64,000 nt of DNA from Haloplanus salinarum (lineage in GTDB: Archaea > Halobacteriota > Halobacteria > Halobacteriales > Haloferacaceae), in NCBI RefSeq assembly GCF_024498175.1, contig NZ_CP101823.1, forward strand, positions 1,054,001 through 1,118,000, given 5' to 3'. The stretch's first letter is position 1. Each line of letters opens with the position of its first letter. Shown piece by piece: positions 1 through 64,000 of this stretch. The position numbers and the translations under genes were made by a program. The notes beneath the pieces are model-generated. The model was not told the origin of the DNA. It was given only the letters and a program-made list of their open reading frames with translations, and searched no databases.

Positions 1-1
1 A

Positions 2-280
2 CCTGGCAATCGGATCCGATGGTACGCAGAGAATGGAGCTCGACAACGTGCCCCCTCGACAGTAACGAAAATCGTTCTTGAAGAACGTCACACCGTCGTA
101 GAGCTTGAAGACTCTCGAGGAGGAGAATATACAATTACTGTTCCGGATCAGCGCGAACCATTCGTCAGTCGGACCACTCCCGAGGGCGACGAGGAGCACT
201 ACGGTGGTTTAGAGTGGATATCAGTTGTCGCAGGGGGAGAGTTCCACAACAATACACTCTGCAGTAATTCTCCTGAATAA
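2..280 (+). CDS. Hypothetical protein, C-terminal part
   Basis: An open frame enters from the left edge and stops with TAA at 278-280, giving 92 residues with no start inside the window. The visible part contains strand-like acidic sequence (TKIVLEERHTVVELED, GGEYTITVPDQ). I recognise no family. The gap from 281 to about 540 that follows holds no convincing gene. Confidence 0.5.
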   Translation, partial: PGNRIRWYAENGARQRAPSTVTKIVLEERHTVVELEDSRGGEYTITVPDQREPFVSRTTPEGDEEHYGGLEWISVVAGGEFHNNTLCSNSPE

Positions 281-540
281 GCGCTTAGAATAGACGAATA
301 TGGCCGTTCAAAATTGCACTTCACAGTCTTCGTTGTAATCGAAGTCCCCGTGTCCCTTCGGCGATTGCCTCCAACATGTCCTCGACGGACGAAGGTGTCC
401 GTATTGAATCGGAGTCGTTGTCTCGCGCGACGGTGGAGAGAACTCACAGCTAACCGCTCGGGTTGTTATCGCTCACCAGAAGTGCATTACTTGATTGAGG
501 ATACAGATCATGATGCTATAGGGCATATTGACGTGGAATT

Positions 541-650
541 CTACAAATAACATATATCTTAATGAGGCGGTCCCGACGAGGAGAGTCTATTCGGAAGGAA
601 GGTGAGCTGTCCACTATATCGAAGGTTCCCACACGGGGGTCAGCGAGTAC
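541..650 (-). repeat. Dispersed element, copy 1
   Basis: Read on the minus strand it starts with a C-run and GTGTGGGAACC (core 626-632) and ends with a TATATGTTATTTGTAG block at 541-557. The same two blocks, in the same order and at similar spacing, occur at 3033-3146, 12000-12097, 14160-14257 and 14856-14946. It sits in the gap before the CoiA-like gene. Confidence 0.6.
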
Positions 651-775
651 CGCCACGTATCTTGGTCCGTATTCCGAAGACAGTAGGTGAAGGAGAGATG
701 AACCTGCAGGCGTTGTATTCCCCGTTCTGGTGCTCCCCAGTCTTTTACACTTCTCTTTTGAAAGTAGGACGACGA

Positions 776-1744
776 ATGCCCTGGGTCGGTCTCAACAAGG
801 GCGAGCGTGTCATACCGGAGGAGGTAGCTGACGGAACTCGCGTTCGCTGTCCAGAATGTAACGAACAGATGTTCCCTCGAGGGCCGATGAGCGACGGCCG
901 GGCCAGACACTTCGTCCACGTGTCATCGAATACCTCGTGTAGCGGGGGAATTGGGGAATCAGAGATCCACAGAAAACGAAAGTCGATGGCTATCTCGGCA
1001 TTGAAACAGGAGTACGATGACTACGTCCGATGCGGATCGGAGGTTCCACTCGACGTCAGCGACTCGAAATCGAATACTGACGAACGTTGGGCCGACGTGC
1101 TCCTTGAGTTTGAAGGGCCCGATGATCTGTTTGGAGAAGGAATTATCGTCGAAGTTCAGTATAAGAACGAGGAGAAAGACATTGAGACAACAACGTACGA
1201 TTATCTAACTAAGTCGTTCAGCGTGTTCTGGGCGTACGGGAAGGACTTCACAACCAATCAGTTCCGCATCGAACAGATGATCGATGCATTCCGAGAGGAT
1301 GAGGAAACTGCGGTTCTCGCTGGGACTACACAAGCCCGGGAATACGCTCCATCAGTCGAAGAGCGAACCGAGCAAGAAGCACTCGTCTCATCCGATCAGG
1401 GCGAAACAGAGGGTATCGAACAACTCCCCGAGACTGATTCGAACGGACATCCCGTTCCGAAGATACCAGAATGTGCTCACGGCTTCCACGAGATCACAAA
1501 AAGTAGTGGTGAGGGTACAAACTATTTCAAGTGTGGAGATTGTGATATAATTGTACATCGTAGTGTCCGGGGTTTCTATTTCTACAATATGGATCTTAAT
1601 CCCCGTCAAAACGGCCCCGAATCATTAAAGAGCGGATGTAGGGGAATTTGGAAACAGACTGAATCGACATACGAATGTAAAAATTGTGGCAAAAGATACC
1701 CACAGGATCACGATGAATTGCTGTCCAAGTTGAATGTGAACTAA
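776..1744 (+). CDS. CoiA-like nuclease with zinc ribbons
   Basis: The N-terminal half matches the CoiA/competence-nuclease pattern: a CPEC pair (about residues 25-28), HFVH (45-48), ESEIHRKRK (61-69), WADV with Asp107 and an EVQ triad (126-128). This is a restriction-endonuclease-like active site. The C-terminal third holds two further zinc-ribbon-like CxxC pairs (KCGDCD, CKNCGK). The chosen start is MPWVGLNK, where similarity begins; an ATG at 698 with AGGAG just before it is the alternative. The stop overlaps that of the convergent GIY-YIG gene. Role in DNA uptake, repair or defence is not shown by the sequence. Confidence 0.65.
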   Translation: MPWVGLNKGERVIPEEVADGTRVRCPECNEQMFPRGPMSDGRARHFVHVSSNTSCSGGIGESEIHRKRKSMAISALKQEYDDYVRCGSEVPLDVSDSKSNTDERWADVLLEFEGPDDLFGEGIIVEVQYKNEEKDIETTTYDYLTKSFSVFWAYGKDFTTNQFRIEQMIDAFREDEETAVLAGTTQAREYAPSVEERTEQEALVSSDQGETEGIEQLPETDSNGHPVPKIPECAHGFHEITKSSGEGTNYFKCGDCDIIVHRSVRGFYFYNMDLNPRQNGPESLKSGCRGIWKQTESTYECKNCGKRYPQDHDELLSKLNVN

Positions 1745-2271
1745 CCCGGTTGAGAGATGTAGTCCTCCGGGAACCGCTCCCGGAGGAGCTCAGCCGTAGC
1801 GACTTCTGCTCGATCCGCTTCTTCCTTGATACTGTACCACGAAACATCGAGAATCCGAACAGGCGGGAAGACGGCCGTGAAATTGGCTCCGGGATTTCCG
1901 GGTTCGTTTAGATGTTGATTAAGTCGTTTGAAGAGGTTCTTCGCTCGGCCAACGTAAATGAGCCTTTCCGCTGAATCAACCTCATGCCTCCATCCTGGCC
2001 TCTTGATATTCAATCCTGAAGCTGCGACATTTCGATGTCTTCGACTGTATGCGCATTCAAGGACGTAGACGGCGTAGGACTGGAGGCTGCCAGTGGTGTG
2101 GGGAAACGCTGTCGAGACGATCGTCCGAACGTCCGTGGCGTGACGAAGTGGGAGGGGATCGGACGTCTCTTTCCAGGAGTCAGCAGGGATATTGGGAATT
2201 ACCTCTTTCCGGACACGTTCTCGAATGGGTGCGTGTCCGATTACGGAGGGCACGGGGTTTCCGTAATGCAT
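1741..2271 (-). CDS. GIY-YIG nuclease-family protein
   Basis: 176 residues. The second half carries a GIY-YIG-type core: YAVYVLEC as the first strand, LIYVGRAKNLFKRLNQH as the YIG strand plus the catalytic Arg helix, and a later Glu (EEADRAEVATAE). The first 65 residues are unassigned and the true start could be later. GIY-YIG domains cut DNA in repair and mobile elements. The gene faces the CoiA-like gene and their stop codons overlap. Nothing shows which substrate it acts on. Confidence 0.65.
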   Translation of the reverse strand: MHYGNPVPSVIGHAPIRERVRKEVIPNIPADSWKETSDPLPLRHATDVRTIVSTAFPHTTGSLQSYAVYVLECAYSRRHRNVAASGLNIKRPGWRHEVDSAERLIYVGRAKNLFKRLNQHLNEPGNPGANFTAVFPPVRILDVSWYSIKEEADRAEVATAELLRERFPEDYISQPG

Positions 2272-2493
2272 CGGGCTTCTATCGGCATTCTAACCATATC
2301 AGTAGTGTAAAACTGTCGGGCTAGTGGATTAACTGACTTCGCCGGAATCGATTGTTTGGGAGTGTAATGAGTTCGCTCTCCCAGCTTTCCTTTCAATCAT
2401 ACAGCCCTCAATCCTCCTGTCCCTCATCAAGAAGAAAAACAGGCCTCCGAGATGGTGATAAGTCAGAGGCCAGTCGGGAAATCATCCGCTAGT

Positions 2494-2919
2494 TCAAAGT
2501 TCAGTCTTGTAATCGATTCTGGGATCGTAGGTATGTGGTGTTCCTTTGCCACCTTTCTGGTGTGATCGAACGTCTAACAGGACCCTGAAAAACACCTTGT
2601 CAGCGGATTCTTTAGACAATATTTCCGAAATCACGTCGCCATCACCATAGACACGAAGCAGTCTTCGAAACACGGTCGTTCCTGGCAATGTTTTCAATTC
2701 CTCTTCCGATGGTGGATGCCCAAAAACTTCAGCTCCATCGTCCGAGAAGGCCTCATCATCATCGCTCATACTAATCTTGGGAAGTGGGATTGGCCCGTCA
2801 TACTCGACGCCTTTTTTCTGGAGAATATCTCTCGCTTCACTAGTGAAGTCTAAAACTCCGTCCCGATTTGGGCCAAAAATCAATATGGAGGTTTCATGTT
2901 CGCTGTATTGATCTCCCAT
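2494..2919 (-). CDS. uS10-like domain protein
   Basis: 141 residues. The segment VLDFTSEARDILQKKG is followed by DGPIPLPK (about 41-48), which resembles the helix and GPIPLPT hallmark of ribosomal protein uS10. Near the end, FRRLLRVYGDGDVISEIL and VFFRVLLDVR resemble the later uS10 helix and strand. An acidic insertion (DDDEAFSDDGAE) separates the two halves. It is clearly not the housekeeping S10, so it is either a divergent paralogue on the island or another protein with the same ferredoxin-like fold. Function is unknown. Confidence 0.5.
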   Translation of the reverse strand: MGDQYSEHETSILIFGPNRDGVLDFTSEARDILQKKGVEYDGPIPLPKISMSDDDEAFSDDGAEVFGHPPSEEELKTLPGTTVFRRLLRVYGDGDVISEILSKESADKVFFRVLLDVRSHQKGGKGTPHTYDPRIDYKTEL

Positions 2920-3032
2920 ACAACCTTTCAGGCCTCCGGGTGCTAATAATCTCTAGCCAGTTTTCAAGCCAGTTTCAGCAGTATCCGTCTGTCTCTCAGA
3001 GCTCACAAATTGGTTCAGACGAAATAGAGATT

Positions 3033-3146
3033 CTACAACCAACATATATCCTACTGAGGCGGTCCGGAGGTAGAGGGATTGTCGGAAATGACGGTAGCCC
3101 TGTCCTCCAAATTGATGATTCCCACACGGGGGGGTCAGCGAGTACC
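3033..3146 (-). repeat. Dispersed element, copy 2
   Basis: This aligns with 541-650 along its length: ctacaacc then aacatatat at 3033-3049, a gaggcggtcc block, and the core GTGGGAA on the minus strand at 3119-3125. It lies in the gap between the uS10-like gene and the repeat-array gene. The remaining gap to 3491 shows no gene. Confidence 0.6.
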
Positions 3147-3491
3147 GCATCAGCCTTCCTAAAGCACGAAAGACTACATCTGCGTACGAGTTCAGGCTCC
3201 TTGATCGAATGAACGGACGTCTGATTGATAGTCTACCCCGCTTACTCCACGAGTTCGTTCTCTTCTCGAGATTTTCTGATAGTAGACTTTCTCAACCGTT
3301 GGAGATTGAATCCGCTTGGATTCTGATCTTCTAGTGCGAAGGGAATTCGTGGGTTATCTGTCGTCAAATGTCCGACGTTTAATATATACAATCCCCCGTC
3401 TATTCTCAGGCTGAGAGAGTGACAGCTCGCGCGAAAAAATACCCCATTTAGAGCTCAGAAATTCGGCCTTCCGAGACGATGCCGTCAAAAT
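3147..3491. other. Gene-free gap
   Basis: This AT-richer stretch holds no convincing open frame. The plus-strand frames overlapping its right end are antisense to the repeat-array gene. Apart from the dispersed element on its left border I see no repeat, tRNA or hairpin. Confidence 0.4.
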
Positions 3492-4286
3492 CTACAGGTC
3501 GGAGTTTTCGTCATTACTCGATTCATCAAATCCAGCTTCCTCTTTTCCCCGTCGCCACGATCCGAACCGACTCTGTATCGTTCCTGGAGAACAGAAGTCG
3601 TCATCTTCGGCAAATTTCTTCGCGGAACAGTTCTCATGTCGTTCCGCGCATTCCCGAAGCATCTCAAGGAGTTCTTCAGAAGAATAATCCTGATTCTGTG
3701 TATCAAGGCCGGCAAGCTCTTTCGCAGTACTCCAGTTACCGAAGCGATGTCTCACAGCACCTGAAGTTGGGAATTCATCCTTCTCGTTGAATATGCGCTG
3801 GGTTGCCTTCCCGTATTTTCTCTTACACTCTAGAATCATGTCAAGAAGCTCTTCATCAGAGTACTCGCGAGGTCTCGAATTGTGATTACGCTCGTCGACA
3901 TCGATACCAGCTTCTTTCTTTGCCTCAATCCAGCTGCCAAATCGGGTAACAACGACAGTCGGGCTGACAAAGTCATCGTCCTGCTGTAGCGTATCGGTAG
4001 TACACTTACCGTAGCGACGCTGGCATTCACGGAGATGGCTTAGGATCTGCTCGTCCGTGTACTGCCGTTTCCGGCCACTATCATCGGACAGGTCTTCTTC
4101 TACTCCTGCTGCCTTCTTTGCATTGGACCAACCATCGAAACGGTCCATGACGCACGACACGGAACAGAATTGGTCATATTCTCGGAATTTTCGAGGAGTA
4201 CAGACGCCCTGCTGATCTTTGCACTGACGAAGCATCGCTAAAATAACCTCGTCGCTGTATCTTTTCTCAGGACTCATCCTATTCAT
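3492..4286 (-). CDS. Four tandem homing-endonuclease-associated repeats
   Basis: 264 residues made almost entirely of four copies of a roughly 52-residue unit, at about 10-61, 76-127, 142-193 and 201-252. Each reads YSDEELLxMLRECxxRxG, then F..DDxF.S..xVxxRFGSWxxAKxxAG. This is the DNA-binding module usually found beside HNH or LAGLIDADG homing nucleases, but no nuclease motif is present. Linkers are acidic and the period is 59-66 residues. It probably binds DNA at an extended site. The start overlaps the preceding small frame as ATGA, suggesting coupling. Confidence 0.75.
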   Translation of the reverse strand: MNRMSPEKRYSDEVILAMLRQCKDQQGVCTPRKFREYDQFCSVSCVMDRFDGWSNAKKAAGVEEDLSDDSGRKRQYTDEQILSHLRECQRRYGKCTTDTLQQDDDFVSPTVVVTRFGSWIEAKKEAGIDVDERNHNSRPREYSDEELLDMILECKRKYGKATQRIFNEKDEFPTSGAVRHRFGNWSTAKELAGLDTQNQDYSSEELLEMLRECAERHENCSAKKFAEDDDFCSPGTIQSRFGSWRRGKEEAGFDESSNDENSDL

Positions 4287-4465
4287 TCATACATCACAAC
4301 CAACTTAGTCTTGTTGGCTACTGGATTCTGGCAATACGCCATATTATCGTCTCTACGGGGCCCAAGGATTGATCTCAGTTCATATTCATAACGTGCATAC
4401 CGATAGAATTTAGTAAGTTCCTGATATACAATAGCCTGCGAGCTACCGATCGCGATGATCTCCAA
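4283..4465 (-). CDS. Possible small protein before repeat-array gene
   Basis: This 60-residue frame has a TTG start (EIIAIGSSQA) and ends VVMYE. Its stop overlaps the ATG of the repeat-array gene in an ATGA arrangement, which is the main argument that it is translated. It has no recognisable motif. The weak start codon and an overlapping alternative frame keep confidence low. Confidence 0.3.
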   Translation of the reverse strand: MEIIAIGSSQAIVYQELTKFYRYARYEYELRSILGPRRDDNMAYCQNPVANKTKLVVMYE

Positions 4466-4573
4466 GATATCGAATCAACATCGGTCGGAAGCTCATATTG
4501 AGGGACAGCGACGTCTCTGGATAGATATTTTCTACCGAGGCGTGGCGGAGTCCCAAGAAATATCGATTTTGCC

Positions 4574-5197
4574 ATGTCTGCCAAAAATCGAACTTCTACG
4601 TTTGGTCGAAACGGTCATCAATCGAATCCTGCTCGAAAAGAAGATCAGTACAGTCAACACTCCTCGTATCCTTCTGGAGTCTCCGAACTGGACGAGAACG
4701 GCTTCGTCCCCGCCAGAACGACGTTCCACTCCAACGACGCCCCGGTCGGACAGACTCACTGGTTCGATCGAGCATGGGGAGTCCATCACGGCCTGATGCC
4801 CTCAAAATGGCGCGCAGTGATCGCCGAGCATGGTCGTGATCTTGACGAGGTCGAGGAGGGTCTGAGAGCCTCCCCCAAAGGACGCGACCGACATCAAGTC
4901 GTGGACTGCGTTCTGGATAACCTCCCAGACCGAATCCGTGAGAGTGCCCGACATCGGTTCCTCAGTATGGATACAAATGATGCTCGGCGATTCAACGGTC
5001 ACTATTCAGGTGTCCGCGGTGCAGTAATCAGCGCGTGTATTTCCGTTCTTGAGGATAGCAAAGAATTCCCGGACGACGCTTCGGAGACCGTCTGGTTCAA
5101 CGGGGTTCTTGAACCACTCTGTGCAGAACTGGGCACGGATCCAGACGGACAGATCCGTCTCGCTCGTAAGGTCTGGGGAGGTGATGAGAATGAATAG
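4574..5197 (+). CDS. Hypothetical protein, primase-operon partner
   Basis: 207 residues, acidic, with a probably disordered start (residues 1-40). A more folded region follows, with WFDRAWGVHHGLMPSKW and a helical stretch DRHQVVDCVLDNLPDRIRESARHRFL. I do not recognise a family. It overlaps the downstream primase-like gene by 8 bases, and the GGAGG that serves that gene lies inside its own last codons. It is therefore probably co-expressed with the primase and may be a replication accessory protein of the same former plasmid or virus. Confidence 0.6.
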   Translation: MSAKNRTSTFGRNGHQSNPARKEDQYSQHSSYPSGVSELDENGFVPARTTFHSNDAPVGQTHWFDRAWGVHHGLMPSKWRAVIAEHGRDLDEVEEGLRASPKGRDRHQVVDCVLDNLPDRIRESARHRFLSMDTNDARRFNGHYSGVRGAVISACISVLEDSKEFPDDASETVWFNGVLEPLCAELGTDPDGQIRLARKVWGGDENE

Positions 5198-6272
5198 GGT
5201 CGTCTCCTCAAGCGACTACGGTAACGAGGACTTCGTCGGGGTTGACGCGGACGAACTCACCGAAGCACTAAAATTGAATAACCACTTCTTGGTTGCCCTG
5301 CTCAGCCCAGACGAGGAGAGGGACAAGATGCCACTCTATCCAAAAACGGGGGCAAATTCAGAAGCCGGACTCTCATTTGAGGAGGCTCGAGACATCGCCT
5401 CTGGACTCCAGGGGATGGATGACGTTAGAGCCGACGAGATGACCGTCCTCGGATACATGTTCTCCTCGGATAGCCAACTAGTCCTCATCGACTGGGATGA
5501 TATCCGGGACCCGAACGTCGGCGACGAAAGCGTGCCCGACTTCGTGATCGAGAGAATTCGGGAATTCGGAGGTTATGTCTCGGTGTCCGTATCGGGTACC
5601 GGTCTCCATCAAATCTGCAGAGTCAGTAATGAGACTCAAGAGCTACTCGCTGATCATAAATCGCGGGCGGATTTGCCAATCGATCAGCTGGACGGTCTTG
5701 ACGACCAGCCACATGTCGAGATTTATCAGGAGAAACGGTACGCAACGGTGACTGGAGATGTCTGGCGGGATCCATACACCCAGACCCTCTTCGACTCACT
5801 TGCGTCGACCGATAAACCGTTTAGGGAGTTCATCGATCACTACGTTCCTCAATCTAGTAACAACAGCTCAACGAGCGAGACGGTGCGAGGAAGTACTAAC
5901 GAAAAACAGACGCTGATCGACCTCGCAGATCAGCGAGCTCGGCAGTATAGCTACAAGTACTCAGATATGATCTGGCTCGAAACTGACTCTCCGACGGTTG
6001 AAGAGGTTCGAGCGACAGGATTCTATCAGGACCGAGAGTTCAGAGAACTCTGGAACGCGAATGAGAGCGGTTATCCCTCAATCTCTGAGGCAGATATGGC
6101 GTTCATCTCGAAGTTGTGGTACTACTGCGATAATCGAGAACTCGTCTGGGAATGCTTACGCAAATGCAATCGATATCGCCCGAAGTGGGACCGAAATAAC
6201 TACCTGAATCGAACGATCGAAGAAACCCGAGACAACGATCGGTACGACGGCAAGTACTGCTCTCCGAGCTAG
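5190..6272 (+). CDS. NrS-1-type primase/polymerase-like protein
   Basis: 360 residues. VLIDWDD (98-104) supplies an acidic pair, SVSVSGTGLH (131-140) is the S-x-SGxGxH motif, and HVEIYQ...RYATVTGD (175-190) matches the third primase motif of plasmid and virus archaeo-eukaryotic-type primases. The last 70 residues (DMAFISKLWYYC, RPKWDRNNYLNRTI) match the helical bundle that follows the primase core in NrS-1-like enzymes. No helicase domain follows. The start at 5190 has GGAGG eight bases upstream; 5184 is an alternative. It implies a replicon origin for this segment. Confidence 0.7.
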   Translation: MNRVVSSSDYGNEDFVGVDADELTEALKLNNHFLVALLSPDEERDKMPLYPKTGANSEAGLSFEEARDIASGLQGMDDVRADEMTVLGYMFSSDSQLVLIDWDDIRDPNVGDESVPDFVIERIREFGGYVSVSVSGTGLHQICRVSNETQELLADHKSRADLPIDQLDGLDDQPHVEIYQEKRYATVTGDVWRDPYTQTLFDSLASTDKPFREFIDHYVPQSSNNSSTSETVRGSTNEKQTLIDLADQRARQYSYKYSDMIWLETDSPTVEEVRATGFYQDREFRELWNANESGYPSISEADMAFISKLWYYCDNRELVWECLRKCNRYRPKWDRNNYLNRTIEETRDNDRYDGKYCSPS

Positions 6273-6371
6273 GCCGTTCCTCCTTTTCGGGAGTTACTAT
6301 TTTGAGGTCGTAGAGGACCAGATTTTCTCCACTCTGCGCGGAAATCGTAATAGCATCAGCGCAGAGCTAAT

Positions 6372-7664
6372 TCAACATCCACTTGGCGAAGTTGGAACGG
6401 CTACGTCTCCGTGCTCACTCTCTCGCCGTTTTCGTTTCAACCGCTCTACTTCATCAAGACAATCGTCAAGGATGTTCTCTTGCTCGTCAAAGTATTCCAC
6501 AAGGCGCTGGGCTATTTCCTTATCCAGTATCGCGTTTCGTACATACTTCGGAGAATCCACGAGACCGACTAAGTCTACGCTGTCTTCGAAACTAACTAAC
6601 GTTGTGTCTCCTTGTACAGCTACACGATCGCCCATATTTAGCGCTCGTTTCTTATCGATATATCCGACGATCCGACGGTTATCATGTTCATATAAGCTCT
6701 CGTTTTGACACCGTGTGAAAAGGAATAGATACCTTCGAGAAGCGGTCTCTGCGAACGTTTTAATCGAATTCTGGTAGCACTGGCTACAGAAATTTTCGGC
6801 GCCCTTCTCAATATACGGTTCCGTCTTTCCTCTATTCACGATGTCTCGAACCGGGTACTCGGAATGGGGTGAATGGAAAAACCATTGGAGTTGTCCTTTC
6901 TCACCGAGTTGGGTACGGTTAAATTCAGTCGCGGATTCAACATCTGGTTCAGCTATTCGCTGGGAGTGATAGTCTCGTTGGGCCCGCAGGACGGCTCTAG
7001 TACTTTCCGTATCGAACTTTAATGGTCGGCGATACCATGGGCCTCCACCGGAGTCTTCCGAGTGTTTTGTGACAAATTGGTTCGCTTCGACACCCGACTC
7101 ACCGCTCAGCGGAACCGGCGTCTTGTACAATCGTGAGTCGTCTGGATTCCCAAGAACAAGATACTCTGCATCAAACTCGTCGCGTCGAACATGGGCATTC
7201 GTGACGAATTTTTCTTTCACGTCCTCTGGCAGGGAGTGGTATTCGTCCTTTGGGATAGGATCGTATTCCAGAGTGAAATGACCGATAATATATGCCCCCC
7301 AATCGTCGTTTATCCAGTCCTGTTCTGGATTGCCTTCACCGACATAGTCCAGCGTCGCGTAGAAGAAGAGAATATCACCCTCCTCAAGTTCCGCTATTCG
7401 GTTCGTCTTGGGTGAATGTCGATCGCCGTAGGAGTAGTCTTTGTTATAGCCAATCTCAGGGAATTCCGGATCAAAGTGAGTTACTGTATTCTTCGCGCTT
7501 TCGGGCCGAATAGATCCAAGCCCGAGATCGTCGTACGTCGGCTCGTTAACAGTCTCATCGTCTTCAGGGATAGGAATGTATCGAAAGGTCCCATCTCCAT
7601 AGATCGGCCCCCGACCACCTGGAGAACTACTGTTTGCACCGATATTTAGCGCAACAGACATCAT
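6372..7664 (-). CDS. Nmad3 nucleotide-modification protein
   Basis: 430 residues. The start (NIGANSSSPGGRGPIYGDG, then FRYIPIPE, about residues 7-34) and the later THFDPEFP, DILFFYATL and WGAYIIGHF segments match the Nmad3 domain, predicted to act in DNA base hypermodification. The C-terminal part has FCSQCYQN and a charged helix. Nmad proteins are known from phages and defence islands, where they occur beside other base-modifying enzymes; none is adjacent here. A TATA-like TTATGTTAA lies about 30 bases before the start. Its biochemical reaction is not known. Confidence 0.75.
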   Translation of the reverse strand: MMSVALNIGANSSSPGGRGPIYGDGTFRYIPIPEDDETVNEPTYDDLGLGSIRPESAKNTVTHFDPEFPEIGYNKDYSYGDRHSPKTNRIAELEEGDILFFYATLDYVGEGNPEQDWINDDWGAYIIGHFTLEYDPIPKDEYHSLPEDVKEKFVTNAHVRRDEFDAEYLVLGNPDDSRLYKTPVPLSGESGVEANQFVTKHSEDSGGGPWYRRPLKFDTESTRAVLRAQRDYHSQRIAEPDVESATEFNRTQLGEKGQLQWFFHSPHSEYPVRDIVNRGKTEPYIEKGAENFCSQCYQNSIKTFAETASRRYLFLFTRCQNESLYEHDNRRIVGYIDKKRALNMGDRVAVQGDTTLVSFEDSVDLVGLVDSPKYVRNAILDKEIAQRLVEYFDEQENILDDCLDEVERLKRKRRESEHGDVAVPTSPSGC

Positions 7665-7749
7665 ACTCTTCGCTACTCATAGCCCATTAACATAAGTTAT
7701 GGCCAACTGTCGATTCCACGATGAACTCACAGTGCTGGCCGGATACTCA

Positions 7750-7887
7750 TAAGAAGGCACTTCCAACATGGCTTTTTCCAGTCATCGTGGACCGACTACA
7801 TCAGCCAACCCCCACCCGCGTGGGAATGTTGACATCTCCGAAGATGAGTTTGCTGCAAAGAAGCAGGAATTGTTAGACGATTCCTGA
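7750..7887 (+). pseudogene. SHOCT-domain gene remnant
   Basis: One frame reads KKALPTWLFPVIVD; after a shift, another reads VDISEDEFAAKKQELLDDS, ending at TGA 7885-7887. The second piece matches the SHOCT motif (ITxEEFExKKxxLL), and the first looks like the preceding membrane-proximal part. Together they suggest a frameshifted remnant of a small SHOCT membrane protein. A 39-residue frame from ATG 7768 also exists and might be read. The short block of the dispersed element (GTGGGAA, 7820-7826) falls at the junction. Confidence 0.35.
7805..7835 (+). repeat. Dispersed element 5' block, copy 3
   Basis: CCACCCGCGTGGGAATGTTG shows the C-rich run and GTGGGAA core (7820-7826) shared with six other sites. 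The CCCAC/GTGGG arms could form a 5-bp hairpin. The second conserved block (TATATGTT...TTGTAG) is not present downstream, so this copy is partial or only similar. Confidence 0.4.
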
Positions 7888-7956
7888 GTTTGCCAAAGCC
7901 AGCTAACATTTCTGAAGCTCTGCAAGATACAGAGCGCGTATTCTGCACGCCGACCC

Positions 7957-8661
7957 CTACAACTCCGACCGAGCGTAGGTATTTCTGTTATCGATCAAAT
8001 TTCTAATTTCTCCACGAGGATTGTCAACATATCGGATGTAGTCTTCAATATACGACTCGTCATTCGAGCTTTCGTAAATATATTCGATTGGATCATCAAT
8101 CGAGACTGTCTCCCTAATCGGTTCCTCTAAGGTTATCTCAGGATCTCCCTCCCATTTGTTCTCATGATCGTCGTACCATTCTATCGCTGTTTGATGACGG
8201 GTGGCTTGATGTACTCGAATTACCTCAGCTAAAATTGATAGGCAACGGTTCACTTGATTTACTGTATTCCCGTAGATTGCGAATTCAATTAGGATATTAG
8301 CTGGCCCTAATCTTTGAACAAAAGGAGATGTGATCAAGAATTTCGTTGACGTACCGCTGAAAAGGAAATTGTATCCGTATTCTTGATAGAAAATATATCG
8401 TAAGTCAAGCGTTAGCCTCTCTGCGTCCTGATTAAATTCTATCCCTTCGACTTGGAGGGTGACAACTGTACTTGGGGACTCTTTCCCCCGACCTATGCTA
8501 TGGAACAAGATAGTCGCCTGCTCTCCCTGTTCGGTCGTGAAATCAAGATTCTTCCCGAGAAGATTGTCCAAAAGTCGATCCTCAATTTCGTGGTGAGCTA
8601 AATCTGATTGCGTCTCATTATATGCCAATTCGATTAACTTCGCAATGAGTTGGGTAGGCAT
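7957..8661 (-). CDS. Hypothetical protein
   Basis: 234 residues. There is no recognisable family, signal peptide or membrane segment. The first half looks like a mixed helix-strand domain (LTLDLRYIFYQEYGYNFLFSG, ILIEFAIYG); the last 60 residues are very acidic. It stands alone between gaps of about 290 and 140 bases, like the other island cargo genes, with an AT-rich promoter-like stretch (CTTATTGATTT) upstream. Confidence 0.5.
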   Translation of the reverse strand: MPTQLIAKLIELAYNETQSDLAHHEIEDRLLDNLLGKNLDFTTEQGEQATILFHSIGRGKESPSTVVTLQVEGIEFNQDAERLTLDLRYIFYQEYGYNFLFSGTSTKFLITSPFVQRLGPANILIEFAIYGNTVNQVNRCLSILAEVIRVHQATRHQTAIEWYDDHENKWEGDPEITLEEPIRETVSIDDPIEYIYESSNDESYIEDYIRYVDNPRGEIRNLIDNRNTYARSEL

Positions 8662-8803
8662 TAGATTATCAAACGGACTGAAGAATCAAATCAATAAGGG
8701 ATGAGAGATCGAATAATACCACCCGACTGGCTTACTGGAGTCATCCTCTTTATTCAACGCGACTCACCTATCGGCTGATGAATATTTCAATAACGCTCTG
8801 ACT

Positions 8804-9475
8804 CTAATTTCCGTCTACTATCTCAACAATTTCAATAGGAGGTTCCATCAAGACTTCCCAGGTTGGGTTTTCAGAGCCTGCTTCACCTTCCCAATACCTC
8901 CGCCCATCTCGTAGAATCTCAATGAAACTGCTCGCTTCAACCAGATCCATATCCCGAACATCGTATGACTCACATTCAACTGCAACTAACTGCCCATTTC
9001 CGCCTCTGTACCGCTGTCTGTAGTGATTAGCTTCGGCTTGCGTTTTCGCGCCAAAATACGATTGGAACCGTGATTGTTCGCTCTCGAAATCGCTCTGTCG
9101 CAACAACTCAAGCCCTGTCTCAAGTAATACTGGTGCTGGGTCATAATGCCGTCTCTCGTACTCCCCATCCTCTGACTGAGCTCGGAATAGCAATGCGACC
9201 ATTCCTTGATATTTTCCTTCTAAGGGCAGTTGAACTCCGCCTTCTATGGGGGGATCATTGATGCCGACTAATGCGCTCAGAGCGTGCCTCGCACCGTGGC
9301 TGGAGAGACCCTCGGGGAATTCGGATCTTAATGCCTCTAGCTCCCCCTCAGGACTCATTGAATCATCTGGTGGCAGAGCGAACTCGCCTGGATAGACCTG
9401 TGGAGGCCAGTATAAATCCAAAACGTCTCCAACTTCAAGCTCTCCAAGCAAATCCACGTGATAGAATGTGGTCAT
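8804..9475 (-). CDS. DUF2441-like, ADP-ribosyltransferase-like protein
   Basis: 223 residues from the ATG at 9475 (MTTFYHVD); an upstream TTG-type extension is less likely. The start fits the YHVT...L..GDVL pattern. Near the middle RFQSYFGAKTQAEAN, then VECESYDVRDMDLVE and RYWEGE...WEVLMEPP follow the order seen in DUF2441 proteins, whose shape resembles small ADP-ribosyltransferases. I do not see the full H-Y-E set with certainty. A role in toxin activity or defence is an inference from family and context. Confidence 0.45.
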   Translation of the reverse strand: MTTFYHVDLLGELEVGDVLDLYWPPQVYPGEFALPPDDSMSPEGELEALRSEFPEGLSSHGARHALSALVGINDPPIEGGVQLPLEGKYQGMVALLFRAQSEDGEYERRHYDPAPVLLETGLELLRQSDFESEQSRFQSYFGAKTQAEANHYRQRYRGGNGQLVAVECESYDVRDMDLVEASSFIEILRDGRRYWEGEAGSENPTWEVLMEPPIEIVEIVDGN

Positions 9476-9869
9476 AATTCTCCCTTTGGTAGAAAGAAAC
9501 AAATCAGTTCGGTTACCAGTTGATGTGGAGCGCTCCAAGCGGATTCGTTCTTGTATTTGAAAGCACGGCTATTTATCGGTGCTACCCAAGCACTGGTCGG
9601 TGTCAGAAGTCTATAGAGTAGAGGGTGTGACACTCTTTCAGCAATCGGGTGCAATCGTCCTTGCTGTCCTTACTGGACCTGTTGCTTTGTCCCTGAGAAG
9701 ACCTCTAACATCCCCACTACCACCGCCCCCCAGCGTGGGAATACTAGCTTATTAAGACAGGTGTGCTCTGAGCAGGAGATAGGTTTCAGAAGTTGAATAT
9801 ACCGCGCATACTCACCGCGGTGGCTTGTGTCGCGAATTATCTCAGTAGTATCAAAAGTCGCAGATCAGA
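9476..9869. other. Gap with dispersed-element block
   Basis: No convincing gene. A plus frame reads SGAIVLAVLTGPVALSL before meeting the repeat, and may be a remnant of a membrane protein. The C-rich run and GTGGGAATACTAGCTT block lie at about 9723-9750 (core 9735-9741). An AT-rich stretch follows. Confidence 0.35.
9718..9752 (+). repeat. Dispersed element 5' block, copy 4
   Basis: CCCCCCAGCGTGGGAATACT followed by AGCTTATT matches the consensus GTGGGAAYRCTARCTTW found at 12016, 14176 and 14868. The distal block is not clear. It lies in the gap between the DUF2441-like gene and the membrane-zincin gene. Confidence 0.5.
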
Positions 9870-10412
9870 TCATAGCGAGTCTTCCGGAAATGCCACGTAG
9901 TTCTTCCTGTCATCACCGACAACGACTTTCGTTCCGGCAGGCCAAGTCAGCCGTCGCACAACCCAGGACACATCAGATGCAGCTCCCCCGAGATTAAGCA
10001 CCAATCCCCAGCCGAGGACGATCGCCAGTTCGTTGACGGAACCTGTGAGGAGGAGCAGAGCATAGACGACCGACAAAACCTGTGGAGCTAGTAGCACTAT
10101 AATACTCTCCCACAGATCAAGGGGCACCTCCGGAACATAGACGCAATTCGGCCATTTATATACTGGATCGTAGCCTAAAACAGAGTTAGCGATGTAGTGG
10201 AGAGATTCGTGAATATAGAGCGAGGCCGTAATTGCTACCCCGACTCCAACGACCAGTTTGACGTTGTTTTGCGGGAATAGGATGACATTTTCTGAGAAGA
10301 TGACTACACCAGCAATTGTAAGCAGAATTGCCATGGTTGAAAATAGAACAATCCTCGAGAATGAGTAATGTTCGTACCGAGTATATCCTTCAGGAGCTTC
10401 TGGCATTGTCAT
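9870..10412 (-). CDS. DUF3267-like membrane zincin
   Basis: 180 residues from ATG 10412. There are four or so hydrophobic segments (about 20-40, 52-68, 100-122, 126-145). HESLH (68-72) is an HExxH zinc motif at the end of the second segment, and GAASDV later offers an acidic third ligand, as in DUF3267 putative peptidases. The C-terminal tail is soluble. It would act as an intramembrane or membrane-anchored metallopeptidase. It has no gene partner nearby; the next gene is divergent. Substrate unknown. Confidence 0.65.
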   Translation of the reverse strand: MTMPEAPEGYTRYEHYSFSRIVLFSTMAILLTIAGVVIFSENVILFPQNNVKLVVGVGVAITASLYIHESLHYIANSVLGYDPVYKWPNCVYVPEVPLDLWESIIVLLAPQVLSVVYALLLLTGSVNELAIVLGWGLVLNLGGAASDVSWVVRRLTWPAGTKVVVGDDRKNYVAFPEDSL

Positions 10413-10632
10413 CAATTAGCTTCTTAACTACCACTACGGGTTTTTCTGACAACACTCTATCCCCTCAGAATTCCGGGATTGTCAGTGGAAATCGGTTCAA
10501 TAGAATTCTCACTGATTACCGCTCGTAGCGAATCTGCTAATAATCGTCTTACCGGAGCAAGGCCACGATCTCTCTTGACGCAAGTGCAAGTCATTAGCGA
10601 TAGAATATAATTCTCCACAGTATTGGCATAAT

Positions 10633-10639
10633 TTTATAT
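10633..10639 (+). promoter_or_regulatory. TATA box for PD-(D/E)xK gene
   Basis: TTTATAT centred 27 bases before the ATG at 10663 and 21 before that at 10657. For a leaderless transcript this favours the second ATG. Confidence 0.4.
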
Positions 10640-10656
10640 TTCTAATAATCAATATT

Positions 10657-11172
10657 ATGGATATGCCACCGGATACTCCCAATCCGTTACGTGCCATGGA
10701 GCATGACGAGGTAAGGGACAAACTTGCCGAGTACCTGAGGAAATACAAGGAAACGCCAGTTGCTCCCGATGATGCAACCGTAGAGGTTGAAAAACCAATT
10801 AGTATTCCTGGCAGATCGGGCAGGCGCCCAGATGTCAGACTTGATGCAGATATAAAAGGATACCAAGGCTTGGCATTCGAGGTTAAGACACAAGAAACAG
10901 GTCGCACCGCGCTGACGGTGGCTCGTCAGATGGCAGATGACCTGAGAGGTGATTATCAACCGGTATTTGTTTCACCAGGATGGATCTTCGCTGATGGGGA
11001 GCGACGATGCCAAAATCACTCGGATTTCACACTCAAGAACGTAATTCGAAGTCAGGGCGGAAAGGTTCTGGAAGTCGTGTCTCCGTCCCCAATACGGTTC
11101 TCTCCCTACTCAATAATTCCAGAATTGGATGCTCCCGGCTTGGGCGATTTCTTCACGCGAACGACTCTCTGA
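10657..11172 (+). CDS. PD-(D/E)xK nuclease-like protein
   Basis: 171 residues. RRPDV (Asp59) and AFEVKT (Glu75, Lys77) form a PD-(D/E)xK active site, spaced 16 residues apart across a strand pair (VRLDADIKGYQGLAFEVKT). This is followed by a helix (ALTVARQMADDLRGDY) and a strand (PVFVSP), as in small restriction-like enzymes. The start may be the ATG six bases later. It is alone, with no methylase beside it, so a stand-alone nuclease or inactive DNA-binding fold is possible. Confidence 0.6.
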   Translation: MDMPPDTPNPLRAMEHDEVRDKLAEYLRKYKETPVAPDDATVEVEKPISIPGRSGRRPDVRLDADIKGYQGLAFEVKTQETGRTALTVARQMADDLRGDYQPVFVSPGWIFADGERRCQNHSDFTLKNVIRSQGGKVLEVVSPSPIRFSPYSIIPELDAPGLGDFFTRTTL

Positions 11173-11529
11173 ATAACTCACAGATGTAGGACTGTACCGG
11201 GGCGCGTTAGTGTGGCGAACATGGTGTTCCACTGGATAATGCCCGTTCTCTGGAGATCAAACGATTTCCACTCAAACGGCGAGAAATCTACTCCGATAAG
11301 ACGGTCATGCATGCTCAAGCAGCAGTGTGCCAGTTGGTCTGACGGCAAGCTCATTGAATAAGGAACTTGGATCCGTTGAAATCCTCAACAGCAGAATACG
11401 AATCCTGTGGGGAATAGAGAGAATGGATGTAGCGTAGCGACAACGAAAGTCATTAGCAATTAGTCGCGGATATGTCTCGGTAATGGAAATGTATGGACGA
11501 AGCACTTTGCTGGGAGTCTTAAGAACTGA
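11173..11529. other. Gene-free gap
   Basis: No convincing gene is visible. TGTTCCACTGGATAA at about 11226-11240 has a passing likeness to the haloarchaeal origin-recognition half site GTTCCACTGGAA, but only once. A minus frame spanning 11305-11679 is antisense to the next gene and lacks family features. Confidence 0.35.
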
Positions 11530-11889
11530 ATGACGACGAATAGCAGGACAGAGCGTTTGTTGGATAGTATGTTCACCAATCTTGGCCACCAGCTTCGGCG
11601 ATATCTCCTGTACTGTTTGTTTTGGGATACAAACCCGATGTCGTTGCCTCGAGTCGCGGATCAAGCGGTTGAATGGCAAACGGGAAAGCCAGCAGAGGCG
11701 GTTGTTGATGAACGATTAGAGATCTATATGGCGCTTTATCACGACCATCTGCCGGGCCTCGTTGATGACGATGTCATCTCCTATCACCAAGATGAGGACG
11801 TGGTTGAGTTGGATACCGCTGCCGACCTGTTCGAACCATACGTCAGACAGGCATTTCAAGACGAAATCAATACTGGGGGTTCCCGCTAA
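11530..11889 (+). CDS. DUF7344 winged-helix protein
   Basis: 119 residues. The pattern is that of the haloarchaeal DUF7344 domain: LGHQLRRYLLYCLF as the first helix, SLPRVADQAVEWQTG as the recognition region, RLEIYMALYHDHLPGL, then DDDVISYHQDEDVVELD. These are small winged-helix proteins, probably DNA-binding regulators. It sits just upstream of the large direct repeat and origin-like region, so it could be a regulator of that replicon. Confidence 0.7.
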   Translation: MTTNSRTERLLDSMFTNLGHQLRRYLLYCLFWDTNPMSLPRVADQAVEWQTGKPAEAVVDERLEIYMALYHDHLPGLVDDDVISYHQDEDVVELDTAADLFEPYVRQAFQDEINTGGSR

Positions 11890-11965
11890 AACCCATCCTG
11901 TGAGTATCTTACTTGGTATTGAGCGTGCTCTCCAGCCCGGAATTCCTTCGGTCGTCCCCAACGAG

Positions 11966-12309
11966 ACTATTGTTCGTCCTTTGGTGGACCCTGGTCCGCA
12001 CCCACCACTCCCCGTGTGGGAACGCTAACTTTTCTGGACTGGTTCCGTCTTTCTCGCCCTGCCTCATTCGTCTCAAAAGAGTATATGTTGTTTGTAGCTG
12101 AGACTGCCTTGCCCTTATCAGCGTCATAAACGTCCTGTTGCAATAGTTGTTTCACTCACTTACTGCAACCAGTTGTTTCAAATACACCGTTACCTCTCTG
12201 TTCCACCCGATCTGGCTCTACATAGGTGTGAGAGGACTACTACGTCCACTCATTCATGATATCGCAGAGAAGCAACCTCAGTCTGGTCTGGGAAAACGGC
12301 GCACGGGTT
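11966..12309 (+). repeat. Large direct repeat, left copy
   Basis: This aligns with 14124-14469 at an almost constant offset of about 2,158-2,160 bases. The match is close by eye up to about 12,250 and looser to 12,309. It contains a full dispersed element (12000-12097) and two internal copies of a TGCAACYAGTTGTTTCA-like 17-mer (about 12138-12180). Confidence 0.75.
12000..12097 (+). repeat. Dispersed element, copy 5
   Basis: CCCCGTGTGGGAACGCTAAC at 12010-12029 opens the copy (core 12016-12022), and GTATATGTTGTTTGTAG at 12081-12097 closes it. It lies inside the left large direct repeat. Confidence 0.65.
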
Positions 12310-12375
12310 AGTGAGACCACCGTGTCCAATAGTTTCAATAGGTATAGTGGTCGTTCAACACCTCGTTGTGTACTT

Positions 12376-12800
12376 AAAACACACCCACCCCTATTTTCAA
12401 CAGGTTAGCCGACCACGAGGGAGGGGGTCAACGCCGTCGGTTGGTCGTGAGTATATAAACACGGTCGGTATCTCCCCCACGATCAGCTGTCGCAAGCACG
12501 CCTTTCCCACCCTGTCCTTCGGTTGTTGCCTCTAGCAGTACAAGCAATTACTACTACTACCGTTAACTTTATTATGTAACATAATAAGGGGTGGGAGGGG
12601 GTGCTGTTGAAGACGAGTAAGACGGATGATACGTCCACTGTGTTCTCCACGACCACCGTGTTTACTCCGTGAGCAGTGTCACCGTGTTCATGCCAGCGAC
12701 CCCCTCCCCCTTGTTGAGCCTGAAGCTGTTGAAATAACGGGGGGGTGTGTTTTATGTTCGATTCGATCTGTTGAACGGGTACCCCACCTTTCGAAACAAG
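12376..12800. other. Replication-origin-like region
   Basis: A 28-bp inverted repeat pairs 12376-12403 with 12726-12753: CTGTTGAAA, four variable positions, then a G-run and TGTGTTTT; 24 of 28 positions agree. Extra partial copies of GTTGAA next to G-runs occur at about 12593-12612 and 12769-12785. Between the arms lies an AT-rich palindrome (12569-12587, TTATTATG-TAA-CATAATAA). G-run-tagged inverted repeats around an unwinding element are the layout of Orc1/Cdc6 origins in haloarchaea. No orc1/cdc6 gene is in the window and the motif is not the usual chromosomal one. Confidence 0.5.
12569..12587. repeat. AT-rich palindrome
   Basis: TTATTATG and CATAATAA are perfect 8-bp arms around TAA. The palindrome sits roughly midway between the arms of the 28-bp inverted repeat. 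It could be a duplex-unwinding element or a hairpin. Confidence 0.6.
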
Positions 12801-12889
12801 GGTTGCCGTTTTACTTACCGAGCTCTCGAAAGGAAGGGAGAATCTGATGCGATCAAGCGACTCAAGTAGATGATAGCCGATACGCGCTC

Positions 12890-13678
12890 TTAGAGTAGCA
12901 TGTCAAGCCATGGAGCAAATTCAAGAATCCATTCGCAGTAAGGTTCATCTTTCCAACCAGCGAGTTCGTCCTGACTGTTCCATTCGGTGACTGCTTTTGA
13001 GCCAAAGAGGCATTCCCAGCAAAGAAGGATAAGATTTTGTGGCACATGCGCTAGCTTGGGCGCGACGGCAGGCGGAATCACATGTACAGCGCGGACATCT
13101 GGACCTGTATATGTGAGTTCAACCTGCCCCTCTTTGTAGAGATGTTTCCTTGCCTCTCTTCGAGCGTGACCACAAGCGAGGCAAGCACTATTCCCCTGTC
13201 GAAGAGCAACAGCTTCAGAACATGACCACCGGGTCCGTTGCTCGGGGTGTAATTTGGATTTGGGCCAGAGAGCGAGGTCTATCTCCTCGCCTGTGATATC
13301 CGAGAAGAGCCAAGTCATGATGTGGGGACGACCCCCTTCCCAGTCCTCCCATCTGCCATGACATGAGGGGCAGAGAGGGATCAAGTTTGCCTCGGCGTTT
13401 CTCGATTTATGTGCTCTAAGATCCGCTCCACAATCCTTGTTGATTTGGCGCATACTTGGGAAGTAATGCTGCTTAACCAAGTGGTGGAGCTCACGTTGCC
13501 GACTCCCGTTTTGACCGACATTACTCTGACTGGCTATGCGCTGGGAACAACTGGCGCAGTACCATTTCCCCTCCCGAGGGTCCTGCCCCTGTTCATTATA
13601 CTCACTCCAGATATCTCCGTATTGAGCCTCTTCTCCTCTTCCTTGGTACGATGCCACCTTGATGGTTAGACTGTCCAT
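12890..13678 (-). CDS. Double HNH-domain protein
   Basis: 262 residues. The first HNH module has CASC (41-44), LHH (64-66), N98 and CPSCH (103-107), with all the usual metal and catalytic positions. A second module follows the same order: CLAC (166-169), VHVIP (198-202), N215 and CWEC (220-223). It has one His where the first has two, so it may be a zinc-structural or degenerate copy. It lies between the origin-like region and the right direct repeat. It is probably a nicking or cleaving endonuclease of the mobile unit. Confidence 0.7.
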   Translation of the reverse strand: MDSLTIKVASYQGRGEEAQYGDIWSEYNEQGQDPREGKWYCASCSQRIASQSNVGQNGSRQRELHHLVKQHYFPSMRQINKDCGADLRAHKSRNAEANLIPLCPSCHGRWEDWEGGRPHIMTWLFSDITGEEIDLALWPKSKLHPEQRTRWSCSEAVALRQGNSACLACGHARREARKHLYKEGQVELTYTGPDVRAVHVIPPAVAPKLAHVPQNLILLCWECLFGSKAVTEWNSQDELAGWKDEPYCEWILEFAPWLDMLL

Positions 13679-14123
13679 GGATGTAGAGTAAGGTGGCCTG
13701 TTGGTGTATTTTTTGTACTATATGGTGAAATAAATTTAATCTTCTCGGGAAAAGATGGATATTTGCAAATTTCCATCAAATAAAATAAGTAAGCCAAAAT
13801 ACAGAACAAAGGGCGAATCAGCTCTCCAAGGAGTCTCGACAATGCCGGAATCAATTGATCTTGATGCTGGCGGACGTGATTGACGCAAGTTTTTCTCACG
13901 TTCGAAATGAGGTCTCTGTGTTCTGTATACAGGCAACGTCTATTCTGATGTATGCGAAGTTCTCTCTCATTCTGCTCAGATGAGTTGAGGGGGGCCATCG
14001 CCAACGATCTATTCCGACCTGTGCGCAGCGGGGAACTGTAACTGGACTTTTCGGCTCAGGAGCGACAATTCCTCGTTGGGTATCGGGGCGTGATCTCTCG
14101 CCTCGAAATTTCTTCAATCTCGG
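13679..14123. other. Gene-free gap
   Basis: AT-rich sequence follows the start of the HNH gene, including its likely promoter on the minus strand (CATATAGTAC). Minus frames extend through it but have no family features and run into the repeat. No tRNA or hairpin is seen. Confidence 0.35.
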
Positions 14124-14469
14124 ACTATTGCTCTGTCCTCTGGTGGATCCTGATTCCCGCCCACCAACCCCCCGTGTGGGAACGCTAACTTTTCCGGACT
14201 GGTTCTGTCTTTCTCGCCCTACCTCGTTCGCCTCAATAGAATATATGTCGTTTGTAGCTGAGACTGCTCTGCCCGTATTAGCGTCACAAACGTAGAGTTG
14301 CACTGGTTGTTTCAATCACCTACTGCAACTGGTTGTTTCAAACACATAGTTGAACTCTCTGTTCCAACTGAACCGGCTCTGGACGATCGTGTAGGGCTAC
14401 TACGTCGACTTCTTCTGGATTCTCACAGAGACACAATCTGATTGATGCGCACGACAGCGCGTACGGGTT
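14124..14469 (+). repeat. Large direct repeat, right copy
   Basis: Counterpart of 11966-12309 in the same orientation. It has the dispersed element at 14160-14257 and the paired TGCAACTGGTTGTTTCA-like 17-mers. The origin-like sequence that follows the left copy is not repeated here. Recombination between the copies would release a circle of about 2.16 kb carrying the origin-like region and the HNH gene. Confidence 0.75.
14160..14257 (+). repeat. Dispersed element, copy 6
   Basis: CCCCGTGTGGGAACGCTAAC (core 14176-14182) opens it and ATATATGTCGTTTGTAG closes it at 14241-14257. It is the equivalent of 12000-12097. Confidence 0.65.
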
Positions 14470-14574
14470 GAACAGTGATTTTGTTCAGAGTTGATTCGGA
14501 GCTCGATCGCTCGGGTGGCGACGGACCGGTTAGGGCGGACGTCGTCGATGTCCGATGGATGAGATTGAGTCTGA

Positions 14575-14690
14575 GTTGACGAAAGAGAGTCAGTCTGGAC
14601 GGGGTCGACATCCGGGTTGACGAAGCCGGAGTCGTTCTGGACGAGGGCGTTGTCGAGGTGGACGAAAGAGGATCGATCTGGACGAGAGTA
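14575..14690. repeat. Degenerate 42-bp tandem repeat
   Basis: About 2.7 units with recurring tctggacg and ttgacgaa words every 39-43 bases. On the minus strand it reads as a 14-residue unit, SxFVxxDxxxVQxD, twice over (SSFVHLDNALVQND, SGFVNPDVDPVQTD). It may be the remains of a repeat protein. Confidence 0.45.
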
Positions 14691-14855
14691 AATCATCCGG
14701 GGAGCTCCTCATTGGGGAGAGCCGGCAAATGTTGTGGGCGAAGGCGCGAATTCGAGAAAAAATCGCGCGCCCTCCGATATTCACAAACAACCCCATGCTT
14801 GTTCTGAAATGACAGCTATCACTACTCAGAATAGAGATATGAGAATTGTTGGTCT

Positions 14856-14946
14856 CGACACCCCCGCGTGGGAACACTAACTTTCTCCAACGAGTTCTAT
14901 TCATCACGACAGCTAACCTCTCGTCATGATCTATGTTGAGTGTAGG
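14856..14946 (+). repeat. Dispersed element, copy 7
   Basis: CACCCCCGCGTGGGAACACT then AACTTTCT opens it (core 14868-14874), and CTATGTTGAGTGTAGG closes it. The middle is unlike that of other copies, so only the ends are conserved. Confidence 0.55.
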
Positions 14947-15188
14947 AAAGGAATTCTATGGACATCAGTAAATCCTGGGAGGACGATCCAACTCCTTTGG
15001 CAGACCTCTTGAAATCTGCAGGGACGACTGGGTGGATCGTATTTGATCAGTCCAGCAAAACTTGGGAGATGAACTGAATGGCCTTGGTGAAACCATTGAG
15101 TAGGGAGGGGTTTCAGGCCGTGTGCTGAATACAGGACGCGAATCGGCCACGAGATTCGATCGGCTCTGACGGTAGATACAGGGAGGGA

Positions 15189-16484
15189 TTGACTAATCAG
15201 CGGTATCGGCTAGCAGTTCATAGCGTGGCGAAGAACCAATATGTTGGACCAGTAAATTTCCCCGTGATGGCAAGGAATCGAAGTGCTCTATTCTGTGATT
15301 ACAATTTTCTTGACCTGAAAAGAGAGAAGCAGGAAGAGATGAGGGACGAGATCTCATCGCTTACCTCGGAAGATCTGGATGAGAACAGTACGGACTCTCT
15401 AGCGATAATTTTCTCTTCAAAATATACTCCTTCTCAGATCGAACTTCACGACGTTATCAAAAAGGACGGAGGACAGGTTGAGAAAGAAGTTCAAAACCGA
15501 ACTGGGATTCCAACCCCCGGTCGAGGGACCCCGACTAAGAAATACGAGAGGCTGAAGGTAAAGTTCCAGTTTGACGGGGATAAGAAACTATTCCGCTACA
15601 AGCCTAGCAGCTACAATTTCAGCCCTCCATTGTACGACAAGCTCAGAAAGAGTGAGGTTGTGAGATACTTTGATTTCCGGACGCAGAACCGGGATGCGGA
15701 AGAGGTGAAAGTGGAACTCCACTCTAATATCGAGGATTGGAAGGATGATGTCCGCTCGTGGGTTGAGAACCTCAATTCCGACATCAGGCAGATGCGGGAG
15801 AAATCTGAAAACAAAGCTCGTTCGGCGATTGAAAGGCGTCGAGGCGAGGTTGAAACCAAGACAAAGGTAATGGAGGATCTTGGTGTCGATACAGGTGGTT
15901 CTGGAAATCAGGGGTTCGTAGCCCCTGAGAAGAAGCGGAGTATTGAGCTTCCGAAAATTGAGGACAGCAGTTCTCCGGATATTGTTCCAGACAATCATTA
16001 TTTGGAGATTCTCGGGATTATCGATGATCTGGGAGTGAATATCGAACAGTCTGCTGAAAGGGTTCGAGATCTAGATGAGGAGTCCCTCCGTGATATTTTT
16101 CTCGCAGGGATCAACTCTCACTACGCCGGGATTGCACAGGGCGAGTCTTTCAACCGAAGTGGGAAGACTGATATTCTGCTTCCGTACGAAAACCGGAATC
16201 TGTTCATTGCAGAGTGCAAGTTCTGGTCTGGACAGGCTCAGTTCGTAGACGCTATGGACCAACTCTTGGGGAATCTAGCGGTCCGGGATTCGCATGCGTG
16301 TTTAATAATGTTCTCTAGGAGATCGAGGTTCGACGAGATACGTGGGAAGGCGGAAAAAGCGACGAAGAGTCACAAGCAATTTGAGACAGAGTTACCGGGT
16401 TACGATGATCACGACGTGTACCGATTCAACATCGACTCAAGTACACCAGTCAGGGTCGCTGTCAAAGTATTCAACCTAAAATAA
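15189..16484 (+). CDS. PD-(D/E)xK protein with coiled coil
   Basis: 431 residues from a TTG start preceded by GGGAGGGA; an ATG at 15267 is the alternative. The C-terminal domain shows ESFNRSGKTDILL (Asp328) and FIAECKFWSG (Glu342, Lys344), a PD-(D/E)xK nuclease site, followed by DAMDQLLGNLAVRDSHACLI. A charged coiled coil lies at about 195-230 (REKSENKARSAIERRR). The first 190 residues are unassigned and may bind DNA or a target. It stands alone, which fits a single-gene restriction or defence nuclease. Confidence 0.65.
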   Translation: MTNQRYRLAVHSVAKNQYVGPVNFPVMARNRSALFCDYNFLDLKREKQEEMRDEISSLTSEDLDENSTDSLAIIFSSKYTPSQIELHDVIKKDGGQVEKEVQNRTGIPTPGRGTPTKKYERLKVKFQFDGDKKLFRYKPSSYNFSPPLYDKLRKSEVVRYFDFRTQNRDAEEVKVELHSNIEDWKDDVRSWVENLNSDIRQMREKSENKARSAIERRRGEVETKTKVMEDLGVDTGGSGNQGFVAPEKKRSIELPKIEDSSSPDIVPDNHYLEILGIIDDLGVNIEQSAERVRDLDEESLRDIFLAGINSHYAGIAQGESFNRSGKTDILLPYENRNLFIAECKFWSGQAQFVDAMDQLLGNLAVRDSHACLIMFSRRSRFDEIRGKAEKATKSHKQFETELPGYDDHDVYRFNIDSSTPVRVAVKVFNLK

Positions 16485-16710
16485 TCGAGTGGGGCGAGGG
16501 TGAGCTTCTTACCGTCTATAATTTCAGATGCCCAATCAGAGTGGATACGTATTCCGGACCCTCATCCGGGCGATACGCATACCTACTGAGCAGTTAGTTC
16601 AGCATTGGGAAGACGAAACAAAAGCGATCATCACGATGGATACATCTCTGGATTCAGCACGCAGTTCTTGTCTGCGTTGAGGGTCTCAACAGAGCCAACT
16701 GAATAGGGTC

Positions 16711-16875
16711 TTAATGTCTCTCGTCCTCTGTCTCTTCTCCCTCAGCTTGTCGCCGAATTGCGTCCCTATGTTTTTCAGCTATCGGATCAGACTCATCAAG
16801 TGGTGCTGTGTCCTTGTTGGAGAGATCCTTGATGAGCTCATCCATTCGTTTGATTATCTCTTCAGGACTCCGCAT
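16711..16875 (-). CDS. Small acidic protein, MRSPEEIIKRMDEL
   Basis: 54 residues with a good start and a regular amphipathic helix (SPEEIIKRMDELIKDL), then SDPIAEKHRDAIRRQAEGE. No family is known to me. Its first nine codons and about 100 bases upstream are repeated at 20698-20818, where the copy is fused to an integrase fragment. That duplication supports a genuine expression unit. The long plus frame over it is a shadow. Confidence 0.5.
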   Translation of the reverse strand: MRSPEEIIKRMDELIKDLSNKDTAPLDESDPIAEKHRDAIRRQAEGEETEDERH

Positions 16876-16972
16876 AGCGAAGGATTACTCCTGATACACG
16901 ATGGGTTTTGGGGGAGCCGAGACCTGCTGTCTGTACCGCTTCTCTCTCCAGTAGTAACACGATGAGATCGGA
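16850..16972. repeat. Duplicated start region, copy 1
   Basis: This matches 20698-20818: a ctcttcaggactccgcatag word, then gatacacgatgggttt and agtaacacgatgaga. It covers the start codon and upstream region of the small minus-strand gene. The gap continuing to 17198 has no other feature. Confidence 0.65.
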
Positions 16973-17198
16973 AGATAACAGGCCGGGTCGGCCTAAGCTT
17001 GTTTTTTTGAGAGCCGAAGGGGTTAATAACGGCAAATTTGTCAAGATATCTGGATATTGAGAGCGCTTCAGGCCATGTTCAGGTTGGATCTCTCGCAGCA
17101 TAAATTTCATTTCTATAACTGCCGATACAGTCCCAAGGATGAGATACGATCCAGAACCAGGACAGGACGAAAGAACTCATCAGGTGCGTGTAGTCAAC

Positions 17199-18086
17199 AT
17201 GAGCAAGCAATTTTCAAGATTAGAAGAACTGTTGCATCCTCTAGAAGGGATTAATATCCTGTTTGACGCATCTCTGTTCACTTCTAAATCTATTAGCGAT
17301 ACGATAGACCTTATTGAAAGCATAGAAACAACGAAAATTAACTGCTATGTCTCTAAGCAATTCATAGAGACAGTAACGTATTATGAAAAAAACGGTAGGA
17401 GTGGATCCAAAGCGGACGCACTGTCATTTTTTGAGTCGTACGACGAATACGGTGACTTTCGGGGGTTGCTGGAAACGATAGAATCAACGGACTCGCTAAC
17501 TGAGTACGATCTACACCAGTTCTATCAAATTAATGACTTAGAAGGAGATTTCTACCAAGAGTATCGTGGCTTGGCAGCTTCTCTCAGTTCGGAGTTTCAC
17601 ACAGAAGAAGAGTACATCCCGACGTTTTCTCGTGGTTCTCGGCTTGCGGATATACTATTTGAAGAATTGGTATTCGGGCTGACCGAGTCGAAAATCACGT
17701 CCCGGTTAAAAAAGGTATACCGACGTTTTTCAGAGGCTGTTGGTCCTCTCTTGGAAGTACCTGAGGACAACTTAGAGAGCCTTCACAATAATCTCAGTGA
17801 AGTTGCTACATTACCTAGACAACAGTACCAGAAAGTGTGGGACGAAGTCTCTAATTCAGCAGAGCAAGAGCACTTAAGAGCTTTAGAACAGATGGAAAGA
17901 CTACGAAATAGATTCAAAAAATCATCTCCGAACTGGATTGGGGCGCCAATGAAGATAGCCGTACCAATGCTGATGGTCGCTCTACTAAGCTCTCAGCCAA
18001 TCATAAGTGGATTCCTCGGAGACGCAATAATGTCGGGAGGATCGCTTTCTGCTCATAAGGGATGCGTTTGGCTGGTTGATCCTTAA
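17199..18086 (+). CDS. Hypothetical protein, possible PIN-like start
   Basis: 295 residues from MSKQFSRLEE; the earlier in-frame start is less likely. GINILFDASLF and INCYVSKQFIETV resemble the first strand and helix of PIN-like nucleases, but the other acidic residues are not clear. A helical, charged middle is followed by a hydrophobic segment near the C terminus (APMKIAVPMLMVALLSSQP), so it may be membrane-attached. No partner gene is adjacent. Confidence 0.5.
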   Translation: MSKQFSRLEELLHPLEGINILFDASLFTSKSISDTIDLIESIETTKINCYVSKQFIETVTYYEKNGRSGSKADALSFFESYDEYGDFRGLLETIESTDSLTEYDLHQFYQINDLEGDFYQEYRGLAASLSSEFHTEEEYIPTFSRGSRLADILFEELVFGLTESKITSRLKKVYRRFSEAVGPLLEVPEDNLESLHNNLSEVATLPRQQYQKVWDEVSNSAEQEHLRALEQMERLRNRFKKSSPNWIGAPMKIAVPMLMVALLSSQPIISGFLGDAIMSGGSLSAHKGCVWLVDP

Positions 18087-18420
18087 AAAGTGTTTTTACG
18101 GAATCATAAGGTAGCCATCCTGCTGTATTCATCCATTGTATCTCGCACATCAAGCTTGTCAGCTATGAAGAACTTCAACCGAATCGGATTGTGATATGGT
18201 GCAAGCCAGACAGCGCTTCGTCGCTGGCAGAAAATACGCGGGTATCGAAAGCGGATGAAGTGAGGAAGTTTCGCCCTCAAAGAAAGGAACAAGTCTAACC
18301 CACAATTCAGCAGATTTCTTCTCGAGTTGGATTGAGATGCAGCAACATATCCGAGCCCGTGAAATCTGACTTGCGGTAGCTAGCGACGACTTATCTTAAC
18401 GTATTATCTGAATTCCGATA
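18087..18420. other. Gene-free gap between convergent genes
   Basis: I see no convincing gene or repeat here. The minus frame at 18104-18292 lacks any family feature. Confidence 0.35.
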
Positions 18421-18897
18421 TTATGATCCGGAGTAAGTCGCGACAATCTGAACCAGTATGCCAATCGCTAGTAAGCCGATCCCAATGCCGAGAAAATATC
18501 CCTTACGACGACTTGTGATTCTTTCCTGTTCAAACCGGATTAGATCAGCTATGAGTGTGGGATGCTTTAGCGATTTATTCGCCCCCGAAGGGAACGTCAA
18601 ATGCACTTCTGTAGCGACGCCATCTTCGTCATGACTTAGCGAGATTGATGCCGGACGGTCTCCAAGACGATCTTCAACAAGATCAGCGACTGCGTCAAAC
18701 GAGCTGTCCCGTCCAGCCTTTATTGTTGGCCGACTCACATCGCTGTCTGCTTCATAGAGGGTTTCATAGGCACTCTCAAGTCGTCGTCTTTTCGCTGTAG
18801 TTGTGAGAGTTGAACCAATACGAGGGATTTCGGGGAGCACAACTAGGGTCGCCCCGACTGCGTCAATCAGCAAACCTAACACAGCAAGTGAAATCAT
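18421..18897 (-). CDS. Two-helix membrane protein
   Basis: 158 residues with hydrophobic segments at both ends (about 2-22, and 134-155: GIGIGLLAIGILVQIVATY). Between them is an acidic soluble domain with a possible strand pair (VATEVHLTFPSG). It is the last gene of a coupled cassette: its ATG overlaps the stop of the preceding gene as ATGA. Membership of a virus-derived cassette suggests a virion or lysis-type membrane protein, but no motif proves it. Confidence 0.5.
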   Translation of the reverse strand: MISLAVLGLLIDAVGATLVVLPEIPRIGSTLTTTAKRRRLESAYETLYEADSDVSRPTIKAGRDSSFDAVADLVEDRLGDRPASISLSHDEDGVATEVHLTFPSGANKSLKHPTLIADLIRFEQERITSRRKGYFLGIGIGLLAIGILVQIVATYSGS

Positions 18898-19184
18898 TCT
18901 GGAAGTTCTATAACGCCTGGGTAAAGTTCGTATGGCGGGTCAAACGATGCAGCTTGACGCGATGGGATTTCTTTCTGTACCGTTATTTCATTAATATATG
19001 GTAAGTCCTCCATGTTTTTGAAGTTCGGTTCTCTCTCTACAGAAATAATAACGGCATTCGTTCCGACGACAGTTACTCCACCAAGCTCGTGATCAATCCT
19101 GGCTCCTGAGATATTTTCCCACTCGGATGCAATATCACCTGCGGGAACGTACCTCGTGAGTCCAAGAGCGTACACGAACGGCAT
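18894..19184 (-). CDS. Small protein of virus-like cassette
   Basis: 96 residues, mostly strands (GVTVVGTNAVIISVER), ending in YELYPGVIELPE. No family recognised. It is joined to both neighbours: its start overlaps the stop of the gene before it by one base (TAATG), and its stop overlaps the start of the next (ATGA). It probably acts in the same particle or complex as the larger upstream protein. Confidence 0.55.
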   Translation of the reverse strand: MPFVYALGLTRYVPAGDIASEWENISGARIDHELGGVTVVGTNAVIISVEREPNFKNMEDLPYINEITVQKEIPSRQAASFDPPYELYPGVIELPE

Positions 19185-20104
19185 TACACGAACCTCCCGA
19201 GCCAGAGCGAAATATCAGAGATCTCGGAACTTGATCCACCAGCGGTTCTGAACTCTGAAACTAAGGTAATTTCTCCCTTAGTCGTCGAAGGGGTATACCG
19301 TGCCCAATCAGTATGAACAGATACTGAGGAGGTTTCAGAGATATCCGTACCAGAAACGGCTTGATTATCTGTATTGTTATATATTCTGTGAATTATAGTC
19401 TCGCCTTGGGCCGGATCTGTTCGAAGCGATATAGCAGTTGCCGAGCGCGAACTCGGTAAATTGTCCCAGTTGATATGAAGAGAAAATAAGCCTCTCGCGG
19501 TCACAAATTGTTTCGACGTCGTTGAGGCGCGTCTATCAGACCCATTCAAAGTGGTGATTAGTTCGACTTCTCCCGATTCCACGTATCGCCTCCCGCTGAT
19601 ATCAAGAGCTAAAGTATCGGCTGTTCCCACCGTGACCTCTGCAAAAAGACGCCGATCAAGAACGTCAGACTTTGCGATGGTCGATACTCCGGCTGGTATC
19701 CAGATAATTGCGAGAACAACTGAAGGCGTAGATTTGAGGTCAGGTGGGACAGGGCGCTCTGTCATCCCGTGAGTCTGGTTTGTTGGCTGAGACGCTTCCG
19801 GATTCCCAGAGGAAACTTTCGCGTTGCCATTGTCATCAACATAAACTACGTCTTTCCGGGGATCGTTCGGATCAGCGTGGGCTATCCGTACGGACTGCCG
19901 ACTAACTCGAATCCGATCTCCATCGAAGATGATGTCTCCTGGTTTGATTTCGAGAGTGTCGGATTGACCCAAGTCACCACTATCTACAGTGACTTCACAT
20001 CGGTCATCAACGTCTAGAACCGCGTAGCCCTCGTCTTTTCGAATATGAGCGTTGATATCCAGCGCTTGTAGAGGCTCTCCGTTTGACACGGTATATGTCT
20101 TCAT
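19184..20104 (-). CDS. Virus tail/fibre-like structural protein
   Basis: 306 residues, strand-rich. The block DPNDPRKDVVYVDDNGN, a short G..P run (GNPEASQP...PPDL), and SVVLAIIWIPAGVSTI with DVLDRRL resembles the repeating D-x-x-PR-D-V / V.L..V.V / D.R layout of phage baseplate and tail-fibre proteins. The second half is beta-rich, with Thr/Ser-rich strands. It leads a three-gene coupled cassette with its own promoter. This points to a provirus remnant; no capsid or terminase gene is nearby. Confidence 0.5.
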   Translation of the reverse strand: MKTYTVSNGEPLQALDINAHIRKDEGYAVLDVDDRCEVTVDSGDLGQSDTLEIKPGDIIFDGDRIRVSRQSVRIAHADPNDPRKDVVYVDDNGNAKVSSGNPEASQPTNQTHGMTERPVPPDLKSTPSVVLAIIWIPAGVSTIAKSDVLDRRLFAEVTVGTADTLALDISGRRYVESGEVELITTLNGSDRRASTTSKQFVTARGLFSLHINWDNLPSSRSATAISLRTDPAQGETIIHRIYNNTDNQAVSGTDISETSSVSVHTDWARYTPSTTKGEITLVSEFRTAGGSSSEISDISLWLGRFV

Positions 20105-20128
20105 TAAAAATCATGTTAATTTCTTAAC

Positions 20129-20137
20129 TATATATTT
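20129..20137 (-). promoter_or_regulatory. TATA box for virus-like cassette
   Basis: AAATATATA on the minus strand lies 25-33 bases before the ATG at 20104, as expected for a leaderless archaeal transcript. Confidence 0.55.
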
Positions 20138-20261
20138 GTTATGCTGGCCAGCACTTACCAGTTGAGATCAAGCCTGTTGGTAGTGATCTGCAGAGGACTT
20201 TCCAAGACCCAGGGTCAATTTTGAACGTCAACATAATCGCCTTCTGATGGTCTTCTAGGCC

Positions 20262-20702
20262 CGAGATAGTCACTCTCTCGGAGCAGATTTTGGTGAGTAC
20301 ATTTTCCGAGAGATGGTGTGTGATTGATGAACGACGAAGCAGGTGAGCGGAAACTGAACTCGGACAGGACGAGTAGTTTGAGTACTCTGTCGCTTCGCAT
20401 TCGTCTGGCTCTCGATCATGCGGGCACTCGGCCCCGTACCAGCACGGACGCGTCACCTTATAGGCGATTTTGGTGATGCTCTGGTAGTGATACCGTCCTT
20501 GCTTGGAGGCGAGAAAGGGTTCCCGTCCGTGACTATCGGTGACTTCCGGACGACACCCTTCGATATACGCGTCGATCGCGTCGGCCAGCTGTTCGTCAGT
20601 AACGGAGACGTTCCGTTCTCCTTCGTCACCGAGCTTAAATCGAGTCCCTGAGTCTGGCTGGTTGCGAATCTCAAGGTACCGTTCGTCTGGATACCGGTTT
20701 AA
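20262..20702 (-). pseudogene. Truncated tyrosine recombinase
   Basis: The sequence reads in one frame as a close relative of residues about 168-310 of the intact recombinase at 23,764-24,777, from PDERYLEIRNQPDSGTR to HLLRRSSITHHLSE and KICSERV. It has the HxxR box. It lacks both the first half with the catalytic Arg and the C-terminal end with the Tyr. The left edge changes abruptly to unrelated codons at about 20,262. The right edge joins the copied start of the small MRSPEEII gene at about 20,700. Confidence 0.8.
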
Positions 20703-20818
20703 TTATCTCTTCAGGACTCCGCATAGCCAAGGATTACACCTGATACACGATGGGTTTTAGCGAGCCGAGACATGCTGTCTGTACGGCACCCCCCCTGTAG
20801 TAACACGATGAGACTTGG
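20698..20818. repeat. Duplicated start region, copy 2
   Basis: Copy of 16850-16972, broken after nine codons of the small gene (MRSPEEIIK) and fused to the recombinase fragment out of frame. The junction at about 20,700 is a recombination breakpoint. The gap that follows to 20,951 shows no gene. Confidence 0.65.
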
Positions 20819-20951
20819 TAAGAACGGATTGGATTGTGATTGTAGGTATTGCTTGCTCAGGTTGGACCTTGAGTAGATTTACGATGTCGAAGTCGCCTTC
20901 AGATCTTGTCCGAATCGTGGCGGATTCAGAAAGGTTGGGTAGCTGTTGTCG

Positions 20952-21266
20952 TCAGATATCGTCGAAGTAGTCTCTACGTTGCTCCATCTTCTCCTGTTCA
21001 GTCATTCTGTCGTAGTGCTTGTGAAGTACGTCTTGTGACACGTTGGCTCGATCACTGATGACCGAAGAGGGGACTTCCTGCTTGAGATGGTAGGTTATCG
21101 ATCCTCTTCGAATAGAGTGAGGACTAACAGATTCACAGCATTGGTAGGCGTTGCTGTATCCATACTCTTTGTCACAGCAACACTCGTTACCGACAAAACA
21201 GGGTCGAGTGATCCCGGAGTTGGGCATTTTCTCACCGCTGTACGTTACCCCGACTTCGTTCGTCAT
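20952..21266 (-). pseudogene. Second recombinase fragment
   Basis: 104 residues with the C-terminal part of another tyrosine recombinase: a Cys-rich stretch (CFVGNECCCDKEYG, CCESV), HSIRRGSITYHL (HxxR box), and HYDRM with the candidate nucleophilic Tyr. Sequence before TNEVGVTYSGEK is missing. It is too different from the intact enzyme to be a recent copy. It abuts the truncated DUF6339-like gene on the other strand at about 21,250-21,290. Confidence 0.7.
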
Positions 21267-21293
21267 CGGTGGGAATTCAAAACGAAACGAGCG

Positions 21294-21656
21294 ATGACTG
21301 AAAAGTTCCTCGCCGGTGGACAGGACATCTACTCAAACGCACTCCACCGGCTCTGGTGGATCGCCGAACTCACCTATACGGAGGATAAGGCGGGTCCTGA
21401 CAGATACGACCTCACGGAACAGGTACTCAGAAATCAAACGCTCGCGAACCGCATCTTCGATCGAGACTTCGCTAGGTACAAGCCGGCAGCGAGAGCCTGC
21501 GTAGAGGCCCTCGTAGACGAACCGACCGATGTCGCGGACGAGACGACGCTAAGGTTCAGTCACGCTCTGACGAACCTACAACTGGAGGGCCTCACCGACG
21601 AGCGTCTCCACGAAATCCTCGTGCGAATCAAGGCAGAAGTAAAAGAGGAACATTGA
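21294..21656 (+). pseudogene. DUF6339-like protein, 5'-truncated
   Basis: Coding-like sequence begins near 21,240 (YPDFVRHRWEFKTKRAMTEK) without a good start; the ATG at 21294 gives 120 residues. LHRLWWIAELTY, YDLTEQVLRNQTLANRIFDR and RYKPAARACVEAL recall DUF6339, a protein found with cytosine methylase, Z1 helicase and PD-(D/E)xK genes in restriction clusters. That assignment is from memory and moderate. It converges on the truncated glycosylase gene 8 bases away. Its 5' end is lost at the recombinase fragment. Confidence 0.5.
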
Positions 21657-21664
21657 ACTGAGAG

Positions 21665-22105
21665 TCACTCACTTCCAGTTTCCTCACCGTAGTAGACGCA
21701 GTAGTCGTTCGCGAAGCAGGATTCGCAGTCGGGCTCCAGCTTCGTACACACCATGGCCCCGAAGTCCAGAAGAGCCAAATTGTACGTACGAGCCTCTTCG
21801 CCCAGTTCTGGTAGGATAGATTCAGCGAAGTGCACTCGTTCGTTCGCCGACTCCGGGAACTCGGCGCCGAAGACTCGTCGATAGACCCGAACGACGTTTC
21901 GGTCAACTACAGGCAGAGGTTCGGCGAGCGCAAAGCAGATCGTCGCGTTGGCTACGTACACCCCGACTCGAGGGAGAGTCTGTAGTTCGTCTGTATCCGA
22001 GGGAAGCGTCTCGTAGGTAGCAGCGATCTCTTCCAGAGCCCGTGACCGCATACGTTGAAATCCGAGGGATTCGATAGCTGTCTCTATTTTTTGATCAACT
22101 CTCTT
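21665..22105 (-). pseudogene. HhH-GPD DNA glycosylase, 5'-truncated
   Basis: The ATG-initiated part (to 22051) has 128 residues: LPRVGVYVANA (helix-hairpin-helix), PVVDRNVVRVYRR with the catalytic Asp at about 50, and a C-x6-C-x2-C-x5-C iron-sulphur loop (102, 109, 112, 118). The frame continues upstream in family-like sequence (ETAIESLGFQRMRSR) until a stop near 22,108, with no start codon. The first 80 or so residues of the MutY/Nth-type fold are missing. Relatives remove T or U opposite G or A; here it is probably inactive. Confidence 0.7.
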
Positions 22106-22197
22106 AACTACTCATTATCAGAAGTTTATTATTTCAGCTGACTCGGGGTAGAATCTGGAGCGAGGCAAACAGTTCGCATTCACCTTATTGAATACCC

Positions 22198-22206
22198 TTT
22201 TTATTG
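22198..22206 (+). promoter_or_regulatory. TATA box for 22226 gene
   Basis: TTTTTATTG lies 20-28 bases before the ATG at 22226, which suits a leaderless transcript. Confidence 0.4.
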
Positions 22207-22225
22207 TGAGAAACACACTACGGAT

Positions 22226-22615
22226 ATGCCAATCTCGTACGAATGCACTGAGGGATCTTGCGATTTCTGTACAACTGATCAAGAGATGGCGTTTGAACAC
22301 ATTCACATGGATGCAAATCTGGACATTTCACATATTTCTGTCGTAAGAGGTGATTCTGCGGAAGCATACCGTCAAGAAAGTCAGTTCAATTTAGCAGTCG
22401 GCGACACGTACCTTCCAGACTACGACAACGTCGGTCGACAGCGTGTAACCGCAATTTTTCAGAGTCCTTATAATTCGGAAGCGTGGGACTATGAACTGAG
22501 CACGATAGGCGGAGAGGAGACTACGACACTATCTCCTGCTGACATGGCTGTCACTGAAATTGAGCAAATTCAAATCGATGATAAGTACTACCGTCCATTA
22601 CAGTTTCGACGGTGA
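22226..22615 (+). CDS. Hypothetical protein with CxxC
   Basis: 129 residues. The start ISYECTEGSCDFCTTDQEMAFEH has three cysteines and a His that could bind a metal. The rest is strand-rich and acidic (NVGRQRVTAIFQSPY, EIEQIQIDDKYYRPLQF). I do not recognise a family. It has its own promoter and lies between the glycosylase remnant and the convergent cold-shock-domain gene. Confidence 0.5.
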   Translation: MPISYECTEGSCDFCTTDQEMAFEHIHMDANLDISHISVVRGDSAEAYRQESQFNLAVGDTYLPDYDNVGRQRVTAIFQSPYNSEAWDYELSTIGGEETTTLSPADMAVTEIEQIQIDDKYYRPLQFRR

Positions 22616-22686
22616 ATTGATGTAGTCTCGTTATAATCTCAAATGAAATGACTATGCGATATGCTGAATATGTTCAGCTTTCGGCA

Positions 22687-23697
22687 CTACGGAAGGTATA
22701 ACGGTGGATCAATATCTGCCGGTGCGGATTTGATTGTGGCTTCTGCATAACCTTCCTGGATTGCAGTTACCTGTACTACTACCCACTTATTCACTGGAGG
22801 GGAGTCATTCCGATTAGAGATATGAAGATAATCCTCACTTGACTCCCGTCTATGATGAATATGCAGGTAACCTTTCCTTCCAAGACCCTTCTGTCCCTTC
22901 GCATGGTCAATTTGAGCTTCTACATAGTCGCCTTCTGACAGCCCACTAATCCCGACATGGTCGCGATTAAGATGTGTATCCGGATCTGAATCGTTTTTCT
23001 CTGGTTCCGTATCCGGATCTGAATCCTTCTTCTCCGGTTTCTCTTCAATTTCGCGTCCCAGTGTATCAGTAAGACGTTTCACATGGAATGCTTGGAAACC
23101 ATCTGTAGTTTCATCATACGCGAATTCAACCGACATTCCCGGCAATAACGTCATGCTCTCAAGTTCGTTAATATGGAAGAAGATATCCTCACCTACGCTA
23201 ACCTCATCAGAAGTAATGAACCCCCACTCGTCGCTTTGGAATGTTCTTGTGACCTCACCGTAGAAGGTATTCTCGCCCGGATTGGAGGGTACCCAGTTTC
23301 CGTGGAGATCTGCCTCAGTTTTAATTCCTCTTTGGTCTGCGTACTCTTTGATTTCCCGGCGCTTCTCAATACCAAGATTATTGCTCGATAGCAGTTTATT
23401 AAAAAAGATTCTGCGTTCGGTAGTTGAGAGGCTTTTCGATTGTCCGCTGGTTGGAATCTCATCTAGCCCATCTGGTTGTTCAACCTCAGACTGACGAGTG
23501 TAAACGAACCCCAATCGGTGTAACGTATGGAACACTTCCCCAGGGAGTTGTTCGTCAACCATACAGCTGTCTAAGCGGTCGAAAACTCTACGGGCAAGAG
23601 AGGATACCTGATAAGTGACGTTGACCCCATCATAGGCATCGTAAATGTAGTATCCCTCTTTCTCGCTGGAAGGGACGTATTCATGTAGGACAGCCAC
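22687..23697 (-). CDS. Cold-shock-domain protein with TRAM-like tail
   Basis: 336 residues from a GTG start. The middle (about 146-210) is a cold-shock domain: YGEVTRTFQSDEWGFITS, EDIFFHINEL and GMSVEFAYDE..GFQAFHV cover the RNA-binding strands. A repeated acidic linker (EKKDSDPDT, EKNDSDPDT) leads to a C-terminal domain (LSEGDYVEAQIDHAKGQKG ... KWVVVQVTAIQEGYAEATI) that resembles TRAM/OB-fold RNA-binding units. The first 100 residues are unassigned. It probably binds single-stranded nucleic acid. Confidence 0.65.
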   Translation of the reverse strand: MAVLHEYVPSSEKEGYYIYDAYDGVNVTYQVSSLARRVFDRLDSCMVDEQLPGEVFHTLHRLGFVYTRQSEVEQPDGLDEIPTSGQSKSLSTTERRIFFNKLLSSNNLGIEKRREIKEYADQRGIKTEADLHGNWVPSNPGENTFYGEVTRTFQSDEWGFITSDEVSVGEDIFFHINELESMTLLPGMSVEFAYDETTDGFQAFHVKRLTDTLGREIEEKPEKKDSDPDTEPEKNDSDPDTHLNRDHVGISGLSEGDYVEAQIDHAKGQKGLGRKGYLHIHHRRESSEDYLHISNRNDSPPVNKWVVVQVTAIQEGYAEATIKSAPADIDPPLYLP

Positions 23698-23763
23698 TAA
23701 TTCAGGGACTCCAGCCGGACTAATCAGTACTTCGGAATTTTTCTATACAGAATGAGAAACCAG

Positions 23764-24777
23764 TTAGAGATCTCGCAAATGCTTCTCCCTATTCTGCCGT
23801 TTTTCTTCCTTCGAACGTGCGTCGTAGTGTAAATCCAGCGTCTGCGGAGAGACGGACATTCTCTCGGAGCAGATTTTTGTGGGAATATCCTCCGAGAGAT
23901 GATGGGTTATCGACGAGCGACGGAGAGGATGTGCAGAGACAGAACTCGGACAGGAGGAGTAATTCGAATATTCTGTTGCTTCGCATTCGTCTGGCTCCCG
24001 ATCGTGCGGACACTCGGCTCCATACCAACAGGGCCGTGTTACTTTGTAACAAATCTTCGTCAGACTCTGATAGTGATACCGCCCCTGGTTGGATGCAAGA
24101 AGGGGCTCTCGTCCGTGATCATCGGTGATTTCTGGACGACGTCCCTCAAGATACGTGTCGAGCGCATCGGCCAGTCGTTCGTCGGTAACGCTGACGTTTC
24201 TCTCTCCCTCGTCGCCGAGTTTGAGTCGAGTCCCTGAGTCTGGCCGGTTGCGAATCTCGAGGTACTGTTCGTCAGGATGCCAGTCATCAACGTCAAGAGC
24301 TCGGAGACCAGATCGGCGCATTCCGCAGTGCCATAGAAGGTGGAAGACGAGATGGGCCGTTCGAGCCCACTGGTATTCAACGAGATAGTTGATTATCTCG
24401 TTTGCTCTCTCTGACGAGATGGCCACATCTCGAGCCTTGTCTTGGGATGAGACGTTCGGAATGACGACGTTGTCAGCAGTTCCTTCTCGAACCAAATCGG
24501 ATGACTCCGCCCAACGGAGAAACACACGGAGTGTGTGAAGATGTTGTTCAATCGTTACGAGGTTACACTCCGTCTCGTTGATGCGCCAGTTCTTGTACTG
24601 CTGGAGATTGTAGCCGTCAACCTCATCTAACGAATTGAGCCCGTTCTGGTTGGCCCATTCGATGAAGTATCCGAGCCGATACTGATGGTTATCCAGCGTC
24701 GATTCAGCGACGTCGTGTCGAGATTGGAGATACTGTTCGACTCCTTCCTCGGGTTGGACTTCATGAAGCTCTGTCAT
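23764..24777 (-). CDS. Tyrosine recombinase (integrase)
   Basis: 337 residues with the full two-domain layout. The N-terminal SAM-like core-binding domain spans 10-105 (STLDNHQYRLGYFIEWA). The catalytic domain has GMRRSGLRALDVDDW (Arg154), HPLRRSSITHHL (His283, Arg286) and LHYDAR (Tyr318). A cysteine-rich insertion (C250, C256, C265, C276) in the catalytic domain could hold zinc. It is the only intact recombinase in the window and sits at the right end of the island, so it is the likely mover. No tRNA adjoins it. Confidence 0.9.
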   Translation of the reverse strand: MTELHEVQPEEGVEQYLQSRHDVAESTLDNHQYRLGYFIEWANQNGLNSLDEVDGYNLQQYKNWRINETECNLVTIEQHLHTLRVFLRWAESSDLVREGTADNVVIPNVSSQDKARDVAISSERANEIINYLVEYQWARTAHLVFHLLWHCGMRRSGLRALDVDDWHPDEQYLEIRNRPDSGTRLKLGDEGERNVSVTDERLADALDTYLEGRRPEITDDHGREPLLASNQGRYHYQSLTKICYKVTRPCWYGAECPHDREPDECEATEYSNYSSCPSSVSAHPLRRSSITHHLSEDIPTKICSERMSVSPQTLDLHYDARSKEEKRQNREKHLRDL

Positions 24778-25182
24778 GCCGAACTCCGTCCCTCAGATAA
24801 CGGCCGAGTGGAGTTCCGTCAGGGGTGATCTCGTCACGTCTGCATCTACCGTTTGGGAGAGGCCCCGGCCCCGCGAGCACCGCGAGCGGGGTGAAGGGAG
24901 ACGCTTCCGGAACGGGCGCGTGAGCGCCCGAAAGCCCGGAACGGCTCCCGCACGGTGAGACTCCCGGCGAGTCCATTTCCTTTCGCTCACTTCGTTCGCT
25001 TCAGTCAATGGACTCGCCTGAGTCCCCCTCGCTCCCTGCGGTCGCTCGCGGGACTCCCGGCGAGTCCTTGTGTTTGGTGTTTCTATCGTTCCTGGGGTAG
25101 AATCCTAGTCTCCGAAGTGTAGGTGAAGACAGCTTAGCGATTAGTCTGATCGCTTCGGCTCGTTAGCCCGCTCCAAGTCTTA
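24778..25182. other. Island border with inverted repeats
   Basis: No convincing gene. GGCGAGTCCATT at about 24968 pairs with AATGGACTCGCC at about 25006 (12-bp arms). CTCCCGGCGAGTCC recurs at about 24960 and 25052 in the same orientation. These may be recombinase binding sites, a terminator or decay at the island edge. The base composition changes here. Confidence 0.45.
24968..25017. repeat. 12-bp inverted repeat
   Basis: GGCGAGTCCATT and AATGGACTCGCC are perfect arms around a loop of about 26 bases. The outer GACTCCCGGCGAGTCC word reappears about 90 bases further right. It lies some 190 bases from the recombinase start codon. Confidence 0.55.
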
Positions 25183-26007
25183 GTGACGAACGAATCCTAC
25201 GAGGTCGAGAAGGACGCACACGCCTACGTGGTGGCCGTCGAGGACGTGGGTGGAGTGATTGTACTCCGAGAGTGCGAATGCCCTGCTGACCGTTTCAGGG
25301 ACGACTACGACTGCAAGCACAAGGTCGCGCTGGCAACGATTGGCGGGCAGGTAGTGATGGAAGCGGCGGCAGCCTTCTCTGAGAAACGACTGGCATCGAA
25401 GTTTCCGGAAAACGACCATGTGAGAGCAAAGATCAGACAAACGCTTCAGCGACTGCGTGATAGGGGGGAAGTCGACTTTCTGGACGAAAATGGGGCCTAC
25501 CGAATCAACGACTTGGACCTCAACGCCGAACTCGACCGGGAGCGTTCCGAAGCCGACAAGTCACGTACACCGGACCCCGATTCGGAACCGCAACTGACCG
25601 AAGATGAGGAACGTTTCACGGAAACTCGCCGTCGGGCACGCGATTCCGATTTCATCGAGGCTGTTAGAGAAGCGTACAATCAGACCTGCGTAGTCTGTGG
25701 CAGTAGCCGAGAGACTCCCGACGGACAGCCCGAAGTCGAGGCCGCACACATCTATCCGAAATCAGCGGGTGGCGCGGACGACGTGCGAAACGGCGTCGCT
25801 CTGTGCCGCCTCCACCATTGGGCGTTCGATACCGGCTGGCTCGCGTTTACTGACGACCACGAGATTCTGGTGAAGGATGTCCCCGAACGCGAAGGGTACT
25901 ACGAGTTCAAGCAGTTAGAGGGGAACTCGCTGGTTCTTCCCGAGGAGGGTGGCGTGGAACCTCACCCGACGTATCTACAAGAACACCGCGAACTGCACGG
26001 GTTTTGA
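25183..26007 (+). CDS. SWIM / winged-helix / HNH fusion protein
   Basis: 274 residues, GTG start. Residues 31-46 are a SWIM zinc finger (CEC ... YDCKH). Residues 73-108 match the winged helix of Dam-replacing-type nucleases (ENDHVRAKIRQTLQRLRDRGEVDFL). Residues 155-218 form an HNH nuclease: CVVC, EAAHIYPKSAGG, N203, C208, LHHWAFD. The SWIM part usually occurs as a separate small protein, so this looks like a gene fusion made near the island border. It is probably a restriction-type DNA endonuclease. Confidence 0.75.
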   Translation: MTNESYEVEKDAHAYVVAVEDVGGVIVLRECECPADRFRDDYDCKHKVALATIGGQVVMEAAAAFSEKRLASKFPENDHVRAKIRQTLQRLRDRGEVDFLDENGAYRINDLDLNAELDRERSEADKSRTPDPDSEPQLTEDEERFTETRRRARDSDFIEAVREAYNQTCVVCGSSRETPDGQPEVEAAHIYPKSAGGADDVRNGVALCRLHHWAFDTGWLAFTDDHEILVKDVPEREGYYEFKQLEGNSLVLPEEGGVEPHPTYLQEHRELHGF

Positions 26008-26284
26008 CCGCCGCTACGTGTCATCCGAGAACTCCCGCTCGGCGTCCTCCGTTTGCACGCTGTAGCGTCCGCAGAGTACCCCGCGCGTCGGACGGTCCCG
26101 CGTCACCGAACCCCGTCGGAGCGTATGGCGGGCGTGACGACGGACGCTTCGGGGCAGTATCGCCTTCCCCGACGGTCGGTCTCCGGGCCGGGGACCACGG
26201 GGACCGCCGTCGAAATCGAGCGCCAGGGGCGCCCCGAGTCCACGCGCCGACGCCGGCGGAACGGACGACCGAGGTGACGCGACC

Positions 26285-26461
26285 TCACCCGCTCCGTAGC
26301 GCGATGAGGATCTGGAACAGGCCCGAGACGGCGGCAAGTGAGAGACTGATGAACTGTCCGGCCCGTGGATACCCACCCTTCGCGAGGAAGAACCCGATCG
26401 CGGCCCCTCCGACGAGTACGAGCCCGCTGATAGCGAGGAGTTCGTCGGGATCAAGCGTCAC
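26285..26461 (-). CDS. Small membrane protein
   Basis: 58 residues from a GTG start. It has two hydrophobic stretches (AISGLVLVGGAAIGFFLA, and LSLAAVSGLFQILIAL) joined by KGGYPRAGQFI. Its GTG overlaps the stop of the upstream small membrane gene as GTGA, so the two are probably translated together. Function unknown. Confidence 0.55.
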   Translation of the reverse strand: MTLDPDELLAISGLVLVGGAAIGFFLAKGGYPRAGQFISLSLAAVSGLFQILIALRSG

Positions 26462-26652
26462 ACGTCACGCCGCAGCAGGTCATCGATCGAGAGCGTGGCA
26501 CGACCGAGGAAGAACGACCCCGCACCGACGCCGATCAGGAGGGCGACGTTCGTCCACAGTCGGTCGCTCACCACCCCGACGATCGAGAGCGTGGTCGCGA
26601 CGAGAAACACGAACGTCGCAAGCGCGAGCCCGTACTGTACCGTTTCGTCCAT
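26458..26652 (-). CDS. Small membrane protein
   Basis: 64 residues with two membrane helices (about 7-27 and 34-52: VALLIGVGAGSFFLG), then a charged tail (IDDLLRRDV). First gene of a coupled pair with 26285-26461. The sequence from 26653 to 26934 behind it has only frames without family features. Confidence 0.55.
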   Translation of the reverse strand: MDETVQYGLALATFVFLVATTLSIVGVVSDRLWTNVALLIGVGAGSFFLGRATLSIDDLLRRDV

Positions 26653-26934
26653 GTATGCACCTTATCGTAGAGAGGAATAAAACCAGGCCCCACACCGGAC
26701 ATAGTGCCGGCCACGAAGTCCCAGCCGCGGGACGCGGCTGCCGTCCGGTCGTGTTCGAACGTCGTCGCACAGCCGTTCGCACGCAGTCCGACGATCGGGA
26801 GGCGGACGGTGTCGGGGGCTCCGGTGATCGGGGCGAACGAGTGCATCGCAACCCACCACCGTGTCGTATGCGGCCGTTGCAGCGTGGGAAACGCTGCTGC
26901 GCCGTTCAACCTCCTCCGTGGGTAATGGGGCTGT

Positions 26935-27150
26935 ATGAGCCACGCAGTGCAGGCCCTCTATCCGGCCTTACTCGCAACGATAGACGTCGTGATCGGCGCG
27001 GGATTCCTCTATGCGAGGGGACTCTCCCCGGTGGGGCTGTTTATGACGGCGCTTGGAGCCGTCGTCGTCTGTCACGTCGTATACGACGCGGTGAATCGGG
27101 TCGACACCACGGTGAGGGCGGCGGGTGGATCACGGGAACGGGTACACTGA
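26935..27150 (+). CDS. Small membrane protein
   Basis: 71 residues with two hydrophobic helices (ALLATIDVVIGAGFLYA, and LFMTALGAVVVCHVVYDAV) and a basic tail. No family recognised. It has a reasonable codon pattern for the GC-rich part of the genome and stands alone upstream of the flavoprotein gene. Confidence 0.5.
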   Translation: MSHAVQALYPALLATIDVVIGAGFLYARGLSPVGLFMTALGAVVVCHVVYDAVNRVDTTVRAAGGSRERVH

Positions 27151-27302
27151 CGGTCCATTGGCCCTGCGAGGGGTCACGGCGTGCTCCCCGCCCATCGTCG
27201 CCCTGCGCGTGATGCGGTGGAACCAGGGTGCCAGGGGGCACGAGATCGAGGGTCGCGCTCGCGTGTCGACTCCGGGACGGGTCGCACGCCGGACCTGTTG
27301 TA

Positions 27303-27321
27303 GCGCGCGCACGCGCGCGCG
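27303..27321. repeat. Alternating GC tract
   Basis: Nineteen bases of strict purine-pyrimidine alternation (GCGCGCGCACGCGCGCGCG), a sequence able to adopt Z-DNA. It ends 7 bases before the TATA box of the flavoprotein gene. Confidence 0.7.
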
Positions 27322-27327
27322 ACAGCC

Positions 27328-27337
27328 ATAAGTATAC
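27328..27337 (+). promoter_or_regulatory. TATA box for flavoprotein gene
   Basis: ATAAGTATAC centred about 24 bases before the ATG at 27356, consistent with a leaderless transcript. Confidence 0.5.
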
Positions 27338-27355
27338 TCGTCCCTTCGATGACGT

Positions 27356-29146
27356 ATGAGCCAGCGTGACGGGATGGCGGGGTCGGACACGCCGGACTAC
27401 GCAGAAATCGACGTCGCCGTGCTCGTGGTCGGCGCCGGTGCCGCCGGCGCCCGTACGGCGATCGAACTGGCGGAACGCGGGGTCGACGACGTGCTCGTCC
27501 TCGGGAAGCGGAGTCACGGTGACGCCCACACCACGTGGGCCCGTGGCGGCATCAACGGGGCCCTCGGAGCGCGGGACCCGGAGGACGACTGGACGATCCA
27601 CGCCGCGGACACCCTCAAGGAGGGTCACTTCGTCAACGACCCCGGGAAGGTCGAGGCCGTCGCCAAGCAGATGCCCGAGCGGCTTCGGGAACTCGACGAG
27701 TGGGGGATGGACTACTCACGGACGGACGACGGTGAGATCGACCAGCGGTACTTCGGTGCGCAGTCGTTCCGTCGTACCGCGTTCGCCGGCGACCACACCG
27801 GCGAGTCGCTGCTGGACACGCTGATCGATCGGGCGCAGGCGCTCGGCATCCCGTATCGCGAGGACGTGATGATAACAAAACTCGTCGCCGACGGCGACCG
27901 GGTCCACGGTGCCGTCGGGTTCGACATGGACACCGGCGAGTTCCTCCTATTCAACGCGGGGCAGGTCGTCCTCGCGGCCGGGGGGTACGCGGCGATATAC
28001 GGCCGCCACACCTCGCGGGACGACGAGAACAACGGCGACGGCCCGGCGCTGGCCTACGACGCCGGCGCCGAGCTGATGGACATGGAGTTCGTGCAGTTCC
28101 ATCCGACCGGGATGGCGGTCGACGAATCCGACCCCGAGTGGGAGCCCTGGAGCGGCCGGCTCGTCACCGAGGCCGTTCGAGGCGAGGGTGGACGGCTCTA
28201 CAACACCGACGGCGAACGGTTCATGGAGCGGTACTCGCCGGAGCAGATGGAGTTGGACGCCCGGGACGTGGTCGCTCGCGCCATCACCCAGGAGGTCGCC
28301 GAGGGGCGGGGCACGGCGAACGGTGGCGTCTATCTCGACATCTCCCACCGCGAAGCGGCGTTCATCCGGGAGCGACTCCCCCGGATGTACGAGCGGTTTC
28401 AGGACCTCGGGGTCGATCTGGCCACGGACCCCGTCGAAGTCGCCCCGACTGCCCACTACGGCATGGGTGGTGTCGCCGTCGACGCCCACGGCGAGACGGA
28501 TATCCGGGGGCTGTTCGCGATCGGGGAGACGATGGCCGGGGTGCACGGCGCGAACCGACTGGGGGGCAACTCGCTTGCGGAAACCGTCGCATACGGGGTC
28601 CTCGCCGGCAAGCGGATCGCCGATCGCGTCGACGGGCCAGGATCGGTGCCCGAAACCTGCATCGAGAGGGTCGTCGAACCACAGCTTGCCGACCTCGATC
28701 GACTGGCCGACAGCGAGGGGGAGCACGACGTCGACGTCGTGTTCGAGGAACTGCAGACCCTCACGTGGGAACACGCTGGGCTCCTCCGCGACGGGGAGTC
28801 GCTGGCGACCGGCCTGGACGCGTTAGAGGAGCTTCGGCGGAAGGCCGGCGACATGCGAATCGGCCCGATCACGAGCCGCTCCTTCGAGCGCGCCATCGAC
28901 ATCGGCTTCATGCTGACGGCCGCCGAGGCCGTGCTTCGGGGGGCCGACGAACGAACCGAGTCACGCGGCGCCCACTACCGGACGGACTACCCCGAGACCG
29001 ACGACACGTGGCAGCGCAACGTCCACTACCGGCGGGCGGCTCTCGGCGGGATGACGACCCACGTGGAGCCTACCGGCACGCCGAGCGAGGCGGTGCGGGC
29101 AGCACTCGACGAAGGGCACGAACTCGAATACCACCAACTCGAGTGA
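27356..29146 (+). CDS. SdhA/FrdA/NadB-family flavoprotein
   Basis: 596 residues. VLVVGAGAAGARTAIELAE is the FAD-binding Rossmann motif. HTTWARGGINGA, QFHPTG, TEAVRGEGGRLYN, ARDVVARAI, HYGMGGV and GANRLGGNSLAE are the landmark motifs of the succinate dehydrogenase / fumarate reductase / L-aspartate oxidase family, and the C-terminal helical domain is present. No iron-sulphur or membrane subunit is adjacent, so it may work alone (as L-aspartate oxidase does) or with distant partners. The substrate cannot be fixed from sequence. Confidence 0.8.
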   Translation: MSQRDGMAGSDTPDYAEIDVAVLVVGAGAAGARTAIELAERGVDDVLVLGKRSHGDAHTTWARGGINGALGARDPEDDWTIHAADTLKEGHFVNDPGKVEAVAKQMPERLRELDEWGMDYSRTDDGEIDQRYFGAQSFRRTAFAGDHTGESLLDTLIDRAQALGIPYREDVMITKLVADGDRVHGAVGFDMDTGEFLLFNAGQVVLAAGGYAAIYGRHTSRDDENNGDGPALAYDAGAELMDMEFVQFHPTGMAVDESDPEWEPWSGRLVTEAVRGEGGRLYNTDGERFMERYSPEQMELDARDVVARAITQEVAEGRGTANGGVYLDISHREAAFIRERLPRMYERFQDLGVDLATDPVEVAPTAHYGMGGVAVDAHGETDIRGLFAIGETMAGVHGANRLGGNSLAETVAYGVLAGKRIADRVDGPGSVPETCIERVVEPQLADLDRLADSEGEHDVDVVFEELQTLTWEHAGLLRDGESLATGLDALEELRRKAGDMRIGPITSRSFERAIDIGFMLTAAEAVLRGADERTESRGAHYRTDYPETDDTWQRNVHYRRAALGGMTTHVEPTGTPSEAVRAALDEGHELEYHQLE

Positions 29147-29167
29147 GCGCCGCGACTCGGGAACCCC

Positions 29168-29947
29168 TCACGCCTCGGTCGCGTTCCCCTCGGGTGCCGC
29201 CTCGTAGACCACCTGGACCGACGTCCTGACCGTCACCGGCCCGGATTCGATATCGGTCGGGGGAGCGGCGGTGGGGGCGGGCGTCTCGGTGGCGTATGCC
29301 CCGTCCTCGACGGAGCGGGGGGCGCCGCCCCGGGTCGTCCGGATCACGTTCACGCCGGTGACGGTGAGGTTCGCGTCGGCGGCGAGCGCGCGGGCCTTCG
29401 CGCGGGCGTCGGTCATCGCGGCGCTCCGGGCCCGCCGTTCGAGTTCGCGTCGCCGATCGGTCGAGAGCGTGAAGCTGATATCGTCGACCGCGGTGGCGCC
29501 GTTGGCGACGGCGGTGTCGACGACGTCGCCGACGCGGTCCGGATCGGTGACGGTGACCTCGAAGTCGTGCATGGCCCGATACTGGATGCGGGGTTCGGCG
29601 TCCTCCTCGCGCGGGCGACGGCGGTCCTGCCGGATGTCGTACCGTTGTGTGGTGATCCGGTCCTCGGCGACGCCGGCGTCCGTGAGCGCGGTTCGCATCC
29701 GCGAGACGTTTCGGGCGAGGCGCTGGCGGGCGGTCGCCGCGTCGTCGCCCGTCGCGACGACGGATACGTCGACGACGGCCTGGTTCGGGGCGGCGTCGGC
29801 GCTGCCGCTCCCGACGACGCGGATAGTGCTGTCCGACTCCGACGTCGCGGGCGTCTCGGGGGTCGTCGAGGACGACGACCCGGCCGAACAGCCGGCGATC
29901 AGGAGCAGGGCGGCGAGCCCCACGGCGACGAGTGTGCGTCGGTGCAT
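29168..29947 (-). CDS. SIMPL-domain lipoprotein
   Basis: 259 residues. It starts with a signal peptide and lipobox (LLLIAGC, Cys20), a Ser/Thr-rich linker, then a SIMPL (DUF541) domain: IRVVGSGSADAAPNQAVVDV at 43-62, DARAKARALAADANLTV at about 178-194, and a C-terminal strand (VTVRTSVQVVYEA). Such proteins are secreted or membrane-anchored and of unclear function. A much longer open frame covers the region, but the signal peptide fixes the start. Convergent with the flavoprotein gene. Confidence 0.8.
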   Translation of the reverse strand: MHRRTLVAVGLAALLLIAGCSAGSSSSTTPETPATSESDSTIRVVGSGSADAAPNQAVVDVSVVATGDDAATARQRLARNVSRMRTALTDAGVAEDRITTQRYDIRQDRRRPREEDAEPRIQYRAMHDFEVTVTDPDRVGDVVDTAVANGATAVDDISFTLSTDRRRELERRARSAAMTDARAKARALAADANLTVTGVNVIRTTRGGAPRSVEDGAYATETPAPTAAPPTDIESGPVTVRTSVQVVYEAAPEGNATEA

Positions 29948-30196
29948 CGTGGTCCGACCTCCGGCGGGCACCGACAAAGGTGTCCGGGAGACACAAAGGG
30001 CCGTTTGAGATACCGCTGGGGAGGTCGATGGAACGGGACGGGGTCGGCGTATGGGGAGTGTCCCCGGACGGACCGAAGGCGGGATTCCGGAGACGCCGGC
30101 GCCCGCGGGGAGAGGACGACGACCGACGCCGCGTATCATCGGAGATAACCGAGGAGAAGCGGTATTACCTCCGGGTGATAATCCCGTAGTTAGCCG

Positions 30197-31390
30197 ATGA
30201 TACGTCGGAACATCGAGGACCGCCTCCCGGACGCGATTATTACGCTCGGTTCGGCGCTGACCGCGACGCTCGTCGCGTCGCAGGTGGCGTTCACCGTCAC
30301 GGCGCCCGCGGACGTGGCGTGGTCCGAGGTGCTCGTCAGCCTCGCCACGACCGCGCCGTTCGCGCTCGGGGTCGTCTACGGGGGGTTGTTGCTCCGCCGG
30401 GGCGGGTTCGACACGGACCGATACCCGCGGGTCGGCGGGTGGTGTGGCGGTGGCCTCGCCGTCTTCCTGGGACTCAACCTCGTGATGATCGCCGTCTGGC
30501 CGCCGGGATCGCTCTCGAACGCGTTCGGGTGGGCGCTGTTCGCCGCCTGCGTGGGTAGCAGCGGCGGCCTCGCCATCGGCATCGTGGAGGCGCGGGCCAT
30601 CGAACGGGCGCGGGCCGCGGAGCGTGCGGCGGTCCGGGCGGAGCATCTCGACGCCCAGCGCGAGTGGATGACCTACCTCAACGAACTCCTCCGTCACGAG
30701 GTGTTGAACAACGCGAACGTCATCGACGGCTACGCGACGCTCCTGTACGAACGGGTCGACCCGGAGGAGCCGATGGCCGACCGACTCGACGTGATCCGGG
30801 CCCGAAGTCGGAGACTGACGGACGTCATCGACGACGTGCGGACGCTGATCGAAGCCGCGGAGGCCGGCACGGAGCGTGAACCCGTCGACCTCGGCGAGAC
30901 GCTCACGACGGAGGTGGCCGACCTCCGTGCCGCCCACCCCGAGGCCGACGTCTCGGTCAGCGTCCCGGACGACGTGTGCGTCGCGGCCGACGCCCTGCTC
31001 GGCCGGGTGTTCGCGAACCTGCTCGACAACGCCGTCGAACACCACGACGGCCAGCGGCCGGGGGTATCGGTCACGGCGGACCCCGACGGCGATACCGTCC
31101 GTGTGCGCGTACAGGACGACGGCCCTGGGATTCCGGAACGGCAGCGCGAGCGGCTGTTCGAGCAGGGGGGAACGCGAACCCACGGGCTCGGGCTCTACCT
31201 CGTTCGGACGCTCGTCGAGCGTTACGGTGGGTCGGTCGAACTCGCCGAGACCGGTCCCGAGGGGACGACGTTCGTCGTCGAACTCCCGGTGTATCGTGGC
31301 GACGATACGGCCGACGCGGACACGGACCGCGTGGTGAGTTCCGAGACTGCCGATGCCGAAGACCCTCTCCGGGATCGGTGGTCGCCGTGA
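30197..31390 (+). CDS. Membrane sensor histidine kinase
   Basis: 397 residues. Four hydrophobic segments lie within 1-130, then a short helical linker. The H-box is LNELLRHEVLNN (His167), the N-box NLLDNAVEHH (Asn278), and the ATP-lid motifs are DDGPGIP and GLGLYLVRTLVERYGG. There is no PAS or HAMP domain and no response regulator next door, as is common in haloarchaea. It would autophosphorylate in response to a membrane or cytosolic signal. Confidence 0.85.
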   Translation: MIRRNIEDRLPDAIITLGSALTATLVASQVAFTVTAPADVAWSEVLVSLATTAPFALGVVYGGLLLRRGGFDTDRYPRVGGWCGGGLAVFLGLNLVMIAVWPPGSLSNAFGWALFAACVGSSGGLAIGIVEARAIERARAAERAAVRAEHLDAQREWMTYLNELLRHEVLNNANVIDGYATLLYERVDPEEPMADRLDVIRARSRRLTDVIDDVRTLIEAAEAGTEREPVDLGETLTTEVADLRAAHPEADVSVSVPDDVCVAADALLGRVFANLLDNAVEHHDGQRPGVSVTADPDGDTVRVRVQDDGPGIPERQRERLFEQGGTRTHGLGLYLVRTLVERYGGSVELAETGPEGTTFVVELPVYRGDDTADADTDRVVSSETADAEDPLRDRWSP

Positions 31391-31432
31391 CGGGGTGGGG
31401 GATTTTTGCCCGTTCCCGCCGATGACCCAGCC

Positions 31433-31750
31433 ATGACCCACGAACTCGTCGATTACCGCGACGTCGACCCGGTCGGTGGCGGCCTCCACTTCCTGCGTGA
31501 CGCCCTCGACTGTGCGAACCTCGGGGTGTCGGTACTCGACGTCGAGGCCGGCTGGAGCGGGAAACCCCACGACCACGCCGACGACGGTCAGGAGGAGGTG
31601 TACGTCCTCGTCGAGGGGGTGGCGACGGTCACCGTCGGGGACGAGACGGTGTCGATGTCCGCCGGCGACGCCCTGCGCGTCGACCCGGCGGCGACCCGAC
31701 GGATCGACGCCGAGGAGGCGTCGCTGTTCGTCGTCGCGGGCGCACCCTAG
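31433..31750 (+). CDS. Cupin-domain protein
   Basis: 105 residues. A single beta-barrel cupin with GWSGKPHDHADDGQEEVYVLVEG as the first motif (His, His, Glu metal ligands) and a weaker second motif (GDALRVDPAATRRI). The start is the ATG at 31433 (MTHELVDYRD). The stop overlaps that of the convergent small gene. Small cupins serve as metal-dependent enzymes or sensors; no substrate can be named. Confidence 0.75.
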   Translation: MTHELVDYRDVDPVGGGLHFLRDALDCANLGVSVLDVEAGWSGKPHDHADDGQEEVYVLVEGVATVTVGDETVSMSAGDALRVDPAATRRIDAEEASLFVVAGAP

Positions 31751-31935
31751 AGACGGGCGTCCAGGTCGACCAGCGCCGCCTCGTCCTCCACCTCGGCGTC
31801 GACGAGGTGTCGTCGGCTGATCGACCGCGGGCGCTTCGCGCGCCGACGGCCGAGCCAGCGCCACCCGAGGTTTCGCAGTTGCCGGCGCTGTGCGCGGTCC
31901 AGTTTGGATCGGGGAGTGTCGCTCGTATCGCTCAT
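31747..31935 (-). CDS. Small basic protein
   Basis: 62 residues from MSDTSDTPRSK. Very basic centre (RRQLRNLGWRWLGRRRAKRPR), acidic end. Possibly nucleic-acid-binding; no family recognised. It overlaps the stop of the cupin gene. An upstream in-frame start at 32028 is possible but adds only low-complexity acidic sequence. Confidence 0.45.
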   Translation of the reverse strand: MSDTSDTPRSKLDRAQRRQLRNLGWRWLGRRRAKRPRSISRRHLVDAEVEDEAALVDLDARL

Positions 31936-32045
31936 GGCTCGGTCGTCCGGACCGTCGTCGTCTGTCGATCCGGACGGGATGTCGCTCACTGTGGTCCCGA
32001 CCGACTTCAATCTGTGGGCCGCTGTCACGGTCGCCGACGGAGACG

Positions 32046-32231
32046 TCAGGTGCCCGCCGCTCGCTTCAGGATCTGTGGTGTGACGATCAGATCGAGCGCC
32101 GCGATCAGGTACGCGACGAGTTGCACCGTCCCGTCGAGGAAGGCGTACGCGACGAAGGCGACCACCAACGCACCGCTCGCACCGATACCGTATCTTACCG
32201 CAGGGCTCGAAAACGGGTTCCCCTGTGCCAT
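32046..32231 (-). CDS. Small membrane protein
   Basis: 61 residues with two helices (GASGALVVAFVAYAFLDG, and VAYLIAALDLIVTPQIL). Stands alone between the small basic gene and the phosphodiesterase gene. Function unknown. Confidence 0.55.
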   Translation of the reverse strand: MAQGNPFSSPAVRYGIGASGALVVAFVAYAFLDGTVQLVAYLIAALDLIVTPQILKRAAGT

Positions 32232-32343
32232 GTTACGGTCGGCGGGCTGGATCGATCAAAGGTGTTGTGCCGTGTTTCCGGGACGGAGACGGTGCCCGTA
32301 ACTCCGTTTCGAGCGGCTACGCCCCGCCGGTCGTCGCCGGCCG

Positions 32344-33618
32344 CTACTGAAGCGCCCGGAGGTTCGCAACGGCGAACGGCACCAGCATCTCCGCGGGGGA
32401 GAGGCCGCCGTGCATCCCCACCTCGTCGGGGTCGTCCCCCCCGAACCACACGCTCTCAGTCCGGGGGACACAGACCAGGTCGGGCGCGCTCCGCTCGAAC
32501 GCGGGAGTGGGTTCGGCTGGCCCGAACAGGCCCCGTGTCCCGTACTCCGATCGGGTGAACGTCAGACAGTCGACGCGCCGTTCGAGGACGCGCCGTACGT
32601 CCGCGACCCTGCCGTCGCGGAGGTGAAACTGCAGCTGGCGGGGACTCCCCACCGGCGGGATCCGTGTGCCGTCCGCGGTTTCGGCGAGGGCGCTTCGGAC
32701 GACGTCGTTTCCGGACAGGTCGACGTGGCTGTCGGTGTCGAGGTGGCCGTGATCGGCCGTCACGACTACGACCGTCTCACCGGCACGCGCGGGGTCGACG
32801 CGACGAAGTTCCCGATGCAGGGACGTCAGGATCGACTCGAGTCGCGACGTCGTCGGGTCGGCCCGCGGGCCCACCTCGTGGGAGAGTGCGTCGATCTGTG
32901 GGAGGTACGCGAACAGGTACTGGCGCCCTTCGCGTTCGAGTTCGGTCCGTACGGCGCCCGCCAGGTCGTCGACCGATCGGTAGCCGACGTACGTGTCGGC
33001 GCCGGCGGCGTATCCGCCGGGCTCCGGGTCGTCGAACGCGGCGGGTCTGAACAGAACCGTTCGCAGGTCCGACGGCATCCGTCCGTAGAGCGACTCGACG
33101 CCGTAGAGGGCCTTCGGGGCCGGCGGGGCCTCGGGTGCGACCGCCCGCACTGGGTCTCCCGTCTCGGTCAGATACGGGAGCGTCTGGACGCGTCCGACGC
33201 CGGCGACGTGCTGCCACCACCCGAGCAGCCCGTGTTCCACGGGGTATCGACCGCCGTGGAGGGACGGGAGCGCGGCCGCCGTCTCGGAAGGGAACGCGGC
33301 AGTCAGGGGCGTCACGGTTCCGTGACGCTCGAACCGTTCGAGCAGATCCGTCCGGCGACGGCCGTCGTCGACGACGCGACACCAACCGTCGTAGCCGAAC
33401 CCGTCGATCAGCACGAACAGGACGGTGGTCACCTCCGCGTGGTCGACGTCGCGGTAAGTGTCCGCCGGTAGCGTCGGGATCCCGGCGGGGGCCGCATCGA
33501 GGACGGAGAGACACGTTCCGGGAGCGCCGACGACGCAGTAGTCGCCGTACGCGGGGGTGAGGTATCCGGCCCGCTCGGCATCGTCGCGGAGCGTACGGGC
33601 GACGTGGTCTCGCCTCAT
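32344..33618 (-). CDS. Alkaline-phosphatase-fold phosphodiesterase
   Basis: 424 residues from MRRDHVARTL. VLFVLIDGFGYDGW gives the first metal-binding Asp, TPLTAAFPSETAAALPSLHGG the nucleophile region, PQIDALSHEVGP the Asp/His pair, and VVVTADHGHLDTD the DHG motif. This is the nucleotide pyrophosphatase / phosphodiesterase branch of the superfamily. There is no signal peptide, so it is probably cytosolic. It is divergent from the polyamine-type ABC operon across a gap of about 290 bases. Confidence 0.8.
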   Translation of the reverse strand: MRRDHVARTLRDDAERAGYLTPAYGDYCVVGAPGTCLSVLDAAPAGIPTLPADTYRDVDHAEVTTVLFVLIDGFGYDGWCRVVDDGRRRTDLLERFERHGTVTPLTAAFPSETAAALPSLHGGRYPVEHGLLGWWQHVAGVGRVQTLPYLTETGDPVRAVAPEAPPAPKALYGVESLYGRMPSDLRTVLFRPAAFDDPEPGGYAAGADTYVGYRSVDDLAGAVRTELEREGRQYLFAYLPQIDALSHEVGPRADPTTSRLESILTSLHRELRRVDPARAGETVVVVTADHGHLDTDSHVDLSGNDVVRSALAETADGTRIPPVGSPRQLQFHLRDGRVADVRRVLERRVDCLTFTRSEYGTRGLFGPAEPTPAFERSAPDLVCVPRTESVWFGGDDPDEVGMHGGLSPAEMLVPFAVANLRALQ

Positions 33619-33880
33619 CGTCGATCGGTTCGGCCCCGTGAGGGATAAATCGTCGACGACCGTCCGGGCCGCGTGTGCCGGCGACCGAGACGCCGTGGTC
33701 TCGGGCGCTCCTCGACACGTTTGGCCGGTCCCACCCTCGTGGAGCGTGGAAGGCACCGTTCGAGCTGTCGACACGATCGGAGCACTTTATACGCATTTTC
33801 GGTACGAATTCGAAATGCCGTCGATATATTCCGAGGTATGTTAATATATTATACGCAGGAACCGTGAAAGAGTAGCACTA

Positions 33881-33890
33881 GATTTAAGAC
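33881..33890 (+). promoter_or_regulatory. Promoter of ABC operon
   Basis: GATTTAAGAC, with its TTTAAGA 23-29 bases before the ATG at 33912. A TTCGAA palindrome lies upstream at 33809-33814 in the same gap. Confidence 0.45.
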
Positions 33891-33911
33891 ATTACCACGG
33901 AACGGGTCGGT

Positions 33912-34961
33912 ATGCTCGAAGTGGAGAACCTGACGAAATTTTACGGGGATCTACTGGCCGTCAATGATCTCTCGTTCAAAATCGACGAGGGGGAGTTCGG
34001 CACGTTGCTCGGCCCCAGCGGCTGTGGGAAGAGTACGACCCTGCGCACCATCGCCGGACTCGTCGAACCGACCGAGGGGGGGATCTACCTCCGCGGTGAC
34101 GACGTGACGGAGCAACCGCCCAACGAGCGAAACATCGGGCTGGTGTTCCAGGACTCCGCGACGTTCCCCCACATGACCGTCGAGGAGAACATCGAATACG
34201 GTCTCAAGATGAACGGGTTCGGCCCCGACGAGCGGGAGGAGCAGATCACGAAGTACCTCGACCTCGTTCAGATCTCCGAGTACCGGGATCACCGACCCAC
34301 GGAACTCAGCGGCGGTCAGGAACGGCGCGTGTCGATCGCGCGGGCACTCGCGTACGAACCCGACATCCTCCTCCTCGACGAGCCGCTGACCGGACTCGAC
34401 CGCGTGCTGCGCCAGGACCTCCGCAACGAGATCAAGCAGATTCAACGCGAGGTCGAAGTCACCACGCTGTACGTCACGCACGACCAGGAGGAAGCGCTCT
34501 CGATGTCCGACAAGATCCTCGTCCTCGACGACGGCGAGAAACAACAGGAAGGGTCGCCCACGGAGATATACGACGACCCCTCGAACCGGTTCGTCGCGAA
34601 CTTCGTCGGGAAGTCGACGCGGCTTCCCGGAACGGTCACGTCCCGCGATCCGCCGCGGATCGACACCGAGGTGGGGCGGGTTCCGACCGACGCGGCGTCG
34701 CTCGACTCCTTCGACGTCGGCGAGGACGTCGAGGTGTTCCTCCGGCCGGAGGACCTCAGCCTCGACCCCGACGCCGGCGACGAGGCGTTGCAGGGTGCCG
34801 TCACGAACGTCGAGTACCTGGGCACGTACAGCGAGGCACTGATCGACATCGGTGAGGGGATCCAGGCCGTGCTCCACACGAGCACGTCCGCGAACATCGC
34901 CATCGGCGACGAGGTCGCCCTCACGTTCGACCCGTCCAACGTGATCGTCCTCGAAGCATGA
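33912..34961 (+). CDS. ABC transporter ATPase, polyamine type
   Basis: 349 residues. Walker A GPSGCGKST (34-42), signature LSGGQ (132-136), Walker B ILLLDEP (152-158) and the switch His in THDQEEAL. The C-terminal TOBE-like domain (VEVFLRPEDLSLDPD) marks the PotA/MalK group. It energises the two permeases that follow, with which its stop overlaps as ATGA. The paired binding protein is probably the one at 39,971. Confidence 0.85.
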   Translation: MLEVENLTKFYGDLLAVNDLSFKIDEGEFGTLLGPSGCGKSTTLRTIAGLVEPTEGGIYLRGDDVTEQPPNERNIGLVFQDSATFPHMTVEENIEYGLKMNGFGPDEREEQITKYLDLVQISEYRDHRPTELSGGQERRVSIARALAYEPDILLLDEPLTGLDRVLRQDLRNEIKQIQREVEVTTLYVTHDQEEALSMSDKILVLDDGEKQQEGSPTEIYDDPSNRFVANFVGKSTRLPGTVTSRDPPRIDTEVGRVPTDAASLDSFDVGEDVEVFLRPEDLSLDPDAGDEALQGAVTNVEYLGTYSEALIDIGEGIQAVLHTSTSANIAIGDEVALTFDPSNVIVLEA

Positions 34962-35800
34962 TCGTCGAAGGCATTCCCCTCCCGAAGTTCGTCGAGCGTA
35001 ACGTGTCGTCGCGCTCGCTGGCCGCGTTCGGGCTGGGGTTCCTCACCGTCTTCTACATCGTCCCCATCGTCTTCCTCTACTGGAACAGCCTGAACTTCGG
35101 GGACGGCGGGCTCTTCAGCAACTACGCACGGGCGTTCAGCGACATCTACCTCGTGACCCTCGCGCGGTCGTTCTACTACGGGGTTCTCACCACCGCCGTG
35201 ACCCTCACGCTCGGGTACATCCTCGCGTACTACATCGCCTTTCGGTCCGCGCGCGAGAAGCTGTTGCTCGGACTGGTCGTCCTGCCGCTCTGGATCGCGT
35301 ACGTGATCCGCTATCTCGGGATTCAGCTGCTCCTGTTCCCGTCGAGCCCGGTCGTCCAACTGATCGGAACCGACTTGGGCATCCTGTTTTCCACCAGAGG
35401 GGTGATCCTGGGTCTCACCACCGTCTTCCTGCCGTTCGCGATCCTGCCGATCTACCACGCGCTCAAATCCATCGACGAGGACCTCGTCGACGCGTCCCGC
35501 GTGCTCGGGGCGACCCAACTGCGGACCGTCCGCTCGGTGATCCTCCCGCTGAGCCTTTCGGGCGTGGTCGCCGGGGGGATCATCGTGTTCATCCTCGCGA
35601 CCGGGTCGTTCCTGGCCCCGGCGATGCTCGGCGGCCCGAAAGACACGATGATCGCGAACGTCATCGAGCAGTCGTACTCCCAGACGTTCGACCTCGGTCT
35701 CGCGTCGAGTCTGGCCGTCATCTACACCACCATCCTGCTCGTCTTGCTCATGGTGTTCAACAGCTACGTCAACCTCGGGGAGGTGTTGGGTGAACTATGA
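34958..35800 (+). CDS. ABC permease, PotB-like
   Basis: 280 residues and six membrane helices. DASRVLGATQLRTVRSVILP is the cytoplasmic EAA-type loop that docks on the ATPase. The order ATPase-PotB-PotC and the sequence type indicate uptake of polyamines or related small cations and amines. Starts with ATGA overlap on the ATPase gene and overlaps the next gene by four bases. Confidence 0.8.
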   Translation: MIVEGIPLPKFVERNVSSRSLAAFGLGFLTVFYIVPIVFLYWNSLNFGDGGLFSNYARAFSDIYLVTLARSFYYGVLTTAVTLTLGYILAYYIAFRSAREKLLLGLVVLPLWIAYVIRYLGIQLLLFPSSPVVQLIGTDLGILFSTRGVILGLTTVFLPFAILPIYHALKSIDEDLVDASRVLGATQLRTVRSVILPLSLSGVVAGGIIVFILATGSFLAPAMLGGPKDTMIANVIEQSYSQTFDLGLASSLAVIYTTILLVLLMVFNSYVNLGEVLGEL

Positions 35801-36579
35801 ACCGCACCAGTCGGTTCAGGTTCGGCTACCTCCCGGTCGCGGCGATCGTGTACGCGCTGTTGCTCGTGCCCGTGATCCTCATCATCGTCACGTCGCTGAC
35901 GACGTCGTCGGTGCCGACCATCCCGACGGACGAGCTGAGTCTGGAGTGGTACGCCGAACTGGCGGGAGACGATCAGATCATCAGCGCGCTCGTCGTCAGT
36001 ACCGTCGTGGCGGTCTCTTCGGCGATCATCTCGGGGCTCATCGGAACGATCACCGCGTTCGGGTTCGTCCGCAGCGACTTCCCGTACAAGCAGACGGTCT
36101 CGACGGTGCTCCTGCTCCCGCTGATGATCTCGCCGGTCATCACCGGACTGGCCATCGTCCAGTACGCGGGGATGATCCGACTGCCGGGGGACTACCCCGC
36201 ACTGATCCTCGGACACGTCGTGCTCACGCTCCCGTACGTGTTCCTCATCATCCGCGCACGACTCGTCACGTTCGACGAGACGCTCGAACAGGCGTCGCTG
36301 ATCATGGGTGCCAACCGGTTGGAGACGACCCTCAACGTGACGCTCCCCATCATCGCGCCGAGCGTCTTCACCGGCGGGCTGATCGCTTTCGTCGTCTCCT
36401 TCGGCGAGTTCACCGCGACCCAGTTCCTCATCTCGCCCGGCACCACGACCGTGCCGGTCATCATCTACACGGAGCTGCGAACCGGGCTGACGCCGACGAT
36501 CAGCGCCCTCGCGACGGTGCTCGCGGTGATCATGCTGGTCGCCGCGATCCTCGGCGAAGTCAGCGGCGGCGACGCCTGA
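35797..36579 (+). CDS. ABC permease, PotC-like
   Basis: 260 residues and six membrane helices. The EAA-type loop is EQASLIMGANRLETTLNVTLP. FGEFTATQFLISPGTTTVPV is typical of PotC-like permeases. Coupled to the preceding permease gene. The next gene has its own promoter, so the transport operon may end here. Confidence 0.8.
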   Translation: MNRTSRFRFGYLPVAAIVYALLLVPVILIIVTSLTTSSVPTIPTDELSLEWYAELAGDDQIISALVVSTVVAVSSAIISGLIGTITAFGFVRSDFPYKQTVSTVLLLPLMISPVITGLAIVQYAGMIRLPGDYPALILGHVVLTLPYVFLIIRARLVTFDETLEQASLIMGANRLETTLNVTLPIIAPSVFTGGLIAFVVSFGEFTATQFLISPGTTTVPVIIYTELRTGLTPTISALATVLAVIMLVAAILGEVSGGDA

Positions 36580-36592
36580 CTCCCCCCGGACA

Positions 36593-36599
36593 TTTATAT
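36593..36599 (+). promoter_or_regulatory. TATA box for DUF1989 gene
   Basis: TTTATAT lies 31-37 bases before the ATG at 36630, so the DUF1989 gene can be read apart from the transporter. Confidence 0.45.
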
Positions 36600-36629
36600 C
36601 TCGGAGCGTTCGAGTTCGCCGCGTCGACG

Positions 36630-37235
36630 ATGCAAGAACGACGAATTCCCGAGAAGCGCGGCGCCGCGTTCGAAGTGGCGGCAGGAGAGACGTTCGACGT
36701 GACCGACGTCGAGGGCCAACAGGTGGCCGACCTGGTCGCGTTCGCCGCCGAGGACCCCACCGAGCGGTTCTCGACGAAGTACACGTACCGCCGGAGCGGA
36801 CGGATCAGCGTGACCGAGGGGGACACCCTGTACACGACCGAGGGAGAACCGATCCTCTCCATCACGGCCGACGACTGCGGCGACCACGACCTCCTGTACG
36901 GCCCGTGCAACGAGTGGATCCTCACGGACTACTACGGGCAGTCGGGGGGCAACGGCTGCCGCGAAAACCTCGCGGAGGCCGTCGAACCGCTGGGCGTCGA
37001 TCCGGCTCTCGTCCTCGAGACGCTGAACGTCTTCATGCGAGCCGAGATCAGCGACGGACATATCGACATCCAAGAACCGCAGTCGACGCCGGGAGACACC
37101 GTCCGGTTCCGCGCGGAGCGGGACTGCTACGTCGCGGTGTCCGCGTGTGCGGGCGAGTCGACGGTCAACGCCGGCGAGACCGGCCCCATCGACGTCGCCG
37201 TTCCCGACGGGACGGACCTGCACACGAACTGGTAA
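36630..37235 (+). CDS. DUF1989 (urea-carboxylase-associated) protein
   Basis: 201 residues from MQERRIPEKRG. Features of the family: DVEGQQVADLVAF, STKYTYRRSGRISVTEGDTL, the DDCGDHDLLYGPCNEW block with Cys and His metal ligands, and NGCRENLAEAVEPLGV, ending in a strand with CYVAVSAC. Some DUF1989 pairs are carboxyguanidine deiminases; this single copy lies with aminotransferases and a polyamine-type transporter, so a related C-N hydrolysis or metal-storage role is possible. No urea carboxylase is present. Confidence 0.8.
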   Translation: MQERRIPEKRGAAFEVAAGETFDVTDVEGQQVADLVAFAAEDPTERFSTKYTYRRSGRISVTEGDTLYTTEGEPILSITADDCGDHDLLYGPCNEWILTDYYGQSGGNGCRENLAEAVEPLGVDPALVLETLNVFMRAEISDGHIDIQEPQSTPGDTVRFRAERDCYVAVSACAGESTVNAGETGPIDVAVPDGTDLHTNW

Positions 37236-37294
37236 CGTCAGCGGCGCCGCCTCGGACCCCCCGCCCGCGGTCCGTCCAGCACCGACGGCGTAGG

Positions 37295-37301
37295 TTTATT
37301 A
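37295..37301 (+). promoter_or_regulatory. TATA box for aminotransferase gene
   Basis: TTTATTA lies 24-30 bases before the ATG at 37325, consistent with a leaderless transcript. Confidence 0.45.
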
Positions 37302-37324
37302 GGTGGACACGGAAACACGTTCAC

Positions 37325-38617
37325 ATGGACGATCATCTGGTTGAAACTTATCGGTCGTCGACTCCGAACTCCCGGAATCTGTACGAACGCGCGGCAGCGG
37401 TGATGCCAGGTGGCGACACGCGCTCGGTCACCTACCACGACCCGTATCCGTCGTTCGTCGAGTCGGGGTCCGGCTGTCGGCTCCGGACCGAGGACGGCGA
37501 GACGCTGCTCGATTTCCTCAACAACTACACGCAGTCCGTCCTCGGTCACGCGCCGCCGGCGGTCGTCGAGGCGGTCACGGAACGGTTCGAACGGGGCAAC
37601 GGGTTCGGCGCGCCCACGGAGGAGGCCGTGACGCTGGCCGAACGCCTCGTGGATCGAGTCCCCTCGATCGAGCGGGTCCGGTTCGCGAACTCCGGGACCG
37701 AGGCGACGATGAACGCCATCCGCGGCGCGATGGCCCACACCGGCAAGGAGACCATCCTGAAGGTCGATGGGGGCTACCACGGCACCCACGACACGGTCGA
37801 AGTCGCCGTCGACGCCGCGGGCCGCGAACACCGCGGCATCCCGCGGGACGTCGAGAACCGCGTGCTGACGACGCCGTTCAACGATTCCGAGGCGCTCAAA
37901 GAGGTCTTCGCGACGGCCGGCGACGACCTTGCGTGTTTCATCCTCGAACCGCTCATGGGCGTGGCCGGCGGGCTTCCCGCCGACGAGTCGTTCCTCCGCA
38001 CTGCGCGCGACCTCACCGAGGATCACGGGGTCCCCCTCGTCTTCGACGAGGTGATGACGTTCCGGCTCGCGTACGGCGGCGCCCAGGAGCGCTACGGCGT
38101 CACGCCGGATCTGACGGCACTGGGGAAGTTCATCGGCGGCGGTCTCCCCGTCGGAGCCTTCGGCGGACGGGCGGACATCATGTCCGCCTTCCACCCGGCG
38201 GAGGGAGTCGCAGACCACTCCGGGACGTTCAACGCGAACCCGGCGACGATGGCCGGGGGTATCGCGACCCTCGACGCGCTCGACGAGGCGGCCATCGCGG
38301 AGCTGAACCGGCTCGGCGAGCGGTTGCGTGCCGGGGTCGGGGAGGTCGCCGCCGACCACGACCGGCCGCTGCAGGTGACCGGTGACGGGTCGATGTTCCA
38401 GCTCCACCTCACGGACGGGACGGTGACCGACTGGGCGTCCTCGGCCGCCGGGACCGACGCCTTCGAGGACCTCTTTCTCGCCATGCGGAACCGCGGCGTC
38501 TTCATGGCGCCGCGCGGCATGGGGAACCTCTCGACGCCGATGGCGGAGGGAGAGATCGACACGTTCCTCGAAACGCTCGATGCCGCCCTCGACGACCTCC
38601 CGGAGGCATCGTCGTGA
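37325..38617 (+). CDS. Class III aminotransferase, GSAM-like
   Basis: 430 residues. SGTEATMNAIRGA binds the PLP phosphate, YHGTHDTV and FDEVMTFRL hold the ring-stacking and pyridine-Asp positions, and ALGKFIGGGLPVGAFGG carries the Schiff-base Lys. The overall pattern is that of the glutamate-1-semialdehyde aminomutase branch of class III enzymes. Its catabolic setting argues against the housekeeping haem enzyme, and it probably transaminates or isomerises an amine or amino acid taken up by the neighbouring transporter. Confidence 0.8.
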   Translation: MDDHLVETYRSSTPNSRNLYERAAAVMPGGDTRSVTYHDPYPSFVESGSGCRLRTEDGETLLDFLNNYTQSVLGHAPPAVVEAVTERFERGNGFGAPTEEAVTLAERLVDRVPSIERVRFANSGTEATMNAIRGAMAHTGKETILKVDGGYHGTHDTVEVAVDAAGREHRGIPRDVENRVLTTPFNDSEALKEVFATAGDDLACFILEPLMGVAGGLPADESFLRTARDLTEDHGVPLVFDEVMTFRLAYGGAQERYGVTPDLTALGKFIGGGLPVGAFGGRADIMSAFHPAEGVADHSGTFNANPATMAGGIATLDALDEAAIAELNRLGERLRAGVGEVAADHDRPLQVTGDGSMFQLHLTDGTVTDWASSAAGTDAFEDLFLAMRNRGVFMAPRGMGNLSTPMAEGEIDTFLETLDAALDDLPEASS

Positions 38618-38669
38618 CCGTTCGCCGCTCGCATCCGCATCGTGACGCCGCTTTACGGACCGACCTCGG

Positions 38670-39884
38670 GTGACCTCGATGGGGGAAGAACTCCACCGTC
38701 GACGGGCCGCGGGTGTCCCGCCGGGGCCGCCGCCGGCGGAGCGTGCCCGCCGACTGCGAACCCTCCGCGAGGCGCTCCGGGACCGCGGGCTCGACGGGGC
38801 CGTCGTCTACGGGAGCGGCCCGACACATCCCGACGCGGTCCGGTATCTCTCGGGATACGTTCACCCGTTCCCGCGGGCCCGCTCGCTGCTCGTCGTCCCC
38901 GCCTCGGGGCCGACGGTCCTGGTGATCGACCGCGAGTGGCACCGCGAGGCCGCGCGGGCCATGACGTGGGTCGACGGCGTGCGGGCGGTGCCGGAACGCG
39001 ATCCCGATGCGCTGTCGGCAGCGGTCGAGGCCGCGCTCGCGGACTGTGGGCTGACCGACGGTCGGCTCGGGGTCGTCGACGGCGACCTCCCGGCGGCGGT
39101 GCTGGAGGCCGTCTCGACCGCCGGTTCGGGGGTGGACACCGCCTTCGTCCCGGAACTCTGGTGGGACCTCGTCGCCGCCCCGACGGACCACGACGTCCGC
39201 GGCATCCGAAGCGCGGCCGAGGCCGCCGACGCGGGTCTCGCGGCGCTCGCGTCGGCCTGTCGGCCCGGCCGGTCGGAGCGCGAGGTGTGTTTCGACGTCC
39301 TCGCCGAACTGGCGGCGGCGGGCGCGGAGTTCCGACACGGGGCCGCCGTCTCGACACACGTGGACGTGGGGGCGTACGCGCGCTCCGAGAGCAACCTCCA
39401 ACCGTTCGTCCACACGGAGACGCCGCTCGACCGGGGGGAGATGTTCTGGGTCGACCTCATCGTCTGTCGCGACGGCTACTACGTCGACTGCGACCGAACC
39501 GTCGCCATCGGCGAACCGAGCGCGGCCCAGCGGACCATCTACGAGGCGTGCGAGGCCATGTACGAGGCGATGATCGAGGCGGTCGAACCGGGCGTGACCG
39601 GGCGGGCGGTTTGGCGCGCGGGCCACGACGTCGCGGCCGAGTACGGCTACGAGGACCGACTCAACGGCGTGTATCTGGGTCACACCACCGGATCGACGGT
39701 TTCGGTACCGCCGTTCGTGGCACCCGACGAGACGAGGACGCTCGCGGCGGGACAGTTCCTCAACGTCGAACCGGCGATCCACGTCCCGGGGACGGGGTCG
39801 GCGTGTATCGAGAACACGCTGTTCGTCGGGAGCGAGGGGACGACCGTCCTCAACGACGCGCCGACGGACCTGATCGTCGCGTGA
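38670..39884 (+). CDS. M24-family metallopeptidase
   Basis: 404 residues (ATG at 38679 possible). The pita-bread C-terminal domain keeps all five metal ligands: FWVDLIV and YYVDCDRT (two Asp eleven residues apart), GHTTG (His), NVEPAI (Glu) and CIENT (Glu). The N-terminal creatinase-like domain (about 30-165) is present. Enzymes of this group are Xaa-Pro dipeptidases or related hydrolases. Lying between an aminotransferase and the binding-protein gene, it may split an amide or peptide substrate of this cluster. Confidence 0.8.
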   Translation: MTSMGEELHRRRAAGVPPGPPPAERARRLRTLREALRDRGLDGAVVYGSGPTHPDAVRYLSGYVHPFPRARSLLVVPASGPTVLVIDREWHREAARAMTWVDGVRAVPERDPDALSAAVEAALADCGLTDGRLGVVDGDLPAAVLEAVSTAGSGVDTAFVPELWWDLVAAPTDHDVRGIRSAAEAADAGLAALASACRPGRSEREVCFDVLAELAAAGAEFRHGAAVSTHVDVGAYARSESNLQPFVHTETPLDRGEMFWVDLIVCRDGYYVDCDRTVAIGEPSAAQRTIYEACEAMYEAMIEAVEPGVTGRAVWRAGHDVAAEYGYEDRLNGVYLGHTTGSTVSVPPFVAPDETRTLAAGQFLNVEPAIHVPGTGSACIENTLFVGSEGTTVLNDAPTDLIVA

Positions 39885-39970
39885 TCCTTCATGATCGACC
39901 GTTCATTCACATGTCACTGAATAGCTAATCACTCCAAAGGTTTTTCACAATATCTGATAACGGTTGGATC

Positions 39971-41065
39971 ATGTTCGGTGATAGCTCACAGCGGTCAAGG
40001 ACGCCGGTCGATCGACGATCAGTATTGAAAACCCTCGGAGGGGGTATCGCGGCCACGGGACTCGCAGGGTGTCTCGGCGGCGGCGGCGGTGGGAGCACGG
40101 ACACGCTCCGCTATCTCGGGTGGGGTGGCAACACCCAGGACGCCGCGGCGACGGCCTTCGAATACTGGACCGAGGAGAGCGGCGTCGAGGTCGAGCACCA
40201 GTCGGCGGGCGGCGACTCGGAGTTCCTCTCGATCATCCGGGAGAACCCCGGCGAGATCGACCTCTTCATGCCCACCTCGTTCGGCGTGTACACCGCTCGA
40301 CAGGAGGACCTGTTGGCCGACATCAACTACGACGACCTGCCGAACTACCAGGAGAACATCCAGCAGGACTGGGCCGACCGTCCGTACATCGACGGCGACG
40401 CCGTCTTCCGTGACGCCCTCACGCAGGGATACGCGTACAACACGGAGGAGACCGACCGCGAGATGTCGACGTGGGACGACATCAAGGCCGACGAGTTCGA
40501 GGATTCCCTCGGGCTACGGGACCAGGCTACCTCCCGCGTGACGAACGCCGCGGCCTCCCTCGGCATGAACATCAACGACGTTCCCGGCAACTCGGACGCG
40601 GTCGAGCAGGTCCGCCAGGAACTCGGCGAACAGCACGAGAACACCTTCGGCTACTGGGGGGCCGGCGCCGAGAGCATCCGGTGGCTCCGCGAGGGGACCG
40701 CGACCGTCGCGGAGACGTGGGGTGGCCGCACCCGTGCGCTCCAAGAGGAGGGCTACGAGGAGATCGAGTACGTCATCCCCGAGGGCGGGACGTCGACCAT
40801 CACCGAGGACTGGGCCATCCCGGCCTCCAGCGAGAATCAGGACCTCGTCCACGACCTCCTCAACCACGTCTTCCAGCGCGACATCATCGTCGAACTGTCG
40901 GACAACGTCGGCTACCCGGTCCCCGTCCAGGACCCGCCGGAGGTCATCCGTAACCTCCCGGACTACACCGAGAGCCCCGACGACCTGATGTGGGTCGACT
41001 GGGGCACCGTCGATCCGGCCGTCTCGGACTGGCAGCAGATGTTCCAGGAAGTCAAGCAGGGCTGA
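39971..41065 (+). CDS. Solute-binding lipoprotein, PotD-type
   Basis: 364 residues. Twin-arginine signal (DRRSVLKTLGG, Arg15-Arg16) followed by a lipobox (GLAGC, Cys34) and a Gly-rich linker: a Tat-exported haloarchaeal lipoprotein. The mature part (LRYLGWGGNTQDAAATAFEY, IDLFMPTSFG, TITEDWAIP) matches polyamine/spermidine-type binding proteins. It is probably the receptor for the permeases at 34,958-36,579, which have none beside them. Confidence 0.8.
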   Translation: MFGDSSQRSRTPVDRRSVLKTLGGGIAATGLAGCLGGGGGGSTDTLRYLGWGGNTQDAAATAFEYWTEESGVEVEHQSAGGDSEFLSIIRENPGEIDLFMPTSFGVYTARQEDLLADINYDDLPNYQENIQQDWADRPYIDGDAVFRDALTQGYAYNTEETDREMSTWDDIKADEFEDSLGLRDQATSRVTNAAASLGMNINDVPGNSDAVEQVRQELGEQHENTFGYWGAGAESIRWLREGTATVAETWGGRTRALQEEGYEEIEYVIPEGGTSTITEDWAIPASSENQDLVHDLLNHVFQRDIIVELSDNVGYPVPVQDPPEVIRNLPDYTESPDDLMWVDWGTVDPAVSDWQQMFQEVKQG

Positions 41066-41209
41066 TCGACGCCGGCCGTCGTCGGCCGGTGGTCGAACAC
41101 TCTTCTTCCGACGGACGATCGGCACAGCCACCGCTCCGACGGGTGGAATCCGCTCCGGACCGAGAAACGCCGTCCGTGGACCGTCGGAGACGAACGCGGG
41201 AGTCGACGC

Positions 41210-42550
41210 CTACTCCTCCATCGCGGCGTCGGAGATCTCGAGTGCCTCGTCCAGCGCGGCGACGGCCTCGTCGACGTCGTCCTCGGTGATCGTCAACGGC
41301 GGCGTGACCACGATGGTGTTGACCGACGTGTAGAAGTAAACGTCGTTGTCGAGCGCGTGAGCACCCACCTCGTCGAGGACGGTCGTCCGCCCCGACACCT
41401 TGTCGCTTCGCTCCTCGAACGGCACGCGCTTCTCCTCGCTCCGCGTGAGTTCGAGCCCTTGGTGGAGGCCGATCCCCCGCCGCTCCCCGACGCTCGGATG
41501 TCGCTCGGCCAGCGATTCGAGCTCGGATTTCAGGTACGCGCCCATCTCGCGTGCGTTCTCGAGCAGCCCCTCCTCCTCGTAGGTCTCGATAGCCGCCGCG
41601 CCAGCTGCACAGGCGACCGGGTGGCCGGCGAACGTGTGGCCCTGGTTGAGGAGGTTGTCCTCGAAGTGTTCCGCGATCTCCTCGGAGACCGTCGTCGCGG
41701 CCAGCGGCTGATACGACCCGGTCAGACCCTTCGCCATCGTGATGATGTCCGGTTCCGCGTCGTACAGCCCCGAAGCGAACCACTCGCCGGTTCGGCCGAA
41801 GCCGGTCATCACCTCGTCACAGATCAACAGTGCCCCGTGGTCGTGGGCGATCTCCTGGAGCCGGGGCAGGTAGTCGTCCGGCGGAGTCAACACGCCGTTC
41901 GACCCGACGAGCGGCTCGACGAGCACCCCCGCGACCGTGTCGCCCTCCAGTTCCAGCATCTCGTCGATGTACTCCAGGCTCTGTTCGGGGTCGAGGCTCG
42001 ACCCGTAGGCGTACGGATCCGGGCCCTTGACCATCCCGGGAACCTCCGGCTGGATCTCCGGTCCCTGCGCCACCCTCCGTGGGTCCCCGGAGGCCGACAG
42101 CGAGGCCGCGGTCGCACCGTGGTACGACCGGTACCGCGAGAGGATCTTGTGTTTGCCCGTGTACGCTCTGGCCATCTTCATCGCTACCTCGTTGGCCTCG
42201 GTGCCGCTGGTCGAGTAGAAGGTCTTTTTCAGCGACCCCGGCGTGATCTCGGCCAGTTTCTCCGAGAGGCGAGCCCGCGGCTCCGTCGACCAGCCGGGAT
42301 TGACGTACGGTACCTCGCGGATCTGTTCGTCGACGGCGTCGGCGATGCGGTCGGCGTCGTACCCGAGACTCGTACAGACGTACTGGCTGCTGAAATCCAG
42401 AATCGAATCGCCGTCGGCCGTGACGATCCGCGGCCCCTCGGTGTCGACGATCTCCGTCGGGTCGAAGTCTCGCTGGCGTGTCCACGTCCCGAGCGTGTAC
42501 TCGCGGTCGAGACGCTCGATTTCGTTCCGCTCAGTATCCTGACTTGCCAT
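41210..42550 (-). CDS. Class III omega-aminotransferase
   Basis: 446 residues from MASQDTERNE. YSTSGTEANEVAMKMAR (PLP phosphate), SYHGATAASLSASGDPR, CDEVMTGFGRTG (Asp) and ITMAKGLTGSYQPLAA (Schiff-base Lys) are intact. The sequence is of the omega-amino-acid / taurine-pyruvate / diamine transaminase type. It is divergent from the tRNA-Glu region and convergent with the binding-protein gene, in keeping with amine catabolism. The exact amino donor is not evident. Confidence 0.8.
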   Translation of the reverse strand: MASQDTERNEIERLDREYTLGTWTRQRDFDPTEIVDTEGPRIVTADGDSILDFSSQYVCTSLGYDADRIADAVDEQIREVPYVNPGWSTEPRARLSEKLAEITPGSLKKTFYSTSGTEANEVAMKMARAYTGKHKILSRYRSYHGATAASLSASGDPRRVAQGPEIQPEVPGMVKGPDPYAYGSSLDPEQSLEYIDEMLELEGDTVAGVLVEPLVGSNGVLTPPDDYLPRLQEIAHDHGALLICDEVMTGFGRTGEWFASGLYDAEPDIITMAKGLTGSYQPLAATTVSEEIAEHFEDNLLNQGHTFAGHPVACAAGAAAIETYEEEGLLENAREMGAYLKSELESLAERHPSVGERRGIGLHQGLELTRSEEKRVPFEERSDKVSGRTTVLDEVGAHALDNDVYFYTSVNTIVVTPPLTITEDDVDEAVAALDEALEISDAAMEE

Positions 42551-42791
42551 GGTCGGACATCGTAAGGACACAACATGAATGTTTTGGAGGATATTCTAAA
42601 TCAATTATGTCCGGCACCATCTATCCCGGGTTTGTGCGGATATTTGAGAAAATATTTTACGTGCTTTCGTGGGACGGAGCCGGGGTACTCGAGCGCCCAC
42701 GGACCCGCTACGCGTCGCTGACGTTCACGCGTCTCGGCGGTGTTACCGTCGATCCGGGTGGGACTACGGACGGATGGAACCGAAAGATGAG
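42551..42791. other. Non-coding region before tRNA-Glu
   Basis: Contains the aminotransferase promoter (TTTAGAATAT on the minus strand, near 42586) and an ATATTT-GAGA-AAATAT inverted repeat at 42640-42655. No gene is seen. Confidence 0.45.
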
Positions 42792-42882
42792 TGCTCCGAC
42801 AGGGATTCGAACCACGGTCACGGCGAAGCCGCTCCCTGATTCGAATCCATCATACGCTTCTCGCTCGAAAAACTCGCTGCGA
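42792..42882 (-). repeat. tRNA-Glu 3'-end duplicate, outer copy
   Basis: A 91-bp unit whose first 22 bases equal the 3' end of the adjacent tRNA-Glu (TGCTCCGACAGGGATTCGAA then CC). The remaining 69 bases do not form a tRNA. It is repeated without a gap at 42883-42973. Confidence 0.85.
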
Positions 42883-42973
42883 TGCTCCGACAGGGATTCG
42901 AACCACGGTCACGGCGAAGCCGCTCCCTGATTCGAATCCATCATACGCTTCTCGCTCGAAAAACTCGCTGCGA
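42883..42973 (-). repeat. tRNA-Glu 3'-end duplicate, inner copy
   Basis: Identical in length and, by eye, in sequence to 42792-42882, and directly abutting the genuine tRNA 3' end at 42974. Duplicated tRNA 3' ends are the usual scars of integrase-mediated insertion. Confidence 0.85.
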
Positions 42974-43048
42974 TGCTCCGACAGGGATTCGAACCCTGGT
43001 CATTGCCGTGAGAGGGCAATATGATTGGCCGGACTACACCATCGGAGC
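42974..43048 (-). tRNA. tRNA-Glu (CUC)
   Basis: 75 bases. The acceptor stem GCTCCGA/TCGGAGC is a perfect 7-bp pair with discriminator A. The anticodon stem TTGCC/GGCAA encloses CTCTCAC, with anticodon CTC. The T arm is CAGGG-TTCGAAT-CCCTG. CCA is not encoded. It ends exactly where two tandem copies of its 3' end begin. Confidence 0.95.
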
Positions 43049-43260
43049 GGACGTCGCCTACCGGTCGTCGTCGCCGTCGCGTCGTCGACATCAGGAGCGA
43101 GGAACCGGCCAAACATAAACTCTGTTCTTTCGATCGGACAGCCCAATCCGGGGGGAGGCCGTCTTCGACCGGATCCGGACCGCCGACCGGTCGATACGGC
43201 TGAACGCTGTTTTGTATTTCGACCATAATTCGGATAAATAAATAAGTATCTCGCATTCCA

Positions 43261-43770
43261 TTGGAATTTTGTAGACGACTCGTCGCGACGTATCTCGGAC
43301 TCCGGATCCTCCTCAACTCCTACTACGGCTACGTCCTCCTTGCGATCCGGGAGGACGAGGACCGGACGCGGATGCTGGGGTACGACGTCCGGAAGTTGAA
43401 GCTGATCGCGTTCTCCCTGACCGCGGGACTCGCCGGCTTCTCCGGTGCTTTACACGCCGCGTGGGGCAACTTCATCGATCCGACGGTCATGGGGCTGACC
43501 GCCGCGTCGGTGCCGATCATCTGGGTCACGGTCGGGGGGCGCAACACCCTCATCGGCCCGCTGGTGGCCGCGTACGCCCTCCAGTCCATCTCGACGCGGC
43601 TGTCGACCGTCGGGAGCGGCTACACGAACATCTTCCTCGGTGCAGTGTTCGTCCTGGCCGTCCTGTTCTTCCCCGACGGCTTGGTGCCCGCCGTGGTGAA
43701 TCGGTGGCAGGAACGAACCGGCGGCGGTCGCGACATCGATCCCGCCGGCACGACGGAGGCCGAAACATGA
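43261..43770 (+). pseudogene. UrtC/LivM-like permease, 5'-truncated
   Basis: 169 residues from an unlikely TTG. The sequence begins abruptly in the middle of a permease (YYGYVLLAIREDEDRTRMLGYDVRKLKL) and continues through the last four or so helices. VPIIWVTVGGRNTLIGPL is close to the urea/amide-type permease UrtC. A full protein would have about 150 more residues. The break lies some 210 bases from the tRNA-Glu 5' end. The stop overlaps the next ATPase gene (ATGA), so the downstream operon remains in frame. Confidence 0.8.
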
Positions 43771-44516
43771 CTGCACGACAGGACGACGACGGAGCGATCC
43801 TCCGGACCGACGGATTGACGAAGCGCTTCGGCGGCCTCACGGCCGTCGACGACGTCTCCTTTAGCCTGCCCGCCGGCGAGATCCGGTGTCTCATCGGTCC
43901 GAACGGCGCGGGCAAGAGTACCTTCCTGAAACTGGTGACCGGAACCCACCACCCGACCGAAGGAACCGTCCACTTCGACGGCGAGGACGTCACCGATCTG
44001 AAACCGCACGTGCGCGTCCGGCGGGGGATGAGCCTCAAGTTCCAGCGGATCAGCACGTATCGGGAGCTGACGGTCGAGCAGAACCTCCGTGTGGCGACCC
44101 AGCGGATCCACGACGGCCCGGAGGCGACGCGGCGGATCGACGAGTTGCTCGACACCATCGGCCTCTCCGCCCACCGGCAGGCGATCGCTGGGAGCCTCTC
44201 GCACGGCGACCAGCAGTGGTTGGAGATCGCGATGGCGATGGCGACCGACCCCAAACTGCTCCTCCTCGACGAACCCACCGCTGGCATGACCATCGAGGAG
44301 ACACGGGAGACGGGCGAACTGATCCAGGATCTCGTCGAGGAGGGGATGTCGATCCTGGTGGTCGAACACGACATCAACCTGGTCAGACAGATCGCCGACC
44401 GCGTCACCGTACTCAACCAGGGATCGGTCCTCATGGAGGGAACGGTCGCGGAGGTAACCGGCAACGAGGACGTCAAACGCGTCTACCTCGGCAAGCAGGC
44501 GGAGGGAACGGCATGA
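43767..44516 (+). CDS. ABC ATPase, UrtD/LivG-like
   Basis: 249 residues. Walker A GPNGAGKST (44-52), signature LSHGDQQWLEIAMAM, Walker B LLLLDEP, then TAGMTIEETRET, VVEHDINLVR and VYLGK at the end. LSHGxxQWLEI and AGMT..ET are the hallmarks of UrtD of urea and short-chain-amide transporters rather than of general LivG. It lies between the truncated permease and the second ATPase, all with 4-base overlaps. Confidence 0.85.
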   Translation: MTARQDDDGAILRTDGLTKRFGGLTAVDDVSFSLPAGEIRCLIGPNGAGKSTFLKLVTGTHHPTEGTVHFDGEDVTDLKPHVRVRRGMSLKFQRISTYRELTVEQNLRVATQRIHDGPEATRRIDELLDTIGLSAHRQAIAGSLSHGDQQWLEIAMAMATDPKLLLLDEPTAGMTIEETRETGELIQDLVEEGMSILVVEHDINLVRQIADRVTVLNQGSVLMEGTVAEVTGNEDVKRVYLGKQAEGTA

Positions 44517-45217
44517 GCCTGCTCGAACTCGATGAGGTGAACGCGGGGTACGGCCGGACGCCCGTGCTTCACGACATCTCGATGGAGATCCGCGAGGGCG
44601 AAGTCGTCTCCCTCATCGGACGCAACGGGGCCGGGAAGTCGACGCTGATGAAGACGATCATCGGGTTGTTGACGCCGACGAGCGGCGATCTGCTCTTCAA
44701 GGGTGAATCCATCGTCGACGACCCGGCGGAGCGTCGCGCCCGCCGGGGGATCGGATACGTGCCCCAGGACAAGGAGATATTCCCGCGCCTGACGGTACAC
44801 GAGAACCTCAAGGTCGGCCGCTTCGTCAACGAGGCCAACGACCGGAGTCTCTTCGAGGAGATGTACGACTACTTCCCGATCCTGGACGAGCGCCGAAACC
44901 AGAAGGCGGGCACGATGAGCGGGGGCGAACAGCAGATGTTGGCCATCGCTCGGGCGCTCGTCGGCGCCCCCGACCTCCTCCTGCTCGACGAACCCTCCGA
45001 GGGCGTCCAGCCGACCATCATCGAGGAGATCAGCGACATCGTCGGGGAGATCAACCGGGACATGGGGACGACGGTCTTTTTCGTCGAGCAGAACCTCGAT
45101 TTCACGATCAACACCACCGAGCGGTGTTACGTGATCGACACCGGCGAACTGGTCAACGAACTCCCCCCGGACGAACTCCGCGGCTCGGAGGTCGTCCAAC
45201 AGCACATCACGGTGTGA
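44513..45217 (+). CDS. ABC ATPase, UrtE/LivF-like
   Basis: 234 residues. Walker A GRNGAGKST, the RARRGIGYVPQDKEIFPRLT stretch typical of UrtE/LivF, signature MSGGEQQMLAIARAL, and Walker B LLLLDEPSEGVQP. Partner of the preceding UrtD-like ATPase. The amidase gene begins two bases after its stop, which ties this transporter to amide breakdown. Confidence 0.85.
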   Translation: MSLLELDEVNAGYGRTPVLHDISMEIREGEVVSLIGRNGAGKSTLMKTIIGLLTPTSGDLLFKGESIVDDPAERRARRGIGYVPQDKEIFPRLTVHENLKVGRFVNEANDRSLFEEMYDYFPILDERRNQKAGTMSGGEQQMLAIARALVGAPDLLLLDEPSEGVQPTIIEEISDIVGEINRDMGTTVFFVEQNLDFTINTTERCYVIDTGELVNELPPDELRGSEVVQQHITV

Positions 45218-45218
45218 G

Positions 45219-46814
45219 ATGACCGGCGACACCTATCCGAACGTCCACCGGCCGTCGCCCGAACGGGTCGCGGCCATCGCCGACGACCTCGGCCTGGAAC
45301 TGAACGACGAGGAACTGGCCGACTACCTCGCGGTCCTCGACGGCGCGCTCGACGACGTCCGGCGCGTGATGGAGCTTCCCTCGCCCGAGTTCCCGATCCA
45401 CCGACGGACCCACACCGACCGACCGCCGGGGCACGCGCCGTCCGGCGAGGACGATCCCTTCAACGTCTGGATCACGCGGTGTACGGTCGAGGGCGACGAC
45501 GACGGCCCGCTCGCGGGACGGACGGTCGGCCTGAAGGACAACATCGCCCTCGCGGCGTACCCGATGACTTGCGGCTCGCGGGTGCTCCGCGATTACGTCC
45601 CCCGGATCGACGCGACGGTCGTCACCCGTCTGTTGGACGCCGGCGCGACCGTCACCGGGAAGCTGAACATGGAGGCGTTCGCGTGGTCGGGCTCCAGCGA
45701 CATCTCCGACTACGGGACCGTCCCCAACCCGCACGATCCGGCGCGACTGGCCGGCGGCTCCTCCAGCGGGAGCGGGGCGGCCGTCGCCCTCGGCGAGTGC
45801 GACGTCGCCCTCGGCGGCGACCAGGGCGGCTCGATCCGCATCCCCGCTTCGTGGTGTGGCGTGGTCGGACTCAAACCCACGACCGGACTCGTCCCCTACA
45901 CCGGCATCTTCCCGCTCGATCCGACGATCGATCACGTCGGCCCGATGGCTCGGAGCGTCGAGGACGTCGCCCTCGCGACCGAGGTACTCGCCGGCGAGGA
46001 CGTCCAGAACGGTGTGCGGATGGACGCCCGGCAGCCGCGCGGCGTCTCGGCGGCGCCGTACGCCGACGCCCTCGACGAGGGGGTCGAGGACCTGACCATC
46101 GGCGTCCTCGAAGAGGGGTTCGACTGGCCGGCGGGCGACCCCCGAATCGACGAGACAGTCCGTGGCGTGATCGACGACCTCGCCGCCCGCGGGGCCACGG
46201 TCGAGTCGGTGAGCGTCGACTTCCACCGCGAGATCCTCACGCTGCTGACGCCGCTGGAGATCCAGGGCGGCACCCGGACGATGGAGGAGGGTGGCGTCGG
46301 CACCCACCACACCGGCTGGTACTGGACGGACCTCGTCGACGCCGTCGAGTCCCGGACGCGGTCGCGGACCGACGAACTGCCCCCGACGGCCAAGGGGTCG
46401 CTGCTCGTCGGGACCTATCTCGCCGAGACGTACGGTATCGAGTTCTACGCGAAGGCGAAGAACCTCGTCCTCGAACTCGAACGGCAGCTGACGGCACATC
46501 TCGATCGCTGTGACGCGCTCGTGATGCCGACGATTCCGATGCTCCCCTTCGAACGCGACGACTCGCTGAGCCGCACCGAGCGCCTCGGCCGGATCGTCGA
46601 GAACCACCGCAACACCGCGACGTTCGATCACACCCACCACCCCGCGCTGACGGTGCCGTGTGGCAGCGTCGACGGCCTCCCGGTCGGGCTACAGGTCGTC
46701 GGCAGCCACTTCGACGAGGCGACCCTCTTTACCGTCGGCGCGGCGGTCGAACGGCTGACCGAGTCGCCGACCCTGCCGGTGTCGCCGCCCGCGCCCGACG
46801 CGGCGGACGGGTAG
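45219..46814 (+). CDS. Amidase-signature hydrolase
   Basis: 531 residues. The catalytic Ser-cisSer-Lys set is visible: Lys in VGLKDNIA, the GGSSSGSGAAVA loop, and GGDQGGSIRIPAS with the nucleophilic Ser. The N-terminal extension (about 1-90) with FNVWITRC is typical of aliphatic or aryl amidases of nitrile/amide pathways. Placed directly after the UrtDE-like genes it would hydrolyse the imported amide to an acid and ammonia. Confidence 0.85.
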   Translation: MTGDTYPNVHRPSPERVAAIADDLGLELNDEELADYLAVLDGALDDVRRVMELPSPEFPIHRRTHTDRPPGHAPSGEDDPFNVWITRCTVEGDDDGPLAGRTVGLKDNIALAAYPMTCGSRVLRDYVPRIDATVVTRLLDAGATVTGKLNMEAFAWSGSSDISDYGTVPNPHDPARLAGGSSSGSGAAVALGECDVALGGDQGGSIRIPASWCGVVGLKPTTGLVPYTGIFPLDPTIDHVGPMARSVEDVALATEVLAGEDVQNGVRMDARQPRGVSAAPYADALDEGVEDLTIGVLEEGFDWPAGDPRIDETVRGVIDDLAARGATVESVSVDFHREILTLLTPLEIQGGTRTMEEGGVGTHHTGWYWTDLVDAVESRTRSRTDELPPTAKGSLLVGTYLAETYGIEFYAKAKNLVLELERQLTAHLDRCDALVMPTIPMLPFERDDSLSRTERLGRIVENHRNTATFDHTHHPALTVPCGSVDGLPVGLQVVGSHFDEATLFTVGAAVERLTESPTLPVSPPAPDAADG

Positions 46815-46857
46815 TTCCCGGTCGGCGACGGCCGTCGGCCGCCCACGCTGCCGCCGG

Positions 46858-46879
46858 CCCGAGACTAAAGAGTCTCGGG
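46858..46879. promoter_or_regulatory. Inverted repeat, SDR operator candidate
   Basis: CCCGAGACT and AGTCTCGGG are perfect 9-bp arms around AAAG. The centre (CTAAAGA) sits about 28-34 bases before the SDR start codon, where its TATA box should be. A bound regulator would therefore block transcription. A terminator for the amidase gene is the alternative, but no T-run follows. Confidence 0.55.
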
Positions 46880-46898
46880 GACGACGGGTCGGACGACC

Positions 46899-47630
46899 AT
46901 GAGTCTCGAAGACAGCGCGACGGTCGTGACGGGAGCGAGCTCCGGCATCGGCGAGGCGACGGCCCACGAGTTGGCGGGCCGCGGGGCACGGGTTGCCCTC
47001 GCCGCGCGGAGCGAGGAGCGACTGGCGGCCATCGCCGACGACCTCGAACGGGAGTACGGCGCGGAGACCCTCGTCGTCCCGACGGACGTCCGCGACGAGG
47101 CGGCCGTCGAGGAGCTGATCGAGACGGCCGTCGACGCCTTCGGCGGGCTGGACGTCCTCGTCAACAACGCGGGACTCGGCCGGGGCGGCGAGGTGGCTGA
47201 CCTCTCGACCGAGGACTACCGGGCGATGATGGACACGAACGTCGACGGCGTCTTCTTCGCGACGCGGGCCGCTTTGCCGCATCTCGAAGCGACGGACGGC
47301 AACCTGATCTTCGTGGGCAGTTTCGCCGGCCAGTACCCCCGCCCGGGGAACCCGGTGTACGCCGCGACGAAGTGGTGGGTGCGCGGGTTCGCCCACGGGG
47401 TCGAGGGACAGGCCGGGCCGGACGGCGTCGGCGTCACCGTCGTCAACCCAACCGAGGTCCGGACGGAGTTCGGCGCCGAGGAGGGCGACAGCTTCGCCGA
47501 ACGGTTCGAGCCGGGCGAGGTGAGCGAACCCGAGGAGATCGCCGACGCCATCGGCTTCGCCGCCGCCCAGGACCACTCGACGGTCCACGAGATCGACGTC
47601 TACCGACGGGACAAGTTCGAGGGTTGGTAG
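46899..47630 (+). CDS. SDR-family oxidoreductase
   Basis: 243 residues. VVTGASSGIGEATA is the glycine-rich dinucleotide motif, NNAG the second, and VGSFAG ... YAATK the catalytic Ser-Tyr-Lys. AARSEER suggests NADP(H). A classical short-chain dehydrogenase of unknown substrate, perhaps acting on an alcohol or ketone made by the neighbouring hydrolases. Confidence 0.85.
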   Translation: MSLEDSATVVTGASSGIGEATAHELAGRGARVALAARSEERLAAIADDLEREYGAETLVVPTDVRDEAAVEELIETAVDAFGGLDVLVNNAGLGRGGEVADLSTEDYRAMMDTNVDGVFFATRAALPHLEATDGNLIFVGSFAGQYPRPGNPVYAATKWWVRGFAHGVEGQAGPDGVGVTVVNPTEVRTEFGAEEGDSFAERFEPGEVSEPEEIADAIGFAAAQDHSTVHEIDVYRRDKFEGW

Positions 47631-47636
47631 GGGCGG

Positions 47637-47825
47637 TCACGGGGAATCCGGCGCCGCGATACCGGCCTCGGGGAGTACGCGCTTGAGCCGCTGGATCCGG
47701 CGGGCCGCGGCCTGCCGTGTCGGGTAGGCGTCCCCGCTCGTCGCGAGGACGGCACCGTCGTCGTGGAGACGCCAGCGGAACTCGCCGGCGTCGGTCTCGA
47801 CGATCCGAAAGGTCGGTCCGGTCAT
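47637..47825 (-). CDS. DUF1508 (YegP-like) small protein
   Basis: 62 residues with one YegP-like unit: FRIVETDAGEFRWRLHDDGA, then ATSGDAYPTRQAAARRIQRL. Common in haloarchaea, function not established. Convergent with the SDR gene. Confidence 0.75.
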   Translation of the reverse strand: MTGPTFRIVETDAGEFRWRLHDDGAVLATSGDAYPTRQAAARRIQRLKRVLPEAGIAAPDSP

Positions 47826-47866
47826 GTGTCGGGGAGAGCCGCCACGGTCAAACGCCTCCCCTCATC

Positions 47867-48139
47867 CTACGAGAGCTGTCTGGACCACCAGCGGAGCCAC
47901 TCCGACAGCGGGCCCCGCATCCCGTCGACGTGGACCCGGACGGTCCCGTCGAGGTGCCAGCGAGCGTACTCCGACTCCGAATCCATCCGGAGCGGGACGT
48001 CGACGGTCACGTCCTCGAAGGTGCACTCCAGGTCCTCCTCGCGGTCGATGGCGGTGTCGAGCACTTCGTCGACGACGTCGAGCCACGTCTGTTCGTCCGC
48101 CGTCTCGGCCGGGAGATCACCGGACGTATCCTTCGACAT
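47867..48139 (-). CDS. Conserved small acidic protein
   Basis: 90 residues. A strand-rich centre (CTFEDVTVDVPLRM, WHLDGTVRVHVDG) is followed by a Trp-rich end (LSEWLRWW). I believe similar proteins are frequent in haloarchaea, but no function is known to me. It lies between the DUF1508 gene and fumC, on the same strand as both. Confidence 0.55.
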   Translation of the reverse strand: MSKDTSGDLPAETADEQTWLDVVDEVLDTAIDREEDLECTFEDVTVDVPLRMDSESEYARWHLDGTVRVHVDGMRGPLSEWLRWWSRQLS

Positions 48140-48213
48140 TACCTACGTGTGGTAGCGGCGGCGGCTTGTATCTTCGCCTCGAGTCGCCCGCGACGGCGCT
48201 CGGCGTCGGGCCG

Positions 48214-49614
48214 TCACTCCGCGTCGGGGATGCCCCGTTCGGTCATCCGTGCGGGATCGAGGATGCGGTCGGCCGCGTCCGGCGATAGATACCCCTTCTC
48301 GACGACGACCGAGCGAACGGTCCGTCCCTCCTCGATGGCCGTCGTCGCCACCTCGGCAGTCCGCTCGTGGCCGATGTGTGGGCTCAGTGCCGTCGCGAGC
48401 GCGATACCGCGCTCGACCTGTCGGGCGCACCGCTCCCGGTCGACGTCGAGGCGTGCCACGAACGACTCCGCGAACGTCTCGGCCGCGCCGGCCAGGGATT
48501 CGATCGACTCCAGAAGCCGCGTCGCCAGGACTGGCTTGTAGAGGTTGATCTCGAGTTCGCCGGCGGCTGCGCCGACGGCGACGGTCGTGTCGTTGCCCAG
48601 GACGGCGACGTAGACCTGATTGACGGCCTCGGCGACGACCGGATTGATCTTTCCGGGCGTGATGGAGGAGCCGGGCTGGTTTTTGGGCTGTTCGATCTCT
48701 CCGAGGCCGGCCCTGGGCCCCGACGCGAGCAGGCGCAGGTCGTTGGCGATCTTGTGGAGCGACCCGGCGAGCGTCCGGAGCGCACCGTGGGCCTCGCTCA
48801 CGGCGTCGTGGGCGGCCTGTGCGGCGAAGTGATCGTCGGCCTCGCGGAACGGGATGCCGGTCTCCTCGGCGATGTACGCGATGGCCCGCGCCGGGAACCC
48901 CTCGGGGCAGTTCATCCCCGTCCCGACCTGGTGGCCGCCGAGGGGCAGGGCAGCCATCCCCTCGAAGGCCGTCTCGACCCGCTCGATGCCGGCTTCGATC
49001 TGTGCGACGTAGCCCGAGAACTCCTGACCGAGCCGGATCGGAAGGGCGTCCTGGAGGTGCGTGCGACCGGTTTTGACCACGTCGTCGAACGCGTCGCGTT
49101 TCGCCGCCAGTTCCGCCCGCAACGTCCCGAGTGCGGGCCGCAACTCGCCGTCAGCGGCGACACGGGCGGCGACGTGCATCGCCGTCGGGATCACGTCGTT
49201 CGAGGACTGGCCGAAGTTGACGTGGTCGTTCGGGTGGACCGTCGCCTCGCCGTCGAGCAGTTCGGTCGCCCGCGTGGCGATCACCTCGTTCGCGTTCATG
49301 TTGGTCGAGGTGCCCGATCCGGTCTGGAAGACGCCCACCGGGAACTGGTCGTCGTGGCGGCCGTGGGCCACCTCGTCGGCGGCGACGACGATGGCCGCGG
49401 CCACCTCCGCGGACAGGTGCCCGAGGTCGCGGTTCGCCAGCGCAGCGGCCTTCTTGACCGTGCCGAGCGCCCCGACGAACCGGCGACCGAACGAGCGGCC
49501 CCCGATCCCGACGTTCTCGATCGCTCGCTGCGTGTGTGCGCCCCAGTACGCGTCCGCCGGCACGGTCAGTTCACCGAGTTCGTCGCTGACCGTCCGCCCG
49601 TTCCCGTCGGTCAT
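48214..49614 (-). CDS. Fumarate hydratase, class II
   Basis: 466 residues. VFQTGSGTSTNMNANEVIATRA and HPNDHVNFGQSSNDVIPTAMH are class II fumarase motifs. GSSITPGKINPV is the signature loop with the catalytic Ser and Lys, and KTGRTHLQDALPI is also present. It converts fumarate and malate in the citric-acid cycle, in the cytosol, as a tetramer. It lacks the iron-sulphur cluster of class I enzymes. Confidence 0.95.
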   Translation of the reverse strand: MTDGNGRTVSDELGELTVPADAYWGAHTQRAIENVGIGGRSFGRRFVGALGTVKKAAALANRDLGHLSAEVAAAIVVAADEVAHGRHDDQFPVGVFQTGSGTSTNMNANEVIATRATELLDGEATVHPNDHVNFGQSSNDVIPTAMHVAARVAADGELRPALGTLRAELAAKRDAFDDVVKTGRTHLQDALPIRLGQEFSGYVAQIEAGIERVETAFEGMAALPLGGHQVGTGMNCPEGFPARAIAYIAEETGIPFREADDHFAAQAAHDAVSEAHGALRTLAGSLHKIANDLRLLASGPRAGLGEIEQPKNQPGSSITPGKINPVVAEAVNQVYVAVLGNDTTVAVGAAAGELEINLYKPVLATRLLESIESLAGAAETFAESFVARLDVDRERCARQVERGIALATALSPHIGHERTAEVATTAIEEGRTVRSVVVEKGYLSPDAADRILDPARMTERGIPDAE

Positions 49615-49681
49615 GCGACGTGGTATCACGCCCGGACACAAAACGTCTACTTGGAACCGATACGTCGCCGCCCGACGACGG

Positions 49682-50368
49682 TCACTCCGCAGTCAGCAAC
49701 GCCGTCACCTCCGCCATGGAGTCGGCGACGGCGTGGGGCTCCCCGTCGAACCGCGGCCATGGCGAACCGGTCCGGTCGAGCCAGATACCCTGCATGCCGG
49801 CGTTGGTACATCCCACGATGTCGCCCCATCCGGCACCGACGTGCACCACCCGCTCGATGGGGACGCCGAGTTCGTCGGCCGCGGCCTCGTAGATCCGCGG
49901 GGCCGGTTTGAACGTGCCGACCGTCGCGGCGCTGATCGTCGTTTCGACGAACGCCTCGGTGTCGGTCGTCTCCACGAGCGACTCCAGGAGCGACGGGTTC
50001 CCGTTCGAGAGTATCGCGATCCGGTAGCCCGCCGACGAGAGCGTCGCCATCCCCGACCGGACGTCGTCGAACGGGTCGAGGTCGTAGTAGACGTCCGTCA
50101 TGTCCCGGAGTTCCGGCTCGGAGACGTCGATCCCGCGGGCGTCGAGCAGGTACGCCAGCGCGTCGCGGTGGAGGTCGTAGTAGGTCGGATCGACGTCCAC
50201 GTGGGCGGCGACGGTCGCGAACTGCACCGCGAGGGAGTGCCACTCCGCGGCGACGGCCGCCGGGTCGTCGACGTACTCCTCGAGGACGCGCCCCGCCGAC
50301 CGCGGATCGACGAGCGTGCTGTACGAGTCGAAGGTGACGACGTCGGCCCGCTCGTTATCGATGGCCAT
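49682..50368 (-). CDS. Haloacid-dehalogenase-type hydrolase
   Basis: 228 residues. Motif I is TFDSYSTLVD (nucleophile Asp; the usual Gly before Thr is Ser), motif II LSNGNP, the Lys motif TFKPAPRIY, and motif III HVGAGWGDIVG. The layout is that of type II 2-haloacid dehalogenases. Many members with this layout are phosphatases, so dehalogenase activity is not certain. It is followed on the same strand by fumC and preceded by the Lrp gene. Confidence 0.8.
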   Translation of the reverse strand: MAIDNERADVVTFDSYSTLVDPRSAGRVLEEYVDDPAAVAAEWHSLAVQFATVAAHVDVDPTYYDLHRDALAYLLDARGIDVSEPELRDMTDVYYDLDPFDDVRSGMATLSSAGYRIAILSNGNPSLLESLVETTDTEAFVETTISAATVGTFKPAPRIYEAAADELGVPIERVVHVGAGWGDIVGCTNAGMQGIWLDRTGSPWPRFDGEPHAVADSMAEVTALLTAE

Positions 50369-50439
50369 AGGCCGATAGTGCGGGACGGGCCGCTAAACGC
50401 TATCGGCGCTCCCGTGTCGATCGGTCCACACCGTCGGGC

Positions 50440-50970
50440 TCACTCGTCCTCGACGAGGTTCTCGCGCATCCCCTCGGAGAGGGTGGCGACCGTCCGGGGA
50501 GCGGTCTTGAGTTCGTCCATGACGAAGCGGGAGGACGTTTCGTCGACGCCCTCGACGGCGACCATCTTCTCGATGAGTCGGTTCATCTGCGAGCGGTTCT
50601 GGACCCGCGAGATGGCGACGAAATCGACGTCGCCCATCGTGTAGTACAGCTGTTCGACGCCGTCGATGTCGGCCAGATCCGTGCCGACGTGTTCGGAGTA
50701 CCCGGGTTCGTGGACGACTGACACCTCGGTGATGGCGACCATGTTGAGTCCGAGCGACGTCGGATCGACGTCGGCCGTGACGCCGTCGATGACCCCCGCC
50801 TCCTTGAGTTTGTTCAGCCGGTAGTGGATCGCCGAGTTCGACAGCCCGAGTTCCGCCGACAGCTCCTTCAGACTCACGTCGAAGTCCTCGTCGACACACT
50901 CCAGCAATCGAAGGTCGGTCTCGTCCAAGTCGTCCGGCCCTTCCCACTCGTCCGGGTACGATTCCGACAT
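50440..50970 (-). CDS. Lrp/AsnC-family regulator
   Basis: 176 residues. The N-terminal winged helix (LDETDLRLLECVDEDFDVS, LKELSAELGLSNSAIHYRL, KLKEAGVIDGV) is followed by a RAM-type sensor domain (ITEVSVVHEPGY, LYYTMGDVDFVAISRV). Such regulators respond to amino acids or similar metabolites as dimers or octamers. It divides the catabolic clusters, and its own promoter carries two palindromes, so autoregulation and control of neighbours are likely. Confidence 0.85.
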   Translation of the reverse strand: MSESYPDEWEGPDDLDETDLRLLECVDEDFDVSLKELSAELGLSNSAIHYRLNKLKEAGVIDGVTADVDPTSLGLNMVAITEVSVVHEPGYSEHVGTDLADIDGVEQLYYTMGDVDFVAISRVQNRSQMNRLIEKMVAVEGVDETSSRFVMDELKTAPRTVATLSEGMRENLVEDE

Positions 50971-50991
50971 GGCCGCAATTGTATTTCTACG

Positions 50992-51051
50992 TATACTAAT
51001 ATTTTCCGAATTTTTCGGTTGGGTGCCGGAAAGATTCGAATATATTTCGAA
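50992..51051 (-). promoter_or_regulatory. Lrp promoter with two palindromes
   Basis: On the minus strand AATATTAGTATA (50992-51003) is the TATA region about 28 bases before the lrp start. Just upstream lie CCGAA-TTT-TTCGG (51006-51018) and TTCGAA-TATAT-TTCGAA (51035-51051), both perfect. They are well placed as Lrp operators. Confidence 0.55.
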
Positions 51052-51087
51052 CCGTCTACGTGAGGGGGCCGGACGTCGTCGGGACGC

Positions 51088-52524
51088 TCAGGCGGGGTAG
51101 TCGTCGTGCCACGGTCGGTGTCGTTCGACGGCCGCACTGGCGGCGAGGACCGTCGCGTCGTCGAACCGCGGGCCGGCGACCTGCATCCCGACGGGGAGCC
51201 CGTCGACGAGGCCGGCGGGCACCGACGCCGCCGGGTGGCCGCTGAGGTTGTACGGTTGGGTCAGCACCCAGCCACGGAGCGGTTCCACCTCGACGCCGTC
51301 GATGGTCTCCGGTTCCTCCCCGTGACGGAACGGCGTCGTCGCGAGCGTGGCCGACACCAGGAGGTCGTAGTCGGCGAAACAGTCCTGCAACGCGTCGAAG
51401 ACGTCCGTCCGGACGGCGTCGGCGCGTTTGTACTCCCGGGTGGTCGGCGCGTCGGCGTCCATGATCAAGTCGACGAGGTACGGCCGGAGGCGGTCCCGGT
51501 CGTCGCCGTAGGGGTCGAACCCCTCCGCTTCGAGCGAGTCGAACAGCGACTGCCAGCGGACGCGAGCCATCGTGTAGTACGCCTCAAGGACGTCCTCGTG
51601 GTCGTGATCGAACGCGGGGTCGACGGTATCGACCGTCGCGCCCGCGGCCTCGAACGCCGAGACGGCGTCCGCCACCGTCTCGCGGACCGCCGGCTCGACG
51701 GGGTAGATCCCCAGCCCCGGGCTGAACGCGACCGAGAGGTCGTCGATCCGCCGGTCGACCGCGCTCCGGTAGTCGTCCGCCGCCGGCACCGAGAACGGAT
51801 CGCGGGGGTGGACGCCCGCCATCACGTCCAGCGCGAGCGCCGCGTCCTCGACCGTCCGCGCGAGCGGGCCGTTGTGAGTGAACGGCGTGTGACTGGCGAA
51901 GCCGTTCGGGCGGTCGACGTTCGGGACCAGCCCGTAGGTCGGCTTGAGCCCGTAGACCCCACAGAAACTGGCGGGGATGCGGATCGAGCCGCCGGCGTCC
52001 GATCCCGGTGCCAGCGGGACGAGGTGATCGGCGAGCGCGGCCGCGGCGCCGCCCGAGGAGCCGCCGGAGACCCGCTCTGGGTCGAACGGGGTCGACGTCC
52101 GGCCGGCGACGCGGTTGTCGGTCGTCGTCCCCAGCCCGAACTCGGGCGTGTTCGTCTTGCCCACGACGACGGCGCCGGCCTCCCGGAGCCGTTCGACGAA
52201 CGGCGAGTCGGCGTCGGCGACGTGGTCCTCGTAGAGCAGCGATCCCGACGTGGTCCGGACGCCGGCCACGTCGTCGAGGTCCTTGATCGCGACCGGGACG
52301 CCGTGGAGCGGCCCGAGCGGTTCGCCCGCCTCGATGGCCGCTGCCGCGTCGGCGGCCGACTCCCGCGCGAGTTCGTCCGTGACCGTGACGAAGGCGTTGG
52401 TCCGGTCGCCACGGTCGTGGATCCGTTCGAGGTACGCGTCGGCGACGTCGACGGGGGAGAGGGTTCCCTCCCGGACCCGCCTGGCGATACTGCTAGCCGA
52501 CAGCCGAGTCGGATCGGTTCCCAT
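51088..52524 (-). CDS. Amidase-signature hydrolase
   Basis: 478 residues from MGTDPTRLS. Catalytic Lys in PVAIKDLDD, loop VSGGSSGGAAAALA, and GSDAGGSIRIPASFCG with the nucleophilic Ser. The sequence resembles GatA-like / 6-aminohexanoate-type amidases. It is divergent from the MmgE/PrpD gene. It differs strongly from the other two amidases in the window, so each probably has its own substrate. Confidence 0.85.
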   Translation of the reverse strand: MGTDPTRLSASSIARRVREGTLSPVDVADAYLERIHDRGDRTNAFVTVTDELARESAADAAAAIEAGEPLGPLHGVPVAIKDLDDVAGVRTTSGSLLYEDHVADADSPFVERLREAGAVVVGKTNTPEFGLGTTTDNRVAGRTSTPFDPERVSGGSSGGAAAALADHLVPLAPGSDAGGSIRIPASFCGVYGLKPTYGLVPNVDRPNGFASHTPFTHNGPLARTVEDAALALDVMAGVHPRDPFSVPAADDYRSAVDRRIDDLSVAFSPGLGIYPVEPAVRETVADAVSAFEAAGATVDTVDPAFDHDHEDVLEAYYTMARVRWQSLFDSLEAEGFDPYGDDRDRLRPYLVDLIMDADAPTTREYKRADAVRTDVFDALQDCFADYDLLVSATLATTPFRHGEEPETIDGVEVEPLRGWVLTQPYNLSGHPAASVPAGLVDGLPVGMQVAGPRFDDATVLAASAAVERHRPWHDDYPA

Positions 52525-52624
52525 GCCACCCCACACCGAGCGAACGGTGATAAAACAGGGTGTCGGGTGGGATCCCCGTCGGCGACCCCGACGATTAATG
52601 TCGCGGCGCTCGGTACGTGCTCGC

Positions 52625-53953
52625 ATGCCAACACCGGAGCGGGCCATCGCGGAGTTCGTCTCGACGGTGACCTACGGGGACCTCCCGGCGTCGGTCGTCG
52701 ATACCGTCACCCGGGCGTTCGTCGACACGGTCGGCGTGACGCTCGCTGGCTCCGTCGCGGACGCGGGGCGACGGGCGGCGGCGGCGACGGGCGTCGATCC
52801 GGACGAGGCCGCCCTCGGGGAGCGTCTCGGCGTCGACGCCGACGCGGCCACCGAGGGCGCGTTCAGGGTCGGCACCGCCGGGCACGCGCTCGACTACGAC
52901 GACATGTCGCGAGCGATGGACGGCCACCCGAGCGTGACGCTCGTCCCGCCGCTGTTGACGCTCGCCCGCGAGGCCGACGCGAGCGGGCGCGACCTGATCA
53001 CGGCCTACGTCGCAGGGTTCGAGGCGGCCTGTGCGCTCGCGGCGCCGATAACGCCGGGCCACTACGAGGCCGGCTGGCACGCGACGGCGACGCTCGGGAC
53101 GTTCGGCGCGACGGCCGCGGCGGCGAACCTGCTGGACATGGACGCCGAGACCACGGAGCGGGCGCTCAACGCCGCGGCGTCGATGCCCGCCGGGCTGAAA
53201 CGCAACTTCGGATCGGCCCTCAAACCGGCTCACGCCGGTCTCTGCTCGCGGTCCGGCGTCACTGCCGCCCGGATGGCCGAGAGCGGGTTCACCGCGGACG
53301 GGACGGCCATCAGCGGCGACGGGGGGTTCTGGGACCTCTACGGCGCGGGCGAGCGGGGCGCGTTCGACGTCGGCGACGGCCTCCGCCTCGAATCGAACGG
53401 GATCGACCGCAAGTCGTACCCCTGCTGTTATTTCACGCACACGGCCATCGCCGCGACCCGGTCGCTCGTGGAGGGGGGTGTCGATCCGTCGGCCGTCGAA
53501 CGCGTCGACGTGACGGCCTCGGCGGCCGCGGCCGACGCGCTTCGGTATCCCGACCCCGAAACGGCCACGGAGAGCAAGTTCTCGATGGAACACGCCGTCG
53601 CGTGTGCGCTCGTCCGCGACCGGGTCGGTCTCGACGCGTTCGAGGCGGCGGCCCTCGAGGACCCCACGGTGAGTGCGCTCCGCGAGCGCGTCGACTTCGC
53701 CGCCGACCCCGACCGGCCGTACGACTCCTACGGCACGACGGTCGAGATCATCACCCGGACGGACACCGTCGTCGGCCGCCGGGACCATCCGCCGGGCGCC
53801 CACGAGGAGCCGCTGTCGGAGGCGACCCTGCGGACGAAGTTCGATGAGTGTGCGGGGCGGGTCCTGCCCTCAGGCCGGGTCGACGACCTCCACGACCTGC
53901 TCTCCGCGCTGCCGGAGCGGGACGACGTGGCCGGGGCGCTGACCGCCGTCTAG
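52625..53953 (+). CDS. MmgE/PrpD-family protein
   Basis: 442 residues. AFVDTVGVTLAG, GTAGHALDYDDM, YVAGFEAACALA, GWHATATLGTFGATAAAANL and LKRNFGSALKPAHAG are characteristic of the family, which includes 2-methylcitrate dehydratase and cis-aconitate decarboxylase. It begins a run of plus-strand genes with acyl-CoA dehydrogenase, MaoC and CoA-transferase. That order points to a tricarboxylate- or dicarboxylate-derived substrate rather than to the housekeeping methylcitrate cycle. Confidence 0.85.
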   Translation: MPTPERAIAEFVSTVTYGDLPASVVDTVTRAFVDTVGVTLAGSVADAGRRAAAATGVDPDEAALGERLGVDADAATEGAFRVGTAGHALDYDDMSRAMDGHPSVTLVPPLLTLAREADASGRDLITAYVAGFEAACALAAPITPGHYEAGWHATATLGTFGATAAAANLLDMDAETTERALNAAASMPAGLKRNFGSALKPAHAGLCSRSGVTAARMAESGFTADGTAISGDGGFWDLYGAGERGAFDVGDGLRLESNGIDRKSYPCCYFTHTAIAATRSLVEGGVDPSAVERVDVTASAAAADALRYPDPETATESKFSMEHAVACALVRDRVGLDAFEAAALEDPTVSALRERVDFAADPDRPYDSYGTTVEIITRTDTVVGRRDHPPGAHEEPLSEATLRTKFDECAGRVLPSGRVDDLHDLLSALPERDDVAGALTAV

Positions 53954-53998
53954 CGACCCACAGCAGTTTTACTTCCGGGTGGCCTGTGGTTGCGGACG

Positions 53999-55201
53999 AT
54001 GGTATCAATCGACACGGTACCGCTCAGCGACGAGCAGCGGCTCGTTCGCGACTCGATCCGCGAGATCTGCGACGACTTCGACGACGAGTACTGGCGCGAG
54101 TGCGACCGGGCCGCCGAGTATCCACACGAGTTCGCCGAGACGCTCGCCGACAACGACTGGTTCGGCGCGCTCGTCCCGACCGAGTACGGCGGCGCGGGCA
54201 TGTCGACGGCGGAGACGGTCGTGATGATGGAGGAAATCGCCGCCAGCGGCGGCGGGTTCGGCGCCGCACAGGCGGTCCACGGCGCCATCTACAACTCCGT
54301 GCCGCTCGTCGAGTACGGCAGCGAGCGCATGAAAGCGGAGTTGCTGCCGAAGGTAGCCGACGGGAGCGTCTCGATCCAGGCGTTCGGGCTGACCGAACCG
54401 AACGCGGGGTCGGACTCGACGGCCATCGAGACCCGCGCGGAGCGCGACGGCGACGAGTACGTCATCACCGGGCAGAAGGTCTGGACCTCGCGTGTCGACG
54501 TCAGCGACTACCTGGTGTTGATGGCCCGGACGACGCCCCGGGCGGACGTCGAGAAGCGGACCCACGGGATCACGATGTTCCTCGTCGACGTGGCGGAGGC
54601 CCGGGCGCAGGGAGCCATCGAGCTCGACCGGATCGACAAGACCGCGAGCCGGTTCGTCCACTCCTACGAGGTCTGGTTAGAGGACCTGCGCGTGCCGGCG
54701 GAGGCGGTCATCGGGGAGGTCGGCGAGGGCTTCTACCAGATGCTCGACGGCCTCAACGAGGAGCGCCTGGTCATCGCCGCCGAATGCGTCGGTCTCGGCG
54801 AGGCGGCACTCGACAAGGGCGTCGCGTACGCGAACGAGCGCGAGGTGTTCGACCGGGCGGTCGGGAAGAACCAGGCGATCCAGCACCCCCTGGCCGAGGC
54901 GTACGCGCGCCTGCTGGCGGCCAAGCAGGTCGTGTACGCCGCCGCCGACGCCGCCGACGGCGGGAGCGACCGGAGCGACCTGGGCGCTCGCGCCAACGTC
55001 GCGAAGTACCTCGCCGCCGACGCCGCCTTCGAGGCCGCCGACGCCGCCGTCCAGACACACGGCGGGTTCGGCGTCGCCCGGGAGTACGACGTCGAGCGGT
55101 ATCTGCGCGAGGCGCGCCTGGCTCGACTCGTCCCGGTGACACAGGAACTGGCGCTCAACTACATCGGGGAGAACGTCCTCGGGCTCCCCCGTTCCTACTG
55201 A
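53999..55201 (+). CDS. Acyl-CoA dehydrogenase
   Basis: 400 residues. FGLTEPNAGSDSTAIET and VWTSRVDVSDYLVLMART form the FAD-binding core. GLNEERLVIAAECVGLGEAA and QTHGGFGVAREYDVERYLRE hold the C-terminal helices, and the catalytic Glu position is probably in the last of these. It oxidises an acyl-CoA to the enoyl-CoA and passes electrons to ETF. The MaoC hydratase gene follows after six bases, so the two enzymes likely act in sequence. Confidence 0.85.
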   Translation: MVSIDTVPLSDEQRLVRDSIREICDDFDDEYWRECDRAAEYPHEFAETLADNDWFGALVPTEYGGAGMSTAETVVMMEEIAASGGGFGAAQAVHGAIYNSVPLVEYGSERMKAELLPKVADGSVSIQAFGLTEPNAGSDSTAIETRAERDGDEYVITGQKVWTSRVDVSDYLVLMARTTPRADVEKRTHGITMFLVDVAEARAQGAIELDRIDKTASRFVHSYEVWLEDLRVPAEAVIGEVGEGFYQMLDGLNEERLVIAAECVGLGEAALDKGVAYANEREVFDRAVGKNQAIQHPLAEAYARLLAAKQVVYAAADAADGGSDRSDLGARANVAKYLAADAAFEAADAAVQTHGGFGVAREYDVERYLREARLARLVPVTQELALNYIGENVLGLPRSY

Positions 55202-55207
55202 CAACCC

Positions 55208-55792
55208 ATGACCGACACGAACGACGCGGACGAGCGGGACAGCAACGGGACGGACAGACGCCTCGTCGCCGGGTGGCAGGGGCGCTACTACGAGGATTTC
55301 ACCGTCGGCGACGTGTACAAGCACCCGTACGGGCGGACCGTGACCGAGACGGACAACGTCTGGTTCACGAACGTGACGATGAACGCCAACCCGATGCACT
55401 TCAACGAGGCGTACGCCGCCGAGACGGAGTTCGGCGAACGCCTCGTCGACGGCACCTTCGTCATCGCGCTCGCCGTCGGGATGAGCGTCGTCGACGTCTC
55501 CGCGAACGCGACGGCGAACCTCGGGTACGACGAGGTCCGTCACCACGCGCCCGTCTTCCACGGGGACACGCTGTTCGCCGAGTCCGAGGTCCTGGACAAA
55601 CGCGAGAGCGACTCCCGCGACCACGTCGGCATCGTCACGACCGAACTCCGGGCGTACAACCAGCACGACGAGAAGGTGCTGTCGCTGGAGCGGACGCCCA
55701 TGGTCCTGAAGCGGGAACACGCGGCACCCTCGGCCGCGCGCCCGACGGGGTGGCCCGAGGGCGTGGGAACCCAGCCCGAGGACCTGGAATGA
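55208..55792 (+). CDS. MaoC-family hydratase
   Basis: 194 residues. Single hot-dog fold: RYYEDFTVGDVYKHPYGRTV at the start, then DNVWFTNVTMNANPMHFNE with the hydratase Asn/His region, and GERLVDGTFVIALAVG. This variant resembles mesaconyl-CoA / itaconyl-CoA hydratases more than fatty-acid enoyl-CoA hydratases. It lies between acyl-CoA dehydrogenase and a CoA-transferase, the latter joined to it by ATGA overlap. Confidence 0.8.
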   Translation: MTDTNDADERDSNGTDRRLVAGWQGRYYEDFTVGDVYKHPYGRTVTETDNVWFTNVTMNANPMHFNEAYAAETEFGERLVDGTFVIALAVGMSVVDVSANATANLGYDEVRHHAPVFHGDTLFAESEVLDKRESDSRDHVGIVTTELRAYNQHDEKVLSLERTPMVLKREHAAPSAARPTGWPEGVGTQPEDLE

Positions 55793-57246
55793 CGCCCGGG
55801 TCGGTGACGGATCGATTCGTCGGCGACCTGCCGGTCACCGACGCCGAGGGCGCGGCGGCGCTGGTCGCGGACGACGCGACCGTGTTGACGAGCGGGTTCG
55901 GCAGCGTCGGGTATCCGAAGGCCGTCCCGTTGGCCATGGCCGAGGCCGACCGCGACCGCTCGCTGACGGTGGTCTCGGGGGGAACCGTCGGCGACGAAAT
56001 CGACACCGACCTCCTGGAGACCGGGGCCATCGACCGGCGGTTCCCGTACCAGGGGACGCGGGCGGCACGCGACGCGGTCAACGAGGGATCGGTCGCCTAC
56101 GGGGACCGCCACGTCGGCGGCGTCGCCGACGAGGTGTCGTTCGGTCTGCTGGCCGACGCCGACGTGGCGGTCGTCGAGGCCGTCGCCGTCGGCGAGGACT
56201 GGCTCGTCCCGTCGACGTCGGTCGGCCAGACGCCCGCGTTCGTCGAGGCCGCACCGCGACTGATCGTCGAGGTCAACCGCGCACAGCCGCTCGAACTCGC
56301 CCGGTTCCACGACGTCTACCGGCCGTCCGCCCCGCCCGACCGCGACCCGATCCCGTTGTCGGCGCCCGACGGTCGGATCGGCGACCCGTTCGTCCCCTTC
56401 GATCCCGAGCGACTGGTCGCCGTCGTCGAGACCGACCGCCCCGACTCGCCGTACGAGTTCCGCGACCCGACCGACGACGACCTGGCCATCGCTCGCCACC
56501 TCGCCGACTTCCTCGCCGACGAGGTGACGCGGAACCCGGTGCTCGCGGAGTCGGTGAACCTCCAGTTCGGCGTCGGGAGCCTCGGTAACGCCCTGATGGG
56601 CGAACTGTCCGGGCTCGACGTCGGGGATCGGACGCTCGGCTACTTCGGGGAGGTGATCCAGGACGGCCTGCTTGACCTCGCGGACCGGGGGCGTCTCGCG
56701 TACGCGAGCGCAACCTCGCTGGCGCTGTCGCGCGACGGGCAGCGCCGCCTGTTCGATGATCTCGACCGGTACGCGACGGAGTTCGTGCTCCGGCCGACCG
56801 ACGTCTCGAACAGCCCGGCGCTCGTCGACCGGTTCGGCGTCGTCGCGGTCAACAGCGCCCTCGAGGTCGACGTCTACGGTCACGCCAACTCGACGCACGT
56901 CGACGGCTCGCGGGTCATCAACGGCGTCGGTGGCAGCGGCGACTTCACCCGCAACGCCCTCGTGTCCGTCCTCGCGCTCCCGTCGACCGCGAGCGACGGG
57001 GCGGTCTCCCGCGTCGTTCCGATGGTCCCCCACGTCGACCACACGGAACACGACGTCGACGTGATCGTCACCGAACACGGCGTCGCCGACCTCCGGGGGC
57101 TGTCGCCCCGGGAGCGCGCCGCGGCCGTCGTCGAGCGCTGTGCCGACCCCTCGGTCCGGCCGGCGCTCGAGGCGTACCTCGACCGCGCCGACGAGGGCGG
57201 GGGCCACGAGCCACACGACCTCGATACCGCCTTCGACTGGCGCTGA
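55789..57246 (+). CDS. Acetyl-CoA hydrolase/CoA-transferase family
   Basis: 485 residues. LTSGFGSVGYPKAVPLAM, VEVNRAQPLELARFHDVY, LQFGVGSLGNALMGEL, LGYFGEVIQDGLLDL (catalytic Glu candidate) and INGVGGSGDFTRNA are family motifs, and TEHGVADLRGLSPRERA closes the C-terminal domain. Members move CoA between acetate, succinate and other acids. Here it would activate the carboxylic acid that the MaoC and acyl-CoA dehydrogenase then process. Confidence 0.8.
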   Translation: MTPGSVTDRFVGDLPVTDAEGAAALVADDATVLTSGFGSVGYPKAVPLAMAEADRDRSLTVVSGGTVGDEIDTDLLETGAIDRRFPYQGTRAARDAVNEGSVAYGDRHVGGVADEVSFGLLADADVAVVEAVAVGEDWLVPSTSVGQTPAFVEAAPRLIVEVNRAQPLELARFHDVYRPSAPPDRDPIPLSAPDGRIGDPFVPFDPERLVAVVETDRPDSPYEFRDPTDDDLAIARHLADFLADEVTRNPVLAESVNLQFGVGSLGNALMGELSGLDVGDRTLGYFGEVIQDGLLDLADRGRLAYASATSLALSRDGQRRLFDDLDRYATEFVLRPTDVSNSPALVDRFGVVAVNSALEVDVYGHANSTHVDGSRVINGVGGSGDFTRNALVSVLALPSTASDGAVSRVVPMVPHVDHTEHDVDVIVTEHGVADLRGLSPRERAAAVVERCADPSVRPALEAYLDRADEGGGHEPHDLDTAFDWR

Positions 57247-57307
57247 CCGCGCCGTCGATCCGCCATCCTGCCGAACAGTTACGTGTCCGGCCGCCGTCGC
57301 TGGGCGC

Positions 57308-57688
57308 ATGCCGTATCTCGCGCTCGATACGACGGCGGAGCCGTCGGCCGACGACCGGCGGGCGTGCACCGAGGCACTGACCGACCGCTACGTCGAGGAG
57401 ATGGCCACGACCCCGGGGCACATCGCCGTGGCGATCCGCGAACATCCGCCGAGCGCCATGTCGCTCGGCCGGGCCGAGGAGGGACCGATCGCGGTCCTGG
57501 ACGCCGACGTCCGTCGGGGGCGGTCGTTCGAGCGCCGCCGGTCGTTCGGCCTCGCGGTCGTCGACTGGCTCGAGGAGGCGTGGGGAGTCCCGCGGCCGAA
57601 CGTGAAAGTCGCGTTCACCCAGCACGACGGCGAGGAACTCATGGGCGCCGACCGCGTCGGCGGCGAGTGGTCGCCCGACGAGGCGTGA
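57308..57688 (+). CDS. Tautomerase-superfamily protein
   Basis: 126 residues starting Met-Pro, so that Pro becomes N-terminal after methionine removal, as the family's catalysis requires. TEALTDRYVEEMATTPGHIAV and the later RRRSFGLAVVDWLEEAWGVP follow the beta-alpha-beta repeat of the MIF/tautomerase fold in its long, two-unit form. Relatives isomerise oxo-acids or hydrate haloacrylates. Its place after the CoA-transferase suggests action on an unsaturated acid. Confidence 0.75.
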   Translation: MPYLALDTTAEPSADDRRACTEALTDRYVEEMATTPGHIAVAIREHPPSAMSLGRAEEGPIAVLDADVRRGRSFERRRSFGLAVVDWLEEAWGVPRPNVKVAFTQHDGEELMGADRVGGEWSPDEA

Positions 57689-57793
57689 GACGGGCGCGAG
57701 TGACCCCGACCGTCCGGTGTGGGGGGTCGCCGCCGCGGTAGCACGCCCGAGGCGGCGACGGACATATCCGTGATCCGGGCAACGGGATGGGGT

Positions 57794-59044
57794 ATGGTAC
57801 TCGACATCGACCGGGACCGATTCGTGGAGACGATGAAACGACAGGCCGAGATCGGCGCGAACGAGAACGGGGGCCTGGATCGGTTGACGCTGACCGACGC
57901 CGACCGCGAGGTCCGCGACTGGTTCCGCGACCAACTCGACGCGCTCGACCTCGACGTGAGGGTCGACGAGATGGGAAACACCTTCGGACGCCGACCGGGG
58001 GCGAGCGACGACGGCGCTGTCCTGCTGGGCTCTCACCTCGATTCACAGCCGAACGGCGGCATCTACGACGGCCCGCTGGGGGTCGTCGCCGCCCTGGAGT
58101 TCCTCCGGACGCTCGAGGACGAGGGCATCGAGACGGAGCGCCCGGTCGAAATCGTCAACTGGACCAACGAGGAGGGCTCCCGGTTCCAGCCGGCGATGAT
58201 GGCCAGCGAGGTGTGGGCGGGGAAGACGTCGGTCGAGGCGGCCTACGAGACCACCGACGGCGACGGCGTCCGGTTCGTGGACGCCCTCGAACGCATCGGC
58301 TACCGGGGCGACACGCCCGCCGAACCGCAAGGGCCGTACGACTCCTACCTCGAACTCCACGTCGAACAGGGGCCGTTCCTCGAACGCGGCGGCCACGACG
58401 TCGGCGTCGTCACCGGCATCGTGGGGCTCCAGTGGGGGGAGATCACCTTCCACGGCGAGGCCAACCACACGGGGACGACGCCGATGCAGTACCGCAACGA
58501 CGCGCTCGTCGCCGCGAGCGACGTGATCACGGGGATCCGCCGTCTGCCGGGGACGCTCGGCGACCGAACCGTCGCGACGACGGGCGACATCGACGTCGAG
58601 CCCGGGTCGATCAACATCATCCCCGAGGAGGTCCGGTTCACGTTCGACGTCCGTGACCCCGACGACGACGTGATCGCCGAGGGGTTAGAGCGGATCAAAG
58701 CCGAGATGCGCGCCGCCGCCGAGCGCGAGGGCGTCGACTGGGAGTACGAGGAGCGCATGTCCGCCGCGAGCGTCGACTTCGCCGACCGGTGCGTGTCGGC
58801 CGTCCGCGAGGCGGCCGCCGACCTCTCGTACGACGCCCGCGAGATGGTCAGCGGCGCGGGGCACGACGCCACCCACGCCGCCAGCGTCTGTGACACCGCG
58901 ATGGTGTTCGCGGTCAGCGAGGGTGGGAAGAGCCACACGCCGGACGAGTACACCAGTTGGGACGACTGCCACGCCGCGGCCGAAACCTACGCGAACGCGG
59001 CGCTCCGTCTCGCCGGCGTCGCCGACGGGAGTGAGTCGGCGTGA
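57794..59044 (+). CDS. M20 amidohydrolase, allantoate/carbamoyl type
   Basis: 416 residues from MVLDIDRDRF. LLGSHLDSQPNGGIYDGPLG supplies the first His/Asp metal ligands, VNWTNEEGSRFQPAMMAS the Glu pair, and YLELHVEQGPFLE and TFHGEANHTGTTPM the lid region. MVSGAGHDATHAA gives the last His. This pattern is that of N-carbamoyl-amino-acid amidohydrolase / allantoate amidohydrolase, dimeric and metal-dependent. It is coupled to the amidase that follows (GTGA overlap), together suggesting ureide or hydantoin breakdown. Confidence 0.85.
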   Translation: MVLDIDRDRFVETMKRQAEIGANENGGLDRLTLTDADREVRDWFRDQLDALDLDVRVDEMGNTFGRRPGASDDGAVLLGSHLDSQPNGGIYDGPLGVVAALEFLRTLEDEGIETERPVEIVNWTNEEGSRFQPAMMASEVWAGKTSVEAAYETTDGDGVRFVDALERIGYRGDTPAEPQGPYDSYLELHVEQGPFLERGGHDVGVVTGIVGLQWGEITFHGEANHTGTTPMQYRNDALVAASDVITGIRRLPGTLGDRTVATTGDIDVEPGSINIIPEEVRFTFDVRDPDDDVIAEGLERIKAEMRAAAEREGVDWEYEERMSAASVDFADRCVSAVREAAADLSYDAREMVSGAGHDATHAASVCDTAMVFAVSEGGKSHTPDEYTSWDDCHAAAETYANAALRLAGVADGSESA

Positions 59045-60462
59045 GCGACGACTCGGAGCGGATGCGCGAGGTCGCGGACCGCCTCGGGTTCGAGCCGCCG
59101 GCCGAGGTGGTCGAGTGGTGTCTCGACACGGCGCGGTCGCTCCGCGAGACGGCCGACGAACTCGACGAAGCCGGGACCGTGGCGGTGACGACGGATCCCG
59201 ACGTGGAGCCGAGCGACGAGCGGGGGGCGTTCCTCGCCACGTACGACGAGCCGCGACGCGAGTCGGAGACCGGGCCGCTGGCCGGGGCAACGGTCGCGGT
59301 CAAGGACAACATCGCCGCCGCGGGGCTGCCCATGACCTGTGGCTCGGACCGGGTTTCGGCGACCCCCGAATCGGACGCGGCCGTCGTCGAACGCCTCCTC
59401 GACGCCGGCGGGGCGCTGGTCGGCAAGACCAACATGGACGCGTTCGCCCTCGGGCCGAGCGGCGAGTTCAGCGACTACGGCCGGGTCGAGAACCCCGTCG
59501 CAGCCGACAGGGTTCCCGGCGGCACCTCCTCCGGGAGCGGCGTCGCCGTCGCGGACGGCCGGGTCGACGCGGCTCTGGGGACCGACACCGGCGGCTCGAT
59601 CCGGATTCCGGCGGCGTGCTGTGGCGTCGTCGGCATCAAGCCCACGCACGGCTACGTCCCGCGCCACGGGTTCGTCTCGTTCGGCCCGTCGCTGGACACC
59701 ATCGGTCCGCTAGCACGCGACGTCGACACCGCGGCCCGGGCGCTGGCGGCGGTGGGCGGCGCGGACCACCGTGATCCGACCTCGGCGGGCGACCCGCCGG
59801 CCGATCCGACCGACCCACTCGACCGGGACGGAAACGTGACCGTCGGGATGCCCGAACCCTTCTTCGAGGCGAGCGACGACGCGGTGGCCGAGGCCGTCCG
59901 CTCGGCCGTCGACACCGCGGACGTCCGGGCGACGCCGGTTTCCCTGTCCCTCGGCGCCGTCGAGGCGGCGTACTTCCTGATCGGCGCGACGGAGTTCATC
60001 TGGTACGTCGACCAGGACGGCACCGTGCGCGGCCAGGGGCCCGACTACTCGACGGCGGTGCGGGCGTTCGTCGCGGCGAGCAAGGAGACCGACCTCGGCG
60101 ACCACATCACGAAGCGGGTGCTCCCCTCGGCGTATCTCGACGCCGAAACGGACGGCGACGTCTATCGACGGGCGCGGCGGGAGGCCATCGCGTTCGAACG
60201 GCGCGTCGACGCGGCGCTGGCCGACGTGGACGCGCTAGTCGTCCCCACGATACGGACCCTCCCGCCCGAATACGGGCGGATGGAGTCCATAGACGACATG
60301 CTGACGCTGCTCGGCAACACCGCACCGTTCAACCTCTCGCGACACCCGGCGACGTCCGTCCCGGTCGATGCGGTCGACGGTCTCCCCGTCAGCGCGCAGG
60401 TCGTCGGTCCGCGGTTCGAGGATTTCACCACGCTGTCGATAGCCGGGCGCCTCGCGAGGTAG
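59041..60462 (+). CDS. Amidase-signature hydrolase
   Basis: 473 residues from a GTG overlapping the previous stop. Catalytic Lys in VAVKDNIAAAG, PGGTSSGSGVAVA loop, and LGTDTGGSIRIPAACCG with the nucleophilic Ser. The order is like GatA or Asp/Glu amidases, with a short N-terminal helical part (MREVADRLGFE...). It probably acts on a product of the M20 enzyme. No gatB or gatC gene is near, so it is not the tRNA amidotransferase. Confidence 0.85.
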   Translation: MSDDSERMREVADRLGFEPPAEVVEWCLDTARSLRETADELDEAGTVAVTTDPDVEPSDERGAFLATYDEPRRESETGPLAGATVAVKDNIAAAGLPMTCGSDRVSATPESDAAVVERLLDAGGALVGKTNMDAFALGPSGEFSDYGRVENPVAADRVPGGTSSGSGVAVADGRVDAALGTDTGGSIRIPAACCGVVGIKPTHGYVPRHGFVSFGPSLDTIGPLARDVDTAARALAAVGGADHRDPTSAGDPPADPTDPLDRDGNVTVGMPEPFFEASDDAVAEAVRSAVDTADVRATPVSLSLGAVEAAYFLIGATEFIWYVDQDGTVRGQGPDYSTAVRAFVAASKETDLGDHITKRVLPSAYLDAETDGDVYRRARREAIAFERRVDAALADVDALVVPTIRTLPPEYGRMESIDDMLTLLGNTAPFNLSRHPATSVPVDAVDGLPVSAQVVGPRFEDFTTLSIAGRLAR

Positions 60463-60576
60463 GACCCGACGGACCGACCGCCGGTCACGAGGCGCCGATG
60501 GCGCCCGTCGGATGCCGAAACCATACTAGGACATAATATTATTCGACGATTGGTTCGAACGTTGAAACAGCGTCAG

Positions 60577-60584
60577 ATATATAT
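60577..60584 (+). promoter_or_regulatory. TATA box for branched-chain-type ABC operon
   Basis: ATATATAT lies 24-31 bases before the ATG at 60608. A TTCGAA palindrome lies just upstream at 60554-60559. Confidence 0.55.
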
Positions 60585-60607
60585 GTGTGAAAACTGACTC
60601 ACCTTCT

Positions 60608-61990
60608 ATGTCAGAGGGTGACTCCCACGGCAACGAACGAGACGATCGATCGGTAACCGTCCCGCGTCGTCGGATGCTCGGAACGCTCGGCGCCGCGGGC
60701 CTCGGAATCGTCGCTGGCTGTAGCGGCGGCGGTGGCGGTGGCGGCGACGGCGGCGACGGCGGCGACGGCGGTGACGGCGGTGACGGCGGTGATGGCGGTG
60801 ACGGCACCACCACGACCACGGCGTCCTCGTCGTCGTCGGAGCCGATCACGATCGGGGCCAGCGCGGCGCTGACCGGCAAGTACTCCCTCGAAGGGACCAC
60901 GATGCGGGAGGGGTACCAGGCGTGGATCCAGGACGTGAACGAGAACGGCGGCCCCCTCGGGGACGAACCCGGGCTCCTCGGTCGCGACGTGGAACTCGTC
61001 ACGTACGACGACCAGTCCGACCCGTCCCGGGCGGTCAACCTCTACCAGCGTCTGATCAACCAAGACGAGGTCGACGTGCTCATGGGGCCGTACTCCAGTG
61101 CGGTGTCGACGTCGGTCATCCCGATCATCGAGCAGAACCAGAAGGCCTGTGTGATGCCGATGATGTCCGACACGAGCGTCCTCTCCGAGCGTGACGTCAG
61201 TTACATCACGCAGGCGATCGCCCCATCGGGGACGTACGTGAAGGGTGCGATCGACATCGCGGCCTCGAACGGCGCCGAGAACCTCGCGGTGGTCTACGAG
61301 GACTCGGCGTTCCCGACGAGCGTCGCGGAGGGGCACATCCCGTACGCCGAAGAGCAGGGCCTGGAGGTCGTCCACAATGAGGCCTACCCCAAGGACATCA
61401 ACGACTACACCCCGATCATGAACAAGGTCCAGTCGGCGGGGGCGGACATCGTCATCGGCGGCGGGTACACGCCCGACGCGGTCGGACTGACGAACGCCGC
61501 CCAGTCGATCGGCTTCAGCCCGGGCATCTTCGGGTGGGTCGTCGGCTCGCAGGTCCCCGGCTACTACGAGTCGGTCGGCGGGGCCGCACACGGGGTCACC
61601 GGCGACCTCTTCTGGGCGCCGTGGTTCGAGGTGCCGCACAACGAGGCGTTCACAGACTCGTTCATGAGTGTCCACAGCGGCAAGTACGAGTCGACGAGCG
61701 ACATCGACTACCACTCGGCCGGTGGCTACGCGGGCATGATGGTCATGGCCGAGGCGATCCGCACGGTCGGCGAACTCGACCAGGCCGCCATCGCCGAGCA
61801 GCTCCACGAACTGGAGCTCGGCATCCCGTTCGCGAACGGGGTGTACGAGGTCGACGACCAGGGGATCCAGGTCGGACAGGCGCCGAGCCTCGGCCAGTGG
61901 CAGGAAGCCGAGGACGGACTGGAGCGTGAGGCCGTCTGGCCCGACGAGTACGCCACCGCGGAGCCGGTCTACCCGCACCCCGGCTGGTAA
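60608..61990 (+). CDS. Solute-binding lipoprotein, LivJ/UrtA type
   Basis: 460 residues. Twin-arginine signal (PRRRMLGTLG) and lipobox (IVAGC, Cys38) are followed by a Gly-Asp repeat linker (about 40-66) and a Thr/Ser run. The mature domain begins ITIGASAALTGKYSLEG and continues LVTYDDQSDPSRAVNLYQRL and LMGPYSSAVS, a type I periplasmic-binding fold for amino acids, amides or urea-like compounds. It is the receptor for the permeases that follow. Confidence 0.85.
   Translation: MSEGDSHGNERDDRSVTVPRRRMLGTLGAAGLGIVAGCSGGGGGGGDGGDGGDGGDGGDGGDGGDGTTTTTASSSSSEPITIGASAALTGKYSLEGTTMREGYQAWIQDVNENGGPLGDEPGLLGRDVELVTYDDQSDPSRAVNLYQRLINQDEVDVLMGPYSSAVSTSVIPIIEQNQKACVMPMMSDTSVLSERDVSYITQAIAPSGTYVKGAIDIAASNGAENLAVVYEDSAFPTSVAEGHIPYAEEQGLEVVHNEAYPKDINDYTPIMNKVQSAGADIVIGGGYTPDAVGLTNAAQSIGFSPGIFGWVVGSQVPGYYESVGGAAHGVTGDLFWAPWFEVPHNEAFTDSFMSVHSGKYESTSDIDYHSAGGYAGMMVMAEAIRTVGELDQAAIAEQLHELELGIPFANGVYEVDDQGIQVGQAPSLGQWQEAEDGLEREAVWPDEYATAEPVYPHPGW
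60730..60806 (+). repeat. Gly-Asp coding microsatellite
   Basis: About seven units of ggcggtgac or ggcggcgac encode the (Gly-Gly-Asp) linker between the lipid anchor and the binding domain. Slippage here could change linker length without harming the frame. Confidence 0.7.
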
Positions 61991-62088
61991 CGAAGCATCG
62001 GCGGTCGTCGGCGTACCGCCCACGGTCGGTACGGCCGGTTCGTACCCCCTCCACAACCGCTCTCCACACACATACGACATCGACAACA

Positions 62089-62964
62089 ATGGCATTACAC
62101 GAACTACTCATCGAGTTGGTCGTCTTGGGGATCTTCCTCGGGGCGTTCTACGGGCTCGCGGCGCTGGGATTGAGTCTCGTATTCGGCGTGCAGAACGTCA
62201 TCAACCTCGCACACGGCGAGTTCCTGATGATCGGGGCGTATCTCACCTTCTTCGGGTGGTCGCTGTTCGACCTCCATCCGTTGATCAGCATCATCCTGGT
62301 CGTCCCGGTGACGTTCGTCATCGGGGTGGCCATCCAGTGGGGACTGCTCGAGCGGATCGACCTGAGCAACGAACTCACGACGCTGATCTTCACCTTCGGC
62401 CTCGCGTTGACGATCAGGGGACTGGCGACGTACTCGATAAACACGTCGTACCAGGCGGTCTCGTTCCTGAGCGAATCGGTCACCGTCGGTCCGGCCTCGT
62501 TCTCGCTGAACCGACCGTTCGCGTTCGTGCTGTCGGTCGTCTCGGCGGCCCTGTTCTTCGCGTTCCTCAAGTACACCGACTGGGGGAAGGCGATCCGGGC
62601 CACCTCACAGAACGCGGACATCGCACGCGCCTGTGGCATCCGGACCAAGCGGGTCAGGATGGTGACGTTCGGCCTCGGCGCGTCGCTGGCGGGTATCGCC
62701 GGCGGCATCGCCGGCATCCTCTATACGATCTTCCCCGCGATGGGCCTCGAGTACCTGCTCCGTGCGTTCGTGGTCGTCGTGGTCGGCGGCCTCGGGAGTC
62801 TGATCGGGGCGCTCGTCGCGGGCATCGGGTTCGGGATCGTGGAGTCGTTCGGGACCTTCTACGCCACGCCGACCATCGCCTCGCTGTTGGCGTTCGTGGT
62901 GTTGATCCTGACGCTGCTCGTCCGCCCGCAGGGACTGTTCGGCCGCGTGGATACGGAGGACTGA
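62089..62964 (+). CDS. ABC permease, LivH-like
   Basis: 291 residues, about eight membrane helices. LSLVFGVQNVINLAHGEFLMIGA is the family's entry motif, RATSQNADIARACGIRTKRV the ATPase-contact loop, and VVVVGGLGSLIGALVAG the later Gly-rich stretch. First permease of the complete branched-chain-type transporter. Confidence 0.85.
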   Translation: MALHELLIELVVLGIFLGAFYGLAALGLSLVFGVQNVINLAHGEFLMIGAYLTFFGWSLFDLHPLISIILVVPVTFVIGVAIQWGLLERIDLSNELTTLIFTFGLALTIRGLATYSINTSYQAVSFLSESVTVGPASFSLNRPFAFVLSVVSAALFFAFLKYTDWGKAIRATSQNADIARACGIRTKRVRMVTFGLGASLAGIAGGIAGILYTIFPAMGLEYLLRAFVVVVVGGLGSLIGALVAGIGFGIVESFGTFYATPTIASLLAFVVLILTLLVRPQGLFGRVDTED

Positions 62965-62968
62965 TACC

Positions 62969-63973
62969 ATGGGAACCATCGAACTCCCCGACGGAGCCAC
63001 GTCACTCGGCGGACGTATCGAAGACACCCTCGACTCGCTGTCGGTCGTCCACCGGGCGGTCGCCCTGGCGGTAGTGGTCGGCGCCCTGTTGACGCTCCCG
63101 CAGTTCCTGAACAACTACCTCGTCCAGGTGCTGTTCATCATCTTCCTGTTCATCACCCTCGGGTTCGGCTGGAACATCCTCTCGGGGTTCACCGGCTACA
63201 TCAACTTCGGATACGCCGGGTTCGTCGGACTCGGTGCGTACGTGACCGTCATCACCATCGTCGACTTCGGACTGCCGTGGTTCGCCGCGCTCCTGCTCGC
63301 GGGGCTGGTGACCGCCGTCTTCGGGACGATCATCAGCGCGCCGATCCTCCGGCTGGACGGCGCGTACTTCGCCATCGCGATGCTGTCGCTGGCGACGGCG
63401 GGCCGGCTCGCGATGTCGACCGAGTACCTCTCGGGGATCACCCGCGGCGGGTCCGGGATCTCGTTTTTCCCGGCGCTGTCGTACACCGAACAGTACTACC
63501 TGGCGGTGGTGCTGGCGGTCGGGGCGGGCTATTTCACCTACCGGCTGGCCAACTCCCCGCTCGGGCTTCGGCTGCTCGCCATCCGGGAGGACGAACTCCT
63601 CGCGTCGGCGTTGGGCGTCAAGGCGACGCGTGAGAAACTGCTCGCGATGTTCGTCCACTCCATGATCGCCGGCATCGCGGGCGGACTCCTCGCCTTCAAC
63701 CTCTCGTATATCGACCCACAGACCGTGTTCGACATCCGGTACACCGAGTTGCCGATCGTGATGGTGCTGTTCGGCTCGCCGGGGACCGTCCTCGGCCCGA
63801 TCCTCGGCGGCGTCGCGTTCATCATCGTCTCGGAGCTGCTGTGGTCGTCGTTCCCGACGCTCCACCAGTTCTTCTTCGGGCTCGCCATCATGTTCGTGGT
63901 GATCTTCCTGCCGCGTGGGCTGGTCGAGCGACTCAAGGACAAGGGCCTGCTCCCCCGACGGAGGTCATTATGA
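62969..63973 (+). CDS. ABC permease, LivM-like
   Basis: 334 residues, about nine membrane helices. GWNILSGFTGYINFGYAGFVGLG is the entry motif, LLAIREDELLASALGVKATREK the contact loop and PIVMVLFGSPGTVLGPILGG the final motif. This is the intact counterpart of the truncated permease at 43,261. Its stop overlaps the next gene as ATGA. Confidence 0.85.
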   Translation: MGTIELPDGATSLGGRIEDTLDSLSVVHRAVALAVVVGALLTLPQFLNNYLVQVLFIIFLFITLGFGWNILSGFTGYINFGYAGFVGLGAYVTVITIVDFGLPWFAALLLAGLVTAVFGTIISAPILRLDGAYFAIAMLSLATAGRLAMSTEYLSGITRGGSGISFFPALSYTEQYYLAVVLAVGAGYFTYRLANSPLGLRLLAIREDELLASALGVKATREKLLAMFVHSMIAGIAGGLLAFNLSYIDPQTVFDIRYTELPIVMVLFGSPGTVLGPILGGVAFIIVSELLWSSFPTLHQFFFGLAIMFVVIFLPRGLVERLKDKGLLPRRRSL

Positions 63974-64000
63974 GCGGCGATTCGATCCTCGAAATCGAGT
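63970..64000 (+). CDS. ABC ATPase start, LivG-like (partial)
   Basis: Only the first ten codons (MSGDSILEIE) are in the window. The ATGA overlap with the LivM-like gene and the usual operon order indicate the LivG-type ATPase. Confidence 0.6.
   Translation, partial: MSGDSILEIE

What the first reader, a model, noticed from the sequence alone, without database searches (positions are those of the whole stretch)
12376..12800. Candidate replication origin without its initiator
A 28-bp inverted repeat with 24 matching positions (12376-12403 and 12726-12753) carries GTTGAA plus a G-run. It flanks a perfect AT-rich palindrome (12569-12587), with further partial motifs nearby. This is the layout of Orc1/Cdc6 origins, but the motif is unlike the common haloarchaeal one and no orc1 gene is in the window. 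It may belong to an integrated plasmid whose initiator lies elsewhere, or be a new origin type.
Basis: partly seen in the sequence, partly recalled or inferred. Interest (0 to 1): 0.65.

Follow-up and report, generated by a model that had tools for sequence, protein, structure and literature searches.

The report
Replication origin lacking a linked initiator
A salt-loving archaeon carries, inside a 27.6-kb mobile element integrated at a tRNA gene, a sequence built like a standard archaeal replication origin, but the element does not encode the Orc1/Cdc6 initiator that normally sits beside such origins, so it probably borrows one from elsewhere in the cell or has lost its own.

Summary
The 28-bp repeat (24/28) is the core of a spaced inverted repeat with 78/80-bp arms (12352-12429 / 12698-12777, 74% identity). 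Each arm holds an inner G/C-rich box, a TGTTGAAA + G-string box with the G-string outward, and an outer TGTTGAA 42 bp further out. Between the arms lies one of the least stable stretches of the element. The same test (spaced inverted repeat with outward G-strings) is met at 67 of 134 haloarchaeal orc loci; in non-orc DNA only coding artefacts meet it. The region sits in the middle of a 27.6-kb element integrated at tRNA-Ala (integrase, 15-bp att repeat, NrS-1-type primase-polymerase). The element's GC skew switches near it, also after correcting for gene strand. No orc gene or relic was found in the element. The motif is not the oriC1 box and no second paired copy was found anywhere searched. 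Best reading: an ORB-type bidirectional origin of an integrated plasmid-like element, with a private box sequence and no linked initiator, which was either supplied in trans or lost. Whether it fires today is unknown.

The parts
12352..12429 (-). left arm of the spaced inverted repeat
12698..12777 (+). right arm of the spaced inverted repeat
12376..12403 (-). left ORB-like box, TGTTGAAA core with outward G-string
12726..12753 (+). right ORB-like box, TGTTGAAA core with outward G-string
12354..12360 (-). outer TGTTGAA, 42 bp from the inner one
12769..12775 (+). outer TGTTGAA, 42 bp from the inner one
12605..12611 (+). central TGTTGAA
12414..12429 (.). inner G-rich inverted repeat, left copy (compare the oriC1 enhancer of H. 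hispanica, PMC3936714)
12698..12713 (.). inner G-rich inverted repeat, right copy
12537..12587 (.). probable unwinding element, AT-rich, including palindrome 12569-12587
   Evidence: least stable 50 bp between the arms, 99.8th percentile of the island
11530..11889 (+). DUF7344 protein (small haloarchaeal domain), gene to the left of the origin gap
12890..13678 (-). HNH nuclease gene to the right of the origin gap
5049..6272 (+). NrS-1-type primase-polymerase of the element (start codon uncertain, perhaps near 5190)
23764..24777 (-). tyrosine integrase of the element
24854..24868 (+). right att site, 15 bp identical to part of tRNA-Ala(GGC) at C1:1051207-1051279, which lies left of the window

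Best explanation
12352-12777 is the ORB-type replication origin of a 27.6-kb plasmid-like element integrated at tRNA-Ala(GGC). Inferred mechanism: an Orc1/Cdc6 protein binds the two inverted TGTTGAAA + G-string boxes, helped by the outer TGTTGAA copies and the inner G-rich boxes; the AT-rich palindromic stretch at 12537-12587 opens; helicase is loaded and forks leave in both directions. Shown here: the architecture, its match to orc-linked origins, the integrated element, the skew switch, and absence of any recognisable orc in the element. Inferred: protein binding, unwinding and firing, and that the initiator acts in trans from a distant orc gene or was lost.
For: Spaced inverted repeat with outward G-strings at 67/134 orc loci, 1/40 controls (coding artefact), and the candidate is the only hit in the window. 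Arms align best with arms of orc-linked origins, sharing inner C-box, G-string and TGTGT tail. Same layout as this genome's oriC1 and the 1.426-Mb origin, with 322 nt between the 28-bp boxes against 196 and 329 nt. Unstable stretch between the arms. GC-skew contrast at the candidate exceeded by only 1.6% of positions; replichore effect z = 3.0 after gene-strand correction. Element with integrase, att repeat and prim-pol.
Against: No adjacent orc and no relic of one, whereas tested H. hispanica origins depend on co-located cdc6 genes (PMC3936714). The box pair has no homologue to show conservation. Relatives with a similar prim-pol lack it. The skew minimum is broad (10.5-14.4 kb), and the controls were not matched for intergenic content.
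Confidence: 0.77

Rival explanations
1. An element-encoded protein other than Orc starts replication here, for example the primase-polymerase (as in pRN1 or NrS-1) or the wHTH-like DUF7344 protein; the boxes only look like ORBs.
For: The element has a prim-pol and no orc; the DUF7344 gene ends 0.46 kb from the left arm.
Against: Three relatives with homologous prim-pols lack the repeat. The G-string, C-box and TGTGT tail match orc-linked origins in detail.
Confidence: 0.1
2. A regulatory site: operators for a repressor that binds TGTTGAA, in a long intergenic gap.
For: Five TGTTGAA copies with regular spacing; a small DNA-binding-like gene nearby.
Against: The nearest genes start or end more than 110 bp away and converge on the gap, which does not look like a promoter region; operators do not explain the outward G-strings, the unstable stretch or the skew.
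Confidence: 0.06
3. A partition (centromere) or recombination site of the element.
For: Inverted repeats in a plasmid-like element.
Against: No ParA/ParB-type gene was recognised by Pfam among the 20 island proteins scanned; att is elsewhere.
Confidence: 0.04
4. Ends of an insertion sequence or MITE.
For: Long inverted repeat; TGTTGAAA also occurs in an unrelated small inverted repeat in L062.
Against: Single copy in the genome, arms only 74% alike and conserved in blocks, no transposase between them.
Confidence: 0.03

Closest known systems
Haloarchaeal orc/cdc6-associated ORB origins (Wu et al. 2012, PMC3528665; Wu et al. 2014, PMC3936714)
   Same: Inverted boxes with outward G-string, inner G-rich inverted repeat, AT-rich stretch between, long intergenic gap, plasmid-like context
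   Different: No orc within the 27.6-kb element; box core TGTTGAAA seen in no orc-linked origin examined
oriC1 of haloarchaea
   Same: Polarity of G-strings, inner G/C-rich boxes, GAAA before the G-string
   Different: oriC1 box is (C/G)TTCCAC..GAAACGAAGGGGTGGGGGG in 30 loci; the candidate boxes score far below it
Plasmid PL47 of Haloquadratum walsbyi and two tRNA-integrated elements (L061/L062, L063/L064)
   Same: Homologous prim-pol (36-41%); shared CCCAC..GTGGGAA dyads; PL47 has neither orc nor rep according to PMC3528665
   Different: No ORB-like inverted repeat; PL47 also has a P4-family primase and ParA

Membership tests
Haloarchaeal orc/cdc6-adjacent ORB origins | At least two inverted ORB-like boxes flanking an AT-rich region | tested here: met
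Haloarchaeal orc/cdc6-adjacent ORB origins | Halophile G-string at the end of the boxes | tested here: met
Haloarchaeal orc/cdc6-adjacent ORB origins | orc/cdc6 gene directly adjacent | tested here: not met
Haloarchaeal orc/cdc6-adjacent ORB origins | Binding by Orc1/Cdc6 | not testable with these tools
   needs protein-DNA assay
Haloarchaeal orc/cdc6-adjacent ORB origins | Autonomous replication or marker-frequency peak | not testable with these tools
   only indirect support from GC skew
oriC1 family | oriC1 ORB consensus | tested here: not met
Prim-pol replicons (pRN1 / NrS-1 type) | Element encodes an archaeo-eukaryotic prim-pol | tested here: met
Prim-pol replicons (pRN1 / NrS-1 type) | Origin shared with relatives that carry the same prim-pol | tested here: not met
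tRNA-integrated element | Integrase plus repeat of part of a tRNA at the other end | tested here: met

The most novel reading that the evidence does not exclude
A mobile element that keeps an ORB-type origin with a private box sequence but no initiator, and is replicated by an Orc encoded elsewhere, for example one of the two orphan Orcs of this genome that have no such repeat beside them. This would be a trans-acting, satellite-like replicator-initiator pair in archaea, where pairs are reported as co-located.
Probability: 0.3. Interest if true: 0.75.

Novelty: new variant of a known kind. Interest (0 to 1): 0.52.

Why it matters
In haloarchaea the tested origins depend on the orc gene next to them, while many genomes carry more orc genes than origins. 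An origin without an orc, in a genome with two orcs that lack such a repeat, makes the question whether orphan Orcs serve distant origins directly testable. It also gives a concrete case of how an integrating element can bring an origin into a chromosome without its initiator.

Tried and rejected
Blastn of the region against plasmids and phages: nothing. A scan of genome contigs gave 19 single matches, all in non-haloarchaeal records, judged chance. Two-mismatch scan of 391 class genomes: three unpaired matches outside this genome; the one in L027 is part of a different, longer inverted repeat. DNA search of 170 family genomes: own genome only. TGTTGAA near the L023-type Orc: no paired box. 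oriC1 matrix: rejected as the box type. Relic orc: none. My first two pattern searches used a mis-spaced motif and are void. Rfam: no RNA family in the element. The strong fold of 12352-12777 as a single strand (z -7) reflects the inverted repeat and was not taken as separate evidence.

Full report
1. The observation. The 28-bp inverted repeat is present as described (24 of 28 positions) and the palindrome 12569-12587 is perfect. It is part of a longer spaced repeat, 12352-12429 against 12698-12777, 74% identical, E 2e-6. Sixty first-order Markov shuffles of the 25-kb AT-rich part gave at best 29 bits against 48 observed. Each arm reads, from the centre outward: a G/C-rich box (12414-12429, 12698-12713), the box TGTTGAAANNANGGGNGGGTGTG with the G-string outermost, and a second TGTTGAA 42 bp further out. 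In the genome this box is found only here at up to 2 mismatches.

2. Where it lies. The window is C1:1054001-1118000 of a single-contig 3.45-Mb haloarchaeal genome. GC falls from about 0.69 to 0.49 directly after a tRNA-Ala(GGC) gene at C1:1051207-1051279 and recovers at about 25 kb in the window. A 15-bp piece of that tRNA recurs at 24854-24868, beside an integrase gene. The element is therefore about 27.6 kb, and the candidate lies near its middle, in a 1-kb gap between a DUF7344 gene and an HNH gene. The element encodes an NrS-1-type primase-polymerase, further nuclease-like genes (GIY-YIG, homing-endonuclease-associated repeat), an Nmad3 protein and many unknowns.

3. Is it an origin? I fetched 134 orc loci (130 from relatives plus four of this genome) and asked for a spaced inverted repeat with outward G-strings. 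67 of 134 have one; of 40 equally long control chunks one does, and it is a GC-rich coding match. Eight replicons or elements not known to carry an orc (about 279 kb with flanks; five of them listed as lacking orc in PMC3528665) gave one hit, inside coding repeats of plasmid pNMAG03. The candidate passes with E 6e-8 and is the only hit in the window. Its arms align best with arms of orc-linked origins, which share the inner C-box, the G-string and the TGTGT tail. The controls are not matched for intergenic content, so the contrast is strong but not a calibrated error rate.

4. Independent support. The least stable 50 bp between the arms is at the 99.8th percentile of the island. On the circularised element, the G-C contrast between the two halves drawn from the candidate is reached by only 1.6% of positions. 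After correcting for gene strand the replichore effect is z = 3.0 (block bootstrap), with the same sign in noncoding DNA, plus-strand and minus-strand genes. The skew minimum is broad (10.5-14.4 kb).

5. The missing initiator. Four orc genes were found in the genome, at 1.338, 1.426, 2.856 and 2.960 Mb. The 2.960-Mb gene has the canonical oriC1 and the 1.426-Mb gene an origin with another box. For the other two no such repeat was found beside them. The 1.338-Mb Orc belongs to a family about 95% conserved on plasmids of many genera, and none of 30 loci has a G-string repeat beside it. In the element no orc, not even a fragment, was found. An oriC1 matrix from 30 loci does not recognise the candidate boxes. 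So the initiator is unknown: an Orc in trans, or one that was lost. Published work in H. hispanica found origins to depend specifically on their co-located cdc6 genes (PMC3936714), and Wu et al. 2012 left open that origins away from orc genes exist (PMC3528665).

6. Relatives. The prim-pol has relatives in PL47 of H. walsbyi and in two integrated elements of other families. None has this repeat, so the origin is not a standard part of that prim-pol family. No second paired copy of the box was found in plasmids, phages, viral contigs or genomes.

7. Verdict. In layout it works like a haloarchaeal ORB origin. It cannot be filed as an orc/cdc6-adjacent origin, because that feature was tested and is not met. 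I call it a new variant of a known kind: an ORB-type origin with a private box and no linked initiator, in an integrated element. A relic whose initiator was lost and a live origin served in trans are both compatible with the data; I put about 0.3 on the second.

Noticed in passing
window 626(-), 3119(-), 7813(+), 9728(+), 12009(+), 14169(+), 14861(+); L062:1050; L063:11738, 16162, 19034; L064:1432, 6112; L065:33038, 30282, 9783: A dispersed motif, about CCCAC-N(2-5)-GTGGGAA(T/C), recurs mostly between genes across this element and in the related prim-pol elements and PL47; strict matches in the whole genome are confined to the element. In L062 and L064 it follows a conserved AATAGGGTATA(C/T)TATAGTG by about 150-205 bp. 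Possibly a regulatory or replication site of this element family.
   Followed up: partly
window 11965-12278 and 14123-14439: A 314-bp direct repeat (81% identical) on the left flank of the origin and again 2.2 kb to the right; each copy contains the motif above; no copy found in 98 relatives.
   Followed up: partly
window 20263-20698 vs 23849-24284; 16848-16967 vs 20697-20813: Partial second copies of integrase-gene sequence inside the element (79% identical) and another 120-bp repeat, suggesting nested or tandem integrations.
   Followed up: no
L023 (C1:1337680-1338708): A short Orc beside a ParA gene, about 95% identical on plasmids of many haloarchaeal genera, with no G-string repeat beside it in 30 of 30 loci: a widespread orphan Orc whose target is unclear.
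   Followed up: partly
L027:722-818 and 1509-1605: A 97-bp, 95% identical inverted repeat with G-runs and a second nested one (1007-1059 / 1384-1438), origin-like or transposon ends, in a genome of another family.
   Followed up: no
window 25183-26007: Just outside the att site: a relative, below the curated cut-off, of phosphorothioated-DNA-binding restriction endonucleases.
   Followed up: no
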